From the NCBI RefSeq assembly GCF_003008515.1, contig NZ_CP027668.1, positions 4,381,001-4,445,000 of the forward strand: a DNA stretch of 64,000 bases. The letters run 5' to 3'. This document shows, one piece after another, positions 1 through 64,000 of the stretch. This DNA is from Phreatobacter cathodiphilus. Lineage in GTDB: Bacteria > Pseudomonadota > Alphaproteobacteria > Rhizobiales > Phreatobacteraceae. The position numbers and the translations under genes were made by a program. The notes below the pieces were generated by a model. The model did not search any database, was not told the DNA's origin, and saw only the letters and a program-made list of their open reading frames with translations. Every line of letters starts with the position of its first letter. The stretch's first letter is position 1.

Positions 1-681
1 TGCGCCGGCTACGACCTCACCTATTACGCCGAGGGCAACGGCAACGGCCAGGCGACGCAGGACATGCCCTGGGACCCCATGAAGGACTACGCCTTCATGA
101 TGCGGAACACCGAGCTGTTCATGTCGCTGTGGCGGTCCTACCGGCCGGTGATCTGCAAGGTGCATGGCTTCGCGGTGGCCGGCGGCTCCGACATCGCCAT
201 GTGCTCGGACCTCATCGTCATGGCCGAGGAGGCCCGCATCGGCTACATGCCGGTGCGCGTCTGGGGCTGCCCGACGACGGCCATGTGGGTCTACCGGCTG
301 GGGCCGGAAAAGGCCAAGCGCATGCTCTTCACCGGCGACAAGATCGACGGACGCGAAGCGGAAAAGCTCGGCCTCGTGCTGAAGGCGGTGCCGGCCGCCG
401 ACCTCGACGCCGAGGTGGAGGCGCTCGCCGGCCGCATGGCGACCGTGCCGGTCAACCAGCTCATGATGCAGAAGCTCGTCGTCAACCAGGCGATCGAGGC
501 CATGGGCCTGAAGCAGACGCAGATGTTCGCCACCATCTTCGACGGCATCACCCGCCACTCGCCGGAGGGCATCAACTTCAAGACGAGGGCAGAGCAGGTC
601 GGCTGGAAACAGGCGGTGCGCGAGCGCGACGCCGGCACCTTCGACTGGACGCTCAACCGGCCGATCAATCCGGGCGGGTGA
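1..681 (+). CDS. Enoyl-CoA hydratase/isomerase (crotonase) family protein, 5' truncated
   Basis: The frame is open from base 1, so the N-terminus lies outside the window. The visible part starts with CAGYDL, the crotonase motif that helps form the oxyanion hole for the acyl-CoA thioester. It continues with VHGFAVAGGSDIAMCSD, the second oxyanion-hole segment, and a helical C-terminal part. The family hydrates, isomerises or hydrolyses acyl-CoA thioesters in the cytosol; which reaction applies here cannot be read from the sequence. The protein ends PINPGG at a TGA. An internal ATG at 64 is not the start, because the motif upstream of it is conserved. No operon partner is visible; the next gene is convergent and begins 7 bp later. 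Confidence 0.9.
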   Translation, partial: CAGYDLTYYAEGNGNGQATQDMPWDPMKDYAFMMRNTELFMSLWRSYRPVICKVHGFAVAGGSDIAMCSDLIVMAEEARIGYMPVRVWGCPTTAMWVYRLGPEKAKRMLFTGDKIDGREAEKLGLVLKAVPAADLDAEVEALAGRMATVPVNQLMMQKLVVNQAIEAMGLKQTQMFATIFDGITRHSPEGINFKTRAEQVGWKQAVRERDAGTFDWTLNRPINPGG

Positions 682-688
682 TGTCCTG

Positions 689-979
689 TCAGTATCCGGC
701 TTCCCGCTGGTGGCGGAATGCCAGGATCAGCACCCGATCCTCATCCGGCTCGTGACGATAGAGAGCGACGTAGCCTGCGGCTCCGAAGGGGATGACCAGT
801 TCACGAAGCCCCTCGCGACCCACCGGCCGCCCCATGCCAGGCAACCGCTCGAGCGCCGAGAAATGCCGGCGTATCTCCGCCGCGGCCCGCTGCGAGGCCC
901 GGCGATCGCGGGCCGCGAGGAAGCGCCGGCATCGTTCGAGGCCGGCGACCGCGCCCGCTGCGATGATCACTCGTGGCAA
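689..979 (-). CDS. ParE/RelE-superfamily toxin of a type II toxin-antitoxin pair
   Basis: This 96-residue basic protein has the size and pattern of RelE/ParE toxins: an N-terminal strand, an Arg-rich helical hairpin (about residues 15-45), then the family's LPGMGRPV turn, a RELV strand and a C-terminal VLILAFRHQRE strand. RelE members cleave ribosome-bound mRNA and ParE members poison gyrase. The ending AFRHQRE resembles the ParE/RelE-like group, but the target cannot be assigned. The gene overlaps the 3' end of the upstream antitoxin gene by 13 bp, the usual antitoxin-then-toxin order, so the two are probably translationally coupled. Confidence 0.8.
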   Translation of the reverse strand: MPRVIIAAGAVAGLERCRRFLAARDRRASQRAAAEIRRHFSALERLPGMGRPVGREGLRELVIPFGAAGYVALYRHEPDEDRVLILAFRHQREAGY

Positions 980-1254
980 ACGGGAGCCTCGGCCTCGTCT
1001 TCTGTGCCCCAGCCGGCCAGCCAGGCATCGACTTCGGTGCCTGTCAGATGCTCTCCCGTCTCGCGGAAGGCCCGCCAGGAGTCCATCGCCTCGCGCTGGA
1101 AGGCTTCACGCGCCTCCTCGCGCTGGACATAATCCGCGATGGCCTCGCGCATGATCCAGTGGGGTGTTCGCTGGCGCGCCTCGGCCAGCTGCCGGACGCG
1201 CTCCTTCAGCGTCTCGTCCAGCTTCAGCGTCGTCGTGGCCTTGCCTGCCGCCAT
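967..1254 (-). CDS. CopG/RHH-type antitoxin
   Basis: A 95-residue protein. Residues 6-45 fit a ribbon-helix-helix DNA-binding domain: the strand TTTLKLDETL, then a helix and a second helix around HWIMREAIADYV. The acidic C-terminal half (to EDEAEAPVCHE) would wrap the toxin. The family binds its own promoter as a dimer and neutralises the toxin. It is the first gene of the pair. The ATG at 1254 abuts a perfect 8-bp inverted repeat (1255-1283), a likely autoregulatory operator. The toxin start lies inside the last codons of this gene. Confidence 0.8.
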   Translation of the reverse strand: MAAGKATTTLKLDETLKERVRQLAEARQRTPHWIMREAIADYVQREEAREAFQREAMDSWRAFRETGEHLTGTEVDAWLAGWGTEDEAEAPVCHE

Positions 1255-1283
1255 GGTGACACCTCGTGGTGCGGAGTGTCACC
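1255..1283. promoter_or_regulatory. Candidate operator of the toxin-antitoxin pair
   Basis: GGTGACAC (1255-1262) and GTGTCACC (1276-1283) form a perfect inverted repeat with 13 bp between the arms, immediately upstream of the antitoxin ATG. The half-site centres are 21 bp apart, two helical turns, which suits two RHH dimers on one DNA face. Autoregulation is known for the family; its use here is inferred. Confidence 0.5.
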
Positions 1284-1410
1284 CTAGCATGACAGGGTCT
1301 GACGCGCGACCTCATGACCTCCCGGCATTCCAGCGATCCCGCCGGCCCCCTCGCTTCCGCGCCGCCGCCGCGCTAGCCTCCCGCTTTCGCCTGCCCTTCC
1401 GGAGATTTCC

Positions 1411-2577
1411 ATGCCCGTCATCAACCGCGTTGCCGACCTTCACGACGAGATCACCGCCTGGCGCCGCGACTTCCACGAAAATCCGGAGCTGCTCTACGAC
1501 GTGCACCGCACCGCCGGCATCGTGGCGGAGAAGCTGAAGGCCTTCGGATGCGACGAGGTGGTGCCCGGCATCGGCCAGACCGGCGTCGTCGCCGTCATCA
1601 AGGGCCGCAAGAACGGCTCGGGCAAGGTGGTTGGCCTGCGCGCCGACATGGACGCGCTGCCCATCGAGGAGGCGACCGACCTGCCCTACAAGTCCAAGGT
1701 GCCGGGCAAGATGCACGCCTGCGGCCACGACGGCCACACCGCCATGCTGCTGGGCGCGGCCAAATACCTGGCCGAGACGCGCAATTTCGACGGCACCGCC
1801 ATCATGATCTTCCAGCCGGCGGAAGAGGGCGGCGGCGGCGGCGACGCCATGGTCAAGGACGGCCTGATGACCCGCTGGAACATCCAGGAGGTCTATGGCC
1901 TTCACAACATGCCGGGCATCCCGCTCGGCACCTTCGCCGTGCGCAAGGGCCCGGCCATGGCGGCCGCCGACCGCTTCATCATCGAGATCGAGGGCAAGGG
2001 CGGCCACGGCGCCATGCCGCATCTGTGCGTCGACCCGGTCCAGGCGGGTTTCGCCATCGGCCTCGCCATGCAGACCATCGTCTCGCGCAACGTCGACCCC
2101 ATCGAGAGCGCGGTGGTCTCCATCACCTCGGTGAAGGCGGGTGAGGCCTTCAACGTCATCCCGCAGACCCTGCGCATGCTCGGCACGGTGCGCACCTTCA
2201 AGCCGGAGATCCAGGACCTCGTGGAAGCCCGGATGAAGGAGCTGGTGGAAAGCATGGCGAAGGGCATGGGCTGCGTCGGCCGGCTCGACTACCAGCGCGG
2301 CTATCCCGTCACCTTCAACCACGCCGACCAGACCGACTTCGCCGTGAAGGTGGCGCAGTCCGTGGTCGGCGCGGACAAGGTCGACCCGGAGACGCCGCCG
2401 CTGATGGGCGCCGAGGACTTCTCCTACATGCTGAACGAGCGGCCGGGCTGCTACATCTTCCTCGGCAACGGCGACACCGCCGCCTGCCACCACCCGGCCT
2501 ATAATTTCGACGACAACGCCATTCCGGCGGGGACGAGCTATCTCGCCAAGGTCGTCGAGACGGCGATGCCGGCGTGA
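1411..2577 (+). CDS. M20 family amidohydrolase (hippurate hydrolase/N-acyl-amino acid hydrolase type)
   Basis: This 388-residue cytosolic metal-dependent amidohydrolase hydrolyses N-acyl amino acids or related amides. M20D hallmarks are in order: WRRDFHENPEL near residue 20, LRADMDALPIEE around 75-87, HACGHDGHTAMLLGAAKYL around 103-121 (metal-binding Cys/His), and FQPAEEGGGGG around 135 (catalytic Glu pair). A lid domain with GKGGHGAMPH and a C-terminal MGAEDFSYML metal-ligand segment follow. The length is typical for the HipO/AmhX/IAA-amino-acid hydrolase group. The last 4 bp overlap the GTG of the next gene, so the pair is probably one operon. The acyl substrate is not determined. Confidence 0.9.
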   Translation: MPVINRVADLHDEITAWRRDFHENPELLYDVHRTAGIVAEKLKAFGCDEVVPGIGQTGVVAVIKGRKNGSGKVVGLRADMDALPIEEATDLPYKSKVPGKMHACGHDGHTAMLLGAAKYLAETRNFDGTAIMIFQPAEEGGGGGDAMVKDGLMTRWNIQEVYGLHNMPGIPLGTFAVRKGPAMAAADRFIIEIEGKGGHGAMPHLCVDPVQAGFAIGLAMQTIVSRNVDPIESAVVSITSVKAGEAFNVIPQTLRMLGTVRTFKPEIQDLVEARMKELVESMAKGMGCVGRLDYQRGYPVTFNHADQTDFAVKVAQSVVGADKVDPETPPLMGAEDFSYMLNERPGCYIFLGNGDTAACHHPAYNFDDNAIPAGTSYLAKVVETAMPA

Positions 2578-3566
2578 GCGCGGGCGTGACCGCGAAGCCC
2601 GTCGCGCTCGGCATTGTCGGCGCGGGCATCATGGGCGAGCGCCTTGCCGGCGCCGCCCTTGGCCATGCCGCCGATGTGGTGCGCCTCGCCGGCATCTGGG
2701 ACCCCTCGGCCGAGGCCATGGCGCGCATCGCCGCGGCCTTTCCCGGCGTGCCGCGTCTGCCCGACGCGGCGGCGGTGATCGCCGCCTGCGACTGCCTCTA
2801 CATCGCCTCGCCGCCCGCCTCGCATCTGGCTCATGCCCGGGCGGCGCTGGCGGCCGGCAAGTCCGTCTTCTGCGAGAAGCCGCTGGCGGTGGACGTCGCC
2901 GACGCCCGCGCCTTCGTGGCGGAAGCCGGCGGGCGCGGCGCGGTGAACTTCCCCTTCGCCTCCTCCTTCGGGGTGGCGACGCTCAACCGCTGGATCGGCG
3001 AGGGGGTGGTGGGAACGCCTGACCGGATCACCGTCGAGGTCGCCTTCGCCACCTGGCCGCGCTCCTGGCAGCGGGATGCGGCGGGCTGGCTGGACGGGAC
3101 CGCGCAGGGTGGCATCACCCGCGAGGTGGTGTCGCATTTCCTCTTCCTGTCGCGCCGCCTCGGCGGCCCGCTGGCGGAGCTGAAGGCGACGGCGGACTAT
3201 CCGGAGCCGGGCAAGTCGGAGCGCCGCATCGCCGCGACGCTGACGGCGGGAGGCCTCCCGGTGACGCTGACCGGCGCGGTCGGCACGACGGCGAAGGACG
3301 ACCACAACATCTGGATGATCGAGGGCGATGCCGGCGCCGTCCGGCTGCGCGACTGGTCGATCGCCGAGCGGCGGATGGCGGACGGGTCCTGGCAGCCCGA
3401 CCCCGAGGCCCTGCCGAACGAAAAGATGCGCCCGCTGGTGCTGCGCCGCCAGCTCGAGGGCGTCGCGGCGCTGGTGCGCGGCGAACCGCACCACCTCGCC
3501 ACCCTCGCCGAGGCGCTGGAGGTGCAGGAGACGGTGGAGGCGATCCTGGCGTCGCGGGCGCGTTGA
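2574..3566 (+). CDS. Gfo/Idh/MocA family NAD(P)-dependent oxidoreductase
   Basis: A 330-residue protein starting at a GTG that overlaps the stop of the M20 gene by 4 bp. The Rossmann fold begins VALGIVGAGIMGERL (residues 6-20). The family signature EKPLAVDVADA follows near residue 100, with the Lys that serves nicotinamide-dependent chemistry; the C-terminal half is the alpha/beta substrate domain. These enzymes oxidise or reduce sugars, inositols and related alcohols, and the substrate cannot be inferred. The overlap suggests co-transcription with the amidohydrolase. Outward-facing palindromic repeats start about 28 bp after the stop. Confidence 0.85.
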   Translation: MSAGVTAKPVALGIVGAGIMGERLAGAALGHAADVVRLAGIWDPSAEAMARIAAAFPGVPRLPDAAAVIAACDCLYIASPPASHLAHARAALAAGKSVFCEKPLAVDVADARAFVAEAGGRGAVNFPFASSFGVATLNRWIGEGVVGTPDRITVEVAFATWPRSWQRDAAGWLDGTAQGGITREVVSHFLFLSRRLGGPLAELKATADYPEPGKSERRIAATLTAGGLPVTLTGAVGTTAKDDHNIWMIEGDAGAVRLRDWSIAERRMADGSWQPDPEALPNEKMRPLVLRRQLEGVAALVRGEPHHLATLAEALEVQETVEAILASRAR

Positions 3567-3593
3567 GACGGTTTCTGCGCCCGAGCTAAGGAC

Positions 3594-3737
3594 GCCCCCC
3601 ACCCCTGACCCCTCCCCTCCGCAAGCGGGGGGAGGGGATGTAAGTCTTCTGCTGGGGACGGGCGGCGCAGAGGCTGCAAGGATGGCCGCCATTCCCCTCC
3701 CCCCGCTTGCGGCGGGGAGGGGTCAGGGGTGGGGGGG
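3594..3737. repeat. Inverted pair of GC-rich palindromic repeats (family B)
   Basis: Two copies of one roughly 45-bp GC-rich element lie in opposite orientation at 3594-3640 and 3691-3737. The core is a run of C, GCTTGCGG, then GGGGAGGGGTCAGGGGTGGGG. Each copy is itself a hairpin. Further copies lie at 34963-35009 and, degenerate, 35076-35128, so this is a dispersed family. It occupies the first half of the gap 3567-4033. Confidence 0.8.
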
Positions 3738-3803
3738 CCGGCGACGACGCGAAGCCGATCCGACGCGTCGGGTTATGCCGTGCGGGTCATCGGCACGATC
3801 GAA

Positions 3804-3994
3804 GTGCGTCCTTCGAGGCTCGCTGCCGGACGATGCTCTCGCATCGCCGGAGCTCGCACCTCAGGATGAGGAGGTTTGAGAATGGCACTGCGGGGTAAAG
3901 CCGCGGCTCCCGGCCGATGAGTGAGACACAGCTGAGCCAGACACACCGGTCCTCATCCTGAGGTGCGAGCGGCAGCGAGCCTCCAAGGACGCAC
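3804..3994. repeat. Bipartite inverted repeat, REPIN-like (family A, copy 1)
   Basis: The forward arm at 3804-3871 starts GTGCGTCCTTCGAGGCTCGC and ends with CCTCAGGATGAGG. A reverse-complement arm at 3951-3994 starts CCTCATCCTGAGGTGCGAG and ends GGACGCAC. About 79 bp of unrelated sequence separate them. The same geometry recurs at 11974-12169 and 34002-34237. REP doublets of this kind are usually mobilised by RAYT transposases; none is in this window. Together with family B it fills the gap 3567-4033; no gene is seen there. Confidence 0.8.
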
Positions 3995-4033
3995 TTGCCC
4001 GATGCAGGGCGAGGCTCCCGGCGCAAGACACTC

Positions 4034-5659
4034 TCAGCCCCGCCCATCCTCCAGAATCATCCGCGCGCCCTTCTCGGCGATCATCAGCGTCGGCGTGTTG
4101 GTGTTGCCGGAGGTGATGGTCGGCATGACGGACGCATCCGCCACCCTCAGCCCCTCCACCCCGATCACCCGGAGACGCTCGTCCACCACGGCGAGCGGGT
4201 CAGAGGAAAGGCCCATCTTCGCCGTTCCCACGGGGTGGAAGATGGTGGTGCCGATGTCGCCGGCGGCCTTCGCCAGGCTCTCGGCGTCGTCGCCGATCAC
4301 CGGGCCGGGAAGCACCTCCTCGGGCCGGTACGGGGCGAGGGCCGCCTGGCCCATGAGCCGCCGCGTCACCCGCAGCGAATCCGCCGCCACCTGCCGGTCC
4401 TCCTCGGTGGCGAGATAGTTCGGCGCGATGACGGGCTTGTCCGCCGGGTCGGCCGAGCGGATGTGCACATGCCCGCGCGAGGTCGGCCGGAGGTTGCAGG
4501 GCGCCACGGTGACGGCGGGATAGCGGTGCAGCGGATCGCCGAACTTGTCGAGCGACAGCGGCTGGACGTGGAACTGGATGTTGGCCCGCTCCTGCGACGG
4601 GTCCGAGCGGGTGAAGATGCCGAGCTGGCTCGGCGCCATGGTCAGCGGCCCGGTGCGGCGGACGAGATATTCGAGGCCCATCAGGCCGCGCTTGAACAGG
4701 TTGTGGTAGGTCTCGTTCAGCGTCTTGATGCCGTGGACCTTGTAGATGGCGCGGATCTGCAGGTGGTCCTGCAGGTTGCCGCCGACGCCGGGCTTCTCCT
4801 TCACCACGGCAATGCCGTGGCGCTGCAGCACGTCGCCGTGGCCGATGCCGGAGAGCTCGAGGATCTGGGTCGTGCCGATGGAGCCGGCGGTGAGCACCAC
4901 CTCGCCGCGGCAGCGGGCGACGACGCTCTCGTTGCCCTGGCGGAACTGCACGGCGGTGGCGCGGCCGCCCTCGACGATGACCTTCTCCACCGTCACGCCG
5001 GAGAGGAGGTCGAAATTGTCGCGCTCGTCGATCACCGGCTTGACGAAGCCGCGGGCGGAGGACCAGCGCAGGCCCTTCTTCTGGTTGACGTGGAAATAGG
5101 CGGTGCCCTCATTGTCGCCGGTGTTGAAGTCGTCGAGCGGGCGCACGCCCATCTGCACCGCGGCCTCGCGCACCCGGTCGAGCAGCTCCCAGCGCACCCG
5201 CGGTGCCTCCACCCGCCATTCACCGCCGGTGCCGTGATGCTCGCTGTCCCCGAGGAAATGGTCCTCGAGCTTGCGGAAGACCGGCTTCACGTCGTCCCAG
5301 CCCCATCCGGTCAGGCCGAGCTGGCGCCAGTGGTCGTAATCGGCGGCCTGCCCGCGCATGGTGATCATGGCGTTGATGGCGGAGGAGCCGCCGATCACCT
5401 TGCCGCGCGGATAGATGAGCGAGCGGCCGTTGAGGCCGGGCTCGGCCTCGGTGCGGAACATCCAGTCGGCGCGCGGATTGCCGATGGCGAAGAGATAGCC
5501 GACGGGGATGTGGAACCAGATCCAGTCGTCCTTGCCGCCGGCTTCCAGCAGCAGCACCCGGTTCTTCGGGTCTGCCGACAGCCGGTTCGCCATCAGGCAG
5601 CCGGCCGTGCCGGCGCCGCAGACGATGTAGTCCCACTCACCCTCGAGATTGCGGGCCAT
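4034..5659 (-). CDS. GMC family FAD-dependent oxidoreductase (choline/alcohol dehydrogenase-like)
   Basis: 541 residues, full length for the glucose-methanol-choline family. The N-terminal FAD-binding Rossmann motif is VCGAGTAGCLMANRL (about residues 13-27), followed by LLLEAGG. The first GMC signature, around PRGKVIGGSSAINAM, lies near residue 90, and the second (LTAGSIGTTQILELSGIG) near 260. The C-terminal active site carries HPVGTAKMG (catalytic His) and NTNTPTLMIAEKGA. The family oxidises alcohols such as choline, polyethylene glycol or alkanols. No betaine aldehyde dehydrogenase or BetI neighbour is present, so a choline role is not supported. The gene stands alone, with family A repeats downstream. 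Confidence 0.88.
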   Translation of the reverse strand: MARNLEGEWDYIVCGAGTAGCLMANRLSADPKNRVLLLEAGGKDDWIWFHIPVGYLFAIGNPRADWMFRTEAEPGLNGRSLIYPRGKVIGGSSAINAMITMRGQAADYDHWRQLGLTGWGWDDVKPVFRKLEDHFLGDSEHHGTGGEWRVEAPRVRWELLDRVREAAVQMGVRPLDDFNTGDNEGTAYFHVNQKKGLRWSSARGFVKPVIDERDNFDLLSGVTVEKVIVEGGRATAVQFRQGNESVVARCRGEVVLTAGSIGTTQILELSGIGHGDVLQRHGIAVVKEKPGVGGNLQDHLQIRAIYKVHGIKTLNETYHNLFKRGLMGLEYLVRRTGPLTMAPSQLGIFTRSDPSQERANIQFHVQPLSLDKFGDPLHRYPAVTVAPCNLRPTSRGHVHIRSADPADKPVIAPNYLATEEDRQVAADSLRVTRRLMGQAALAPYRPEEVLPGPVIGDDAESLAKAAGDIGTTIFHPVGTAKMGLSSDPLAVVDERLRVIGVEGLRVADASVMPTITSGNTNTPTLMIAEKGARMILEDGRG

Positions 5660-5772
5660 GGCTCCCCTCCGGCACTGTCATGCGGGCTCGTCGGCGGCCC
5701 TTCCCGCGATCCATCGCGCGGGGCGGGGGCGAGGTCAATCGGGACGGAGGAGGGAGGAGGAGAGGCTGAACG

Positions 5773-6792
5773 TCAGCCGACCCCCGCTTCGACCCCGGCC
5801 GGCGTCACCATCAGCACCTTGCCCGACCGGCCGCCCGCGCCGGCGAGCGCCATGGCGCGCGCCGCCTCCGCCATCGGCACCACATCCGCCACCGGCGTCG
5901 TCAGCGTCCCGTCGGCCATGCCGCGGGCGATCCGCCCATAGGTCTCGGCGATGCGGGCCCGTCCCGCGTCCTGGAACCAGTGGATCAGCCAGAAGCCCTT
6001 GAGGCTGATCTTGCGGAAGATCAGGTGCTGGGCGTCGATGCGGCACTGCTCGCCGGAAAGAAGGCCGTAATTGACGATGGTGCCGCCGTCGGCGAGCGCT
6101 CCCGCCATGACGCCGGTCGCCGCGCCGCCGATGGCGTCGATGGCGAGCTTCACCGGCGCCCCGCCGGTCGCCTCCTGCACCTTTTTCCGGAACGCGCGGG
6201 GATCATCCAGCGCATCGGCCAGCACCGCCGTTCCGCCCGCTTCGAGCACCCCCGCCACGGCGCTGTCGCGGCGCACGACGTTGAGCGTGTTGATGCCGCG
6301 CTGCTTCGCCAGCCGGACGAGGAAGGTGCCGACGGCGGAGTTCGCCGCGTTCTGCATCAGCCAGTCGCCTGGCTGGAGCGCCACCTGGTCCGACAGCAGC
6401 GCCTCGGCGGTGGCGGGATTGCCCTTCAGCATGGCCGCCTGGGCGAGGTCGATGTCGGCGGGCAGCTTCATGGCGAGGGCCGCCTTGAGGTTCACCCGCT
6501 CCACCCAGCAGTTGAGGATCATCGGCGAGACGATGTCGCCGACCGCGAGCCCGCTCACGCCCTCTCCCACCGCCGCGACGCGGCCCACCGCCTCGCCGCC
6601 GGGGATGAAGGGCAGCGGCGGCCGCGACGTGCCGTAGAGCCCCTGGATCTGCAGGAGGTCGGAGGGGTTGATGTTGAGCACCAGCATCTCCACCGTCACC
6701 TCGCCGGGGGCGGGCGGCGGCGGCTCCGGCATGTCGCGCAGACGAATGGTGGCGGCGGGATCGCCGAACCCCTCGATGACGATGGCCTGCAT
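5773..6792 (-). CDS. MDR superfamily oxidoreductase, 2-enoyl thioester reductase (MECR/ETR)-like
   Basis: 339 residues of the zinc-independent medium-chain dehydrogenase/reductase superfamily. It opens MQAIVIEGFGDP, then a GroES-like domain with GGEAVGRVAAVGEGV around residue 68. The QNAANSAVGTFLV stretch near 145 and the following TLNVVRR match the cofactor-binding signature of trans-2-enoyl-CoA/ACP reductases better than plain quinone reductases. The predicted reaction is NADPH-dependent reduction of an enoyl thioester, but quinone reductase remains possible. The catalytic Tyr of ETRs was not located with certainty. It follows the exported unknown gene at 6832-7761 in the same direction, 39 bp apart. 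Confidence 0.75.
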   Translation of the reverse strand: MQAIVIEGFGDPAATIRLRDMPEPPPPAPGEVTVEMLVLNINPSDLLQIQGLYGTSRPPLPFIPGGEAVGRVAAVGEGVSGLAVGDIVSPMILNCWVERVNLKAALAMKLPADIDLAQAAMLKGNPATAEALLSDQVALQPGDWLMQNAANSAVGTFLVRLAKQRGINTLNVVRRDSAVAGVLEAGGTAVLADALDDPRAFRKKVQEATGGAPVKLAIDAIGGAATGVMAGALADGGTIVNYGLLSGEQCRIDAQHLIFRKISLKGFWLIHWFQDAGRARIAETYGRIARGMADGTLTTPVADVVPMAEAARAMALAGAGGRSGKVLMVTPAGVEAGVG

Positions 6793-6831
6793 GGCGTTCC
6801 TCCCCCGCGGCCCTGCCGCTCTTTCGTTGTC

Positions 6832-7761
6832 TCAGTCGGCGAAGCCCATGAATCGGTAATCCGGCGCCGAGGTGTTGTGCCGGCTCGGCACCGCCCGCGT
6901 CAGCTTCATCTCGATGCCCTCGCCGCCGCGGAAATCCATCACTGGCGCCTCCTGCCAGCGGTTGGCGCCGGCCGCCCGCCATTCGACGCGGGCGCCGTCG
7001 GCATTGGTCTCGGTGACGTACATGGAGCGCAGGCCGGCAAAGGGACGCCCCGTCACCGGTTGCGAGAAGACCACGTCCAGCGCGACGCGGTTGCGGTCGA
7101 GGCCGGCGACCTTCACCTCCGCCGAGCCGCCGAGCTTGAAGGAGAGGTGGAAGGTCAGGGTCGCGGGATCGAAGCGGATGGCGCTCATGTTGACGATCGG
7201 GCGCTGCATCATCTCGATCGGGCCGACCAGCATCGAGGTGCCGTAGACGATGTCGGTGAGATGCGCCGGCGGCTGCGGCTTCAGCCGCCAGTAGCCGTCG
7301 ACCGGATAGATGACGAGGAACTCGTAAGGGGCCTTGCCCGGCTCCTTGTGGTAGAGCTGGACGAGGTGGAAATCGTCCTCGGTGCGGCTGCCCACGGTGA
7401 AGGGCACCCGGTCCGGCCGCCAGAACTTGTCGAAGGTGATGCCGAGCACCTTGATGCGCTCGTCCTCATGCAGGACGACGTCGCGCGGGGTGAAGCGGAA
7501 ATCCGCCTTGTCGGTGATGGTGCAGTCGGTGAAGTCCGGCGCCGTGATGTCGGAGACGATGGTGCCGATGGCGGCCGGATGCAGCGCCTCCACCCGGAAG
7601 CGCCGCACGGCGGACCCGTGCAGCCTGAGGTCGACATTGTCCTCCTCGGCGCAGAGCGTCGGCACGCTCTCGTTGGCGATGCGGACGCTGGCGGGTGCGG
7701 CGAGAGCGGCGGGGGACAGAAGGGGGGCGGCAAGGGCGGCGAGCGCGAGCAGACGGATCAT
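6832..7761 (-). CDS. Exported protein of unknown function
   Basis: 309 residues with a clear Sec signal peptide (MIRLLALAALAAPLLSPAALA, cleavage probably after ALA-AP). The mature part is mostly predicted beta strand, with Cys at CAEED and DCTITDK that could form a disulfide. I do not recognise the family. It contains no catalytic motif that I can name and no transmembrane segment after the signal. It may be periplasmic. It sits between the DUF1178 gene and the enoyl reductase-like gene, all minus strand, with 65 and 39 bp gaps, so an operon link is possible but not shown. Confidence 0.6.
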   Translation of the reverse strand: MIRLLALAALAAPLLSPAALAAPASVRIANESVPTLCAEEDNVDLRLHGSAVRRFRVEALHPAAIGTIVSDITAPDFTDCTITDKADFRFTPRDVVLHEDERIKVLGITFDKFWRPDRVPFTVGSRTEDDFHLVQLYHKEPGKAPYEFLVIYPVDGYWRLKPQPPAHLTDIVYGTSMLVGPIEMMQRPIVNMSAIRFDPATLTFHLSFKLGGSAEVKVAGLDRNRVALDVVFSQPVTGRPFAGLRSMYVTETNADGARVEWRAAGANRWQEAPVMDFRGGEGIEMKLTRAVPSRHNTSAPDYRFMGFAD

Positions 7762-7826
7762 TCAGGGGCTCCTCGGCCCCTCGCCTAGCAGGCGGCGGGC
7801 GTCGCGCAAAGCCGCTTCTTGCCGCA

Positions 7827-8285
7827 TCAGTTGCGGTCGTCGGGCAGCACCGGCAGGGCGTGGAACTCGATGCCTTCCTCGGCGAGCTCGCGCGCCTCCT
7901 CCGGCGTCGCCTGGCCGTAGATGGAGCGGTGCTCGGTCTCGCCGTAATGGATCTTGCGGGCTTCCTCGGCGAAGCGCTCGCCGACGGGATCGGCGGTCTT
8001 GACGATGTGCTCGCGCAGTTCGCGCAGCTTGGCGCGCAGCTCCTGCTCCACCGGCGAGACCACCGCCACGGGCGAGGGCGGCGGCGTGGGCGTCGCCGGC
8101 TCGGCGACCGGAGCCCGGTCCTTGCGCGCCACCTGCGGCGCCATCAGCGCCTTGTCGATCCTGGTCGAGCCGCAGACCGGGCAGGCGACGAAGCCCTGTT
8201 TCCGCTGCGCCTCGTAGCTGTCGGAGGAGGGGAACCAGCTCTCGAACTCATGTGCCTTGTCGCAATGGAGGGCGTAGCGGATCAT
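7827..8285 (-). CDS. DUF1178 family protein
   Basis: 152 residues. The start MIRYALHCDKAHEFESWF and the CPVCGS zinc-ribbon-like pair (Cys near residues 35 and 38) are the family hallmarks: a short N-terminal treble-clef-like segment, a Pro-rich linker, and a C-terminal helix ending in the conserved EEGIEFHALPVLPDDRN. The function is unknown. The ATG at 8285 overlaps the stop of the nitrilase gene by 4 bp, so the two are translationally coupled. The order comF-grxC-nitrilase-DUF1178 recurs across alphaproteobacteria. The open frame runs further upstream, but only this start gives the family's length. Confidence 0.85.
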   Translation of the reverse strand: MIRYALHCDKAHEFESWFPSSDSYEAQRKQGFVACPVCGSTRIDKALMAPQVARKDRAPVAEPATPTPPPSPVAVVSPVEQELRAKLRELREHIVKTADPVGERFAEEARKIHYGETEHRSIYGQATPEEARELAEEGIEFHALPVLPDDRN

Positions 8286-9130
8286 GGCGTCTCCGCCACC
8301 CGGAACACCCGCCCGTTGGCGAGCGAGGGAATGCGGCCGCGCGTCTCGCCGACCTTGCCCGGATCGATCTCCGCGAGGATGACCGCCGGCTCGTCGTGGT
8401 CCGCCTCGGCGAGGATCCGGCCCCACGGGTCGACGATGAGGCTGTGGCCATAGGTGGCCCGGCCGCAGGCATGCTGGCCGCCCTGCGCCGCCGCCACCAC
8501 GAAGGCGCCGTTCTCGATGGCACGGGCGCGCATCAGCACGTGCCAGTGCGCCTCGCCCGTCGGCACGGTGAAGGAGGAGGGAATGGCCATCAGCCCCGCC
8601 CCCTGCTCGGCGAGGCGCCGGTAGAGGTGCGGGAAGCGCAGGTCGTAGCAGATGGTGACGCCGAGGCGCAGCCAGGGCAGCTCGGCCATCACCGCGACGT
8701 CGCCGGGCGCATAGGCGGCCGATTCCCGGTAGGTCTGGCCGTTGGGCAGATCCACGTCGAACATGTGGATCTTGTCGTAGGCCGCCACCACCTCGCCGTC
8801 GGGTGAGATGACATAGCCGCGGTTCGCCGCCTGCCTCTCGCCCACCTTGATGGCGAGCGAGCCGACGTGCAGCCAGATGCCGAGCTGCATGGCCTCGGCC
8901 TGGAACAGCGGGATGGAGGGGTCCTCGGCCTCCGAGCGGATGGCCTCGAAGAATTTCGGCCGCTCCGGCTGCAGGATGTTGGTCATTTCCGGCGTCTGCA
9001 CGTAGTGCGCGCCGGACCTCGCGGCCTCGCGGATCAGGGCGATGGCCTGATCGACGCTCGGCCTGACCTCGACATCCGCGCGCATCTGCACGCAGGCCGC
9101 CGTGAAGGTTCCGCTGCCCGCTCCGGCCAT
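8282..9130 (-). CDS. Carbon-nitrogen hydrolase (nitrilase superfamily, Nit1/omega-amidase-like)
   Basis: 282 residues with the Glu-Lys-Cys triad in place: Glu in TPEMTN (near residue 48), Lys in YDKIHMFDVDLPNG (near 118) and Cys in TICYDLRFP (near 157). The Nit-type motifs GEAHWHVLMRARAIEN and YGHSLIVDPWG follow. Family members remove damaged deaminated glutathione or act as omega-amidases. The grxC neighbour makes a glutathione-repair role attractive, but that is inference. It overlaps the DUF1178 gene by 4 bp and follows grxC by 3 bp, so this is one operon. Confidence 0.9.
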   Translation of the reverse strand: MAGAGSGTFTAACVQMRADVEVRPSVDQAIALIREAARSGAHYVQTPEMTNILQPERPKFFEAIRSEAEDPSIPLFQAEAMQLGIWLHVGSLAIKVGERQAANRGYVISPDGEVVAAYDKIHMFDVDLPNGQTYRESAAYAPGDVAVMAELPWLRLGVTICYDLRFPHLYRRLAEQGAGLMAIPSSFTVPTGEAHWHVLMRARAIENGAFVVAAAQGGQHACGRATYGHSLIVDPWGRILAEADHDEPAVILAEIDPGKVGETRGRIPSLANGRVFRVAETP

Positions 9131-9133
9131 GGA

Positions 9134-9391
9134 TCAGGCCTTCAGCAGGGGGTCGAGCTTGCCGGCGCCGTCGAGGTCGTGGATGTCGTCGCAGCCGCCC
9201 ACGTGCTGACCGCCGATGAAGATCTGCGGCACGGTGGTGCGGCCGCCGGCCTTCTGGATCATCTCGGCCCGGCGCTCGGGATGCTTCTGGATGTCCACCT
9301 CGGTGAAGGCGGCGCCCTTCTTGCGAAGGAGCTCCTTCGCGGCGTGGCAATAGGGGCAATAGTCCTTGGTGTAGACGGTGATTTCCGGCAT
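9134..9391 (-). CDS. grxC: Glutaredoxin 3
   Basis: 85 residues from MPEITVYTKDYCPYC. The dithiol active site is CPYC (residues 12-15), followed by the TVPQIFI cis-Pro segment and the glutathione-binding GGCDD motif. It reduces protein disulfides and glutathione mixed disulfides in the cytosol. The frame also opens at an ATG 8 codons upstream (9415), giving an extra MTAPTDAA; the shorter form matches the usual GrxC length and is preferred. It lies 3 bp from the downstream nitrilase gene and about 30 bp after comF. Confidence 0.93.
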   Translation of the reverse strand: MPEITVYTKDYCPYCHAAKELLRKKGAAFTEVDIQKHPERRAEMIQKAGGRTTVPQIFIGGQHVGGCDDIHDLDGAGKLDPLLKA

Positions 9392-9421
9392 CGCGGCATC
9401 CGTTGGCGCTGTCACAGGCCT

Positions 9422-10222
9422 TCAGATATGGACCGCGCCGTGCCCCTCCACAACCCTCGCCGCGGTCAGCACGTCGATGCGCGCGGCGCCCGCCCGCCGT
9501 AGCACCCGGCAGCAGGCCTCGAGGGTGGCGCCGGTCGTCAGCACGTCGTCCACCAGCACCAGCCGCTTGCCGGTGACCCAGCCCTTCTGATCCTCGGCGA
9601 TGCGGAAGGCGCCGGTGACGTTCTCCAGCCGCTGCGCCCGCGTCAGCCCCACCTGATGGCGGGTGCGGCGCACGCGCTTCAGCAGCAGCGGCTCGTTGGC
9701 GACGCCGGTGAGGGCCGAGAGGTGCCGCGTCAGCTCGGCGGCCTGGTTGAAGCGGCGGGAGACGAGCCGCGTCCAGTGCAGCGGCACCGGCACCAGCGCG
9801 TCGGCATCGGCCAGCAGCTCGCGCCCGGAGCGCGCCATCCAGGCGGAGAGCGCCACCGCCACCTCCAGCCGGTCGCCGTATTTCAGCGCGTGCACCAGCG
9901 CCCGCCCCACCGCGTCGAAGCGGAAGGCGGCGCGCGCCCGGTCGAAGGCCGGCGGCTGGGCGATGGCGGCCGGAGATAGGGCGCCGGGGCCGAGGTCGAA
10001 GGCCAGCGGCGTGCCGAGCCTCTCGCAGACCGGCGCGGTGATGAAGGCGACGTCCCTCCAGCAGGCGGGGCAGAGCGCGTGGTGGCTCCCAACCGGGTTG
10101 CGGCAGGCGAGGCAGAGCGGCGGCAGCAGCCAGTCGAACAGCCGCGCGCCGCCCTGCGCGAGGCGCCGGCGGATGGGGACGGCAGTCCGGGTGTCGGTCT
10201 CTGTGTCGCTCTCGCCGGTCAC
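9422..10222 (-). CDS. ComF family phosphoribosyltransferase-like protein
   Basis: 266 residues. The N-terminal double zinc finger is CLACRNPVG then CPACW (residues 37-60). The C-terminal PRTase domain carries the PRPP-binding motif LVLVDDVLTTGATLEACC near residue 225, and LVPVPLHWTRL..RRFNQAAEL is the ComF signature. ComF proteins are needed for natural transformation in some species and for interstrand crosslink repair or unknown roles in others. It is the first gene of the minus-strand run comF-grxC-nitrilase-DUF1178. Confidence 0.9.
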   Translation of the reverse strand: MTGESDTETDTRTAVPIRRRLAQGGARLFDWLLPPLCLACRNPVGSHHALCPACWRDVAFITAPVCERLGTPLAFDLGPGALSPAAIAQPPAFDRARAAFRFDAVGRALVHALKYGDRLEVAVALSAWMARSGRELLADADALVPVPLHWTRLVSRRFNQAAELTRHLSALTGVANEPLLLKRVRRTRHQVGLTRAQRLENVTGAFRIAEDQKGWVTGKRLVLVDDVLTTGATLEACCRVLRRAGAARIDVLTAARVVEGHGAVHI

Positions 10223-10280
10223 GCCGTCATGCTGTCACGCCCGCCGGGGCCCCGGCAGTCGGACGAATCCGGGGCCGCCC

Positions 10281-10310
10281 ACGAAAAAGCCGCCGGAAAC
10301 CGGCGGCTTT
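10281..10310 (-). terminator. Rho-independent terminator of trxA
   Basis: A perfect 11-bp stem (10286-10296 with 10300-10310, 3-nt loop) is followed, read on the minus strand, by a short T run. It lies 26 bp downstream of the trxA stop. Confidence 0.85.
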
Positions 10311-10335
10311 CGCGAGCAGGGACGGCGAATGCCGG

Positions 10336-10659
10336 TCAGGCGTGGCCGGAGATCCACTGCTTCAGCGCAGCCTGCGGAGCCGCACCGGTCTTGCGGTCGA
10401 CCATCTGGCCGCCCTTGAAGATCATCAGCGTCGGGATGGACATGATGCCGTAGTTCGACGCGATCTTCGGGTTCTCGTCGACATTGACCTTCACGATCTT
10501 CACCTTGTCGCCCATCTCGGCCGAGATGGCGTCGAGGGCCGGCGCGATCATGCGGCAGGGGCCGCACCAGGGGGCCCAGAAATCGACCACGACCGGCGTG
10601 TCGGACTTGATGACGTCGGTGTCGAAGGATGCGTCGGTGGTGGCGGCGACGGCGCCCAT
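10336..10659 (-). CDS. trxA: Thioredoxin 1
   Basis: 107 residues, the standard TrxA length. The active site WCGPC is near residue 33, with [15 protein letters not shown] around it, the cis-Pro in [11 protein letters not shown], and the buried charged Asp in VVDFW. It is the general cytosolic protein-disulfide reductase. The start is the ATG at 10659 preceded by AGGAGAACCACC; the open frame extends 24 codons upstream but that part has no thioredoxin similarity. A strong terminator follows. benE lies upstream with a 68-bp gap. Confidence 0.95.
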
Positions 10660-10727
10660 GGTGGTTCTCCTGGCGGTCGGGAGGAATCGGAAAGTTGCCG
10701 TCAAGGTAGGCGTCGGGCGCCGCCGGT

Positions 10728-11933
10728 TCAAGGCGACGAGCGAGGATGTTCACCGCCTCGTGACGCAGCCCGGCGCCCCGCGAACGCCTGCCAGGCCCGC
10801 TCCACGGCGAAGGCGACGAGGCCGGCGGCAAGCCCCCAGAAGGCGGCGCCGATGCCGGCGACCGTCACGCCCGACGCCGCCACCGCAAAGGTCAGGAGGG
10901 CGGGAAAGCGGGTCTGCACGTCGCCCATGGCGACCGCCAGCGAGCCCATCAGCGCGCCGCTGAGCGCCAGGCCCGCGATGGTCGCGATGAGCGCCTTGGG
11001 CATGGCGGCGAAGAGCGCCACGAAGGGGCCGGCGAAGGCGGCGAAGAAGAGGAAGGCGATGCCATAGACGATGCCGGCCGGCCAGCGCTTCGCCGGATCG
11101 GGATGGGAATCGGGCCCGGCCGCGATGGCCGCCGTGATGGCGGCGAGGTTCGACGGGTGCGCGCCGAAGGGCGCCGAGAGCAGCGAGACGAAGCCGGTCG
11201 TGGCGATGATCGGGCCGACCTTGGGGTCGTAGCCGTTCGCCCTGAGCACGGCGATGCCCGGCAGGTTCTGCCCCGCCATGGTGACGAGATAGAGCGGCAC
11301 GCCGAGGCCGATCAGCACGGCGGGATCGAAGACGGGAGTCGTCCAGACGACATGCGCGAGGCCGAGATCGGTCGGCAGCGGCCCTGCGAGGCCCAGCGCA
11401 TAGGTCAGCGCCACGCCCGCCGCCACCACCGCCAGCATGGCGCTCGCCGGATGGGCGAGGCGCATGACGAGGAAGATCGCCACCAGCGGCAGGACGAGCC
11501 AGGGCGCGCCGGGAGCTGCCAGGGCGACGTCCATGACGAACTTGACCAGGATGCCCGCCAGCATGGCCGAGGCGATGGCGGCGGGGAGCTTCGCCACCCA
11601 GTCGCCGAGCGGCTTGACGAGGCCCGTGAGGATGATCAGCCCCGCCGCCAGCACGAAGGCGCCGACGGCTTGCGGAAAGGCGATGCCGGAGGAGGCACCG
11701 ATCAGCGCCGCGCCCGGCGTCGACCAGGCGAGCACGACGGGGATGCGGTAGCGCCAGGTCAGCGCGATGCCGCCGAGCGCCTTGGCCAGCGAGATGGCGG
11801 CGAGCCAGGATATGGTCTCGGCCGGCGTCGCGCCCACCGCCTGCGCCGCGGCGATGACCAGCGCCACCGTGCCGGCGAAACCGACGAGGGGAGCGACGAT
11901 GCCGGCGGCGAGTGTGGAGAGGGTCAGGGGCAT
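10728..11933 (-). CDS. benE: BenE family benzoate/H+ symporter
   Basis: 401 residues with about 11-12 hydrophobic segments over the whole length. The segments [27 protein letters not shown] and [21 protein letters not shown] are characteristic of BenE transporters. The protein should sit in the inner membrane and import benzoate or similar aromatic acids with protons. No benzoate dioxygenase genes are in the window. Its transcript would run towards trxA 68 bp downstream. Upstream, the gap to 12249 is filled by a family A repeat. Confidence 0.85.
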
Positions 11934-11973
11934 GGCTTGGATTTATGGGTGAGGGAGCGCTGCATGAGAAAAT

Positions 11974-12169
11974 TGCGTCCTTCGAGGCTCGTTCGCTTCG
12001 CTCTCTCGCACCTCGGGATGAGGGTGGTCGTGCTTGGCAGCGCGGTCGAGGAAGCGTGACGGTTCCGCTTCATGGGACCTTTGTGCGATTCACCCATCGG
12101 CCTCATCCTGAGGTGCGAGGCCCCGGCGATGCGCCAGCATCGTCCGGAGGCGAGCCTCGAAGGACGCAC
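11974..12169. repeat. Bipartite inverted repeat, REPIN-like (family A, copy 2)
   Basis: The forward arm at 11974-12023 (TGCGTCCTTCGAGGCTCG to GGGATGAGG) and the reverse arm at 12101-12169 (CCTCATCCTGAGGTGCGAGG to GGACGCAC) are separated by 77 bp that do not match the spacer of copy 1. It fills most of the gap 11934-12248; nothing else is seen there except the ahcY terminator. Confidence 0.8.
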
Positions 12170-12195
12170 TTGTCCCGTGCAGGTCGCCCCGAACG

Positions 12196-12228
12196 GAAAA
12201 GGCCCGGCGCGATGCCGGGCCTTCCTCT
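12196..12228 (-). terminator. Rho-independent terminator of ahcY
   Basis: A perfect 10-bp GC-rich stem (12200-12209 with 12215-12224, loop of 5) is followed on the minus strand by TTTT before CCG. It lies 25 bp after the ahcY stop. Confidence 0.85.
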
Positions 12229-12248
12229 CGCAAAGCCGAAGCCTGCGA

Positions 12249-13667
<1,419 letters not shown>

Positions 13668-13763
13668 GGGTTCCTCGGAAGTGCGCGCAGGCGGAGGCGG
13701 GCCGGCGGAATGACCGGCTTGTCGCGCGGGGCTGTAGCATGGGCGCCCGCGGGAGGCAATAAA

Positions 13764-13785
13764 GACATAAAGATTTCTTTATGTC
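13764..13785. promoter_or_regulatory. Candidate SahR-type operator upstream of ahcY
   Basis: GACATAAAG (13764-13772) and CTTTATGTC (13777-13785) are perfect inverted arms around ATTT, an AT-rich patch in otherwise GC-rich DNA. Its place upstream of ahcY suits SahR, the ArsR-type regulator of S-adenosylhomocysteine recycling in proteobacteria. My match to the SahR consensus is from memory, so the regulator name is tentative. The palindrome itself is certain. Confidence 0.5.
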
Positions 13786-13845
13786 CGGGGATGGGGTGGT
13801 GAAGGAAGGGTGATGGGACTTTGGACAGTTCCGCCTCTTCCCCCC

Positions 13846-14577
13846 TCACGCCACCTCGTCCACCAGCTCCCCCAGCGCCTTCTCCGCATCGAGCGGCGCC
13901 TGCCGCGTGTCGGACAGCACCTTGCCGTCGCGGAACCGCACCACCCGGCCGGCGAAGGTCGCCACGTCCGTCTCGTGGGTGACGATGAGCACCGTCATGC
14001 CCTGCCGGTTGAGGTCCTGGAACAGCGCCATGATCTCCAGCGACGTCCGGCTGTCGAGGGCGCCGGTCGGCTCGTCGGCTAGCAGCACCTTCGGGTTGTT
14101 GACCAGCGCCCGGGCGATGGCGACGCGCTGCTGCTGGCCGCCCGAGAGCTGCGTCGGCAGGTGGTGGACGCGGCCTGCGAGCCCGACTTTCGCCAGCGCC
14201 GCCTCGGCGCGGGTCCGGCGCTCGCGGCGCGGCACGCCGGCATAGACCATGGGCAGCGCCACATTGGCCAGCGCGTCCTGGCGGTCGAGCAGGTTGAACT
14301 GCTGGAAGACGAAGCCGATCTTGCGGTTGCGCACGTCGGCCAACGCATCGGCCGAGAGGCCCGAGACCTCCTCGCCGTCGAGCACGTAGCGCCCGGCCGT
14401 CGGCCGGTCGAGGCAGCCGACGAGGTTCATGAAGGTCGACTTGCCCGAGCCGGACGGCCCCATGACGGCGACGAACTCGCCCTCGTCCACCGTCACCGAG
14501 ACGCCGGCGAGCGCGGTCACCACCTGGTCGCCGAGCGTGTAGTGGCGGGCGAGGTCGCTGGTGTCGATCAGCGCCAT
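13846..14577 (-). CDS. ABC transporter ATP-binding protein (MacB/LolD-type)
   Basis: 243 residues. Walker A is GPSGSGKST (near residue 40), the signature LSGGQQQRVAIARAL near 143, and Walker B VLLADEPTGALDS near 163, with a switch His in VTHE. Sequence and length match the MacB/LolD group that drives FtsX-type permeases. Its ATG shares bases with the TGA of the adaptor gene, so the two are translationally coupled. Unusually, no FtsX/MacB permease follows; the next gene in this direction is ahcY. The permease must be elsewhere or absent. Confidence 0.88.
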   Translation of the reverse strand: MALIDTSDLARHYTLGDQVVTALAGVSVTVDEGEFVAVMGPSGSGKSTFMNLVGCLDRPTAGRYVLDGEEVSGLSADALADVRNRKIGFVFQQFNLLDRQDALANVALPMVYAGVPRRERRTRAEAALAKVGLAGRVHHLPTQLSGGQQQRVAIARALVNNPKVLLADEPTGALDSRTSLEIMALFQDLNRQGMTVLIVTHETDVATFAGRVVRFRDGKVLSDTRQAPLDAEKALGELVDEVA

Positions 14578-16277
14578 CAGAACATCCGGAAGCCGCGGCG
14601 TGCCGGCGCAGCTCCCCCGGGCCCCTGGCCGGTGCCGACGATGAGCTCGCGCCCGGGTTCGAGATCGCCCGAGATCACCTCGGTCGTGGCCCCGTCGGTG
14701 ATGCCGAGGCGCAGCGCCACCGCCTGCGGCTGGCCGTCCGCGCCCACCACGAAGACGCGGCCGGGCAGGCCGCCGTCGGCGCTGCGCGTGCCGTCGAAGC
14801 GGGCGCTGATGTCGGCGAAGGCCTTTCGCTGGTCCTCCGTCAGTATGGCGGCGATCTTGCGGCCCATCTCGGCGCGGATCTCGCGCACCCGCGTCACCCG
14901 CTGGGCGCGGTCCATCGACGGGTCCATGAGGCTGCGGAACTGCGGACGGGCCTCCGCCACGATGGCGTCGAGCTGCTCCTTCTGCGCGGGGGTCAGCGAC
15001 AGCTCGGTCTTCAGCGTCTCGACGAATTCGCCGATCTGGCGGCCGCCGCCCTGCTGCTGGCCGCCGCCGCCGCGCCCCATGCCGGGGCCGGGCGGGGCGA
15101 AGGGATTGGCGGCCGGCGTCGGCCCCGCCGGACGCTCAGGCGCGCCCGTGCCGACCGGGCGCCAGCGCAGCGCCGCGTTCGGCACCCGCAGCACGCCCTC
15201 GCGGCGGTCGGAAATGACCCGCAGCGTCGCGGTCATGCCTGGCATCAGCTCCATGCGCGGGTTCTGGAAGGAGATGATGGCCGTGTAGATGACGACGTTC
15301 TGCACCGTCTGCGAGCCGAGGCGGACGAGCTTCACCTCGCCGCGGAATTCCCGGCCGGGATAGGCGTTCACCGTGAAGGTGACGGTCTGGCCGGGGCGCA
15401 CCCGGCCGACGTCCGCCTCGTCGACATTGGCGTAGATCTCCATGGAGCGCAGGTCCTGCGCCACCAGGAACAGGGTCGGCGCCTGCAGCGAGGCCGCCAC
15501 CGTCTGGCCGAGCTCGACTTGGCGCTGCACCACCGTGCCCTTCACCGGCGAGCGGATCTCGGTATTGGAGAGATCGACCTCGATCTGCCGCACCACCGCC
15601 TCGCGCTGGGCGATCTGCGCGTCGATCGTGCCGACCTGCGCCTCCGCCACGCGGAGCGCCGCTTCGATCGAGCGCTTGGAGGCCTCCGCCGAGGCGATCT
15701 GCGCCTTCGCCGAATCGCGCCCGGCGCGCTGGCCCTCGGCATTGGCCCGCGCCGTGTCGATCACCGCCTGCGCCACCGCGCCGCGCACGCCGAGCTCGCG
15801 CTGGCGCACGAAGTTGCGCTCGGCCTCGGCGAGCTGGGCCTCCACCTGCGCGAGCTTGGCGATGGCGTCGAGCCGCACCGCCTCCGCCCTGTTGATCTCC
15901 GAGCGCGCTTGCTCGATCTGGGCGAGCTGCACCTGGCGCGCCGCGCGCACGTTGGCGAGATCGGCGCGCGCGCCGTCGAGCTTCGCCTTCACCTGCGTCG
16001 GGTCGAGGCGGGCGAGCACCTGGTCCGCCTCCACCTGCGAATTGTAGTCGGCGAGGATCTCCAGCACCTGGCCGGAGACCTGCGAGCCCACCACCACGGT
16101 CGAGATCGGGTTGATCGTGCCGGTGGCGTTCACCGCCGCGACCACGTCGCCGCGGTCGGCCCGCGCCGTCCGCCAGGCCGGCTGGTCGGCCACCGCCAGC
16201 GAGCCCGGGCCGGTGAACCACCAGGCGCCGGCGCCGAGGGCGGAGACGAGGAGAAGGAGGAGGAGCCAGCGGCGCAT
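14577..16277 (-). CDS. MacA-like periplasmic adaptor (HlyD/RND-MFP family) with an inserted LTxxQ (Spy-like) domain
   Basis: 566 residues from MRRWLLLLLLVSALGAG, an N-terminal anchor. Next come a lipoyl half-motif (VVGSQVSGQVLEI), a long coiled-coil hairpin of about 120 residues, the second lipoyl half and beta-barrel (about to residue 370). Unlike standard MacA, a Pro/Gly/Gln-rich linker and a helical segment (about residues 410-500) follow, with LTPAQKEQ and LTEDQRKAF, the two LTxxQ motifs of Spy/CpxP periplasmic chaperones. The barrel-like C-terminus then resumes. It joins inner-membrane transporters to an outer-membrane channel. The ATG at 16277 gives a normal signal anchor; an ATG 13 codons upstream is less likely. 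Coupled to the ATPase gene. Confidence 0.85.
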   Translation of the reverse strand: MRRWLLLLLLVSALGAGAWWFTGPGSLAVADQPAWRTARADRGDVVAAVNATGTINPISTVVVGSQVSGQVLEILADYNSQVEADQVLARLDPTQVKAKLDGARADLANVRAARQVQLAQIEQARSEINRAEAVRLDAIAKLAQVEAQLAEAERNFVRQRELGVRGAVAQAVIDTARANAEGQRAGRDSAKAQIASAEASKRSIEAALRVAEAQVGTIDAQIAQREAVVRQIEVDLSNTEIRSPVKGTVVQRQVELGQTVAASLQAPTLFLVAQDLRSMEIYANVDEADVGRVRPGQTVTFTVNAYPGREFRGEVKLVRLGSQTVQNVVIYTAIISFQNPRMELMPGMTATLRVISDRREGVLRVPNAALRWRPVGTGAPERPAGPTPAANPFAPPGPGMGRGGGGQQQGGGRQIGEFVETLKTELSLTPAQKEQLDAIVAEARPQFRSLMDPSMDRAQRVTRVREIRAEMGRKIAAILTEDQRKAFADISARFDGTRSADGGLPGRVFVVGADGQPQAVALRLGITDGATTEVISGDLEPGRELIVGTGQGPGGAAPARRGFRMF

Positions 16278-16385
16278 GGTCACAGGAAGCCCGGTATCAT
16301 GAGGCTCTTCTATCACGGGTCCCGCGCGGGCTCACGTGACAGTTTGGAAAGGTGACAGGGTGTTTCGCAGCCCCGCGTCAGAAAT

Positions 16386-16402
16386 GGTTATTGACAATAA
16401 CC
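16386..16402. promoter_or_regulatory. Perfect 17-bp palindrome in a divergent promoter region
   Basis: GGTTATTG and CAATAACC flank a single central A, in an AT-rich patch between the divergent adaptor gene (start 16277) and the DUF3237 gene (start 16442). Size and symmetry suit a TetR- or MarR-type repressor, but no regulator gene is adjacent, so the binding protein is unknown. Confidence 0.55.
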
Positions 16403-16441
16403 AAGCGCGTTGGTGAGCTTCGCCCCGCGCCGGAGACGCCC

Positions 16442-16900
16442 ATGCCCCCGCCCTCTCTCGTCCCCGCCTTTTCCATCGCCGCCGAGGTCGCGCCCGCCCT
16501 CGAGGTCGGCCCGACGCCGCTCGGCGAGCGCCGACTCATCCCCATCCTCGGCGGTGAGGTCACCGGCCCGCGCCTCACCGGCAGGGTCCTGCCCGGCGGC
16601 ACCGACTACCAGTCGATCCGCGACCCCGGCCTCGCCGACATCCACGCCCGCTACGTCGTCGAGACGCCCGAGGGCGCCCGCATCTATGTCGAGAACACCG
16701 GCATCCGCCGCGGCCCGCCGGACCTCGTGGCGCGGCTCCGCCGCGGCGAGACCGTGGACGCGTCGCAAATCTATTTCCGCACCGTGCCGCGTTTCGAGAC
16801 CGCCTCGCCCGACCATCTCTGGCTGATGCGCTCGATCTTCGTCTGCATCGGCACGCGGCTGCCCGACCGGGTGCTGCTCGACGTCTACGAACTGGAGTAG
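16442..16900 (+). CDS. DUF3237 family protein
   Basis: 152 residues, a predicted small beta-barrel. Family features are LIPILGGEVTGPRLTGRVLPGG near residue 35, DIHARYVVETPEGARIYVENTGIR in the middle, and a C-terminal LDVYELE. The function is unknown; members often lie beside genes of aromatic or aliphatic acid degradation. The ATG at 16442 fits the family's length; the frame is open for 30 more codons upstream through the palindrome at 16386-16402, which is more likely promoter DNA. A Bug-type binding protein gene follows 64 bp later on the same strand. Confidence 0.8.
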   Translation: MPPPSLVPAFSIAAEVAPALEVGPTPLGERRLIPILGGEVTGPRLTGRVLPGGTDYQSIRDPGLADIHARYVVETPEGARIYVENTGIRRGPPDLVARLRRGETVDASQIYFRTVPRFETASPDHLWLMRSIFVCIGTRLPDRVLLDVYELE

Positions 16901-16964
16901 CGCCACCATCGTTTTCAGGCGAGCGGCCGCCGCACCCATCAACAACAGCCGCAGGGAGGTTATC

Positions 16965-17951
16965 GTGAAGAGAGTGATCCGGGCGGCCCTGGCCGCCGCC
17001 GCCGTCATGGCCGTCACCATCATGGCCGCCGCGGGCATCGCGCCGGCCCTCGCCCAGACGCCCCGCACCATCACGCTCGTGGTTGGCTTTGCCGGCGGCA
17101 CCGCCCCCGACACCCTGGCGCGCATCCTCGCCGACGCCATGCAGCGGGCAGGCAATACGAATGTCGTCGTCGAGAATGTGCCGGGTGCCGGCGGCCAGGT
17201 CGCCTCCGCCCGCGTCGCCCGCGCCGCGGCCGACGGCTCGGTCGTCCTCCTCGGCGAGGTCGGCTCGGTCGCCATTGCGCCCTTCGCCTTCGCCTCGCTC
17301 CCCTACGACCCGGCGAAGGACTTCACCTATGTCAGCGAGGTCGCCCGCACCAACTTCGCCTTCGTCGTGCCGGACCAGGGCGGCCCCGCCTCCATCGCCG
17401 CCTTCATCGAGGCGGCGAAGAAGGCCGACCGCACCCTCCTCGGCACCTTCGGCGTGACGAGCCCCGGCCACATCGCCGCCGAGCTCTTCGCCCAGAGTGC
17501 CGGCTTCAAGGGCGAGCCCGTCCACTACCGCGCGGTGGCCGACGGCATCGGCGACATCGCCCGCGGCCAGACGGCCGGCTCCTTCTTCTCCATTCCCCTG
17601 GCGGCGGCCCAGATCCGCTCCGGCGGCCTGCGCGCACTCGTCCAGACCGGCGCCACCCGCGCCGACATGCTGCCGGGTGTGCCCACCGCGGCGGAGGCCG
17701 GCGTGCCCTACCTCTCGATGTCCTCGTGGTTCGTGCTGATGGTGCCCGCCGCCGTCCCCGCCGCGACGGTCGCCGAGATCCACCGCGCCGCCGCGGCGGC
17801 GGTGAGGGACCCGGCGGCGCTCGACCGGCTGCGCGGCGCCGGCTTCGAGGCGGTCGGCTCCAGCCCCGACGAGGTGAAGGCCATGGTCGGCCGTGAGCGC
17901 GACCGCTGGAAGCCGGTCATCGAGCGCGCCGGCATCCGCATCACCAACTGA
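16965..17951 (+). CDS. Bug/TctC family periplasmic substrate-binding protein
   Basis: 328 residues with a Sec signal peptide ending ALAQTPRTI (cleavage near residue 30). The start of the mature protein, ITLVVGFAGGTAPDTLARILADAMQ, and VVENVPGAGGQVASARVARA are the Bug-family ligand-loop motifs. These proteins bind carboxylic acids for tripartite tricarboxylate transporters. No TctA/TctB genes are adjacent, which is usual for the greatly expanded Bug family. The ligand is unknown. It is somewhat divergent: the first loop reads GFAGGTAPD rather than the common PGGxxD. Confidence 0.88.
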   Translation: MKRVIRAALAAAAVMAVTIMAAAGIAPALAQTPRTITLVVGFAGGTAPDTLARILADAMQRAGNTNVVVENVPGAGGQVASARVARAAADGSVVLLGEVGSVAIAPFAFASLPYDPAKDFTYVSEVARTNFAFVVPDQGGPASIAAFIEAAKKADRTLLGTFGVTSPGHIAAELFAQSAGFKGEPVHYRAVADGIGDIARGQTAGSFFSIPLAAAQIRSGGLRALVQTGATRADMLPGVPTAAEAGVPYLSMSSWFVLMVPAAVPAATVAEIHRAAAAAVRDPAALDRLRGAGFEAVGSSPDEVKAMVGRERDRWKPVIERAGIRITN

Positions 17952-17957
17952 GGCGGC

Positions 17958-18787
17958 TCAGGATCGCTTCAGGTCGACCGTCAGGGTCCGGCGGTCCTGC
18001 AAATGCACCACCGCCCACGCGTCGTTCATCGGCTCCAGCCGGATGAGCGGCGCCGGCAGCGGTACGGACGCGACGATGCGGCCTGACCCGCCGGCGAAGC
18101 TGACGGCGACGAGGCGCAGGCGGTCGAGCGAGGGCAGCACGATCTCCGGGGCGCCGTCGCCGTCGATGTCGCTGATGCGGCCGAGGTCGAGGTCGCGCGA
18201 GCCGATGACGTGGTTCGTCACCCCGTCGAGTCTGGCGACCTCCTCCAGCCGCGCGCCCTCGCGCCGGTAGAGCCGGAGTGAGCCGGCGATGTGCGGCGTC
18301 ACCACCGCCGCCACCAGCGGCCTGCCCGTCCGGGTGAAGTCGGCGACGCCGACCGGGTTCAGCCAGCGGTTCGGCGTGCCGATCGCCTCGCTCTCGGCGA
18401 GCGGCGTGATGGCTCCGCGCCGATCGCATAGGCGGCGAGCGCCGCGCCCCGACGGAGATAGGACTTCACCACGAGGGCGGCGGGCGAGCCGCCGCCGAGA
18501 TCGACCAGCCGCACGCGCCGGTCTTCGAACACGGCATCGGGCCCGAGCCGGTGGTGCAGGCTCCTTCCGCCGCGCTCGACCACGAAACCGCCGGCCTCGA
18601 TGGCATCGCCCAGCACGCCGTGGGCATAGCGCGTGGTCGGGTCGATCAGCCAGGCGGTCAGGCCGCCCGCGCGGGTGGTCTCCGTGTCGGGCAGCCGCGG
18701 CGCTGCCGGCTGCGCCAGGGCGGGGGAGGCCAGCGCGGCGGTGAAACCGGCGAGGAGGGTGCGGCGGGTGGTCGAAACGGGAGCCAT
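17958..18787 (-). pseudogene. FG-GAP/VCBS-repeat exported protein, broken by one frameshift
   Basis: The N-terminal half reads from 18787: a twin-arginine-like signal (RRTLLAGF..LASPALAQP), then a repeat domain as far as AAYAIGAEP. The continuation ITPLAESE..NRWLNPVGVADF and the FG-GAP-like segments (RISDIDGDGAPEIVLPS) lie in another frame down to 17958. Adding one base near 18410/18411 would join the halves into a protein of about 275 residues. So the gene is either a recent pseudogene or carries a sequencing or assembly error. The family is a periplasmic beta-propeller of unknown function. It sits tail to tail with the preceding Bug gene, 6 bp apart. Confidence 0.75.
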
Positions 18788-18920
18788 GGCGTTTCCTCAT
18801 CCGGGGCAGAAAGAGCGGACGGAGCTTGGCGCCGACGCAAGGCGCCGGGCGACCATCCCGCTCTCCCGCTCCCAGCATCTACGGGAGAATCACCGGCCCT
18901 GTTTCACCCGCCCCGGGCGA

Positions 18921-19892
18921 TCACTCGATGCGGGCACCCGACGCCTTGACGATCTCGGCCCAGACCTTGAGGTCCGCGTCGAGCTTGGCCGCCAGCTCGG
19001 CGGGGGTGGAGGTCACCACCTCGGCGCCCTGCTGGGCGAACTTCGCCTTGATGTCGGGGGCCTGCAGCGCCCGGTGCGTGCCGGCCACCAGCTTGTCGAT
19101 GATCGGCTGCGGCGTGCCGGCGATGGCGTAGAGGGCGATCCACAGCTCGGCGTCGAAGCCCGGCACCGTCTCGGCGATGGTCGGCACGTCGGGCACGAAG
19201 CTGTTGCGCTTCAGCGTCGAGACGCCGAGCGCCCTGACCGTGCCGGCCTGGATCTGGCTGATGGCGGCCGGCAGATTGGCGAAGGTGATCGGCACGTGGC
19301 CGGCGATGACGTCCGACAGCGCCGGGGCGATGCCGCGATAGGGGATGTGCTTGAGGTCGATGCCGGCGCGCGACTTCAGCATCTCGCCGACCAGGTGGTT
19401 CAGCGTGCCGTTGCCGGCCGAGGCGTAGTGGTAGAAGCCCGGCTTCTCCTTCGCCATGCGGATGAGGTCGGCCACCGTCTTCGCCTCGAAGGACGGGTTG
19501 ACCACCAGCACGTTCGGCACGGTGCCGAGCAGCGAGACCGGCGCGAAGTCCTTCACCGGGTCGAAGCCGGTGCGCGCATAGAGCGCCGGGTTGATGGCCT
19601 GGCTCGCGGAAATGGTGACGAGGAGCGTGTAGCCGTCCGGCGTCGACCGGGCCGCCGCCTGCGAGCCGAGATTGCCGCCGGCACCCGCGCGATTCTCCAC
19701 CACGAAGCGCTGGCCCATCACCTCGGACAGCTTCTCCGACACCAGCCGGCCGATGATGTCGTTGGCCCCGCCCGCGGCCTGCGGGACGATGACCGTGACC
19801 GGCCGCGAGGGATAGTCGGCCTGGGCGAAGGCGGGGGCGGCGAGGCCTGAGGCGATCAGGCCGAGCGTCGTGCGGCGGCTGAGACTGTTCAT
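18921..19892 (-). CDS. Bug/TctC family periplasmic substrate-binding protein
   Basis: 323 residues from MNSLSRRTTLGLIASGLAAP, a twin-arginine-like signal ending AFAQ. The mature part has the standard Bug motifs: VTVIVPQAAGGANDIIGRLVSEKL, VVENRAGAGGNLGSQAAARS, and HIPYRGIAPALSDVIAGHV. It should bind a small carboxylate in the periplasm. No permease genes are adjacent. The start at 19892 is chosen because it begins the signal peptide; the frame is open 21 codons further upstream. The Bug protein at 16965-17951 is only distantly similar, so this is not a recent duplicate. Confidence 0.9.
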   Translation of the reverse strand: MNSLSRRTTLGLIASGLAAPAFAQADYPSRPVTVIVPQAAGGANDIIGRLVSEKLSEVMGQRFVVENRAGAGGNLGSQAAARSTPDGYTLLVTISASQAINPALYARTGFDPVKDFAPVSLLGTVPNVLVVNPSFEAKTVADLIRMAKEKPGFYHYASAGNGTLNHLVGEMLKSRAGIDLKHIPYRGIAPALSDVIAGHVPITFANLPAAISQIQAGTVRALGVSTLKRNSFVPDVPTIAETVPGFDAELWIALYAIAGTPQPIIDKLVAGTHRALQAPDIKAKFAQQGAEVVTSTPAELAAKLDADLKVWAEIVKASGARIE

Positions 19893-19992
19893 GCTGGGCT
19901 CCAGAGAGGGGCGGTATCGCCGCTTTCCTGCACATGGCGCGGCGGCCCGCGTCAAGCCGTCCGGGCAGCCGACGCATGGCCCCCCTGCGGGA

Positions 19993-21048
19993 TCAGGATG
20001 GCGAGGGGCTGCGCCTGAGCTCCGGATGCACCGTCTTGCCGAGAATGCCGCCGTCGCGGCCGATGACGTGGCTGGTCGACCCGACGATCAGCGGATCGGG
20101 CGCCACCGCCACGGAGGCGTCCTTGTTCGGATAGGGCAGGGAGGACAGGAAGTGCTGCATGCAGGCGAGGCGCGCCCGCTTCTTGTCGTCGGACTTGACG
20201 ATGGTCCAGGGCGCGTCGGCGGTGTCGGTGTAGAAGAACATCGCCTCCTTCGCCTCCGTATAGGCGTCCCACTTGTCGAGGGAGGCGCGGTCGATGGGCG
20301 ACAGCTTCCACTGTTTCAGCGGGTCGGTCTCGCGCGCCTCGAAGCGCAGGCGCTGCTCCTCCCGCGACACCGAGAACCAGTATTTGAACAGGCGGATGCC
20401 GGAGCGGGTCAGCATGCGCTCGAGCTCCGGGCATTGGCGCATGAATTCGAGATAGTCGGTGGGCGAGCAGAAGCCCATGACGCGCTCGACGCCCGCCCGG
20501 TTGTACCAGGAGCGATCGAACAGGGCGAGTTCGCCGGCCGAGGGCAGGTGGGCGACATAGCGCTGGAAGTACCATTGCGTGCGCTCCCGCTCGCTCGGCT
20601 TGGCGAGCGCCACCACCCGCGCCGTGCGCGGATTGAGATGCTCCATGTAGCGCTTGATCGTGCCGCCCTTGCCGGCGGCGTCGCGACCCTCGAACAGCAC
20701 GACGATGCGCTCGCCCGTCTCCTCGATCCAGCGTTGCGCCTTCAGCAGTTCGCGCTGGAGCTGGACCATGTGCGCCTCGTAGGGCTTGGCCGCCATGCGC
20801 GTCACATAGGGGTATTCGCCGCTCTCGAAGAGCCGGCGGATGGTCGCCGGGTCGCGCTTCATCTGGGCGAGCTGGTGGCGGCCGCGGGCCGTGCGGCCTG
20901 GCTTCGCCTCCGCCTCCGTCTCCCCCGCCGCCTGGGCGATGGCCGCCGCGCCCTCCGGGGTCGCGATCTCGGCGGGAGCGGGCGGCGCCGCGGCCGTCTG
21001 CGGCTCCGTCGGAGCCGATCCTTCGGGGTGAATGGCGTCCTGCATCAT
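19993..21048 (-). CDS. ppk2: Polyphosphate kinase 2
   Basis: 351 residues. After an Ala/Pro/Glu-rich N-terminal tail of about 50 residues comes the PPK2 core: Walker A FEGRDAAGKGGTIKRY near residue 118, Walker B LFDRSWYNRAGVERVMGF near 175, and the lid region around RQCPELERML. It transfers phosphate between polyphosphate and nucleotides, typically making GTP or ATP from polyphosphate in the cytosol. The single-domain length fits class I; the ADP versus GDP preference is not decidable here. It is divergent from the radical SAM gene, with a 150-bp gap. Confidence 0.92.
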   Translation of the reverse strand: MMQDAIHPEGSAPTEPQTAAAPPAPAEIATPEGAAAIAQAAGETEAEAKPGRTARGRHQLAQMKRDPATIRRLFESGEYPYVTRMAAKPYEAHMVQLQRELLKAQRWIEETGERIVVLFEGRDAAGKGGTIKRYMEHLNPRTARVVALAKPSERERTQWYFQRYVAHLPSAGELALFDRSWYNRAGVERVMGFCSPTDYLEFMRQCPELERMLTRSGIRLFKYWFSVSREEQRLRFEARETDPLKQWKLSPIDRASLDKWDAYTEAKEAMFFYTDTADAPWTIVKSDDKKRARLACMQHFLSSLPYPNKDASVAVAPDPLIVGSTSHVIGRDGGILGKTVHPELRRSPSPS

Positions 21049-21198
21049 GGCTCTCCCTCCCGTATCGCGGTGGGGTGAGGAGACGGCGAAAGGCCGCGCC
21101 CTGCCATGTCATGGATCAAGCGTTGCCGCCTGCGGCAGGCCGCCGCCCTTGAATTGCCATGGTGCAGATGTGAACATAAAGGGAACACGAGAGGTCCC

Positions 21199-22413
21199 AT
21201 GGACACCAAGGTCGCCGCCAAGCTCCGCATCCTCGCCGATGCGGCCAAATACGACGCCTCCTGCGCCTCCTCGGGGGCGCCGAAACGGGCGGCCGGCGCC
21301 AAGGGCCTCGGCTCCACCACGGGGGCCGGCATCTGCCACGCCTACACGCCGGACGGGCGCTGCATCTCGCTTCTGAAGATCCTGCTGACCAACTACTGCC
21401 TCTACGACTGCGCCTATTGCATCAACCGCCGCTCCTCCAACGTGCGGCGCGCCCGCTTCACCGTGCAGGAGGTGGTCGACCTCACCGTCAATTTCTACAA
21501 GCGCAACTACATCGAGGGCCTGTTCCTCTCCTCCGGCATCGTGAAGAACCCCGACCACACGATGGAGGAGATGATCGAGGTGGCGAAGCGCCTGCGCCGC
21601 GACCACCTCTTCGCCGGCTACATCCACCTCAAGACCATCCCCGAGGCGAGCCCCTGGCTCGTCGAGCAGGCCGGGCTCTGGGCCGACCGCCTCTCGATCA
21701 ATCTCGAACTGCCGAGCCAGCAGAGCCTCGAGGAATTGGCGCCGGAGAAGAACGGCGGCACCATCCGCGCCGCCATGGGCCAGATGCACGAGCGCATCGT
21801 CGAGGCCAAGGCCGAGAAGCGCCGCTTCTCCCCCGCCGGCCAGAGCACGCAGATGATCGTCGGCGCCGACGCCACCACCGACGAGGGCGTGCTGCGAACC
21901 AGCGACGGGCTCTACCGCCGCTACGCCCTGCGCCGCGTCTACTATTCCGCCTTCAGCCCCATCCCCGAGCCGAGCAAGGTGCTGCCGCTGAAGGCGCCGC
22001 CGCTGCAGCGCGAGCACCGCCTCTACCAGGCCGACTGGCTGCTGCGCTTCTACGGCTTCTCCGTCGACGAGGTGGCGGCCGGGGGCGATGCCGGCATGCT
22101 CGACCTCGACATCGACCCGAAGCTCGCCTGGGCGCTCAAGCACCGGGAAAGCTTTCCCGTCGACGTCAACACCGCCGATCGCGAGCTGCTGTTGCGCGTG
22201 CCCGGCCTCGGCACCCGCGTCGTCGACCGCATCGTCGCCGCGCGCCGCCACACCACGCTGCGGCTCGACGATCTCGCGCGGCTCACTCCCGGCCTGAAAC
22301 GGGCGCGGCCCTTCCTCGTCACCCCCGACCACAGGCCGACCCGGCTCATCGACCGGCAGGACCTGCGCGCCCGCATCGCGCCGAAGCCGGCGCAGCTCGA
22401 ACTCTTCGGCTGA
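21199..22413 (+). CDS. Putative DNA modification/repair radical SAM protein (UdgX partner)
   Basis: 404 residues. The radical SAM cluster motif CLYDCAYC has cysteines at residues 67, 71 and 74 in the canonical CX3CX2C spacing. It binds a 4Fe-4S cluster and S-adenosylmethionine. Near residue 325, DVNTADRELLLRVPGLGTRVVDRI is a helix-hairpin-helix, the usual non-specific DNA-binding element. The family is annotated as DNA modification/repair and is almost always paired with a DUF4130-UdgX protein, as here (6-bp gap to the next ATG). The reaction is not established. The ATG at 21199 was chosen because the family start MDTKVAAKLRILADAAKYDAS begins there. Confidence 0.9.
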   Translation: MDTKVAAKLRILADAAKYDASCASSGAPKRAAGAKGLGSTTGAGICHAYTPDGRCISLLKILLTNYCLYDCAYCINRRSSNVRRARFTVQEVVDLTVNFYKRNYIEGLFLSSGIVKNPDHTMEEMIEVAKRLRRDHLFAGYIHLKTIPEASPWLVEQAGLWADRLSINLELPSQQSLEELAPEKNGGTIRAAMGQMHERIVEAKAEKRRFSPAGQSTQMIVGADATTDEGVLRTSDGLYRRYALRRVYYSAFSPIPEPSKVLPLKAPPLQREHRLYQADWLLRFYGFSVDEVAAGGDAGMLDLDIDPKLAWALKHRESFPVDVNTADRELLLRVPGLGTRVVDRIVAARRHTTLRLDDLARLTPGLKRARPFLVTPDHRPTRLIDRQDLRARIAPKPAQLELFG

Positions 22414-22419
22414 CCCGCC

Positions 22420-23841
22420 ATGCTCATGAACGCCGCCTCCATGGTGCAGATCCGTCTTGGGCCGGGCGCCGATCTCGACGGCTTCCGCGCCGCCGCCCGC
22501 AGCCTCGTCGCCGCCGGGACCCCGCCGGAGGCGGTGGTCTGGACGCAGGGCGGGGCGGCCGATCTCTTCGGCGCGCCGGTCCTTCCCGACGGGCCGCCGC
22601 TCAGCCTGCCGCGGGCCGCGGCCGACCTCGTCCAGCTCGTCGTCTGCCACCGCGATCCCGAGCGCTTCGGCCTCCTCTACCGGCTGATCTGGCGCCTCAC
22701 CCACGGCGAGAAGGCGCTGCTCGAGGTGATGAGCGACCCGCTCGTCCACCGCCTCGCCATGATGGGCAAGGCCATCCGCCGCGACCTCCACAAGATGCAC
22801 GCCTTCCTGCGCTTCCGCCGCGTCGAGACCGCGAAGGGCGAGCGCTTCGTCGCCTGGTTCGAGCCCGACCACCACATCCTCGCCGCCGCCGCGCCCTTCT
22901 TCCGCAACCGCTTCGGCAGCCTCGACTGGACCATCCTCACCCCCGAGGGCCGGGTGAGCTGGACCGGCGGCGCGCTCGTCTTCGGCCCGGCCGCCACCCG
23001 CGACGAGGCGGCGGCCGGCGACGGTTTCGAGGAGGGCTGGCGCGACTATTACGAGAGCACCTTCAACCCCGCCCGCCTCAACACCACGGCGATGCGCGCC
23101 GAGATGCCGAAGAAATACTGGCGCAACATGCCGGAGACGGCGGCCATCCCTGGCATGGTGCGCGCCGCCCTCTCGCGCGTTGACGGCATGATGGAGAGGG
23201 AGCCCGCCATGCCGACGAGACGCAATCCGGACAAGGCCGTCGCCGCCATGCAGGAGGCGGGGCCCCACTCGCTCGAGGAGCTGAACCGCATCATATCGGG
23301 CTCCGAGCCGCTCGTGCCGGGCGCCACCCGCGCCGTGCTGGGGGAGGGGCCGGTGGGCGCCGCCATCGCCTTCGTCGGCGAGCAGCCGGGCGACCAGGAG
23401 GACCTCCAGGGCCGCCCCTTCGTCGGCCCCGCCGGCCAGCTTCTCGACCGCGCCCTGGCCGAGGCCGGCATCGAGCGGTCCGCCACCTATCTCACCAATG
23501 CGGTGAAGCACTTCAAGTTCGTGCAGCGCGGCCGGCGCCGCATCCATGAATCGCCCACCGCCGGCGAGGTGAAGCACTATCGCTGGTGGCTGGAGCGCGA
23601 GCTCGATCTCGTCCGGCCGGGCCTCGTCGTGGCGCTCGGCGCCACCGCCGCGCTGGCACTCGCCGGCAAGGCCGTACCGGTCGGCCGCAACCGCGGCCTC
23701 TTCCGCTTCGGCGACCGGCCGGGCTTCCTCACCGTCCACCCCTCCTCGCTGCTGCGCGAGCCCGATCCGCAGGCGCGCGAGGAGGGGTTCCGCCGGTATT
23801 GCGAGGACATGAGGCGCATCCGCGAGCTCGCCGCGGCGTGA
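22420..23841 (+). CDS. DUF4130 / UdgX-type uracil-DNA glycosylase fusion without Fe-S cysteines
   Basis: 473 residues. DUF4130 occupies about 1-255, with IRRDLHKMHAFLRFRR. From about 280 there is a UdgX-like glycosylase domain: GEQPG at 320-324, TNAVKHFKF, the UdgX loop RRRIH with His376 (the residue that bonds covalently to the abasic sugar in UdgX), and HPSSLL at 440-445. The cysteines expected to hold the 4Fe-4S cluster are missing: the usual CxxC reads SGSE at 293-296, the usual Cys before RWW is Tyr387, and Cys461 is the only cysteine in the domain. The gene follows the radical SAM gene by 6 bp, the standard pair. The protein should recognise uracil in DNA. Confidence 0.85.
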   Translation: MLMNAASMVQIRLGPGADLDGFRAAARSLVAAGTPPEAVVWTQGGAADLFGAPVLPDGPPLSLPRAAADLVQLVVCHRDPERFGLLYRLIWRLTHGEKALLEVMSDPLVHRLAMMGKAIRRDLHKMHAFLRFRRVETAKGERFVAWFEPDHHILAAAAPFFRNRFGSLDWTILTPEGRVSWTGGALVFGPAATRDEAAAGDGFEEGWRDYYESTFNPARLNTTAMRAEMPKKYWRNMPETAAIPGMVRAALSRVDGMMEREPAMPTRRNPDKAVAAMQEAGPHSLEELNRIISGSEPLVPGATRAVLGEGPVGAAIAFVGEQPGDQEDLQGRPFVGPAGQLLDRALAEAGIERSATYLTNAVKHFKFVQRGRRRIHESPTAGEVKHYRWWLERELDLVRPGLVVALGATAALALAGKAVPVGRNRGLFRFGDRPGFLTVHPSSLLREPDPQAREEGFRRYCEDMRRIRELAAA

Positions 23842-24241
23842 GGTATCGGGCCCATGCCCCACCTGAACCTTCCCCTCGCCGGGGCGAGGGGAGGGGGACT
23901 TCCACCGCCCGTCCCGCCTCCGCCCTCCGCGCCTGGCCCGACCGATGAGGTTTTGGCGCGGTCGAAGTCCCCCGCTCGACCTCAGCCCTGGCGCCTGGTC
24001 CGACCATCGAAGCCTGGCGCGCGATCGACGTCATCCTCCCTGCGCGCAGCGCGGGGAGGGTGCGGGTGGGGCCCTTCGGCCCCGGCGCCCGGTGCGGGTG
24101 GGACCCCGCTTCCGGTGTTCACGACGCGGGGCGCACCACGGGACCTGAAGCGGTCGTCGCCGCCCCATCTTGAAACATAGAAAAATGCGAATATGATAAT
24201 GCCATCCGGCGCGGTGGTCCCGCGCCCTCGGAGATGGCACC
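23842..24241. other. Intergenic region, 400 bp, no gene seen
   Basis: Mostly GC-rich low-complexity sequence with short palindromes (for example CCCCTCGCCGGGGCGAGGGG near 23875). The last 80 bp change to an AT-rich patch (about 24170-24207), the likely promoter and operator of the YeeE/YedE pair. No RNA gene or coding signal is visible. Confidence 0.5.
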
Positions 24242-24802
24242 ATGACCCTTCAGGCCACCTATGACGGCGCCCGCCCCGCCGCCGGCGCCGCCGCCCGCAT
24301 CGACTGGACGCCCTATGCGATCGGCGTCGGCATCGGCGTGCTGAGCTGGATCGTCTTCCTCGTCGTCAACAATCCGCTCGGCATCACCACCGCCCTGTCG
24401 CAGGTGTCGGGCGCCGTCGCCACGCCCCTCCTCGGCGCCGAGGCCGTGGCGAAGAACAGCTACTGGGCGCGCAACCTGCCCGCCCTCGACTACGGCACGC
24501 TGTTCCTCGTCGGAACCCTGTTCGGCGGCCTCGGCTCGGCCCTTCTCGCAGGCACCTTCCGCATCGAGCAGGTGCCGGAGGTCTGGGCCGGGCGCTTCGG
24601 CCCCTCGCCGATGAAGCGCTACGCCGTCGCCTTCCTCGGCGGCATCGTCGCCATGGTCGGCGCCCGCCTCGCCAACGGCTGCACCAGCGGCAACGGCATC
24701 TCCGGCGGCCTGCAACTGGCGCTCAGCGGCTGGGTCTTCCTCGCCGTGATGTTCGCCACCGGAACCGCCACCGCCTTCGCCATGTTCCGCACCGCCCGCT
24801 GA
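24242..24802 (+). CDS. YeeE/YedE family membrane protein (first half)
   Basis: 186 residues with about four hydrophobic segments. The sulfur-transport-domain motif NGCTSGNGISG (Cys near residue 145) is present. YeeE/YedE proteins carry thiosulfate or related sulfur species across the inner membrane, with conserved Cys residues handling the substrate. Here the transporter is split into two half-size proteins, like the PmpA/PmpB pair of Xylella and rhizobia. The second half starts 14 bp downstream. The related pairs are controlled by the ArsR-type sensor BigR/YgaV; no such gene is adjacent. Confidence 0.85.
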   Translation: MTLQATYDGARPAAGAAARIDWTPYAIGVGIGVLSWIVFLVVNNPLGITTALSQVSGAVATPLLGAEAVAKNSYWARNLPALDYGTLFLVGTLFGGLGSALLAGTFRIEQVPEVWAGRFGPSPMKRYAVAFLGGIVAMVGARLANGCTSGNGISGGLQLALSGWVFLAVMFATGTATAFAMFRTAR

Positions 24803-24816
24803 TCAGGACACCCGCC

Positions 24817-25374
24817 ATGACCCTTCCCGTCACCGGCACCGCCGCTCTCGCTCTCGCCCTCGTCTTCGGTTTCGCCTTCGGCTTCCTGCTGCACCGCGGC
24901 CGGGTCGCCGACTACAACACCATCGTCCGGCAGTTCCTGTTCGAGGACTTCACCGTCCTCAAGATCATGATGACGGCCATCGTCGTCGGCGGCGTCGGCG
25001 TCTTCCTCATGGCGCAGTTCGGCTGGGTGAAGTTCCACATCAAGCCGGCCGATCTGCTCGCCGTCTCCCTCGGCGCCGCGCTCTTCGGCGTCGGCATGGT
25101 GCTCTACGGCTATTGCCCCGGCACGGCGCTGGCCGCCATCGGCGGCGGCAGCCTCCACGCGCTGGTCGGCGCCGGCGGCATGCTGGTCGGCGGCATCCTC
25201 TATGCCCTGGTCTTCGACTGGGTGAAGGCGGTGATCCTGCCCGTCGGCGCCATGGGCAGGGTGCAGCTCCACACCCTGCTCGGCGTCAGCCCCTGGGCGA
25301 TCTTCGCGGTCCTCGCGGCGGTGGCGGTGGCGCTGTTCGTCACCATCGAGCGGATGGCGGCGAAGCGGGCCTGA
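24817..25374 (+). CDS. YeeE/YedE family membrane protein (second half)
   Basis: 185 residues, with hydrophobic segments at about 5-22, 48-65, 78-95, 105-130 and 150-175. The motif GYCPGTALAAIGGG near residue 100 carries the conserved Cys. It is PmpB-like and probably assembles with the preceding protein into one sulfur-compound channel. The genes are 14 bp apart and a rho-independent terminator follows, so they form a two-gene operon. The transported species (thiosulfate, persulfide or other) cannot be told from the sequence. Confidence 0.85.
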   Translation: MTLPVTGTAALALALVFGFAFGFLLHRGRVADYNTIVRQFLFEDFTVLKIMMTAIVVGGVGVFLMAQFGWVKFHIKPADLLAVSLGAALFGVGMVLYGYCPGTALAAIGGGSLHALVGAGGMLVGGILYALVFDWVKAVILPVGAMGRVQLHTLLGVSPWAIFAVLAAVAVALFVTIERMAAKRA

Positions 25375-25415
25375 ACAGCCGACGGCGGGCCGCCCTCCCG
25401 CCCTCCGACCCTCCA

Positions 25416-25442
25416 AACGCCCGGCCCGCGGCCGGGCGTTTT
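25416..25442 (+). terminator. Rho-independent terminator of the YeeE/YedE pair
   Basis: A perfect 10-bp stem (25416-25425 with 25431-25440, loop CCGCG) runs into TTTT on the plus strand, 42 bp after the stop. Confidence 0.85.
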
Positions 25443-25700
25443 GCTTGCGGGAACTGCCGGCGACGGCATGCGGTGCCTTCTCCGGCCCGCGTTCCTCTTC
25501 AGGAGGCGATCCGGCGCACCGCAGCCGTAGTAGAGAAATATTCTTCAGCAGCACATTCGGACCCGGTACTGCGGCATGTATCAGGTAAAAAAGTACCATG
25601 ACCTTCTCCGGGTCCGTCAAAAGTGCGAATTAGACTTAAAGTTAACGTGAAATTAGGGATGGAGCACCGACAAGGGTTGCAGAGCCCGAGGGGTGCAATC
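25443..25700. promoter_or_regulatory. AT-rich leader upstream of the chemoreceptor gene
   Basis: From about 25530 the sequence becomes clearly AT-richer than its surroundings, with GGTAC..GTACC arms (25564-25598) and TTAAAGTTAACGTGAAATTAGG just before the start. It is probably the promoter region of the chemoreceptor. I could not assign a sigma factor or a specific operator. Confidence 0.4.
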
Positions 25701-28019
25701 ATGTCCTTTGTCCGCAACGCGACCATCAGCCAGCGCATCGCCGTCGCCGTCATCGTGCCGCTGCTCGCGGCCATAGGCTTCGGCGGGGATATCGTGATCG
25801 AAAGCTGGTTCGAGGCGGGCTCGGCCCGCCAGATGGCGACGGTTGCCGCCTCCGGCCCGCAGTTCGGCGCCGTGGTTCATGAACTCCAGGCCGAGCGCGG
25901 CCTCACCAACACCGTCCTCAACAATCCCGGCAACCAGAGCGCCGCCGAGGCCCGGGCCGCGCAGCTGCCGAAGGTCGACGTGGCCCTCTCTGCCCTGCGC
26001 GAGGCGGTGGCCCAGGTCTCAGCCGGGGCACCGCAGGACGCCGCCGCCGCCCGCGAGGCCGTCGCCCGCGCCGACGACCTCGCGGCCCTGCGCGCCGCCG
26101 TCCAGGCGCGCAGCGTGACGGCGGAGGCGGCGGTCGCCCGCTACACCGCCATGATCGACGCCTTCATGCAGCCGGTGGAGAACCTCGCCCGCCACGGCCG
26201 GGTCGGCGCCACGGCGCGGGCCGTCGTCGCCTATGCGAGCATCCTACGCGCCAAGGAGGCCGCCGGCCTCGAGCGCGCCACCGGCGGCGGCGCCTTCTCG
26301 CCGTCGGGTTTCGCCAAGGAGCGCTTCCAGCGCTTCGCCGAACTCGCCGCCGTCCAGGACAGCTATCTCGCCGTCGCCCGCCGCTACGGCTCGCCCGAGC
26401 AGGCCCGGCAGATCGAGGCGCTGGTCACTTCGGCCGAGACGGCCGCCGTGCAGCGCCTGCGCGTGCTGGCGGCGCGGGCCGCCCTGGCGGGGGAGGGCGG
26501 CGTCGAGGGCCTCGAATGGTTCCGCACCGCCACCGCCCGCGTCAATGCGATGAAGGCCGTCGAGGATCAGTTCGCCCGCGATCTCACCGTCATCGTCGGC
26601 GCCGCTGCGGACGAGGCCCGCAACAGGCTCGTCATCGCCTCCGGCCTCGTCCTCGGCGTGACGCTTCTCGCCGCCCTGGCCGCGCTCCTCGCCGCCCGCT
26701 CCATCACCCGTCCGCTGCGCGCCCTCACCCTGCACATGGAGAAGCTCGCCGAGGGCGACACCGGCGGCGAGCTGGAGGGCGCCGAACTGACCAACGAGAT
26801 CGGCGCCATGACTCGCGCCGTCGCCGTCTTCCGCGACAATGCCATCGCCCGCGAGCGGCTGGAGCAGGAGGCCGAGGTGGAGCGCCAGCGCGAGCTGCAG
26901 CGCCAGTCGGTCCTCGACGAGATGATCGTCTCCTTCCGCGGCACGGTCGGCGACGTGGTGAAGACCGTGAACACCGAGATCTCCGGCATGCAGCGCACGG
27001 CCGAGGCGCTGAAGGGCGTCGCCGGCCAGGCGACGACGGGCGTCGACGTCGGCCGCGAGGCCTCGGCCACCTCCTCCTCCGACATGCAGTCGGTCTCCGC
27101 CGCGGCGGAGGAGTTGATCAGCTCGATCAGCGAGATTTCCAGCCGCATCCACACCACCAGCAGCTGCATCGGCCGCGCCACCGCCGGCTCCACCGAGACC
27201 GACCGGGAGGTCTCCGGCCTCGCCGAGCTCGCCCAGCGCATCGGCACCATCGTCGACATCATCCGCGGCATCGCCGAACAGACCAATCTCTTGGCCCTCA
27301 ACGCCACCATCGAGGCGGCGCGGGCGGGCGAGGCGGGCCGCGGCTTCGCCATCGTCGCCTCCGAGGTGAAGGCGCTCGCCGGCCAGACGGCCTCGGCCAC
27401 CGACGAGATCGCCACCCAGATCAACGCCATCCAGGCGGCGACCCAGCGCACCGTCGCCTCCATCCGCGGCATCGGCAGCACGGTCTCGGAGATCGACCAC
27501 CTCACCGGCTCCATCGCCGCCGCGGTGGAGGAACAGACCGCCGCCACCCAGGAGATCGCCGCCGCCATCGCCCGCGCCTCCGGCGGCTCGGACCGCGTCC
27601 TCCGCGCCATCACCGACGTCTCCGGCGTGGTCGGCGAGACCAACGAGGAGGCCCGCAAGGTCGGCGCCGCCGGCGAGCTCCTGTCCGGGGCGACGCGCCG
27701 CCTCATCGACAGCGTCGACGGCTTCCTGGTCGACCTCGCCAAGGACGTGAAGGACCGCCGCGGCGCGGTGCGCCGGCGCAGCACACGGGCCATCCTGGTC
27801 CTCAGCGACGGCCGCAGCATGAACGCCCGCCTCGCCGACATCTCGGAGACCGGCGCCAGGGTGCAGGGCGTCGCGCCGCTGCAGGATGGGCAGCGCGTCA
27901 CGCTGCGCTTCTCCGACGGCGCGGAGATCGGCGGCCGCGTCGTCTGGAGCCGCGAGGGCTCCAGCGGCCTGCAGTTCGACGTGCCGATCAGCGAGGCGGT
28001 GGCGCGCCGGGCGGCCTGA
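25701..28019 (+). CDS. Methyl-accepting chemotaxis protein with NIT sensor and C-terminal PilZ domain
   Basis: 772 residues. TM1 is at about 12-33. The periplasmic region matches the nitrate/nitrite-sensing NIT domain ([18 protein letters not shown] near 55). TM2 is at about 312-332, followed by HAMP. The cytoplasmic signalling hairpin is centred on [21 protein letters not shown]. Residues about 690-772 form a PilZ domain with the c-di-GMP motifs RRSTR and DISETG. It would pass a periplasmic signal to CheA/CheW, with c-di-GMP as a second input. The start is the ATG after GAGGGGTGCAATC; the frame opens 26 codons earlier in AT-rich leader DNA. No che genes are nearby. Confidence 0.9.
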
Positions 28020-28110
28020 GCGCCGCCCCGCTGCCACAGGCTGGCAGCAGCATGGCGGGAAGACCCTCGCCGCCCTTTCCCGTCCGGCCCGGCGCGCCCA
28101 TATTGCCGGG

Positions 28111-30732
28111 ATGCCGAAAAGCCCCAAAGCCTCCGCGTCTCCCTCCGCGAAGCCGGCGCGCGCGCCGAAGTCCAAAGCCTCCAAGCCGGAGCTGCAGCCC
28201 CTCGGGCCGGCGCTGGCCGAGCTGCTCAACCCCGCCATCAACCGCGGCACGGCCGGCCTCGGCTCCGGCACCGGCCCCACCGGCGGCTTCGCCGAGGCCC
28301 CGCAGGCCGCCTTCGCCGGCGAGGCGACCATGGCCGACAAGGCCCTCGCCCACCGCCTCGGCATCGGCGTCGATCAGGCGAAAGCCCTCGACATCGAGAG
28401 CGAGATCGGCGCCTCCGGCGTCACCGCCACCGTCAAGGCGCTGGAGAAGCTGATCCAGGAGGGCCGGCCCGAGGTCGACGGCCGCACCTGGGTGCCGCAC
28501 AAGCCGCCGCGCCCGGAAAAGTGGGAGGGCGGCAAGCGCTTCGAGATCGTCTCCGACTTCACCCCCGCCGGCGATCAGCCCCAGGCCATCGCCGAGCTCG
28601 TCTCCGGCATCCGCGCCGGCGAGCGCGACCAGGTCCTGCTCGGCGTCACCGGTTCGGGAAAGACCTTCACCGCCGCGCAGATCATCGCCGAGACCCAGCG
28701 CCCCGCCATCGTGCTGGCGCCGAACAAGACGCTCGCCGCCCAGCTCTACGGCGAGTTCAAGAGCTTCTTCCCCAACAATGCGGTGGAGTATTTCGTCTCC
28801 TACTACGACTACTACCAGCCGGAGGCCTACGTTCCCCGCTCGGACACCTATATCGAGAAGGAATCCTCCATCAACGAGCAGATCGACCGCATGCGCCACT
28901 CGGCGACGCGCGCCCTGCTCGAACGCGACGACGTCATCATCGTCGCCTCCGTCTCCTGCATCTACGGCATCGGCTCGGTCGAGACCTACACGGCCATGAC
29001 CTTCGGCGTGAAGGTCGGCGAGCGCCTCGACCAGCGCCAGCTCATCGCCGACCTCATCGCGCTCCAGTACAAGCGCACGCAGATGGACTTCTCCCGCGGC
29101 ACGTTCCGGGTGCGCGGCGACACCATCGAGCTCTTCCCGGCCCACCTGGAGGACCGCGCCTGGCGCATCAACCTCTTCGGCGACGAGGTCGAGAGCATCG
29201 CCGAGTTCGACCCGCTCACCGGCCAGAAGAATGCCGACCTCGCCTTCGTCAAGGTCTATGCCAACTCCCACTACGTCACCCCGCGCCCGACCCTCGTCCA
29301 GGCCATCTCCGGCATCAAGGAGGAGCTGAACTGGCGCCTCGAGGAGCTCAACAAGGCCGGCCGCCTGCTGGAGGCGCAGCGGCTGGAGCAGCGCACCCGC
29401 TTCGACCTCGAGATGATGGAGGCCACCGGCTCCTGCGCCGGCATCGAGAACTATTCGCGCTGGCTCACCGGCCGCCGCCCCGGCGAGCCGCCGCCGACCC
29501 TCTTCGAATATGTCCCCGACGACGCCCTCGTCTTCGTCGACGAGAGCCACGTCACCATCCCGCAGATCGGCGCCATGTATCGCGGCGACTTCCGGCGCAA
29601 GGCCACCCTCGCGGAATATGGATTCCGCCTGCCCTCCTGCATGGACAACCGCCCGCTGCGCTTCGAGGAATGGGAGGCCATGCGGCCGCAGACGGTCCAC
29701 GTCTCGGCCACCCCCGGCGGCTGGGAGCTGAACCAGACCGGCGGCACCTTCTCCGAACAGGTCATCCGCCCCACCGGCCTCATCGACCCGCCCTGCATCA
29801 TCCGCCCCGCCCGCACCCAGGTCGACGACCTCATCGGCGAGGTGAAGGCCACCACGGCGGCCGGCTACCGCTCCCTCGTCACCGTGCTGACCAAGCGCAT
29901 GGCCGAGGACCTCACGGAGTACCTGCACGAGCAGGGCGTCCGCGTCCGCTACATGCACTCCGACATCGACACCATCGAGCGCATCGAGATCCTGCGCGAC
30001 CTGCGCCTCGGCGCCTTCGACTGCCTGGTCGGCATCAACCTGCTGCGCGAGGGCCTCGACATTCCCGAATGCGCCCTCGTCGCCATCCTCGACGCCGACA
30101 AGGAAGGCTTCCTGCGCTCGGAAACCTCGCTCATCCAGACCATCGGCCGCGCCGCCCGCAACGTCGACGGCCGCGTGCTGCTCTACGCCGACCAGATGAC
30201 CGGCTCCATGGAGCGCGCCATCGCCGAGACCAACCGCCGCCGCGAGAAGCAGCAGGCCTGGAACGAGGCCCACGGCATCACGCCGCAGACCATCAAGCGG
30301 CAGATCGCCCACATTCTGGACTCGGTCTACGAGAAGGACCACGTCACCGTCGATGCGGGCCTGACGAAATCCGGCGCCGCCGTCGGCCACAATCTCGCGG
30401 CCGTCACGGCGGATCTGGAGAAGCGGATGCGCGAGGCCGCCGCCGACCTCCGCTTCGAGGAGGCCGCGCGCCTGCGCGACGAGCTCAAGCGCCTGCGCGA
30501 GACCGAACTCGCCATCTCCGACGATCCCCTCGCGCGGCAGGAGGCGGTGGAGGACCGCACCGGCGGCTTCAGGGGGGCGAAGAAATATGGCTCGCGCGGC
30601 AACCTGCCGCCGTCACGCGCGGCGAAGCCCGGGCTGGACAGCATGGGGCCGGGCACGGACCGCGAGGTCCCGGCTGGCGCGGAGGTCCGGAAGAAGGGCG
30701 GGGGAAAGCCGGGGAAGGGGTGGAGGGGGTGA
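28111..30732 (+). CDS. uvrB: Excinuclease ABC subunit B
   Basis: 873 residues, longer than the usual 670 because of an N-terminal extension of about 140 residues rich in Ala, Lys and Pro; such extensions are common in rhizobial UvrB. The core starts at [17 protein letters not shown]. Walker A is [10 protein letters not shown], the beta-hairpin [12 protein letters not shown], and the helicase motifs include DESHVTIPQ and QTIGRAARN. The C-terminal UVR motif ([23 protein letters not shown]) binds UvrC. It verifies damage and loads UvrC in nucleotide excision repair. The start at 28111 is the first ATG after the chemoreceptor stop that gives a plausible protein; the frame is open further upstream. 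Confidence 0.95.
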
Positions 30733-30805
30733 GCAGCTTGAGATTGCTAGAATCAATCGATGCACGTTTATTGCGAGGAGTACGCGCAGCCAACTGATAC
30801 GAAAA

Positions 30806-33157
30806 ATGTTCGAAGCTGATCTCCCCATCGTACGCCCATCGCAGGACCTCCTAGACGCGGCGGCCTTTGCAAATCGGATAGCAGCATCGATTTTCTCTGC
30901 GGAAGGCAATGGCGGGTGTGCGATTGGCTTGGTTGGAGGATGGGGCACCGGAAAGACAAGTGTTCTGAACTTAGTCGAGCGGCGTCTAGCGCTTCTCACG
31001 ACTATGAATAGCTCAGATGCGATGGTGCGAAGTATTCTTGGCGAAAATTTTATCGATTCCGTAGAAAAACTTGACGCCTCATACCAAAAATATGAAGAGA
31101 TACTGTCCGATGATAGCGATTTAAAGATATATGGGACTTATCTGTACAGTTCAATTTACAGGATTAACATCTTAAAAAACCGAGGTCTTTCAGATGCTGA
31201 CGCGCGAAAAGCAGAAGGCATCTGGCGCTCTATACAAATAGCATCTGAAAATCCAAGCGTCGTATTCTTTCGCTTTAGTCCATGGCTGCTAGGACACCGA
31301 GTAGATCTAACTTTAGCCTATATCTCGGAAGTGTCTAAGTCAATTGGATCGAAGCTTGGTGTTGAAGCACAGAAAGCGATCGCTGATTATTTGTCAGCGA
31401 TCGAACGAATTTCAAAAATTGCGGGACCATTAGGGTGGATTGGCGGCGTCACGGGCACAGGTAGCATAGGAAAGTACGTCGGCCTATCTGCAAAAATTGA
31501 GGCAGAGCATTTTTCAAAAGGTATTTCTTTGGAAGATGCGAAGCAAAAACTCAAATGGAATCTGTCGAAGCAGGAAACGAAAGTTGTAATAGTTATAGAT
31601 GATATTGATAGGCTTGCTCCTTCTGAGGCGCAGCTAATGATTTCGCTCGTCAAGAGTCAAATGGACATGCCTAATATAGTTCATATACTGGCTTATGACA
31701 AGAAGCGTACCGAAAAGTTGTTGCGTCGCCGACCGTCGCGTTATGGCGATGGTTACATAGATAAGATTGTCCAGGTCGAGATCGAGCTTCCGCCCCCAAC
31801 AAAAGCGCGAGTCTACGAGATGTTCGCGCCCACTATTGACGGTCTAATACAGAAATATAAAACGATTCCGTCAAATAGAATGACTTTTGTGCAGCAGGAC
31901 ATCATTAATAGTTACGTAGAAAATCCAAGGGATATCGTAAGACTGGCTAACTCAATCAAGTTTGGATGGCCAGCGATTGAAAACTATGTCGATCCGCTCG
32001 ATTATGTAGTAATCGAAGTACTAAGGTTGTTCGAAAGAGACGTGTTTAATTGGGTGCGTCAGAATATAGATGTTATCAATGGTCGGCGTTTCAGCTCCTT
32101 GCCTGATGAGGAGTGGAAGCATGAAATTGAGCAAGTCCTTGCGCGTGCACGCCATGACTCCGCTGCGCGATCCGCCTTAAGATACCTTTTCCCCCGGATT
32201 GCGCGTGTAACCGGGGATGGTGCCCCCGGTGAGAACGATGATGACGTGATTGCACGCGATGCGTTCCGCGTTTGCAGCCAACAGTCGTCTGATGTCTATT
32301 TTGGCTTGGCGCCACAGTCCGGGGCGATAGGCCACGCAGAAGTGCGGGAGTTGCGCGCCGCCGTTGACGATCCGTCAAGTCTTAGAGCGCTGCTCGGGTT
32401 GGTCGAGGACTCTGGTATAGAGACATACAGAGCGCAGCGCATCGCGTTTTTGAACAGCTTAACTGCGGATGCTAATAATAGGGAAGCGTTATCTATCGGT
32501 CGAATTTTGAACCTGCTAGAAATTGCAGATCAGTTGGTGCTATGCGGAGATCCTGAGCCAGGATTCTTTGGGCCAATTTTTAATGGCGATAGAATCCGAA
32601 CGATACTCATAAAGTACATTGAATCTTTGGGCGCGGATACGAGGTACGGCATTGCGGCCGAGATCATGTCGGAGGGACACAGCCTTACAGCAGTGGTAGA
32701 TCTGTGTCGTTCATTGATAGGGGATTTGAGAAGTGGCGGCGCGTCTGGCAGGAGTGCGTTCGGAGGGGCCGAAGCGCAGAACCTCCGCCAAATAGTGCTG
32801 GATCGAGTTCGGCGCGCAGCGAGCGAAGGCCGGTTTTGGGGGCAGCCAGATCCAATGGCGTTGCTTTGGTTCTGGCAACAGGCCGTTGAAGACGAAGAGG
32901 TTCGCTCTTGGCTTGAGAGCCAATTGAAAAGCGATAAGATACTTGAAAGATTCATGGTGATCGCGCCAGGTATGGTTTATTCAACTGCTGGTAACTATCG
33001 ATCAGTTCGTAGAGAAATTTGGTCGCGCATTGTCGATATTGATGCCGTCCATGAAAAAGCAAAAATCTGGGCGGCAGCCGAAAATGAGGACGATGATCGA
33101 GTTAAAGTCGCACGGGCATTTGTCGAAGCTATAGCGCGCGGTAATGACAGAAACTGA
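30806..33157 (+). CDS. KAP family P-loop NTPase, probable horizontally acquired gene
   Basis: 783 residues starting MFEADLPIVRPSQDLL, a typical KAP opening. Walker A is GGWGTGKT (44-51). Walker B is VVIVIDDIDRL (about 258-268), with the double Asp of the family and a following HILAYDKKR sensor segment. The region between them contains a weakly hydrophobic stretch (IAGPLGWIGGVTGTGSIG) where KAP NTPases usually carry membrane segments. The C-terminal 450 residues are helical and not recognised. KAP members include F-plasmid PifA, which excludes phage T7, and parts of several defence systems. Base composition and codon use (many AAA, ATA, TTT) differ sharply from the neighbours. No clear ribosome-binding site or partner gene is seen. 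Confidence 0.85.
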   Translation: MFEADLPIVRPSQDLLDAAAFANRIAASIFSAEGNGGCAIGLVGGWGTGKTSVLNLVERRLALLTTMNSSDAMVRSILGENFIDSVEKLDASYQKYEEILSDDSDLKIYGTYLYSSIYRINILKNRGLSDADARKAEGIWRSIQIASENPSVVFFRFSPWLLGHRVDLTLAYISEVSKSIGSKLGVEAQKAIADYLSAIERISKIAGPLGWIGGVTGTGSIGKYVGLSAKIEAEHFSKGISLEDAKQKLKWNLSKQETKVVIVIDDIDRLAPSEAQLMISLVKSQMDMPNIVHILAYDKKRTEKLLRRRPSRYGDGYIDKIVQVEIELPPPTKARVYEMFAPTIDGLIQKYKTIPSNRMTFVQQDIINSYVENPRDIVRLANSIKFGWPAIENYVDPLDYVVIEVLRLFERDVFNWVRQNIDVINGRRFSSLPDEEWKHEIEQVLARARHDSAARSALRYLFPRIARVTGDGAPGENDDDVIARDAFRVCSQQSSDVYFGLAPQSGAIGHAEVRELRAAVDDPSSLRALLGLVEDSGIETYRAQRIAFLNSLTADANNREALSIGRILNLLEIADQLVLCGDPEPGFFGPIFNGDRIRTILIKYIESLGADTRYGIAAEIMSEGHSLTAVVDLCRSLIGDLRSGGASGRSAFGGAEAQNLRQIVLDRVRRAASEGRFWGQPDPMALLWFWQQAVEDEEVRSWLESQLKSDKILERFMVIAPGMVYSTAGNYRSVRREIWSRIVDIDAVHEKAKIWAAAENEDDDRVKVARAFVEAIARGNDRN

Positions 33158-33291
33158 TGAGTTGGCGTAGAGCCTCAAATCGGTGGTCGGTCACTGGTGC
33201 GCAGCACTGCCGCAGCAGGCTCCTTCACCTCCCCTGAACCTTTTCGCCACTCCCCGCGACACACGGGTCCCTGATCCACCGGAACCCGACC

Positions 33292-33681
33292 ATGTCCCGC
33301 CCCGTCCTTGCCGCCCTTGTCGCCGCCCTGGCCATCGCCGCCATCGTCCCCGCCGCCTCCGCCCAGACGCCCGCCGCCGCCGATCTCGCGGGGCGCTGGA
33401 CCTCCGACACCCGCGACGAACGCGGCATGGAAATCCGCACCGAGGGCGCCCGCATCGCCGCCGTCAGGCGCTGGCGCACCGACGGCACGGTCTGCACCCA
33501 GACCCTGTCCGGCACCTTCGATCCGGCCCGCCGCAGCGTCTCGCTCGACCAGCGCAGCCTCTGCGACAACGGCGCCAACGGCACCGGCCCGGCCTGCGAC
33601 CTGCGCGTCGCCGCCAGCGACCGCCTCGTCCTGACCTGCCCCGACTTCAATCCCCGCACCTTCCGCCGCGCCGCGCGCTGA
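33292..33681 (+). CDS. Small secreted protein, tandem paralogue 1
   Basis: 129 residues with a Sec signal peptide ending in ASAQ (cleavage near residue 24). The mature part begins DLAGRWTSDTRDERGMEIRTEG, a short beta-rich domain reminiscent of lipocalin-like or DUF2147-like folds, with three Cys in the C-terminal half (VCTQ, LCDNG, ACDLR) plus one in LTCPDFNPRTFRR. I do not recognise the family. A second copy at 34341-34733 is nearly identical in sequence, and the 60 bp upstream of both ATGs are also alike, so the promoter was copied too. Confidence 0.75.
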   Translation: MSRPVLAALVAALAIAAIVPAASAQTPAAADLAGRWTSDTRDERGMEIRTEGARIAAVRRWRTDGTVCTQTLSGTFDPARRSVSLDQRSLCDNGANGTGPACDLRVAASDRLVLTCPDFNPRTFRRAAR

Positions 33682-33711
33682 GGCGGGCGGCCGTGGGCGG
33701 TGCAGCCCTCC

Positions 33712-33843
33712 TTCTCCCCTTGTGGGAGAAGGTGGCGCCGTCAGGCGCCGGATGAGGGGGCAGGGCGTCACCCCCCTCACCCGCCCGCTGACGCGGGCAC
33801 CCTCTCCCACGAGGGGAGAGGGGTCATCCGATGGGGTGGTGCC
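33712..33843. repeat. Palindromic repeat (family C)
   Basis: The element 33769-33843 contains GCCCGCTGACGCGGGC (a hairpin) and CTCTCCCACGAGGGGAGAGGGG, ending TCCGATGGGGTGGTGCC. An almost identical copy lies at 35140-35210. A related inverted half (TCTCCCCTTGTGGGAGA) lies at 33715-33731. It occupies part of the gap between the two paralogues (33682-34340). Confidence 0.7.
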
Positions 33844-33861
33844 GACTGAGTTTCCTCGACC

Positions 33862-33951
33862 GTCATGCCCGCCGTTGTGGCGGGCATCCACGACTTGACC
33901 ACCGCAGCCTCAAGGGAATTCGTGGATGCCCGGGACGGGCCCGAGCATGAC
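33862..33951. repeat. Long imperfect palindrome (family D)
   Basis: A 90-bp element begins GTCATGCCCGCCGTTGTGG and ends CCCGAGCATGAC, so its ends pair. Inner arms GGGCATCCACGA and TCGTGGATGCCC also pair around a 30-bp centre. This is a single copy in the window, but the shape is that of dispersed palindromes in rhizobial genomes. No coding signal. Confidence 0.65.
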
Positions 33952-34001
33952 GGCCGGTGGTTCGGGCGGCCGGACCACGAGGCCAAGCCTGCATCAGCCA
34001 C

Positions 34002-34237
34002 GTGCGTCCTTCGAGGCTCGCCCTTGGGCGATGCTGGCGCATCGCCGCCGGACGATGCTGGCGCATCGCCGGGGGCTCGCACCTCAGGATGAGGACGGTT
34101 GTGTCTTGCACCGCGCTCTCCGGCCGGCCGCCCGTCATGCCGGACACCCACCCCCTCATCCTGAGGTGCGAGGCCATAGCGAGAGGCGAACGCGTCTCGC
34201 GTTCGCGCGATGCGATGGCGAGCCTCGAAGGACGCAC
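34002..34237. repeat. Bipartite inverted repeat, REPIN-like (family A, copy 3)
   Basis: The forward arm 34002-34094 (GTGCGTCCTTCGAGGCTCGC to CCTCAGGATGAGG) has an internal duplication of CGATGCTGGCGCATCGCCG. The reverse arm 34154-34237 runs CCTCATCCTGAGGTGCGAGG to GGACGCAC. The spacer is 59 bp. It fills the gap before paralogue 2. Confidence 0.8.
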
Positions 34238-34340
34238 TTGGGCGATGCAACGCGCCAGCCGCCTCAGGGGACACGCCCAACCCCTGAACCTTTTCCCTCC
34301 TCCCCGCGACACACGGGTCCCTGATCCCACGGAACCCATC

Positions 34341-34733
34341 ATGTCCCGCCCGCTTCTCGCCTCTCTCCTCGCCGCCCTGGCCCTCGCCGCCATCGCTCCC
34401 GCCGCCTCCGCCCAGACGCCCGGCGCCGCCGCCGATCTCGCCGGGCGCTGGACCTCCGACACCCGCGACGAGCGCGGCATGGAAATCCGCACCGAGGGCG
34501 TCGGGATCGCCGCCGTCAGGCGCTGGCGCACCGACGGCACGGTCTGCACCCAGGTCCTCACCGGCACCTTCGATCCGGCCCGCCGCAGCGCCGCGCTCGA
34601 CCAGCGCAGCACCTGCGAGAACGGCGCCAACGGCACGGGCCCGGCCTGCGCCCTGCGCGTCACCGCCGGCGACCGCCTCGTCCTGACCTGCCCCGACTTC
34701 AATCCGCGCACCTTCCGCCGCGCCTCGCGCTGA
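34341..34733 (+). CDS. Small secreted protein, tandem paralogue 2
   Basis: 130 residues, the second copy of the protein at 33292-33681. Signal peptide and mature domain are the same apart from scattered substitutions (VGIAAVRR for ARIAAVRR, RSTCENG for RSLCDNG) and one extra Ala after the signal. Cysteine positions are conserved. The start is the ATG preceded by the same GACACACGGGTCCCTGATC leader as copy 1; the frame is open far upstream through repeat DNA, which is not coding. The function is unknown. Confidence 0.75.
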   Translation: MSRPLLASLLAALALAAIAPAASAQTPGAAADLAGRWTSDTRDERGMEIRTEGVGIAAVRRWRTDGTVCTQVLTGTFDPARRSAALDQRSTCENGANGTGPACALRVTAGDRLVLTCPDFNPRTFRRASR

Positions 34734-35239
34734 GGCGGGCGGAGGGCCATGTCCCCTCTGCGGCCCTCGGCCGTCACCGACCCTCGCGGCGCCGGGTGGG
34801 CCGCCCCTTCCCCCCCCCCGGCGGGGGGGAGGTCAACGCGCGCAGCGCGGCGGAGAGGGGGAGCCTTCGTGGGACTGGCCAAGCCCCCTCTCCCGGCCCG
34901 CGGCCGACCTCTCCCCGCCGGGGAGAGGTGGGGAGGTGCCTGCGGAGCCCGGAAACGCGCTCGATTCCCCTCCCCCCGCTTGCGGCGGGGAGGGGTCAGG
35001 GGTGGGGGGCATCCATGCCCGATGGCGCCCGATGCATGGCCTGGCCTTCCGGAGGGCGCTCCGCGAGTGGCCCGGCCCCCCACCCTGACCCTTCCCGCCA
35101 CGCGCCATGCGCGCGGGGGGAGGGGATAAGAGGAGCGCTTCACCCCACCCGCCCGCTGACGCGGGCACCCTCTCCCACAAGGGGAGAGGGATATCCGATG
35201 GGTGGGTGCCCGCGGGACAACTCTCTCCGCCGGGGCTTC
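34734..35239. repeat. Repeat-filled intergenic region (families B and C)
   Basis: The gap of about 500 bp holds a family B copy at 34963-35009, a degenerate opposite copy at 35076-35128, and a family C copy at 35140-35210. Further GC-rich palindromic tracts lie around 34805-34935 (CCTCTCCCCGCCGGGGAGAGG). No gene is visible. Confidence 0.75.
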
Positions 35240-35662
35240 TCAGTCCTCGGGAGCGTCGCGGTCGAAGTCCCGCGCGGCATCCCACGGCCGCATGCCCGGA
35301 TAGCTCAGCGATCGGACTTCGGGCGGCAGGTACTCCCTTTTCAATTCGTCGATGATCTCGTCGGGCATCAGCGTGAGCCCCATCGGCGGCCAGTCATGCC
35401 CCTTGGGTGCCATGTAGAGCCTCACGTATATGCTCCATCCCGGTGCGTCTTTCAGCAAGGCCTGGAGGGCCAAGATGACGGAGGGGTGCATCAGCGACAG
35501 GTTGCTGATGTAGATCAGATGCTCGCGATTTCCCCAGTTGTCATCAAGCACCCAGAAATCGCCGTCGCCGCAGCCGTCCTCTCGGCCGAGCGGAGAGAGA
35601 ATGCGGCGCACGCCGTTGTAAATGCGAAGCCAGATTGCATCCTGATCAGAGTGGGCGGCCAT
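35240..35662 (-). CDS. Hypothetical protein, candidate immunity protein
   Basis: 140 residues, cytosolic, acidic at the C-terminus (ending DFDRDAPED). No known domain is recognised. It contains FWVLDDNWG, LIYISNLSLMHPSVILALQALL and WSIYVRLYMAPKG, a mixed alpha/beta pattern seen in many small immunity proteins. It starts 9 bp after the stop of the putative nuclease toxin at 35672-36322, same strand, in toxin-then-immunity order. The role is inferred from that position only. Both genes look less GC-rich than the chromosome around them. Confidence 0.55.
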   Translation of the reverse strand: MAAHSDQDAIWLRIYNGVRRILSPLGREDGCGDGDFWVLDDNWGNREHLIYISNLSLMHPSVILALQALLKDAPGWSIYVRLYMAPKGHDWPPMGLTLMPDEIIDELKREYLPPEVRSLSYPGMRPWDAARDFDRDAPED

Positions 35663-35671
35663 CTTTGCCTC

Positions 35672-36322
35672 CTAGTCACTACGGGGACCGCGAAACAGAC
35701 GCAATCGGAGGCGAAGTTCGCGCCGCCAGATCTGGTAGTTGAAGTCGAAGATGCGGGGGTCACGCGACGAGAGAATGTGCTGGACGAAGGTGCGGGCCTG
35801 ATCGGGGGTCATCTGCGCGGGTTCGATGCCTCGTGCGCTCAAAAATGACCTGAACTCCGCAATCACCGCCTTGTTGTACTCCATATGGGGACCAGAGTTT
35901 TGGTGCCGCTCAGACAGGAGGGGGCCGGTCTTGGCACGTGCGAATACGCGGCGTGTCTCAGGTTGGAGGGGCTCTTTGTTGTAGAGTTCCCGCGGCACAT
36001 AATGATGTCCGTCAGCGGCGACCTCGACGCGCTCGTGGCCACCGAGGTCCGGATCCACTGACAACGACACCCCGCCACCGACAGTCCACTGGCCTCCGTC
36101 CGGGTTCCCTGCCGGAACGCGTGGCTGGTTCGGATCGAAAGCAAGGATCGATGTCGGTGCGAGAGGGCGGTGGCGATCGGCGAGCCGACCTAGCGACCTC
36201 ACATATCGCTTCCGCGCAAGCAGACTGCGGCGCGCGAATTGCACTGCCAGATCCACATCTCGGTCGATCGCCAGCGCACGTGCCTCACGGTGAATCTGGA
36301 AAAGGGCGATGCTGGCGCTCAT
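35672..36322 (-). CDS. Putative nuclease-type toxin (HH-motif C-terminal domain)
   Basis: 216 residues with no signal peptide. The N-terminal 60 residues are helical and Arg-rich. Residues 62-80 (FDPNQPRVPAGNPDGGQWT) are a recurring linker that precedes toxin domains in alphaproteobacteria. The C-terminal domain has HHYVP at 106-110, His140, His146, EYN at 148-150 and DPRIFDFN near 188, a layout like His-Asn endonuclease toxins of polymorphic systems. A nuclease activity is inferred from these residues. The ATG at 36322 with GGTGGAG 8 nt upstream is preferred to a TTG two codons earlier. Confidence 0.55.
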   Translation of the reverse strand: MSASIALFQIHREARALAIDRDVDLAVQFARRSLLARKRYVRSLGRLADRHRPLAPTSILAFDPNQPRVPAGNPDGGQWTVGGGVSLSVDPDLGGHERVEVAADGHHYVPRELYNKEPLQPETRRVFARAKTGPLLSERHQNSGPHMEYNKAVIAEFRSFLSARGIEPAQMTPDQARTFVQHILSSRDPRIFDFNYQIWRRELRLRLRLFRGPRSD

Positions 36323-36498
36323 CGGCAAGTCTCCACCTGAACGAGGAGACGATGCCAGAACCAGCCGGGCAAATCAAGTTCAAAATCCTAAATAGGAAAA
36401 AAAGCACCAGTTTCTTGCTGTCACAACGATTCCGGGAACGCGCCCAAACTGCTTACATCGCCGCTCAACAAGAAGACGTCGCTCCCCGCCCCCCAAAT

Positions 36499-36524
36499 GC
36501 AAAACGGGGCCCGAAGGCCCCGTT
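36499..36524 (-). terminator. Rho-independent terminator of the rplS operon
   Basis: A 9-bp stem (36503-36511 with 36516-36524, loop CGAA) is followed on the minus strand by TTTT. It lies 28 bp after the rplS stop. Confidence 0.85.
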
Positions 36525-36551
36525 CCGAAAGTCCGGTTCCGGCGAAAAGGC

Positions 36552-36926
36552 TCAGGCCTTGTCGGAGCGGTCGATGCGCTCGGCGATGCGGGCCGACTTG
36601 CCGCGGCGATCGCGCAGGTAATAGAGCTTCGCGCGACGGACCTTGCCGCGGCGCACCAGCTTGATGGAATCGATGATCGGGGAGTGCACCGGGAAGACGC
36701 GCTCGACGCCCTCGCCATAGGAGATCTTGCGGACGGTGAAGCTCTCCATCAGGCCGCCGCCGGAGCGGGCGATGCAGACGCCCTCATAGGCCTGGACGCG
36801 GGAGCGGTCGCCTTCACGGACCTTCACGTTGACGATGACGGTGTCGCCGGGGGCGAAGTCGGGCAGCTTCTTGTCGCCGAGGACGCGGGCGGCCTCTTCG
36901 GCCTCGAGGGTCTGGATCAGGTTCAT
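36552..36926 (-). CDS. rplS: 50S ribosomal protein L19
   Basis: 124 residues from [24 protein letters not shown]. The L19 core [31 protein letters not shown] and [34 protein letters not shown] are complete. It lies at the 30S-50S interface. It is the last gene of the minus-strand operon ffh-rpsP-rimM-trmD-rplS, with a terminator after it. The open frame runs upstream into a repeat-containing spacer, but the family start is clear. The spacer between trmD and rplS is about 260 bp, unusually long for this operon, and is filled by short repeats. Confidence 0.97.
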
Positions 36927-37050
36927 CGGTTCAATCCTTGTGGCCGGGCTTGGCCGGCATCTTGTTGGTCTTGGTTCCGAGGATGGGCAGATAGCCCGCC
37001 GGAAGGCGGCTCGATAGTCGAAACGGGAGGGATTGTCACGCGGAAAGTGA

Positions 37051-37199
37051 GGCAGTGGGCAGTCGGCAATAGGCAGTCGGCGGTCGGCAGTCGGCAATAG
37101 CCGGGCTGCAATCGGCCGTCGGAAGAGGCGGGTCGGGGCAGCGAAGCCCCTTCTTCCGACTTCCGACTGCCTACTCCCCACTGCCTACTCCCCACTGCC
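37051..37199. repeat. Inverted arrays of GGCAGTnGG-type short repeats
   Basis: The plus strand at 37051-37100 reads repeated GGCAGTSGGCAATAGGCAGTCGG units. At 37153-37199 the complementary form (CTTCCGACTGCCTACTCCCCACTGCC) occurs, so the two arrays face each other across about 50 bp. It lies between trmD and rplS, and the trmD stop codon falls inside the right array. Confidence 0.75.
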
Positions 37200-37877
37200 C
37201 CTCTTCGCCCAGAGATCCGGCCGCCGCTCCCGCGTCAGCCGCTCGGCCTCGGCGCGGCGCCACCGGGCGATCTTCTGATGGTCGCCGGAGACGAGGATCT
37301 CGGGAATCGTCAGGCCCTCGAAGACCTGCGGCCGGGTGTAGTGCGGATATTCGAGGAGGCCGGTCTCGAAGCTCTCCTCGGTGCCGCTCTCGGCATGGCC
37401 CATGACGCCGGGCAGGAGCCGCACCACCGCGTCGAGCAGGACCAGGGCGGCGAGTTCCCCGCCGGAGAGCACGTAGTCGCCGATGGAGACCTCGGTGAGG
37501 CCGCGCGCCGCGATCAGCCGCTCGTCGACGCCCTCGAAGCGGCCGCAGAGGATCACCGCGCCGGGGCCGGCGGCGAGCTCGCGGACGAAGCCTTGCGTCA
37601 GCGGCTTCCCCCGCGGCGACATGTAGAGGCGGGGGCGGGGGTCGCCTTGCGGGGAGGCGTGGTCGATGGCGCGGGCGACGACGTCCGCCTTCATCACCAT
37701 GCCCGGCCCGCCCCCCGCCGGCGTGTCGTCCACGGTGCGGTGCCGGTCGGTGGCGAAGTCACGGATGAAATGGGTGTCGAGGCTCCAGGCCGCCCCCAGC
37801 GCCCGGCCGGCCAGCGACAGGCCGAGGGGCCCTGGGAACATCTCGGGATAGAGGGTGAGGACGGAGGCGTGGAACAT
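37185..37877 (-). CDS. trmD: tRNA (guanine-N1)-methyltransferase
   Basis: 230 residues. TrmD (SPOUT class) methylates G37 of tRNAs next to the anticodon, using S-adenosylmethionine, and prevents frameshifting. The knot motifs are present: [11 protein letters not shown] near residue 86, [13 protein letters not shown] near 110, and [28 protein letters not shown] near 131-158, with the catalytic [12 protein letters not shown] near 51. The last codons (KRGSGE) and the stop come from the repeat array at 37153-37199. The ATG at 37877 is preceded in frame by a TTG, less likely the start. rimM ends 6 bp upstream. Confidence 0.96.
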
Positions 37878-37883
37878 CAAACC

Positions 37884-38420
37884 TCAGTCGCGGTCTTGCG
37901 GGTCGCGGGGCGTGTCCTCGAGCAGGCCCGCGGGCGGGTCGATGACGATGCGTCCGCCGTCGACGTCGACGGTGGGGACCACGGCCTTGGTGAAGGGGAT
38001 CATCACCGCCCGCTGGCCCTTGCGCGCCACGTCGATGACGTCGCCCGCGCCGAAGTCATAGACGGCGGTGACCGTGCCGACGGGCTCGCCGGCGAGGGTC
38101 TCGACCTTCAGGCCGATCAGGTCGGCATGGAGGAACTCGTCCTCGTCCTCGGCGGGGGGAATGCGCTCGCGCGGCACGAAGAGCTGCATGTTGGTCACCG
38201 CCTCCGCGGCGGTGCGGTCCGTCAGCTCGGCGATGCGGGCCACCAGCACCTCGCCGGCCGGGCGCACGCTGGTGACCGTGTAGAGGCGGCCGTCGCGGGA
38301 CTGCAGGGGGGAGTAGTCGAGGATCGCGGCGGGGTCCTGGGTGTAGGACTTGACGCGCACCTCTCCCCGCACCCCGTGAGGCGCACCGAACTTGGCGACG
38401 AGGACGAGGTCGGTGGACAT
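37884..38420 (-). CDS. rimM: Ribosome maturation factor RimM
   Basis: 178 residues. The N-terminal barrel holds VLVAKFGAPHGVRGEVRVKSYT (residues 6-27), the RimM signature. The C-terminal PRC-barrel has DLIGLKVETLAGEPVGTVTAVYDFGAGDVIDV and ends with IPFTKAVVPTVDVDGGRIVIDPPAGLL. It binds S19 and helps late 16S rRNA processing in 30S assembly. It lies between rpsP (63-bp gap with a hairpin) and trmD (6-bp gap) in the ffh operon. Confidence 0.96.
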   Translation of the reverse strand: MSTDLVLVAKFGAPHGVRGEVRVKSYTQDPAAILDYSPLQSRDGRLYTVTSVRPAGEVLVARIAELTDRTAAEAVTNMQLFVPRERIPPAEDEDEFLHADLIGLKVETLAGEPVGTVTAVYDFGAGDVIDVARKGQRAVMIPFTKAVVPTVDVDGGRIVIDPPAGLLEDTPRDPQDRD

Positions 38421-38443
38421 GGGAGGCCCTCGCAGGACGCAAG

Positions 38444-38473
38444 GCCTCCGTGCAGGTCACCCGGCACGGAGGC
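38444..38473 (-). promoter_or_regulatory. Intercistronic hairpin between rpsP and rimM
   Basis: A perfect 10-bp stem (38444-38453 with 38464-38473, loop of 10) fills the rpsP-rimM spacer. There is no T run, so it is not a classic terminator. It could protect the upstream message or limit rimM translation. Confidence 0.55.
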
Positions 38474-38483
38474 GGTCGGCACG

Positions 38484-38843
38484 TCACTCGGCGGCGGCTT
38501 CGGCGGCCTTGGCGGCCTTGGCGGCCTTCGAGGCGGCGCGTTCCTCGGCCTTCTTGCCGGGCACGGCCTTCTCCGGGTTGTTCGACGCGGTGCGCTTCAT
38601 CAGCCCCTCGGCGTCGAAGAAGCGGGCCACGCGGTCCGTCGGCAGGGCGCCCTTGGCGATCCAGGCCTTGGCGGCCTCGACGTCGAGGTCGTAGCGCTTC
38701 TGGTCCTTGGAGAGCATCGGGTTGTAGGTGCCGATCTTCTCGATGAAGCGGCCGTCGCGCGGCGAGCGCGAGTCGGCGACGACGATCTGGTAGAAGGGGC
38801 GCTTCTTGGTGCCGCGGCGGGCGAGGCGGATCTTGAGCGACAT
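38484..38843 (-). CDS. rpsP: 30S ribosomal protein S16
   Basis: 119 residues. It begins [26 protein letters not shown], the S16 signature, with the usual [12 protein letters not shown] near residue 32. The C-terminal tail from about 85 is a Lys/Ala/Glu-rich extension ([29 protein letters not shown]), common in alphaproteobacteria. It binds 16S rRNA during 30S assembly. It follows ffh by 54 bp. Confidence 0.97.
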
Positions 38844-38897
38844 GGGATACTCCGTTGGGTCGTTCGTGAGGGGCAGGATGGGGTGAAACGGGGCCGG

Positions 38898-40442
38898 CTA
38901 TTTCTTCTTGCCGAAGGGAAAGCCGGGAAGGCCGGGGAGCTTGGCGCCACCGAGGCCGCCGAGGCCGGGGAAACCCGGCGGCAGGCCGCCGGGGGGCAGC
39001 GAGGGCATCTTATCCGGCAAGCCACCGGGAAGCCCGCCGGGCATCTTCTGCTGCAGTTCGGCAAGCATTTCCGGGGTCGGCTGGGGCATGCCGCCGCCGA
39101 GGCCGAACATGTTGGCGAGGCCTGCCATGGGGCCGCGCTTGGCGCCGGGGCCGCCCATGGCCTTCATCATGTCGGCCATGCCGCGATGCATCTTGAGGAG
39201 CTTGTTGACCTCTTCCGGGTTGGTGCCGGAACCGCGGGCGATGCGACGGCGACGCTTGCCGTCGATTTCCTTGGGGTTGCGGCGCTCCCAGGGGGTCATG
39301 GCGTGGATGATGGCGCGCTGGCGCTTGATCGCCTTGTCGTCGACGGCGCCGGCGAGCTGCTTCTGCATGTTCTTCACGCCGGGCAGCATGCCCATCAGGC
39401 CCTGCATGCCGCCGAGTTTCATCATCTGGTCGAGCTGGTCGCCGAGGTCGTTCAGGTTGAACTGACCCGACTGCATGCGCTTGGCGATCGCCATGCCCTT
39501 CTCGGCATCGATCGATTCCGCCGCCTTCTCGACCAGCGAGACGATGTCGCCCATGCCGAGGATGCGGTTGGCGATGCGCGAGGGGTGGAAGTCCTCCAGC
39601 CCGTCCATCTTCTCCGATGTGCCGAGCAGCTTGATCGGCTTGCCGGTGACGGCGCGCATGGAGAGGGCGGCGCCGCCGCGGCCGTCACCGTCGACGCGGG
39701 TCAGCACCACGCCGGTGACCTTGACGCGGCCGGTGAAGGAGCGCGCGACGTTGACAGCGTCCTGGCCGGTGAGGCTGTCGACGACGAGCAGGGTCTCATG
39801 GGGGCCGGCGGCCTTCTCGACCTCGGCCACCTCAACCATGAGCGCTTCGTCAACATGGGTGCGGCCGGCGGTGTCCAGCATCACCACGTCGTAGCCGCCG
39901 AGGCGGCCGGCCTCGATGGCGCGGCGGGCGATCTGCACCGGCGACTGGCCCGCGACGATGGGCAGGGTGTCGACGCCGATCTGCTTGCCGAGGATGGCGA
40001 GCTGCTCCATCGCGGCCGGGCGCCGCGTGTCGAGCGAGGCCATCAGCACCTTTTTCTTCTGTTTCTCGAAGAGGCGCTTGGCGAGCTTGGCGGTGGTGGT
40101 CGTCTTGCCCGAGCCCTGCAGGCCGACCATCATGATCGGCACCGGCGGCACGGCCTGGAGGTCGATGGCGACGCCCTCGGTGCCGAGGGTTTCGACCAGC
40201 GTGTCGTGGACGATCTTGACGACCATCTGGCCGGGCGTCACCGACTTGATGACCTCGGCGCCGACAGCGCGGTCGCGCACCTTGTCGGTGAAGGAACGCA
40301 CGACCTCGAGCGCCACGTCGGCCTCGAGCAGGGCGCGGCGCACCTCGCGCATCGCCTCCTGGACATCGGCTTCGCTCAGCGCGCCGCGGCCCTTGAGGCG
40401 ATCGAGGATGCCGGACAGTCGTGTCGACAGGCCTTCGAACAT
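38898..40442 (-). CDS. ffh: Signal recognition particle protein Ffh (SRP54)
   Basis: 514 residues, N-G-M layout. The N domain starts MFEGLSTRLSGILDRLKGRGALSE. The G domain carries G1 GLQGSGKTTTTAKLAKRL near 107, DTRRPAA, DTAGRTHVDEALM near 190 and TRVDGDGRGGAAL near 247. The M domain binds 4.5S RNA and signal peptides, here with a long Gly/Pro/Met-rich tail ending PFGKKK. It delivers ribosomes with inner-membrane proteins to FtsY. The ATG at 40442 has GGTGGAG 5 nt upstream and is chosen over an ATG six codons earlier. First gene of the operon. Confidence 0.97.
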   Translation of the reverse strand: MFEGLSTRLSGILDRLKGRGALSEADVQEAMREVRRALLEADVALEVVRSFTDKVRDRAVGAEVIKSVTPGQMVVKIVHDTLVETLGTEGVAIDLQAVPPVPIMMVGLQGSGKTTTTAKLAKRLFEKQKKKVLMASLDTRRPAAMEQLAILGKQIGVDTLPIVAGQSPVQIARRAIEAGRLGGYDVVMLDTAGRTHVDEALMVEVAEVEKAAGPHETLLVVDSLTGQDAVNVARSFTGRVKVTGVVLTRVDGDGRGGAALSMRAVTGKPIKLLGTSEKMDGLEDFHPSRIANRILGMGDIVSLVEKAAESIDAEKGMAIAKRMQSGQFNLNDLGDQLDQMMKLGGMQGLMGMLPGVKNMQKQLAGAVDDKAIKRQRAIIHAMTPWERRNPKEIDGKRRRRIARGSGTNPEEVNKLLKMHRGMADMMKAMGGPGAKRGPMAGLANMFGLGGGMPQPTPEMLAELQQKMPGGLPGGLPDKMPSLPPGGLPPGFPGLGGLGGAKLPGLPGFPFGKKK

Positions 40443-40457
40443 GATCGCTCCACCATT

Positions 40458-40481
40458 CATTTCCGGGGTGCCCCGAAAATG
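40458..40481. promoter_or_regulatory. Near-perfect inverted repeat upstream of ffh
   Basis: CATTTCCGGGG and CCCCGAAAATG flank TG, an 11-bp arm palindrome with one mismatch, 15 bp before the ffh start. It could be an operator or a 5'-leader hairpin; no known regulator is matched. Confidence 0.4.
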
Positions 40482-40650
40482 GTCCCGGACATCCCGGACC
40501 GCAACGCGTTTCGCGCCCGAGGGCGCATGCTGCGCTGTCGGGCGGGAACCTCCGGGGTCAGGCCCCGGTCGGCGAAGGCAGGTCTCGGATGAGCGAGAGT
40601 GGGGTGCGGATAGAGCGGGAGCCGCGGAAAGTCAAGGAAAGACGCGCGAA

Positions 40651-41442
40651 CTATGCCCCGCGCAGGCCGAATGCCGCCCTCGGGGCTCCGCGGGGACCGG
40701 GCGCGCCAGGGGGACGGGTCGGAGTTGGTGTGTCAGCCGCCCGGGAACCCCGGCCGCCGGACAGCCTGTCGGCGACTATCAGCCACAGCGAGGCTGCCAT
40801 GAGGGCAATCGCCAGCGGCATGCGCGGCAGCGAGTTCGTCAGCCAGACCAGCGCCACCAGCCGACGCGGTGCGATCCCCATGCCCAAGCTGAGGAACGTC
40901 GTGATCAGCACGAAGCCGTGCAACGCCGCCAAGGCCACGAGGCTGAGCCAGATCGGATAGGCGATGCCGAAACGCTCGCGTGCCGACAGGCCGTCGTCTC
41001 GCTGCGCAAGGACCGCGAGGGTGATCAGCGAGATCAGCGCCGCAAGAAGCAACCAGGGAATTGGCATGCGCATGGGGCCGACGAAGCCAAGCGAGAAGGC
41101 AACGCTCCAGTGGTTGAAGAACAGGGTGCCGAAGGCGAGATCGGCCAGAACCACAAAGCCGATAAGCGGGCCGACCAGGATCGTCATTTCCAACGTACGG
41201 GCGCGCCGCGCCGCTGGTCGGATCAGCGACAGGGCGAAGGCGACATAGATGAGGGGCTTCAGATACATGCCCATGACCAGCGCAATGGCCCCACCGGCAC
41301 CGCTGGTACCGCGCCCCGCGCTCGAAGCCACGAAGTAGACGAGGTAGGGAAAACCAGCGGTCAGCGCCATGAGAATTGCGATACGGGTGATAAGCCCGAT
41401 GCCATAGCGCTGCCTCGTGATGGTGCGACCGAACCACGACAT
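40651..41442 (-). CDS. Hypothetical integral membrane protein
   Basis: 263 residues from MSWFGRTITRQRYGIGLITRI, with about six hydrophobic segments (near 20-38, 55-75, 85-110, 125-145, 165-190, 205-225) and a disordered Pro/Arg/Gly-rich cytoplasmic tail. The family is not recognised; it loosely resembles small uncharacterised DUF-type membrane proteins. The start at 41442 follows GGAGG and gives a normal first helix; 16 extra in-frame codons upstream are not needed. The downstream end lies 208 bp from the divergent ffh promoter. Confidence 0.6.
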   Translation of the reverse strand: MSWFGRTITRQRYGIGLITRIAILMALTAGFPYLVYFVASSAGRGTSGAGGAIALVMGMYLKPLIYVAFALSLIRPAARRARTLEMTILVGPLIGFVVLADLAFGTLFFNHWSVAFSLGFVGPMRMPIPWLLLAALISLITLAVLAQRDDGLSARERFGIAYPIWLSLVALAALHGFVLITTFLSLGMGIAPRRLVALVWLTNSLPRMPLAIALMAASLWLIVADRLSGGRGSRAADTPTPTRPPGAPGPRGAPRAAFGLRGA

Positions 41443-41609
41443 GGTGAGCCTCCGTACGTGGGCAGGCTGGTCGTCGCGCGTTGATGCCACCTTAAGGCGA
41501 CTATCGAAATGGAAGACAACCCGGAGGATTGGCTAACGGACGCTTGCTTGCGCTCGGTGAAGGCGGGTGCATCGGTGATGGCGCGAATGGGCAAAGCCCC
41601 TGAGCCTGC

Positions 41610-41981
41610 TCAGCCGCCGATGCCGTGGTCGAGCACGCGCCCGGTCAGCGCCTCGTAGGCGGCGCGGCAGGCAGGCGATCCCGGACAGCCGGGCAGTGCG
41701 ACCATCGGCGCCACGACCAGCAGCCCGGCCGCCACGATCGCCAGGGCCAGCGCGGCTCCTCTTCGAAGGCGACCCGCCAGGGCCAGCGTCGGTATGATGA
41801 GGGCCTGCGCCACGCAGAGAACAAGCAGCACGCGCCGCGGGCTCACGGTCTCCCGGTCGAAGACGGTGAGATGCCCGTCGGGGAAGCCGACCATGGACAG
41901 GCTCGCCCATTCCACGAAGGCGAGGGCGAGGCAGAGAAGGCCCCAGCACAGGGCGACCGTGACGGCATGACGGCGGTTCAT
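41610..41981 (-). CDS. Small hypothetical membrane protein
   Basis: 123 residues from MNRRHAVTVALCWGLLCLALAF. Three hydrophobic segments (8-28, 55-72, 80-102), a short loop with two Cys (GCPGSPAC), and a C-terminal VLDHGIGG. The family is unknown. It lies 168 bp upstream of the other membrane unknown, same strand. An alternative GTG or ATG eight codons earlier is possible. Confidence 0.5.
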   Translation of the reverse strand: MNRRHAVTVALCWGLLCLALAFVEWASLSMVGFPDGHLTVFDRETVSPRRVLLVLCVAQALIIPTLALAGRLRRGAALALAIVAAGLLVVAPMVALPGCPGSPACRAAYEALTGRVLDHGIGG

Positions 41982-42144
41982 GCGGCCTGTTTCCCGCACC
42001 GACAATGCTCTCTTGTGTCGCGCGGCCAGACTGCGGCTGCTGTCAGAAACAGGCCGGTCGGCATCGCGCCGATCGCAGCATGCGCCTCGACAGACCTGCG
42101 AATCCGCTCTACCCGCTGAACATCCAGTGCCCGGACATCCACCC

Positions 42145-42810
42145 TTGGAAACCGCCCTCTACCTCCCCGTCAAAACCTTCCTCGAAGGCCTCGGCTTCGA
42201 CGTGAAGGGCGAGATCATGGGCTGCGACCTGGTCGCGTTGAGGGACGGCGAACCCGCCGCCGTCGTCATCGGCGAGCTGAAACAGTCCTTCACCCTCGAA
42301 CTCGTCCTGCAGGCGGTCGACCGCTCGGCCGCCGCCGACGAGGTCTGGCTGGCGGTGAAGGCCTCCGCCAAGGGGCGCGGCCGCGAGCACGACAGCCGCG
42401 TGAAGAAGCTGTGCCGGCTCTGCGGCTTCGGGCTCCTGTCGGTGCTGCCGATGGGCGGCGTCGAGGTCGTCGTCGACCCCGTCCCGTGGAAGCCGCGGCA
42501 CGACGGCAAGCGCCGCTCGCGCCTCGTCGCCGAACACCGCCGCCGCCGCGGTGATCCCGCGACCGGCGGCTCGACGCGCCGCCCCATCATGACCGCCTAC
42601 CGCCAGCGCACCCTCGCCATGGCCCAGGCCCTCGCCGCCGGCCCGCTCCGCCCCCGTGATCTCACGCCCTTCGCCCCCGACGCAGCGGCCATCCTCCAGC
42701 GCAACGTCTATGGCTGGTTCGTACGGCAGGAGCGCGGGATCTACGGACTGTCGGAGGCCGGCCATGCCGCCCTTGCCGCATGGGCCGACCACCTGCCTGC
42801 GGAGCCCTGA
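42145..42810 (+). CDS. DUF2161 family protein (PD-(D/E)XK nuclease-like fold)
   Basis: 221 residues starting at a TTG (42145); the sequence LETALYLPVKTFLEGLGFDVKGEI then fits the family start METALYLPVK. The motif IGELKQSFTLELVLQAVDR near residue 45 gives the E-x-K pair, and CDLVAL supplies the upstream Asp, the layout of PD-(D/E)XK nucleases. A wHTH-like C-terminal part (GPLRPRDLTPF, VYGWFVRQERGIYGLSEAG) follows. The activity is not established for the family. No ATG start would keep the conserved beginning, which is why TTG is called. Confidence 0.75.
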   Translation: METALYLPVKTFLEGLGFDVKGEIMGCDLVALRDGEPAAVVIGELKQSFTLELVLQAVDRSAAADEVWLAVKASAKGRGREHDSRVKKLCRLCGFGLLSVLPMGGVEVVVDPVPWKPRHDGKRRSRLVAEHRRRRGDPATGGSTRRPIMTAYRQRTLAMAQALAAGPLRPRDLTPFAPDAAAILQRNVYGWFVRQERGIYGLSEAGHAALAAWADHLPAEP

Positions 42811-42898
42811 GGGATCGCGACCTTCTGTCGCCGCAGTGCAACGCAGGACCCCTCGGCCGCGTTGCACTGCCATGCCCCACCAACACAGGAGTGCCTCC

Positions 42899-43183
42899 GT
42901 GCCCGCCTTCCACCGCCGCGTCATGTTGGCCGCGACCCTCGCCCTGACGATCGCCGCCGTGCCCCTGGCCGCTGCCCGCGCCGACGACCGGCCGGTCACC
43001 CCCCAGGAGCGCGTGCAGATCGAGAACAGTCTGCGCCAAGCCGGTTTCACCCGCTGGGGAGACATCGAGTTTGACGACGGACACTTCGACGTGGACGACG
43101 CCATCGCCGCCGACGGCGGCAAGTACGACCTGGAGCTTTCCAGCGTCGACTTCTCCATCATCAAGCGCGAGCGCGACGACTGA
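42899..43183 (+). CDS. Small periplasmic protein, PepSY-like
   Basis: 94 residues. A GTG at 42899 has AGGAG 7 nt upstream; the signal peptide MLAATLALTIAAVPLAAARA follows after VPAFHRRV. The mature 60 residues (VQIENSLRQAGFTRWGDIEFDDGHFDVDDAIAADGGKYDLELSSVDFSIIKRE) have the PepSY_2 pattern of a helix and a strand hairpin with a charged turn. Such domains often modulate periplasmic enzymes or bind metals. The function is unknown. The neighbouring secreted protein is convergent, 4 bp away. Confidence 0.65.
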   Translation: MPAFHRRVMLAATLALTIAAVPLAAARADDRPVTPQERVQIENSLRQAGFTRWGDIEFDDGHFDVDDAIAADGGKYDLELSSVDFSIIKRERDD

Positions 43184-43187
43184 TCCG

Positions 43188-43598
43188 TCAGCCGCGCCGG
43201 CACAGCCGGCCGAGATCGGCGAAGGTCAGGCGGATCGCCTGTTCCGAGCGCGCGATCATGCGCCGGCCGGCGGCGCTCCGACAGTCCCAGCGCAGGCCGG
43301 CGCGCGCCGCAATCGCCCGGCGATACTCCGCCGTGAGAGTGCGGACCGTGTCCGCACGGATGCAACCCGACGCCATGCGACGGAACCGCGTCTCAAGGGC
43401 CGGTGGACGCCCGCAGGCGCGCAGGAAAACCTCGACCACCGCATAGGAGTCCACCCGTTTCGACAGGTCCGCGCGCTGCGCGGGTGTGAGCAGATCGAGA
43501 CTGTAGGCGCCGCCACCGGGGGCCGATTGGGCCGCTGCGGGGGAAGCGGCGACAAGGGCGACGAGCGCGCCGGCGGCGAGGAGATGGAAAGAGCGCAT
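43188..43598 (-). CDS. Small exported protein of unknown function
   Basis: 136 residues with a Sec signal ending in ASPAAAQSAPG. The mature domain is helical, with four Cys (LRACGRP, SGCIRAD, WDCRSA, RLCRRG) that could pair as two disulfides. The family is not recognised. It is convergent with the PepSY-like gene and divergent from ispA, 130 bp away. Confidence 0.6.
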   Translation of the reverse strand: MRSFHLLAAGALVALVAASPAAAQSAPGGGAYSLDLLTPAQRADLSKRVDSYAVVEVFLRACGRPPALETRFRRMASGCIRADTVRTLTAEYRRAIAARAGLRWDCRSAAGRRMIARSEQAIRLTFADLGRLCRRG

Positions 43599-43728
43599 GG
43601 ACCGGCGGGAAGGACTTCTGACGGCGCCAAGTCTAGCCGCGCCGCTGCGGCTCGCAAGCGCCGGCCCTTGACGTCACAGCCTGCCTCGGCCACCCCTCGC
43701 CATCGCTTCTCGTCTCCGGCCCTCAGCC

Positions 43729-44661
43729 ATGCCCCCTGCAACTCGCCTGGAAGACCGTCTCGCCGCCGCGGCCCGGCTCGTCGAGGCTGAACTCGCCACC
43801 CTCCTCCACGATGCCCCCCGCCCCGGGGAGATGGCCCGGCCGGCGCGACTGATCGGGGCGATGCGCCATGGCGTCCTCGCCGGCGGCAAGCGCTTGCGGC
43901 CCTTCCTGGTGATCGAGTGCGCGGCGTTGTTCGGTGTCCCGGTGGGCGACGCGCTGCCCACGGCGGCGGCGCTCGAGCTCGTCCACTGCTATTCCCTCGT
44001 CCACGACGACCTGCCGGCCATGGACGACGACGATCTGAGGCGGGGCCGGCCGACCGTTCACAAGGCCTACGACGAGGCGACTGCCATCCTGGTCGGCGAC
44101 GGCCTGCTGACCCTCGCCTTCGAGACCGTCGCGGCGGAGAGTGCCCACCCCGATCCCGCCATCCGGGCCGAGCTCACGGTGCTTCTCGCACGCGCCGCCG
44201 GCCTCGGCGGCATGGTCGGCGGCCAGCTGCTCGATCTCGCGGCCGAGGGCAGGTTCGACGGCGGCGCCCCCCTCGATCTCGCGGAGGCCGATATCCGCCG
44301 CCTCCAGGCCATGAAGACGGGGGCGCTGATCCGCTTCGCCTGCCTCGCCGGCGCGGTGCTCGGCGGCGCGTCGCAGGTCGAGCGCGAGGCCCTCGTCGCC
44401 TATGGCGAGATTATAGGCCTCGCGTTCCAGGTGGCGGACGACCTCATCGACCATGATGGCGATGCCGCTCTCGCCGGCAAGGCCATCGGCAAGGACGCCG
44501 CTCGCGGCAAGGGAACGCTCGTGTCGCTGCACGGGCCGCACTGGGCGCGCGACGAACTGACGCGCCTCGTCGACGATGCGGCGGCGCAGCTGGTGCCGTT
44601 CGGCGGGAGGGCTGCAATCCTGGCCGAGGCGGCGGGCTTCATCGCCCGGCGGCAGGCCTGA
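43729..44661 (+). CDS. ispA: Farnesyl diphosphate synthase (polyprenyl synthetase)
   Basis: 310 residues, IspA-type. The first Asp-rich motif reads HDDLPAMDDDDLRRG near residue 90 and the second DDLIDHDGD near 241. GGKRLRPFL near 49 binds the isopentenyl diphosphate. The residues before the first motif (CYSLVHDD) are as in bacterial C15 enzymes, so farnesyl diphosphate is the expected product. It condenses DMAPP and IPP in the cytosol. The gene is alone; dxs is often next to ispA but is not seen here. Confidence 0.9.
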   Translation: MPPATRLEDRLAAAARLVEAELATLLHDAPRPGEMARPARLIGAMRHGVLAGGKRLRPFLVIECAALFGVPVGDALPTAAALELVHCYSLVHDDLPAMDDDDLRRGRPTVHKAYDEATAILVGDGLLTLAFETVAAESAHPDPAIRAELTVLLARAAGLGGMVGGQLLDLAAEGRFDGGAPLDLAEADIRRLQAMKTGALIRFACLAGAVLGGASQVEREALVAYGEIIGLAFQVADDLIDHDGDAALAGKAIGKDAARGKGTLVSLHGPHWARDELTRLVDDAAAQLVPFGGRAAILAEAAGFIARRQA

Positions 44662-44754
44662 CCTGTCGCGTCTCCCCGGCCCTCGAGCCTTGACTCGACC
44701 GCCGCGGGCGCGCCAGCATTGGAATATCTTTTTCGGTTTTCAGGGGAGGGGACG

Positions 44755-46287
44755 ATGGTTTTTTCGTCCGCACGGCGAGTCTTCGGGATGATTTTGGGTG
44801 TGGTGCTCGCCGCCAGCCTGGCCGCGCCGGCCGAGGCGCAGAAGCGGCAGAACACCGTCCGCTTCGCCTATGACCAGGTGCCGGAGAACGTCGATCCCTT
44901 CTTCAACAACGTCCGCATCGGCGTCATCATCGCCCATCAGGTCTGGGACACCCTGATCTACCGCGACCCGAAGACCAACGAGTACAAGGGCCAGCTCGCC
45001 ACCGCCTGGCGTTGGGTCGACGACAAGACACTCGAGCTCGACCTGCGCCGCGGCGTCAAGTTCCACAACGGAGTCGAGTTCTCCGCCGACGACGTGGTCT
45101 ATACCCTGAACTTTGTCTCCAACCCGGCCAACCGCTCCACCACCCAGTCGAACGTCAACTGGATCGAGCGTGCCGAGAAGGTCGACAGCCACAAGGTGCG
45201 CATCATCACCAAGCGCCCCTTCCCCGCCGCGATCGAATATCTCGCCGGCCCCATCGTCATCCATCCCGCCGCCTATTACGAGCAGGTCGGCCCCAAGGGG
45301 ATGAACGAGAAGCCGGTCGGATCCGGCCCCTATCGCGTCGTCGAGCACCAGATTGGCCGCTCCATCACCCTGCAGCGCAATCCCGACTATTTTCGCGACG
45401 GGCCGAAGCCGCAGCCGCAGATCGAGCGCATCGTCATCCGCTTCATCCCCGACCGCCAGACGCAGGTGGCCGAGATGCTCTCCGGCGGCCTCGACTTCGT
45501 CATGAACATCGCCCCCGACCAGGCGCAGCAGATGCGCGCCGTGCCGACTCTGCAGATCGTCTCCGGCGGCACCATGCGCATCGTCTTCCTGAACTTCGCC
45601 ACCACCGAGCGCTCGCCCGCCCCGCAACTGCGTGACGTGCGCGTCCGCCGCGCCATCGCCCATGCCATCGACCGCCAGACCATGGCGCGTCAGCTTGTCG
45701 GCGAAGGCTCGCAGCTCATCAACGCCATCTGCTTCCCGGCCCAGTTCGGCTGCGACGCCTCGCAGGCCCCGGTCTACGAGTACAATCCGGCCAAGGCGAA
45801 GGAACTGCTGGCGGAGGCGGGGTTCCCCAACGGCTTCGACATCGACCTGCACTCCTACCGCGAGCGCAACCAGGCCGAGGCCATGATCAACTACCTGCGT
45901 GCCGTCGGCATCCGCGCCACGCTGCGCTTCGGTCAGTACGCCGCGATGCGCGAGCAGATTCGCTCCAACCGTGCCGGCATGGCCCACCAGACCTGGGGCT
46001 CCTTCTCGATCAACGACGTCTCGGCCTCGACGCCCGTCTACTACAAGGGCCTCGACGACGACATCTCGCGCGATCCCAAGGTGATCGAGCTGCTGGAGCG
46101 CGGCGATTCCGTCACCGATCCGCAGCAGCGCATCGCCGCATATCGCGAGGCCCACAAGATCATCATCGAACAGGCCTATTCGGTCCCGCTCTACAATCTC
46201 GTCACCTTCTATGCGGCGTCGAAGGATCTGGAATTCGCCGCCTATCCGGACGAGCTGCCGCGCTTCTGGGAGATGCGCTGGAAGTGA
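44755..46287 (+). CDS. Peptide/oligopeptide ABC transporter substrate-binding protein (SBP_bac_5)
   Basis: 510 residues with a Sec signal (FGMILGVVLAASLAAPAEAQ). The family 5 motifs are visible: NTVRFAYDQVPENVDPF, LELDLRRGVKFHNGVEFSADDVVYTLNF, and GSGPYRVVEHQIGRSITLQRNPDY. It binds peptides or similar ligands in the periplasm. It heads a run of dpp-type permease genes and an M20 peptidase. The ATG at 44755 follows GGGGAGGG with 4 nt between and is preferred to an ATG 12 codons earlier. Confidence 0.93.
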   Translation: MVFSSARRVFGMILGVVLAASLAAPAEAQKRQNTVRFAYDQVPENVDPFFNNVRIGVIIAHQVWDTLIYRDPKTNEYKGQLATAWRWVDDKTLELDLRRGVKFHNGVEFSADDVVYTLNFVSNPANRSTTQSNVNWIERAEKVDSHKVRIITKRPFPAAIEYLAGPIVIHPAAYYEQVGPKGMNEKPVGSGPYRVVEHQIGRSITLQRNPDYFRDGPKPQPQIERIVIRFIPDRQTQVAEMLSGGLDFVMNIAPDQAQQMRAVPTLQIVSGGTMRIVFLNFATTERSPAPQLRDVRVRRAIAHAIDRQTMARQLVGEGSQLINAICFPAQFGCDASQAPVYEYNPAKAKELLAEAGFPNGFDIDLHSYRERNQAEAMINYLRAVGIRATLRFGQYAAMREQIRSNRAGMAHQTWGSFSINDVSASTPVYYKGLDDDISRDPKVIELLERGDSVTDPQQRIAAYREAHKIIIEQAYSVPLYNLVTFYAASKDLEFAAYPDELPRFWEMRWK

Positions 46288-46355
46288 TGCTATGATCCGG
46301 CCGCGGGGCGTCATGCGCCGCGGCCGGACACGGCAGCTCCAAGGCGCCTTATCGA

Positions 46356-47273
46356 ATGTTTAATTACACGCTCAAGCGGCTCGCATTGGCCGCTCTCGTC
46401 GCATTGGCGGTGTCGGCGCTGGCCTTCGTGCTGCTCCGCCTGTCGGGCGACGTCGCCATCGCCATCGCGGGTGAAGGCGCGCGCGCCGAGGACATCGCCG
46501 CAGTCCGCCAGCAATACGGGCTCGACCGGCCCCTGGTGATCCAATATCTCGACTGGCTCGGCCGCACGCTGCAGGGCGACTTCGGTCAGTCCCTCTATTT
46601 CCGGACCTCGGTCTTCGATCTGATCGTTACCAAGATCCAGACGACCCTCGTCCTCGCGGTCCTCGCCATCGCCTTCGCCCTGGCGCTCTCCGTTCCCTTG
46701 GGCGTCATGGCGGCGGTCTGGCAGAACTCCTGGATCGACCGGCTCTGCCTGTGGATCGCGGTCGCCGGCCAGGCGCTTCCCAACTTCTTCTTCGCCCTCT
46801 GCCTCGTGATGGTCTTCTCCATCGGCCTCGGCTGGCTGCCCGTCTCCGGTGCCGACGGTTGGGAGCATTTCATCATGCCGACGGTGGCCCTCGGCTACTA
46901 CGTCACGCCGCCTTTCATGCGGCTCGTCCGTGCCGGCATGATCGAGGTTCTCGGCGCCGACTACATCCGCACCGCTCGCGCCAAGGGCCTGCCAGCCTCC
47001 ACAGTGATCCTCCGCCACGGCCTGCGCAATGCGCTGGTGCCGGTGGTGGCGCTCACCGCCGTGCAACTCGGCTTCCTCCTCGGCGGCTCCATCGTCATCG
47101 AGACGGTCTTCGCTCTCGACGGCCTCGGCTACCTCGCCTACCAGGCCATCTCCCAGAAGGACTTCCCGGTGATCCAGGCGGTGCTCATGCTGCTCTCGGT
47201 CGGTTATGTCGTGCTGACGCTGGTGGCCGATCTCGTCAATGCCTGGCTCGATCCCAGGATCAGGGTGGGCTGA
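46356..47273 (+). CDS. Dipeptide-type ABC transporter permease (DppB-like)
   Basis: 305 residues with six hydrophobic segments. A DppB N-terminus (LKRLALAALVALAVSALAFVLLRL) is followed by GDFGQSLYFRTSVFDLI and the EAA loop RAKGLPASTVILRHGLRNALVPV, which contacts the ATPase. It forms the membrane channel with the next gene's product. The order SBP-permease-permease is canonical, but no dppD/dppF ATPase gene follows anywhere in the run, so ATPases must be supplied in trans. Confidence 0.92.
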   Translation: MFNYTLKRLALAALVALAVSALAFVLLRLSGDVAIAIAGEGARAEDIAAVRQQYGLDRPLVIQYLDWLGRTLQGDFGQSLYFRTSVFDLIVTKIQTTLVLAVLAIAFALALSVPLGVMAAVWQNSWIDRLCLWIAVAGQALPNFFFALCLVMVFSIGLGWLPVSGADGWEHFIMPTVALGYYVTPPFMRLVRAGMIEVLGADYIRTARAKGLPASTVILRHGLRNALVPVVALTAVQLGFLLGGSIVIETVFALDGLGYLAYQAISQKDFPVIQAVLMLLSVGYVVLTLVADLVNAWLDPRIRVG

Positions 47274-47274
47274 C

Positions 47275-48165
47275 ATGAGCGACATCGCCGAAACCCCCGC
47301 GGTCGCCGTGGTGCCGCCCTCTCGCTTCAAGCGGCGCGCCCTCAAGCACAAGGGCCTGATGATCGGCACGCTGATCTTCACGGTCATCGTGCTGATCGCC
47401 CTGCTGGCGCCGTTCGTCTCGCCGCACGACCCCTATGCCCAGGATCTCAACAACCGGCTCGTGCCCCCGGTCTGGTACGAGCGCGGATCCTGGCTGCATC
47501 CGCTCGGCACCGACAATCTGGGCCGCGACTATCTCTCCCGCACGCTCTACGGGGCGCAGATTTCGCTACTGATCGGCATGTCGGTCATGCTCATCTCGGG
47601 GGCGATCGGCACGGCCCTCGGCCTCGTCGCCGGCTACTTCGGCGGCCGGATCGACCTCCTCGTCACCTTCATCATCACCACCCGCCTCGCCTTGCCGGTG
47701 GTGCTGGTGGCCCTCGCCGTGGTCGCCATGGTCGGTGGGACGCTCGGCATCGTCATCGCCGTGCTCGGCCTGCTCAAATGGGACCGCTTCGCGGTGGTGA
47801 TGCGCTCGGCGACACAGCAGGTCCGCTCGCTCGACTTCGTCGAGGCGGCGCGTGCCAGCGGCGCCAGCCAGTTGCGCATCATCCTGAAGGAGGTGCTGCC
47901 CAACGTCATGCCGCATCTCATCGTCGTCGGCACGGTGGAAGCGGCGAGCGCCATTCTGCTTGAGGCGGCCCTGTCCTTCCTCGGTCTCGGCGTGCAGCCG
48001 CCGCTGCCCTCCTGGGGGCTGATGATCTCGGAGGCGAAGAACTTCATGTTCTTCTCCTTCTGGCTCATCGCCATCCCGGGCGCGGCCCTCGCCCTGCTGG
48101 TGCTCGCCATCAACATGATGGGGGACGGCCTGCGCGACGTGACGGCTCCCGACAGCCGGTCCTGA
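47275..48165 (+). CDS. Dipeptide-type ABC transporter permease (DppC-like)
   Basis: 296 residues with six hydrophobic segments. DppC traits are HPLGTDNLGRDYLSRTLYGAQISLLIG near residue 77 and the EAA loop EAARASGASQLRIILKEVLPNVMPHLIV near 200. The ATG is 1 bp after the TGA of the first permease. The start at 47275 was chosen over an ATG 12 codons earlier that overlaps the first permease. Confidence 0.92.
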   Translation: MSDIAETPAVAVVPPSRFKRRALKHKGLMIGTLIFTVIVLIALLAPFVSPHDPYAQDLNNRLVPPVWYERGSWLHPLGTDNLGRDYLSRTLYGAQISLLIGMSVMLISGAIGTALGLVAGYFGGRIDLLVTFIITTRLALPVVLVALAVVAMVGGTLGIVIAVLGLLKWDRFAVVMRSATQQVRSLDFVEAARASGASQLRIILKEVLPNVMPHLIVVGTVEAASAILLEAALSFLGLGVQPPLPSWGLMISEAKNFMFFSFWLIAIPGAALALLVLAINMMGDGLRDVTAPDSRS

Positions 48166-48271
48166 ACGGAGCCGAGCGCCCGCCCGCGCATGCCACCCTG
48201 TCCGCGCGCGCCGTGGCGAAAGCCGGCGGTCGCGCTAATCTGCCGCCGACACGTCCTGTGAAGAGACATCC

Positions 48272-49666
48272 ATGACCCGCGCCTCCGCCATTGCCGCCGC
48301 CCACCAGATGTTCGACGACGGCAGCCTGAAGGAGATCTTCGCCCGTCGCATCGCCATCCCGACCGAGAGCCAGAACCCGGCTCGCGCACCGGATCTCGCC
48401 CGCTACCTGACCGAGGAAATGCAGCCCTCGCTGGAAGCCATGGGCTTCTCCTGCCGCATCCTCACCCACCCCAATGCCAAGGGCCCGTTCCTCCTCGCGG
48501 AGCGGATCGAGGACCCCGCCCTCGTCACCGTCCTGGGCTACGGCCATGGCGATGTCATCGCCGGCCTCGAGGGCAAGTGGAAGGAGGGCCGTGATCCCTG
48601 GACGCTCGATGACACCGGCGACACCTGGTACGGCCGCGGCGTCGTCGACAACAAGGGCCAGCATGCCATCAACATCGAGGCGCTGCGCTGCGTGCTGAAG
48701 ACCCGCGGCAAGCTCGGCTTCAACGTCCGCTACCTCATCGAGATGGGCGAGGAGGTGGGCTCCGCCGGCCTCCACGATCTCGCCCGCGACAACCGCGATC
48801 TCTTCCTCGCAGACATTCTCATCGGCTCGGACGGCCCGCGCATGACCGCCGAGCGGCCGACGCTCTGCCTCGGCTCGCGCGGCGCCTATCGGATCGATCT
48901 CACCATCGACGCGCGCGAAGGCGGCCACCATTCCGGCAACTGGGGTGGGCTCCTGTCCAACCCGGCGGTGCGGCTCGCCCATGCCATTTCCACGATCATT
49001 GGCCCGACGGGGCAGGTGCGGGTCCACGAACTCCTGCCGAAGGAGATGCCGGACTCGGTGAAGCGGGCGCTCTCCGACATCGAGCCTGCCAGCATTCCCG
49101 GCGGCCCTCAGATCGAAACATGGTGGGGCGAGCCGGGCTTCACGCCCGCCGAGAAGGTCTATGGCTGGAACACCTTCGAGGTCCTGGCGCTGGGCGCCGG
49201 CGACATCTCCAACCCGCAGAATGCCGTGCCGCCGGCGGCCAAGGCCGTCTGCCAGATCCGCACCGTCGTCGGCTCCGATCCCGACGGCTTCATCCCCGCC
49301 ATCCAGCGGCATCTGGCCCGCCACGGCTTCCCCGACGTCCAGGTGACGAGCGGCCGCGACATCGCCTTCAAGGCGACCCGCACCGATCCCGATCATCCCT
49401 GGGTCCGCTGGGCCGCCGCCTCCATCGCCGAGACCACCGGCAAGAAGCCGGCGGTCATTCCCAATGCGGGCGGGTCGCTGCCCAACGACGTCTTCGCCGA
49501 GATCATCGGCATGCCGACCATTTGGGTACCGCACTCCTATCCCGGCTGCTCGCAGCATGCCCCCAACGAGCACGTGCCCTCGGCCCTGGTCCGCGAGGCC
49601 ATCGGCCTCATGGCCGGGCTTTACTGGGACCTCGGCGAGGGCACGCACCCGAAGCTGGCGCGCTGA
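48272..49666 (+). CDS. M20 family metallopeptidase (dipeptidase/ArgE-DapE-like)
   Basis: 464 residues, with the two-domain M20 layout. Metal-ligand motifs are GYGHGDVIAG near 90 (His and Asp), GRGVVDNKGQHAINIEAL near 122-140, EMGEEVGSAGL near 155 (catalytic Glu pair), and a C-terminal HSYPGCSQHAPNEHVP. Its position after a peptide ABC transporter suggests hydrolysis of imported peptides or N-acyl amino acids. The exact substrate is not determined. It is 106 bp after the second permease and 25 bp before the FAD oxidoreductase. Confidence 0.88.
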   Translation: MTRASAIAAAHQMFDDGSLKEIFARRIAIPTESQNPARAPDLARYLTEEMQPSLEAMGFSCRILTHPNAKGPFLLAERIEDPALVTVLGYGHGDVIAGLEGKWKEGRDPWTLDDTGDTWYGRGVVDNKGQHAINIEALRCVLKTRGKLGFNVRYLIEMGEEVGSAGLHDLARDNRDLFLADILIGSDGPRMTAERPTLCLGSRGAYRIDLTIDAREGGHHSGNWGGLLSNPAVRLAHAISTIIGPTGQVRVHELLPKEMPDSVKRALSDIEPASIPGGPQIETWWGEPGFTPAEKVYGWNTFEVLALGAGDISNPQNAVPPAAKAVCQIRTVVGSDPDGFIPAIQRHLARHGFPDVQVTSGRDIAFKATRTDPDHPWVRWAAASIAETTGKKPAVIPNAGGSLPNDVFAEIIGMPTIWVPHSYPGCSQHAPNEHVPSALVREAIGLMAGLYWDLGEGTHPKLAR

Positions 49667-49691
49667 GCGCCGGGACAGGGGAGGGGCCCCG

Positions 49692-50945
49692 ATGAACACG
49701 GTCGACCGGATCGACGTCGCCATCGTCGGCGGCGGCATGGTGGGGACAGCTACGGCGCTCGCCTGCCTCGCCCGCGGTCTCTCGGTGACCCTCGTCGATC
49801 CCGGCGGCATCCGCAACGCCGCGAGTTACGGCAATGCCGGTGTCATCTCACGCGGCTCGCTCTTCCCCGTGGCCGGCCCTGGCGTGCTGAAGAAGCTGCC
49901 TCGGTACGCCCTCAACCGCGACGTCGCCATCCGTGTCGACTACGGCTCGCTGCTCGCCGTTGCGCCCTGGCTGGTCGCCTTCATGCGCCGCTGCAACGAG
50001 GCCTCGTGGCGCGAGGCCGCCGCGGCGCTCGATCCGCTCTGCGCCGCGGCCTATGACGAGCACTGGCGCATCGCCGGCGAGATCGGCGCCCGCGACCTGA
50101 TCGTGCGGCGAGGCTGGGTGAAGCTCTACCGAAGCGAGGAGGCCTTCGCCGCCGGCGCGCTGGAGCGCGAGCTCCTCGGCCAGCACAAGGTCGCCTTCGA
50201 GGTGATCGACGGCGCCGAACTGCCGCAATTCGAACCGGCGCTGAAGCGCCGCTACGCCAGGGCCGTCTGGCACACCGAGACGGGCTCGGTGCGCGATCCG
50301 GGCGCCCTCGTCCAGGCCTACGAGGCGGCCGCCGTCCAGCGCGGTGCCACCCTCGTCGCGGCGCGGGCGAGGACCGTCGAGGAGGACGGTGACGGCGCGA
50401 AGGTCCTGCTCGAAGGTGGCGGGGAGGTCCGGGCGAAGACCGTCGTGATCGCCGCCGGCGCCGCCGCCCACGACCTCACCCGCATGATGGGCTATCGCCT
50501 GCCGCTCGCCGCCGAGCGGGGCTACCATCGCCATTTCGCCGATGCCAGCGAGCACAAGCTTTCCCGCCCGATCCACGACACCGGCGGCGGCTATGTCGTC
50601 TCGCCAATGAATGCCGGGCTTCGCCTGCTCTCGGGCGTCGAGCTCGCCCGCCGCGAGGCGCCCGCGAACTTCTCCCAGATCACCGCCGTCGAGGCCGACG
50701 CGCGCCGCACGGTCGCGATGGGCGACAGCGTCGAGCCGGCTCCCTGGCACGGCGCCCGGCCCTCGACCCCCGACGGCCTGCCGGTCATCGGCAGGGCGCC
50801 GCACCATCCCCATGTCGTCTTCGCTTTCGGCCACGGCCATATCGGCCTGTCGACCGGGCCGATCACCGGCCGTGTCGTCGCCGACATCGTCACCGGCGCG
50901 ACCTCCGCCGTGCCGATCACCCCCTTCTCGCCGGGGCGGTTCTGA
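49692..50945 (+). CDS. FAD-dependent D-amino acid dehydrogenase-like oxidoreductase (DadA/DAO family)
   Basis: 417 residues from MNTVDRIDVAIVGGGMVGTATALACLARG, an N-terminal FAD Rossmann motif followed by TLVDPGG. YGNAGVISRG near 55 and the C-terminal RPSTPDGLPVIGRAPHHPHVVFAFGHGHIGLSTGPITG are features of DadA. It would oxidise D-amino acids to keto acids, passing electrons to quinone. The gene sits between an M20 peptidase and a TAXI/TRAP operon with an enolase-superfamily epimerase, which supports a role in D-amino-acid or peptide catabolism. The D-amino acid preference is unknown. Confidence 0.85.
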   Translation: MNTVDRIDVAIVGGGMVGTATALACLARGLSVTLVDPGGIRNAASYGNAGVISRGSLFPVAGPGVLKKLPRYALNRDVAIRVDYGSLLAVAPWLVAFMRRCNEASWREAAAALDPLCAAAYDEHWRIAGEIGARDLIVRRGWVKLYRSEEAFAAGALERELLGQHKVAFEVIDGAELPQFEPALKRRYARAVWHTETGSVRDPGALVQAYEAAAVQRGATLVAARARTVEEDGDGAKVLLEGGGEVRAKTVVIAAGAAAHDLTRMMGYRLPLAAERGYHRHFADASEHKLSRPIHDTGGGYVVSPMNAGLRLLSGVELARREAPANFSQITAVEADARRTVAMGDSVEPAPWHGARPSTPDGLPVIGRAPHHPHVVFAFGHGHIGLSTGPITGRVVADIVTGATSAVPITPFSPGRF

Positions 50946-51066
50946 TCCGCCCCCGTGTCCGTGTGATCCCAGACATGCCGACATCGGACATTGCCAGCGA
51001 CAGGCGGCCGGCTAGAGTTGCGGACAAGGCGGGCGGCATGACCCGCAAACCAGAGGTGTGACCACG

Positions 51067-52053
51067 ATGTTGAAGCGGATGATCGTCGCGGCCGGCATGG
51101 CCGCCGGCTTGATGGCGGGTGCCCTGGCGCCGGCCGGTGCGCAGACGGTGGAATGGCGCGGCGGCTCCATCGGCGGCGGCTGGTACACCATCGTCTCGGG
51201 GGCGGCCAAGCTCCTCGAGGACAAGATCCCGGGCATGACCATCAAGGCCGTTCCGGGCGGCGGCGCCGCCAATCCGGTGGCCGTGCAGCAGGGGCAGGCG
51301 CAGCTCGCCATGTCCATCGACATCTTCGCCGCCATGGCTGCGTCCGGCACCGGCACCTATCAGGGCCGCCCTGCCGCCGACAAGCTGCGGATGATCGGCC
51401 AGTCCTTCGGCGACACGCCCTATCACTTCATCCGCGCCCCCGGCCAGACCATGGACATTGCGACCCTGTTCAAGGAGGGCCGCAACATCCGCTTCGGCGG
51501 CGCCAACAACGGCGCGACCGACGAGATCGCCCTGCGCTGGCTCCTCGCCGTCTACGGCCAGACCTATGACAGCCTGCGCGCCCGCGGCTGGCGCTTCCAG
51601 CTCGCCGCCTACGGCGACCTCGCCGCCGCCTATCGTGACGGCCAGCTCGACTACGCCTTCTTCGCCCTCGGCCTGCCCGGCTCGGCGGTGGTGGACATGG
51701 CCACCGGCCGTGACGGCGAGATTCTCGACATCCCGCAGGACGTGATGGACGCCTTCAAGCAGCGCCACGGCATGGGCTCGGGCGTCATCCCGGCAGGCAC
51801 CTACCCGCGCTTCCAGGGCACGCGCGAGGTGAAGACGCTGGTGATGGCGACGACCCTCGTCACCTCGTCCGACGTGTCCGAGGACATCGTCTACAAGATC
51901 ACCAAGGCGATCTGCGAGAACGTCGCGGAGCTGCCGCGCATCCATGGCTCGCTGAAGGACTATCGTTGCGAGACGGCGATCGCCAACCGGCCCGTCCCGG
52001 TCCACCCCGGCGCGCTGCGCTACTATCGCGAGCGCGGCTGGGTGCAGGGCTGA
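51067..52053 (+). CDS. TRAP transporter solute-binding protein, TAXI family
   Basis: 328 residues with a Sec signal ending PAGAQ. The mature protein starts VEWRGGSIGGGWYTIVSGAAKLLED, the TAXI signature, and continues with VPGGGAANPVAVQQGQAQLAMS. It binds a small organic anion for the fused TRAP permease downstream. The start is placed at the ATG at 51067; a GTG 3 codons upstream (51058) is equally in frame. The gene leads a three-gene operon with the permease and the epimerase. Confidence 0.9.
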   Translation: MLKRMIVAAGMAAGLMAGALAPAGAQTVEWRGGSIGGGWYTIVSGAAKLLEDKIPGMTIKAVPGGGAANPVAVQQGQAQLAMSIDIFAAMAASGTGTYQGRPAADKLRMIGQSFGDTPYHFIRAPGQTMDIATLFKEGRNIRFGGANNGATDEIALRWLLAVYGQTYDSLRARGWRFQLAAYGDLAAAYRDGQLDYAFFALGLPGSAVVDMATGRDGEILDIPQDVMDAFKQRHGMGSGVIPAGTYPRFQGTREVKTLVMATTLVTSSDVSEDIVYKITKAICENVAELPRIHGSLKDYRCETAIANRPVPVHPGALRYYRERGWVQG

Positions 52054-52143
52054 TCCACCTCGGTTGAACAAGGCCCGGGCCACCGCCCGGGCCTTCACCT
52101 TTGGGGCTGCCGCCGGCCCGCCTCTTCACTCGGATATCTCGCC

Positions 52144-54105
52144 ATGCGCGAACTCAAGGGGCCGGTTTTCTGGCTCGCGGCCGCCGTTGCCGTCTCCGCC
52201 TCGCTCTTCCATCTGCTGACCGGCGGCTTCGGCTTCCTGGAGCCGCGCGAGCAGCGCTCCGTCCACCTGCTCGTGCTGCTGCCGCTCGCCTTCATCCTCT
52301 ATCCGGCCGGCGAGACCTCGCCCAAGGATCGCCCCAGCGTCGTGGATTGGCTGCTCTCGGCCCTCGCGGTTCTGCCGAGCCTCTATTCCTACGGCTGCGC
52401 CAATGGCGGGCGCTACTGCGCCTCCATTATCAACCTGCGCTTCGAGACGGTCGATCCTGTCCATCCGGTCGAACTCGTCTTCGGCGTCATCGCCATCGTC
52501 CTGGTCGTCGAGGCCCTGCGCCGGGCGGTGACGCCGGTGCTCGCGGGCCTCGTCGCTTCCGGCATTCTCTATCTCTTCGTCACCGAATACATGCCGGGTA
52601 TCCTGCATTTCCGCGACATTCCGGCGACGCAGATCGTCGAGACCATGTACCTGTTCAACTCGAACGGCATTTACGGCTCGATCACCGGCATCTCGGCCAC
52701 CATGGTCGCCATGTTCATCATCTTCGGCGCTTTCATCGAAGGCTCTGGCGTCGGCATGCTGTTCCACAATCTCGGCATGAAGGTCGCGGGCCGGCAGGCC
52801 GGCGGGCCCGCCAAGGTCGAGGTCGTCTCTTCCGCCATGTTCGGCACGATCTCGGGCTCGTCCGTCGCGAACGTCTTCGCCACCGGCTCCTTCACCATCC
52901 CCGCCATGATCAAGCTCGGCTACCGCCGCCAGTTCGCGGCCGGGGTCGAGGCCGCCTCCTCGGTCGGAGGGCAGATCATGCCGCCCGTGATGGGGGCGGG
53001 AGCCTTCATCATGGCCGAGATCACCAACATTCCGTACCAGACCATCGCGCTGGCGGCGATCGCCGGCTCGCTGCTCTACTTCTTCATGATCCTCATCAGC
53101 GTGCATTTCGAGGCGCGGCGGCTGCGCCTCACCGGCTGCGACCCCGACGAGATCCCGACCTGGAGCTTCGTGCTCCGCGACGTCCACCTGCTCATCCCGG
53201 TCTTCGTCATGATCGGCGCCATGGCTATGGGCTATTCGCCCTCCTTCGCCGCTTTCTGGGGGATCATAGCCGTCTGGCCGTCCTCCTGGTTGCGCGTCCA
53301 CACCCGGCTCTGGCCTGCGGACATCCTGCGCATGCTGGCGAACGGCGGGCGCAACATGGTGGTGGTGGCGCTCGCCTGCGCGGGCGCCGGCATCTTCGTC
53401 GCCTGCCTCACGGTCACGGGCATGGTGATCTCCTTCTCCACCATCGTGACGGGCCTAGCCGGCAACAACCTCTACATCGCCGGCGTCCTCATCGCGATCA
53501 CCGTGCTCATCCTCGGCATGGGTGTGCCGACCACCGCCGCCTACATCATCGGCGCGGCGATCGGCGCGCCCATCCTCCAGCAGTTCGGTGTGCCGGTGCT
53601 CGCCGCCCACATGTTCGTCTTCTACTTCTCCATCCTCGCCGACGCGACGCCGCCGGTCTCCGTCGCCTCCTACGCGGCGGCCTCCATCGCCCGCTGCAGC
53701 CCGATGGCGGCGGGTGTGGTCGCCTTCCGCCTCGCCATCGCCGGCTTCGTCGTCGGCTTCTCCTATCTCCATTCCAGCGCCCTACTGCTGCAGGACTCGT
53801 GGTTTGAGATCATCGGCGAGTTCATCGCCAACGCCTTGGGACTGACCCTGCTCGCGGCCGGCTTCTTCGGCTTCTTCCGCGCGCCGCTGCCCGTGGCGCT
53901 GCGCCTGCCGCTGATCCCGCTCGGCGTCATGGCGACGCTCTTCGACCCCATACCCGTGTGGTGGCGGGTCGCCATCGTCGCCGGCATCGCCGTCGCCCTT
54001 TACCTCGGCCAGAAGGCGGCCGCCGGCCGTGAGGAGGGCGTCCTGGCCAACGAGGCCGCGGTCAGGGCCGAGGCGCGCCTCGCGCGGGAGACCTCCCCCA
54101 CATGA
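52144..54105 (+). CDS. TRAP transporter fused 4TM-12TM permease (TAXI partner)
   Basis: 653 residues. The small-subunit-like segment is about residues 1-130 (four hydrophobic spans) and the large DctM-like part about 140-570. It contains ATMVAMFIIFGAFIEGSGVG, SGSSVANVFATGSFTIPAMIKLGY and VGGQIMPPVMGAGAFIMAEIT, all TRAP 4TM/12TM signatures. The C-terminal 60 residues are an extra cytosolic tail. It is an Na+- or H+-coupled importer of the anion bound by the TAXI protein. It overlaps the next gene by 4 bp. Confidence 0.93.
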   Translation: MRELKGPVFWLAAAVAVSASLFHLLTGGFGFLEPREQRSVHLLVLLPLAFILYPAGETSPKDRPSVVDWLLSALAVLPSLYSYGCANGGRYCASIINLRFETVDPVHPVELVFGVIAIVLVVEALRRAVTPVLAGLVASGILYLFVTEYMPGILHFRDIPATQIVETMYLFNSNGIYGSITGISATMVAMFIIFGAFIEGSGVGMLFHNLGMKVAGRQAGGPAKVEVVSSAMFGTISGSSVANVFATGSFTIPAMIKLGYRRQFAAGVEAASSVGGQIMPPVMGAGAFIMAEITNIPYQTIALAAIAGSLLYFFMILISVHFEARRLRLTGCDPDEIPTWSFVLRDVHLLIPVFVMIGAMAMGYSPSFAAFWGIIAVWPSSWLRVHTRLWPADILRMLANGGRNMVVVALACAGAGIFVACLTVTGMVISFSTIVTGLAGNNLYIAGVLIAITVLILGMGVPTTAAYIIGAAIGAPILQQFGVPVLAAHMFVFYFSILADATPPVSVASYAAASIARCSPMAAGVVAFRLAIAGFVVGFSYLHSSALLLQDSWFEIIGEFIANALGLTLLAAGFFGFFRAPLPVALRLPLIPLGVMATLFDPIPVWWRVAIVAGIAVALYLGQKAAAGREEGVLANEAAVRAEARLARETSPT

Positions 54106-55217
54106 TCATCGACCGCATGCAGGTTCGGCTCACCCGCTGGCCCCTGAAGATGACCCGCAAGCACGGCGTCGGCGACGTCGCCGACACGCTTCCCGGTGTC
54201 GTCGTCTCGCTCCACACGAAGGACGGGCTCACCGGCTGGGGGGAGGCGGCGCCCTGGTCCGTCTTCTCGGGAACAGCCGAGGCGGCGGTCGCCGCCCTCG
54301 ACGTCTATCTGCGTCCGCTGGTGATCGGCCGCGACCCGCGCCGGCTCGCCCGCATCATGGCCGAGGCCGACCGCACCATCGTCGGCCACCCGGAAGCCAA
54401 GATGGCGCTCGACATGGCGCTGCACGACCTCTTCGGCCAGGCGGCGGGTGTGAGCGTCGCCGAACTACTGGGCGGCGTCTTCCGCGAGAGCATCCCGCTC
54501 TCGGTCTCCATCGCCAATCCCGACTTTGACGCCGACCTCGACTTCGCGCGCGCCCGTCTCGCCGAGGGCATCCGCCTGTTCAAGGTGAAGACCGGCTTCT
54601 CCACCCATGCCGAGGACATGAGCCGGCTCGACCGGCTCGCCGCCATGCTGCCCGCCGACGCCTCGCTCCGCATCGACTACAACCAGGGCCTCGCCGCGGT
54701 GGACGCGATCCGGACCCTTCGTGACGTCGAGGCCTTCCGTCCCGCCTTCATCGAGCAGCCGGTGGCGCGCGACCGCCGCGACGCCATGGCCGAGATCGCC
54801 CGCGCCCTCGACACGCCGATCCTCGCCGACGAGAGCGTCTTCTCGCCCGAGGAGGCGGTCGAGTGCGTGCGGTCGCGCTTCGCCGACGCCGTGTCCATCA
54901 AGCTCATGAAGGCCGGCTCCTTCGCCAAGGGCAAGGCCATCGCCGCCATCGCGCAGGCCGCCGGGATGCCCTGCTATGGCGGCACCATGTACGAGGCGGG
55001 CATCGCGCTCACCGCCGGCATCCATTTCGCCGCGTCGACCCCGGCCATGACCCTGGGGGCGGAGTACTATACCTCCGCCTTCGTGCTCGGCACGGAAATC
55101 CTGAAGGAGCCTGTGCGGCTGGAAGCCGGCGCCTCCTGGCTACCAACCGGGCCGGGCCTCGGCATCGCTGTCGACGAGGCGGCGCTGAAGGGCGCGACCA
55201 TGGAGGTGCGGGGGTAG
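54102..55217 (+). CDS. Enolase-superfamily racemase/epimerase (dipeptide epimerase/MLE-like)
   Basis: 371 residues. The barrel carries the acid/base Lys pair in FKVKTG (near 163-168), metal ligands Asp in DYNQ (near 190) and Glu in EQP (near 218), Asp/Glu in ADES (near 243), and the second Lys in SIKLMKAG (near 267). The layout matches the muconate-lactonising/L-Ala-D/L-Glu epimerase subgroup. It probably epimerises a dipeptide or a similar acid imported by the TRAP transporter, whose gene it overlaps by 4 bp. A cycloisomerase role is possible. No start ambiguity. Confidence 0.88.
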   Translation: MIIDRMQVRLTRWPLKMTRKHGVGDVADTLPGVVVSLHTKDGLTGWGEAAPWSVFSGTAEAAVAALDVYLRPLVIGRDPRRLARIMAEADRTIVGHPEAKMALDMALHDLFGQAAGVSVAELLGGVFRESIPLSVSIANPDFDADLDFARARLAEGIRLFKVKTGFSTHAEDMSRLDRLAAMLPADASLRIDYNQGLAAVDAIRTLRDVEAFRPAFIEQPVARDRRDAMAEIARALDTPILADESVFSPEEAVECVRSRFADAVSIKLMKAGSFAKGKAIAAIAQAAGMPCYGGTMYEAGIALTAGIHFAASTPAMTLGAEYYTSAFVLGTEILKEPVRLEAGASWLPTGPGLGIAVDEAALKGATMEVRG

Positions 55218-55252
55218 GTCCACGCCCGCTCTACGGTTCAGCCCGAAACGAA

Positions 55253-55276
55253 ATGCCCGGCACAAAGGCCGGGCAT
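55253..55276. terminator. Hairpin between the epimerase and typA, possibly a shared terminator
   Basis: A perfect 9-bp stem (55253-55261 with 55268-55276, loop of 6) lies between two convergent genes. The minus strand (typA side) has TTTCGTTTC after it, the plus strand only a short A/G run, so it mainly serves typA. Confidence 0.7.
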
Positions 55277-55305
55277 GAGCACCATCTGCCGGTCGCGATG
55301 GGGGC

Positions 55306-57129
<1,824 letters not shown>

Positions 57130-57277
57130 GGCAGGGGCGTCCGGTCGGGCGAATACGAAAAAGCGGGCTCCGTCGAAATGGCGGCCCGCGTGAACTCTGT
57201 TGCGGTGCATCTATAGGAGACGGTCCCACGGCGCAACGGAAACCGGCCGTCGCAGCGCGCGCGGGCCATCTGTCCGC

Positions 57278-57330
57278 GCTCTCGCAAATTGGGAGGCTCT
57301 CGCGGATTGCGAGGCCCAATTGGCGAGAGC
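57278..57330. other. Nested stem-loop in the typA upstream region
   Basis: A 16-bp outer stem (57278-57293 with 57315-57330, one mismatch) encloses a smaller hairpin (57299-57303 with 57309-57313). It sits in the 568-bp gap 57130-57697, about 150 bp upstream of typA. The rest of that gap shows no gene; a tRNA-like GGTTCAA near 57475 has no cloverleaf around it. Confidence 0.65.
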
Positions 57331-57697
57331 AGGCGCGGTCAACGGCGGAAGGCTCCAACGCCTAGCGGCCTGGCACCCGCAGAAGCGCTATATCTTGTGG
57401 TGCCGCCCGGTGGTGTTGCTTGGCACCGCCCCTGCAGGAGACAGGATGACCCGGCATCAGGTATTTGCGTCGCCGGTTCAATGGCTCGGACGGGAGGGGA
57501 CCGCAATCTGCGACCCCTTGAGCGTGGTCTCCTCCCTTCCACTCCGAGCCTTCCTCGCTCCCTCCCTATATCCCCATCCGGCGTCACGCCTCCGTCAAAC
57601 CACGCATGACGTGACGGAAGTTTCCCGCTAGCTTCTACATTAGAAGCGTTCGCAGCTACTGGCCGAGGCCGCTGCAACACCGGGGAGGTTCGACGCG

Positions 57698-58039
57698 ATG
57701 ACTCACGACACACCCGCTTCGTCCGGCGACGATACCCCGCCGTCCAGACCGCTCGACCGTCGGCTCTTCGTCTTCAAGACGCTGGCGGGGGCGGCTACGC
57801 TGGTCGTTCCCGGCGCCGTCGCCACCTCGCAGCCGGCCGCGGCGCAGCGCCTGCGCGTGACGGACAGCGATCCCAACGATCGCGAGGGCCGCGGCCGCGG
57901 CCGTTTCGTCCGTCGCCGCGGCACCGACAGCGATCCCTATGACGATCCCGGACGTGGCCGCGTGCGGGTCATCCGCCGCCGCGTCCGCGTCACCGACAAC
58001 GATCCCCGGGATCCCCGTGGCCGCGGCCGCGGCTGGTAG
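57698..58039 (+). CDS. Small Tat-like secreted protein with TD(S/N)DPxD-xxGRGR repeats, candidate substrate of the next gene's oxygenase
   Basis: 113 residues. Residues 1-17 are polar. RPLDRRLFVFK at 17-27, then a hydrophobic stretch and ATSQPAAAQ at 42-50 make a Tat-like signal. After it, TDSDPND (55-61), TDSDPYD (76-82) and TDNDPRD (99-105) recur, each followed by GRGR, separated by Arg-rich stretches; the protein ends RGRGRGW. This small three-unit repeat protein is followed 12 bp later by the gene for a JmjC-type oxygenase. I know no named family. Repeats of this DxDPxD type occur in alphaproteobacteria, so a modified or metal-binding peptide is plausible but unproven. Confidence 0.75.
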   Translation: MTHDTPASSGDDTPPSRPLDRRLFVFKTLAGAATLVVPGAVATSQPAAAQRLRVTDSDPNDREGRGRGRFVRRRGTDSDPYDDPGRGRVRVIRRRVRVTDNDPRDPRGRGRGW

Positions 58040-58051
58040 GCCCGGCCGCCC

Positions 58052-59227
58052 GTGACGCTCGCGGCGGATGCATTCGGGCTGGCCTTCGGGACGATGACCG
58101 TTCCCGAGGCCTTCGCCTTGCGCGAGGGAGGCGAGGCGCGCCACCTTCCGGGCGGAGACGCCCGCCGGTTCGCGCCGCTCCTGTCCATCGCCGACCTCGA
58201 TGCCTTCCTGCGGACCGACGCGGCGCGCTCGCCGCGCGTATCGATGGCGGACAGCTCCCGCGACGGCAGCGCCGCCGTTCCCGACGATCTCTTCGCCGAC
58301 GAGGACGGCCGCATTGACCCGATCGGCCTGTTCCAGCTCTTCGACGGCGGCGCCACCCTCGTCATCTCGCAGTTCCACGAGATGCATCCGCCTCTGGCGC
58401 GGTTCTGCCGCGGGCTGGAGAAGCTCTTTCTCCATGCCGTCCAGGCCAACATCTACCTGACTCCGCCGGGCGCGCAGGGGTTTCGCACCCACTTCGACAC
58501 CCACGACGTCCTCGTCCTGCAGGTTTCCGGACACAAGGCCTGGCGGGTCTGGGGCGACATGCTTCTGCCCCACGCGACCCGCAACACGCCGTGGGACGGA
58601 ACGGTTCACCGGGCCGATCCCGCCGGTGCCCGCGATGTTCTGCTGGCACCGGGCGACGTGCTCTACGTCCCCCGCGGCGTGGCGCACGACGCGGCGGCCC
58701 AGCAAGGCGGCGAGCCCTCCCTCCATGTCACCGTCGGTCTCCTGGAGCCGAGCTGGGCCGACGCGCTGAAGGCGGCCATCGACCAGATGGAGCAGCAACA
58801 GCCGGCGTTGCGGCAGTCCTTCCGCACCTGGCGCCTCGCCGACGAGGCGTCGCGCGCCGGGCTCCTGAGTGCGGCGCGCGACCGGCTGGCGGCGGTCGCC
58901 ACCGAGGAATCACTCGACCTCGTCGCCATGCGCTTCCTCCAGCAGCTCGGCACGGACCGGATACTCATGCCGGGTCGCGGCCTCGTCGCTCCCCGGCCGG
59001 AACTCGACGACCGGCTCGTCCTCGCTGATGCCGTTCACCACTACGTCGTCCCCATGGGTGAGGGGGCGGAACTGCGCTGGGCCGGTCCGTCCGTACCTCT
59101 GACCGCGGCCGAACTGGTCTGGCTCGAGAGGCTCGGCGAGGGCGCCACCGCGCGTGAGCTCGGGGGCGAGGCGGCCCTCGCCTTCTGCGCGCGGCTCATG
59201 GCCCTCGGGCTGCTCGAGCGCGCCTGA
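58052..59227 (+). CDS. JmjC/ROX-like 2-oxoglutarate and Fe(II) dependent oxygenase
   Basis: 391 residues from a GTG (58052); a second in-frame start, ATG at 58094, is possible. The JmjC cupin core carries the iron ligands His147 and Asp149 in THFDTHD, a Lys162 suited to bind 2-oxoglutarate in QVSGHKAWRVW, and His212 in PRGVAHDA. This resembles ribosomal oxygenases such as YcfD/ROXA, which hydroxylate an Arg of ribosomal protein L16. The C-terminal 60 residues look like a winged helix, as in that family. It directly follows the small Arg-rich repeat protein (12 bp), so that protein is a candidate substrate. Substrate and reaction are inferred. Confidence 0.8.
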   Translation: MTLAADAFGLAFGTMTVPEAFALREGGEARHLPGGDARRFAPLLSIADLDAFLRTDAARSPRVSMADSSRDGSAAVPDDLFADEDGRIDPIGLFQLFDGGATLVISQFHEMHPPLARFCRGLEKLFLHAVQANIYLTPPGAQGFRTHFDTHDVLVLQVSGHKAWRVWGDMLLPHATRNTPWDGTVHRADPAGARDVLLAPGDVLYVPRGVAHDAAAQQGGEPSLHVTVGLLEPSWADALKAAIDQMEQQQPALRQSFRTWRLADEASRAGLLSAARDRLAAVATEESLDLVAMRFLQQLGTDRILMPGRGLVAPRPELDDRLVLADAVHHYVVPMGEGAELRWAGPSVPLTAAELVWLERLGEGATARELGGEAALAFCARLMALGLLERA

Positions 59228-59264
59228 GTCGGCGGCTTAGCTCTTCCTTAAACACGTCCGTGCC

Positions 59265-59921
59265 ATGACATACAGGTTGCATGACGCTAGGTCAGGTCGC
59301 GTGCCGAAGAGTATCGCCCTCAATCTCCACCAGCCCGCCGCCACGACCATTCTGGTAGCTGACGAGCAGGCCTTTTCGCGCCGGATCATCCGCTCCGTGC
59401 TGACGGGTCTCGGACGGGTGTTGGAATGCCGAACCGGGTTCGACGCTGTCGAGGTGGCCGAGCAGCAACGCCCCAGCCTCGTCGTCCTCGGCATGAACCT
59501 GTCCGGCCTGGACGGGCTGGAGGTCACACAGCTCCTCCGCCGCGCCGACGGGGGGCTGCAATACACGCCGATCATCATGATCTCCGGCACGCCGACGCGC
59601 GCCTCGGTGCTGGGGGCCGTCACCGCGGGCGTCCATGAGTATGTCGCCCGCCCCTTCAGCACGAAGACGCTGAGGACGCGGGCCGAGGCGGTGCTCGCCA
59701 TGCCGCGCCCCTTCGTGAGGACGCGCGTCTATTTCGGCCCCGTGCCGCGCGCCAAGACGGTGCGGCGCGAGGTGCTCGGCACCGGGGCGGGAGACGCCTC
59801 GGCCACCATGATCTGCGGGGTTCACCATTCCCGGGCCGACGAGATGCTCTGTCCGCTCGGCGTGAACTGCCTGTGCCAGGCCTATATCCGGCCTGTGGAA
59901 AAGGACATCATCGAGCTCTGA
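59265..59921 (+). CDS. Receiver-domain protein lacking the phosphoacceptor Asp (atypical response regulator)
   Basis: 218 residues with a CheY-like fold at about 26-145. The acid pocket Asp33-Glu34 is present, but the position of the phosphorylated Asp is Gly76 (VVLGMNLSG instead of LLDxxMPG). Ser107 (IMISG) replaces the usual Thr, and Arg129 (ARPF) replaces the usual Lys. The C-terminal tail has VRTRVYFGPVPRAK and CPLGVNCLCQAYIRP with three Cys. Phosphorylation at the normal site is therefore not expected. The start is either the ATG at 59265 or the GTG at 59301 (MPKSIALN). It begins 38 bp after the oxygenase, same strand. Confidence 0.85.
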   Translation: MTYRLHDARSGRVPKSIALNLHQPAATTILVADEQAFSRRIIRSVLTGLGRVLECRTGFDAVEVAEQQRPSLVVLGMNLSGLDGLEVTQLLRRADGGLQYTPIIMISGTPTRASVLGAVTAGVHEYVARPFSTKTLRTRAEAVLAMPRPFVRTRVYFGPVPRAKTVRREVLGTGAGDASATMICGVHHSRADEMLCPLGVNCLCQAYIRPVEKDIIEL

Positions 59922-59930
59922 GAGCGAAGG

Positions 59931-62522
59931 TCAGGCGACTGCCGCGACCTCGGTCGCAGCCTGGCCGGGATCCTGCCGCTGCAACCAGGACACCAGATCT
60001 TTCGGAGCCAGAGCCGGGGAGAACAGGTAGCCCTGCATGGCGTGGCACCTCAGGCCCTGCAGGAAGCGCCGTTGAGGTTCTGTCTCCACGCCTTCGGCGA
60101 CGACGGTCAGGCCCAGGCTTTGCCCGATGCGGATGACGGCCGAAGCCACCGCCCGCGCGTTCTTGTCGCTCTGCAGGTCGCGCACGAAGCTCTGGTCCAG
60201 CTTGATTTCGGCGATCGGCAGGGTGGAGATGGAGGACAGGCTGGAATATCCGGTGCCGAAATCGTCGAGGGACAGGCGCACGCCGAGCCCTGCCACCGCC
60301 TCCACCGTGGCGAGGGTGGCCTCGCACCTGTCCATCATGACGCCCTCGGTGATCTCCAGCGTCAGCGCTTCGGGCGGCAGGCCCGAAGCCTCCAGGGCCG
60401 CCGCGACGATGGCCGGCAGGCGGCTGTTGCGGAAATGGAGCGGTGACAGGTTGACCGAGACCGTGCGGACGGCGATGCCCTGCGCGCGCCATTCGGCCAT
60501 CTGGCGGCAGGCCTCGCAGAGAGCCCATTCGCCGATGGCTTCGATCAGCCCGCATTCCTCGGCCAGCGCGATGAAGCGCGATGGCGGCACCTGGCCGAAT
60601 TGCGGATGATGCCAGCGGGCGAGGGCCTCGACCCCGAGAAGGCGGCCGGTCTCGCCGAGGATCTGAGGCTGGTAGTGCAGTTGGAGATGGCCGGCATCGA
60701 GCGACTCCTTCAGCGCGCCGACCATGACCAGGCGTTCATGCACCTGCTCGTTCATGCCGGGGCTGTAGAAGCGGAAGGCGCCGCGGCCGGCATTCTTCGC
60801 CTCGTACATGGCGGTGTCGGCATGTTTGAGGAGCTCCTCCCGGTCGCGGCTGTCGCTCGGGTAGAGGCTGATGCCGATGCTGCCCGAGGCCGACAGTCCC
60901 ATGCCGTCCACGTCGACGGGAACCGCCAGGGCCTTCAGCACCCGTTCGGCCACCTGTGCCGCCTGGTCACTGTCGCAATTCCCCAGAACGATGACGAACT
61001 CGTCGCCGCCGAGGCGGCTGACGATGTCGCCGGGCCGCACCTGCGCCGTCAGGCGCCGGCCGATCTCCACCAGCAGGGCGTCGCCGGCGGAATGGCCGAG
61101 CGTGTCGTTGACGTCCTTGAAGCCGTCGAGATCCAGGAAGAGCAGGGCGATCTCGGAGGAGGGTTCTCGCTGGGCTTCGGCGATCCGCTGGTCGATGGCC
61201 TGTCCCAGCTGGCTGCGGTTGGGCAGGCCCGTCAACGTGTCGAAATAGGCGAGCCGGGCGATATGCGCCTTGGCCTCGTGGCGCTCAATGGCGAGAGCGC
61301 AAAGATGGATGCAGGCCTCGACCAGGCGCTCGTGCCAGGCGGTTGGACCGCATTTCTCCCTGTAGTAGAAGGCGAAGGTTCCGGCGACCCGGCCGTCCTT
61401 CAGCTTGATCGGGCTGGACCAGCAGGCTTTCAGTCCGATCGGCAGCGGCAGCTCCTTGTAGGGAGCCCAGAGCGGATCGGTCTCGATGTCCTCGACCACC
61501 ACGGGCTCGCCGCGCCAGGCGGCGGTGCCGCACGAGCCGACAGAGGGCCCGACCGGCATGCCGTCCAGGGCTTCGGAGTAGTGGGCAGGCAGGCTCGGGC
61601 TGGCGAGAGGCCGCAGCCGCTTCTCACGGTCGACCATGAGGATCGAGCAGATGGTGCCAGGCGCGATGGCTTCCACCTCCCTGCAGACCAGGCTGGCGAC
61701 GGTTTCGAGTTCCTCCTCGCGGGCAACCGCCTCGAGGACGCGCTGCTGCAGAGCCTGGATTTGCCGTGTCTCGGTGATGTTGGACATGACGCAGACGGCG
61801 TTGCACACCTCGCCTGCCGCATCAAGCACGGGGTTGACCGTCGCGGAGACCCAGATCTCCCGGCCGTCCTTGTGATAGGCGATGAACTCCATCATGTCGG
61901 TCCGCAGGCCCCGCGACAGGTTGTCGAGGGAGGTCAGCGACTGCAGGTTGGTATGACGGCCGTTGAGCAGCTGGGCGGGAAGCTGGCCGATCAGCTCATC
62001 GCGCGAGTAGCCGAAGAGGTCCACGAAGGCGCGGTTCGCATAGACGATCCGCTTGTCGCGGCCGGTGATCTGGACCGCCTGGTCGGTCTCGTTCGCCACC
62101 AACGACAGGAGGTAGAGTTCCTCGCGACGGCGCACCTCTTCGGTCACGTCCTTGACGAAGGCGGCGTAATAGATGGTCTCGCCGATGCGGGTCCTCGACA
62201 GCGACAGTGCCCCCCAGGCTCGCGTGCCGTTGGGCCGGTCGATCGGCACCTCCACCGTGCTGCCCACGAGCCTGTCGTTCCCGCCGAGCCTGTTGTGGTC
62301 GATCTGCCGGTCGTGGTCCTTGCGGGCGTGTTCCGGTACGAGAAGGCGGACGTTCCGGCCGAGGATATCGCTGCGGTCCATTCCCCACAGCCGTTCAGCC
62401 GCCGCATTGAACAGCACGACGTTGTTGCAGCCGTCGATCACCACGACGCCGTCGATGGCCTGCTCGATGATGGGCCCGAAGAATCCGATTTCCGCGATGG
62501 GCTCGCGCGGGTCTGCCGACAT
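59931..62522 (-). CDS. PAS-PAS-GAF-GGDEF-EAL c-di-GMP signalling protein
   Basis: 863 residues. Two PAS domains (about 14-135 and 140-265), a GAF domain (about 280-425), GGDEF (about 430-590) and EAL (about 605-845). The synthase motif RLGGDEFVIV and the phosphodiesterase motifs VEALARW, DDFGTGYSSL and EGVE are all intact, so either activity is possible. The PAS-PAS-GAF-GGDEF-EAL order is that of DosP-like oxygen sensors; whether heme binds is unclear. No membrane segment is seen. The ATG at 62522 is chosen over an ATG 14 codons upstream. Its 3' end lies 9 bp from the receiver protein, convergent. Confidence 0.9.
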   Translation of the reverse strand: MSADPREPIAEIGFFGPIIEQAIDGVVVIDGCNNVVLFNAAAERLWGMDRSDILGRNVRLLVPEHARKDHDRQIDHNRLGGNDRLVGSTVEVPIDRPNGTRAWGALSLSRTRIGETIYYAAFVKDVTEEVRRREELYLLSLVANETDQAVQITGRDKRIVYANRAFVDLFGYSRDELIGQLPAQLLNGRHTNLQSLTSLDNLSRGLRTDMMEFIAYHKDGREIWVSATVNPVLDAAGEVCNAVCVMSNITETRQIQALQQRVLEAVAREEELETVASLVCREVEAIAPGTICSILMVDREKRLRPLASPSLPAHYSEALDGMPVGPSVGSCGTAAWRGEPVVVEDIETDPLWAPYKELPLPIGLKACWSSPIKLKDGRVAGTFAFYYREKCGPTAWHERLVEACIHLCALAIERHEAKAHIARLAYFDTLTGLPNRSQLGQAIDQRIAEAQREPSSEIALLFLDLDGFKDVNDTLGHSAGDALLVEIGRRLTAQVRPGDIVSRLGGDEFVIVLGNCDSDQAAQVAERVLKALAVPVDVDGMGLSASGSIGISLYPSDSRDREELLKHADTAMYEAKNAGRGAFRFYSPGMNEQVHERLVMVGALKESLDAGHLQLHYQPQILGETGRLLGVEALARWHHPQFGQVPPSRFIALAEECGLIEAIGEWALCEACRQMAEWRAQGIAVRTVSVNLSPLHFRNSRLPAIVAAALEASGLPPEALTLEITEGVMMDRCEATLATVEAVAGLGVRLSLDDFGTGYSSLSSISTLPIAEIKLDQSFVRDLQSDKNARAVASAVIRIGQSLGLTVVAEGVETEPQRRFLQGLRCHAMQGYLFSPALAPKDLVSWLQRQDPGQAATEVAAVA

Positions 62523-62683
62523 GGGTCCGTCCTGCCTGACGCGGCGCCGGAGCAAGCCGCACATTTGACAGATATTACGAGGGAATTATGCCGAGGTCGT
62601 AAACGCCGACCCCAGCGCGTCGCTGCTCGGGCGCGCTTTCCACATGGGTGGTAAACAATTGGTCGCCGCGTGGAGGCGTTCTC

Positions 62684-64000
<1,317 letters not shown>

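Follow-up and report, generated by a model that had tools for sequence, protein, structure and literature searches.

What does a ROX-like oxygenase act on when the gene before it encodes a small, Tat-like repeat protein? The window, meaning the whole stretch of 64,000 nucleotides of Phreatobacter cathodiphilus DNA analysed here, contains two such genes side by side on its plus strand. Known ROX enzymes hydroxylate C3 of arginine or histidine, according to their annotation and the available part of PMC9994133. A sequence-only reading of this DNA had proposed instead that the small repeat protein is the target. We favour the view that the pair forms a dedicated substrate-oxygenase cassette, in which a ROX-like enzyme would hydroxylate the repeats before Tat export. 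The argument for this is built from the pair itself and its recurrence, from genomes that lack both genes together or hold repeat genes in trans, and from selection on the mature repeats; the enzyme adds its conserved iron site and its predicted fold. The cassette is real and recurrent, and it has apparently not been described before. The features are these:

57698..58039, plus strand: repeat-protein gene, the proposed substrate, 113 aa (open reading frame, kept in congeners, pN/pS of the mature part 0.15)
57698..57844, plus strand: N-terminus and Tat-like signal, residues 1-49 (DRRLFVFK, a hydrophobic stretch, then AAA/Q, the slash marking the inferred cleavage site; recognised by eye)
57860..57904, plus strand: unit 1, TDSDPNDREGRGRGR (from the sequence; conserved among congeners)
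57923..57961, plus strand: unit 2, TDSDPYDDPGRGR (from the sequence; conserved among congeners)
57992..58033, plus strand: unit 3, TDNDPRDPRGRGRG (from the sequence; conserved among congeners)
58052..59227, plus strand: ROX-like JmjC_2 oxygenase, the proposed modifying enzyme, 391 aa (PF08007, E 3.4e-28; AlphaFold2 pLDDT 93)
58490..58498, plus strand: HxD iron ligands H147 and D149 (invariant in 52/52 aligned rows)
58535..58537, plus strand: K162, probable 2-oxoglutarate contact (invariant in 52/52 rows; role by analogy with ROX enzymes)
58685..58687, plus strand: third iron ligand H212 (invariant in 52/52 rows)
59015..59224, plus strand: residues 322-391, the C-terminal domain (in the model, strands leading into three helices)

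The two genes in the window

The open reading frames at 57698-58039 and 58052-59227 agree with what the sequence-only reading described, a 113-residue protein with three TD(S/N)DPxD units, each followed by GRGR, ending 12 bp before an oxygenase on the same strand. In translation the units are TDSDPND-RE-GRGRGR, TDSDPYD-DP-GRGR and TDNDPRD-PR-GRGRGW. The protein gave nothing above cut-off among the Pfam or NCBIfam models and has a single match in its own genome (E<=0.001). Its AlphaFold2 model, made with 7 sequences, has a pLDDT of 51.5 and contains nothing folded except the signal helix. The repeats in general had no Pfam or NCBIfam match in the proteins tested, apart from Tat-signal models, and therefore such genes would remain unnamed in annotation. 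A long repeat protein from another locus (L125) had no solved relatives at E<=0.1, and another repeat protein (L118) had no plasmid copies at E<=1e-8. A TTCTA-N3-TAGAA palindrome lies 5' of the window gene, but we reject it as a promoter motif; it is missing upstream in the other nine congeners. Downstream of the cassette and on the same strand is a response-regulator receiver protein (PF00072, 59265-59921, +).

The oxygenase starts with GTG and belongs to the JmjC_2 family, matching PF08007 with 98.1 bits against a curated cut-off of 22. The complete iron site and Lys162 that had been read from the letters hold up well. H147, D149, H212 and K162 are invariant throughout an alignment of 52 rows, the window enzyme being one of them, and this is the HxD..H triad and probable 2-oxoglutarate-binding lysine of JmjC_2 oxygenases. 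Among solved proteins, NO66 and MINA53 are nearest in sequence. Foldseek also puts NO66 at the top (TM 0.72 by query, 22% identity, 451 alignment columns), followed by MINA53 and then by YcfD-like and YxbC structures. With helices at 265-302 and a C-terminal domain at 322-391, the model has the ROX arrangement of JmjC, dimerisation and winged-helix domains. Residues 322-391 occupy the place of the ROX winged helix in the model and are possibly a peptide-binding domain. Section 6 of PMC12710340, in its available part, describes fish and algal proteins in which PF08007 is fused to RRE-like domains, as well as bacterial homologs, about 30% identical, in RiPP-like contexts; Tat repeat proteins are absent from the description in that part of the text.

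It could be argued from this likeness in sequence and fold to NO66, MINA53 and YcfD that the enzyme acts on a ribosomal protein, leaving the repeat protein as a co-transcribed partner, a regulator or an unrelated exported protein. The enzyme is also the sole gene of its kind in its own genome (E<=0.001), as that explanation would have it. We consider this very improbable. The enzyme and the repeat genes co-occur strictly, enzyme-bearing genomes can hold several repeat genes as well as unlinked ones, and both genes are missing together from two of the 12 genomes of the genus. Some genomes, such as G443 and G620, also have further JmjC_2 proteins outside the paired group.

Pairing within Phreatobacter

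The oxygenase is present in 10 of 12 Phreatobacter genomes, that of the window included, and the small repeat protein is present in the same 10. The two genomes without either gene are rated 100% and 85% complete. The small gene is immediately 5' of the oxygenase in all ten genomes that have the enzyme, with a spacing of 12-34 bp. Across these ten the mature part of the repeat protein is nearly constant and the N-terminus is variable, with R21, R22 and A49 invariant. The pN/pS ratio is 0.15 for the mature repeat part and 0.41 for the signal (45 pairs each), versus 0.35 for the enzyme (36 pairs, computed without the L006 oxygenase). The mature repeats change more slowly than the enzyme, and therefore the repeats themselves are under strong selection. 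The same low ratio in 10 congeners supports the small open reading frame as a coding one.

One congener (G001) has a second, unlinked repeat gene (L049 9096-9464, +; G001:C1:599137-599460), yet only a single oxygenase match. The oxygenase gene of L006 (genome G009) contains one in-frame TAG next to an intact repeat gene. Either the oxygenase gene is broken or the stop is an error of sequencing.

Recurrence beyond the genus

Relatives of the oxygenase were collected as the best 80 of 576 confirmed matches, ranked by the enzyme with its neighbours ignored. Six Phreatobacter-like loci (70-87% identity) lead these best 80, followed mostly by Acetobacteraceae/Roseomonadaceae at 51-57% and then mostly by Hyphomonadaceae at 33-44%. 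One or more repeat ORFs stand at 72 of the best 80 loci, and all 106 repeat ORFs at these 72 are upstream of the enzyme and on its strand. Two more of the best 80 have variant peptides. One, in a gammaproteobacterial MAG (L126), is a Tat-like protein with TDSTD repeats encoded upstream of the enzyme; the other, in a Rhodobacteraceae MAG (L128), is a divergent Tat-like TDSDDG peptide. A precursor gene linked to the gene of its tailoring enzyme is one mark of a RiPP pathway, and such linkage is found at the 72 loci plus these two variants. Each of the last six of the best 80 carries its repeat genes at another place in the genome, and therefore the enzyme can have substrates in trans.

The arrangement of the genes differs between lineages. 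For ARRANGEMENTS, the genes are co-directional in most lineages, often with two or three repeat genes in tandem. L012, L013, L128 and L250-L253 have a divergent arrangement with one to three peptides, whereas the peptide gene of L014/L042 shares the enzyme's strand and precedes it. When the ORFs of the best 80 of 576 loci were crudely clustered, there was no third gene family common to the pair, and neither a graspetide synthetase nor a protease recurring beside it. The widest identified neighbour family is the TctC receptor (PF03401), on the opposite strand at 24 of the 80 loci and within L058-L114 only. A neighbour cluster spanning 42 loci consists mostly of frames opposite other ORFs (147/159). 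A constant pair in differing gene context and orientation is what one expects of a two-gene cassette whose function holds it together.

Specificity of the pairing

The sequence-only reading had suggested looking for the pair across Hyphomicrobiales. It is found far beyond that order, both among the loci above and in the surveys of whole genomes. The oxygenase profile matches 46 of the 337 genomes of the class set (E<=1e-8), and the repeat profile matches 10 (E<=1e-5), all within the 46. Fisher's test gives p 9e-10 for this, a value to be taken as a guide that overstates independence, because the genomes are related and the three survey sets overlap. Counted by genus, repeats occur in 7 of the 9 genera that have a close oxygenase and in 0 of 244 others. 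Oxygenases (E below 1e-95) and repeat proteins occupy the same 5 of 149 genomes in family f64, where the repeat protein is missing from four further genomes whose JmjC_2 matches are different ones (E 7e-32 to 2.5e-43). The repeat profile, which derives mainly from proteins adjacent to the enzyme and is blind to unlike families, matches 5 of the 339 genomes of the phylum set, all among the 8 with a close oxygenase. Read directly, all 8 of these loci have adjacent TDxD peptides, and the profile missed three of them.

The pairing belongs to one kind of JmjC_2 enzyme. Adjacent repeats are present at 12 of the 13 strongest of the 56 class-set oxygenase loci, the exception being L139. They are present at 0 of 37 less related JmjC_2 loci (flanks up to 1.5 and 2.5 kb), a count that leaves out 5 weak matches of the 56, and one further weaker locus, read separately, is also without them. 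Among the matches from outside the genus in the order survey of 297 genomes (L012-L027), seven are paired (L012, L013, L014, L016-L019) and nine are not.

A quick maximum-likelihood tree of 113 of the 157 rows tells the same story. All 61 rows labelled paired fall within one group of 72 rows (SH-aLRT 81), with none among 40 other rows, and the paired label takes 9 changes on the tree versus 37.8 in shuffles. The tree is weakly rooted, the short E. coli RoxA row is weakly placed, and L015, L020 and L026 are long branches. Duplicates (L130, L050-L055) and rows under 200 residues (for example L006, L027, L051, L207 and L208) were left out, and a random 22 of the paired Acetobacteraceae-type rows were kept and the others left out. 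Some labels were set by hand. L014, L016-L019, L126 and L128 were labelled paired from their peptides, and a porin-like frame among the flanks (L193) was unlabelled as a false positive. L116 carries the unpaired label despite its adjacent repeats. L139 and L015, both inside the paired group, have no adjacent repeat gene, and the repeat profile has no match in their genomes (G496 and G066).

The pairing of oxygenase and repeats is more than chance. The sequence-only reading had deduced the substrate relation from adjacency. Co-occurrence now speaks for it as well, along with the co-absence in the genus, the copies in trans and the different gene arrangements. We believe the repeat protein is very probably the substrate of the oxygenase, and the recurrence of the pair in many different alphaproteobacteria likely reflects a protein-modification pathway.

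Which residue is the target?

Arginine, aspartate and asparagine had all been named as possible targets, and the repeats themselves help to choose between them. The main unit type is TG-x-[TS]-D-x-D-P-x-D-x-x-G-x-G-R-G (491 units) and the second is TG-x-T-D-x-D-x-G-x-x-x-D-x-x-G-x-G-R-G (207 units), counted over 157 frames that include some spurious ones. The D positions read 1.00 in this count because the search pattern demands D. A count anchored on GxGR, with D not required, finds D six residues before the R at 767 of 972 anchors, and 761 of these 767 have the D-x-D pair. At the other 205 anchors there is no D at -6; of these, 15 strings were viewed, and most proved to be overlapping readings of GRGRGR-like runs.

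Further paired unit types are DGDPGDPYDNDPYDD in L016-L018 (L019 has a form much like it), GGPDDKDPEDDDE in L014, GSDYDPNDPIGG in L137 and TDSTDQTGGE in L126. What stays constant across the unit types is almost always D-x-D (D-S-T-D in L126), rather than GRGR or arginine. This bears directly on the idea that the oxygenase hydroxylates the GRGR arginines, as E. coli RoxA does on ribosomal protein L16, to give a hydroxyarginine-rich cationic peptide. RoxA is annotated as an arginine 3-hydroxylase, and arginine is still a candidate because GxGR is very conserved in the two main unit types (its R at 0.96 and 0.92). However, the paired repeats of L014 and L137 are free of arginine, L126 has it only at the C-terminus, and the DxDPxD units of L016-L019 lack GRGR. 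We think the arginine explanation is unlikely. Arginine and asparagine are less likely targets than aspartate, because arginine is missing from some paired repeats and the S/N position of the unit is variable. For hydroxylation at C3 of aspartate we would give about an even chance.

It is also conceivable that the oxygenase forms a cross-link or makes some other oxidation, such as a macrocycle between units, and no plain alcohol. Macrocyclisation by a 2-oxoglutarate dioxygenase in RiPPs has been published, to judge by a title (reference 45 in the available part of PMC12710340), and the conserved D, G and R, being closely spaced, could be partners. We find this quite improbable. The solved or annotated enzymes most similar in fold go by the names of hydroxylases or demethylases, and ornithine hydroxylation is what the accessible text of PMC12707348 gives for BipG, the JmjC enzyme of a RiPP pathway.

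Comparison with known systems

The window enzyme shares with NO66/RIOX1, MINA53/RIOX2 and E. coli RoxA/YcfD the JmjC_2 domain, the HxD..H motif with a lysine 15 residues after the first histidine, and the layout of JmjC, helical and C-terminal winged-helix-like parts. It differs from them in that enzymes of the window type have a repeat-protein gene adjacent or elsewhere in the genome, form their own group in our quick tree, and are not known to have a ribosomal target.

AspH and FIH are eukaryotic hydroxylases that act on C3 of aspartate or asparagine in folded EGF or ankyrin repeats. The proposed reaction is similar, Asp/Asn hydroxylation within repeats, and FIH shares the JmjC fold with a weak Foldseek match. 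These enzymes differ in being eukaryotic, in the folded nature of their repeats and in belonging to different subfamilies. Bufferins are small exported peptides made with an iron-dependent oxygenase, in their case MNIO enzymes working on cysteine. Here the enzyme is a JmjC protein and the repeats are rich in aspartate, and, roughly counted, just 38 of 157 frames have a cysteine following the signal. The bufferins are exported metal-binding RiPPs (reference 73, as cited in the available part of PMC12710340).

The closest parallels in RiPP pathways come from sources seen in part. BipG of biphenomycin (PMC12707348, available part) is likewise a JmjC 2-oxoglutarate enzyme with a ribosomal precursor peptide in its own cluster, the substrate here being putative. 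It acts on ornithine, the core being short and the cluster one of many enzymes, whereas here there is a two-gene cassette with long repeats and an export signal. Among the 2-oxoglutarate oxygenases of graspetide clusters, the accessible portion of PMC13097080 has SmaO hydroxylating C3 of a precursor aspartate and CorC hydroxylating five repeated motifs in one precursor. The system of SmaO/SmaX and CorC resembles the pathway proposed here in Asp C3 hydroxylation (SmaO) and repeated motifs (CorC). CorC, by the same portion of PMC13097080, is a PF13640 protein that acts after a graspetide synthetase, and the window enzyme is a JmjC_2 protein.

The sequence-only reading named no described system of this kind. 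We too found no description of the pair in the literature searched, outside of which lie most subscription journals, except for a passing hint in the available part of PMC12710340. No paper was found for literal unit strings such as TDSDPSD.

Export and the proposed pathway

The small protein had also been called a Tat-like secreted protein. The motif would fit this. By eye the protein has the twin-arginine motif, the hydrophobic stretch and AAA/Q, the RR is invariant in congeners, and a relative (L251) passes TIGR01409 with 21.4 against a cut-off of 16.7. The small protein itself, however, drew no match from any Tat model, whether in Pfam (to E 1) or in NCBIfam (to E 5). A lipobox follows the RR stretch in 29 of 157 frames by a rough pattern.

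We propose that, using Fe(II), O2 and 2-oxoglutarate, the ROX-like JmjC enzyme would hydroxylate the small repeat protein unit by unit in the cytoplasm, most likely at C3 of the conserved D-x-D core aspartates. The modified protein would then leave through the Tat pathway and lose its signal; some lineages may instead lipidate it at the lipobox. With a Tat signal, the protein could be modified in the cytoplasm ahead of export, and that order of events is the one we lean toward. The end product would be a mostly unfolded periplasmic peptide. Its aspartate clusters may bind metal ions, a suggestion we make tentatively.

A broader proposal is more speculative, and we regard it as possible rather than probable. 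A widespread, undescribed class of Tat-exported multi-repeat peptides may exist in which one ROX-like JmjC enzyme hydroxylates the aspartate of every unit in several substrates, linked and unlinked, giving metal-binding poly-(3-hydroxyaspartyl) peptides or lipoproteins in the cell envelope of alphaproteobacteria. If the repeat protein is indeed the substrate, a group of bacterial ROX-like JmjC oxygenases would gain a non-ribosomal, genetically linked substrate with many sites. Protein hydroxylation would be tied to Tat export and perhaps to metal handling in the envelope. The lineages concerned are Phreatobacter, Acetobacteraceae, Hyphomonadaceae and Rhodobacteraceae.

Some leaders have a motif like TL[ST]Dx[DE]I before the twin arginines (L012, L136, L137, L209, L250-L253 and L259). 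A related form is found in L014 and L016-L019, and the motif is missing from the Phreatobacter and Roseomonas types. It is possibly a recognition sequence. The strict pattern TLxDxDI before RR occurs in 9 of 154 distinct leaders, with more by eye; it is limited to some lineages and therefore cannot be a universal recognition element. Two unlinked Tat-like peptides (L259 1030-1791, +, and L217 1480-1815, -) have a lipobox-like GCV and units of the form TDxDNGPI..D..GxGRG, and both come from oxygenase-bearing genomes of the Rhodobacteraceae-like group.
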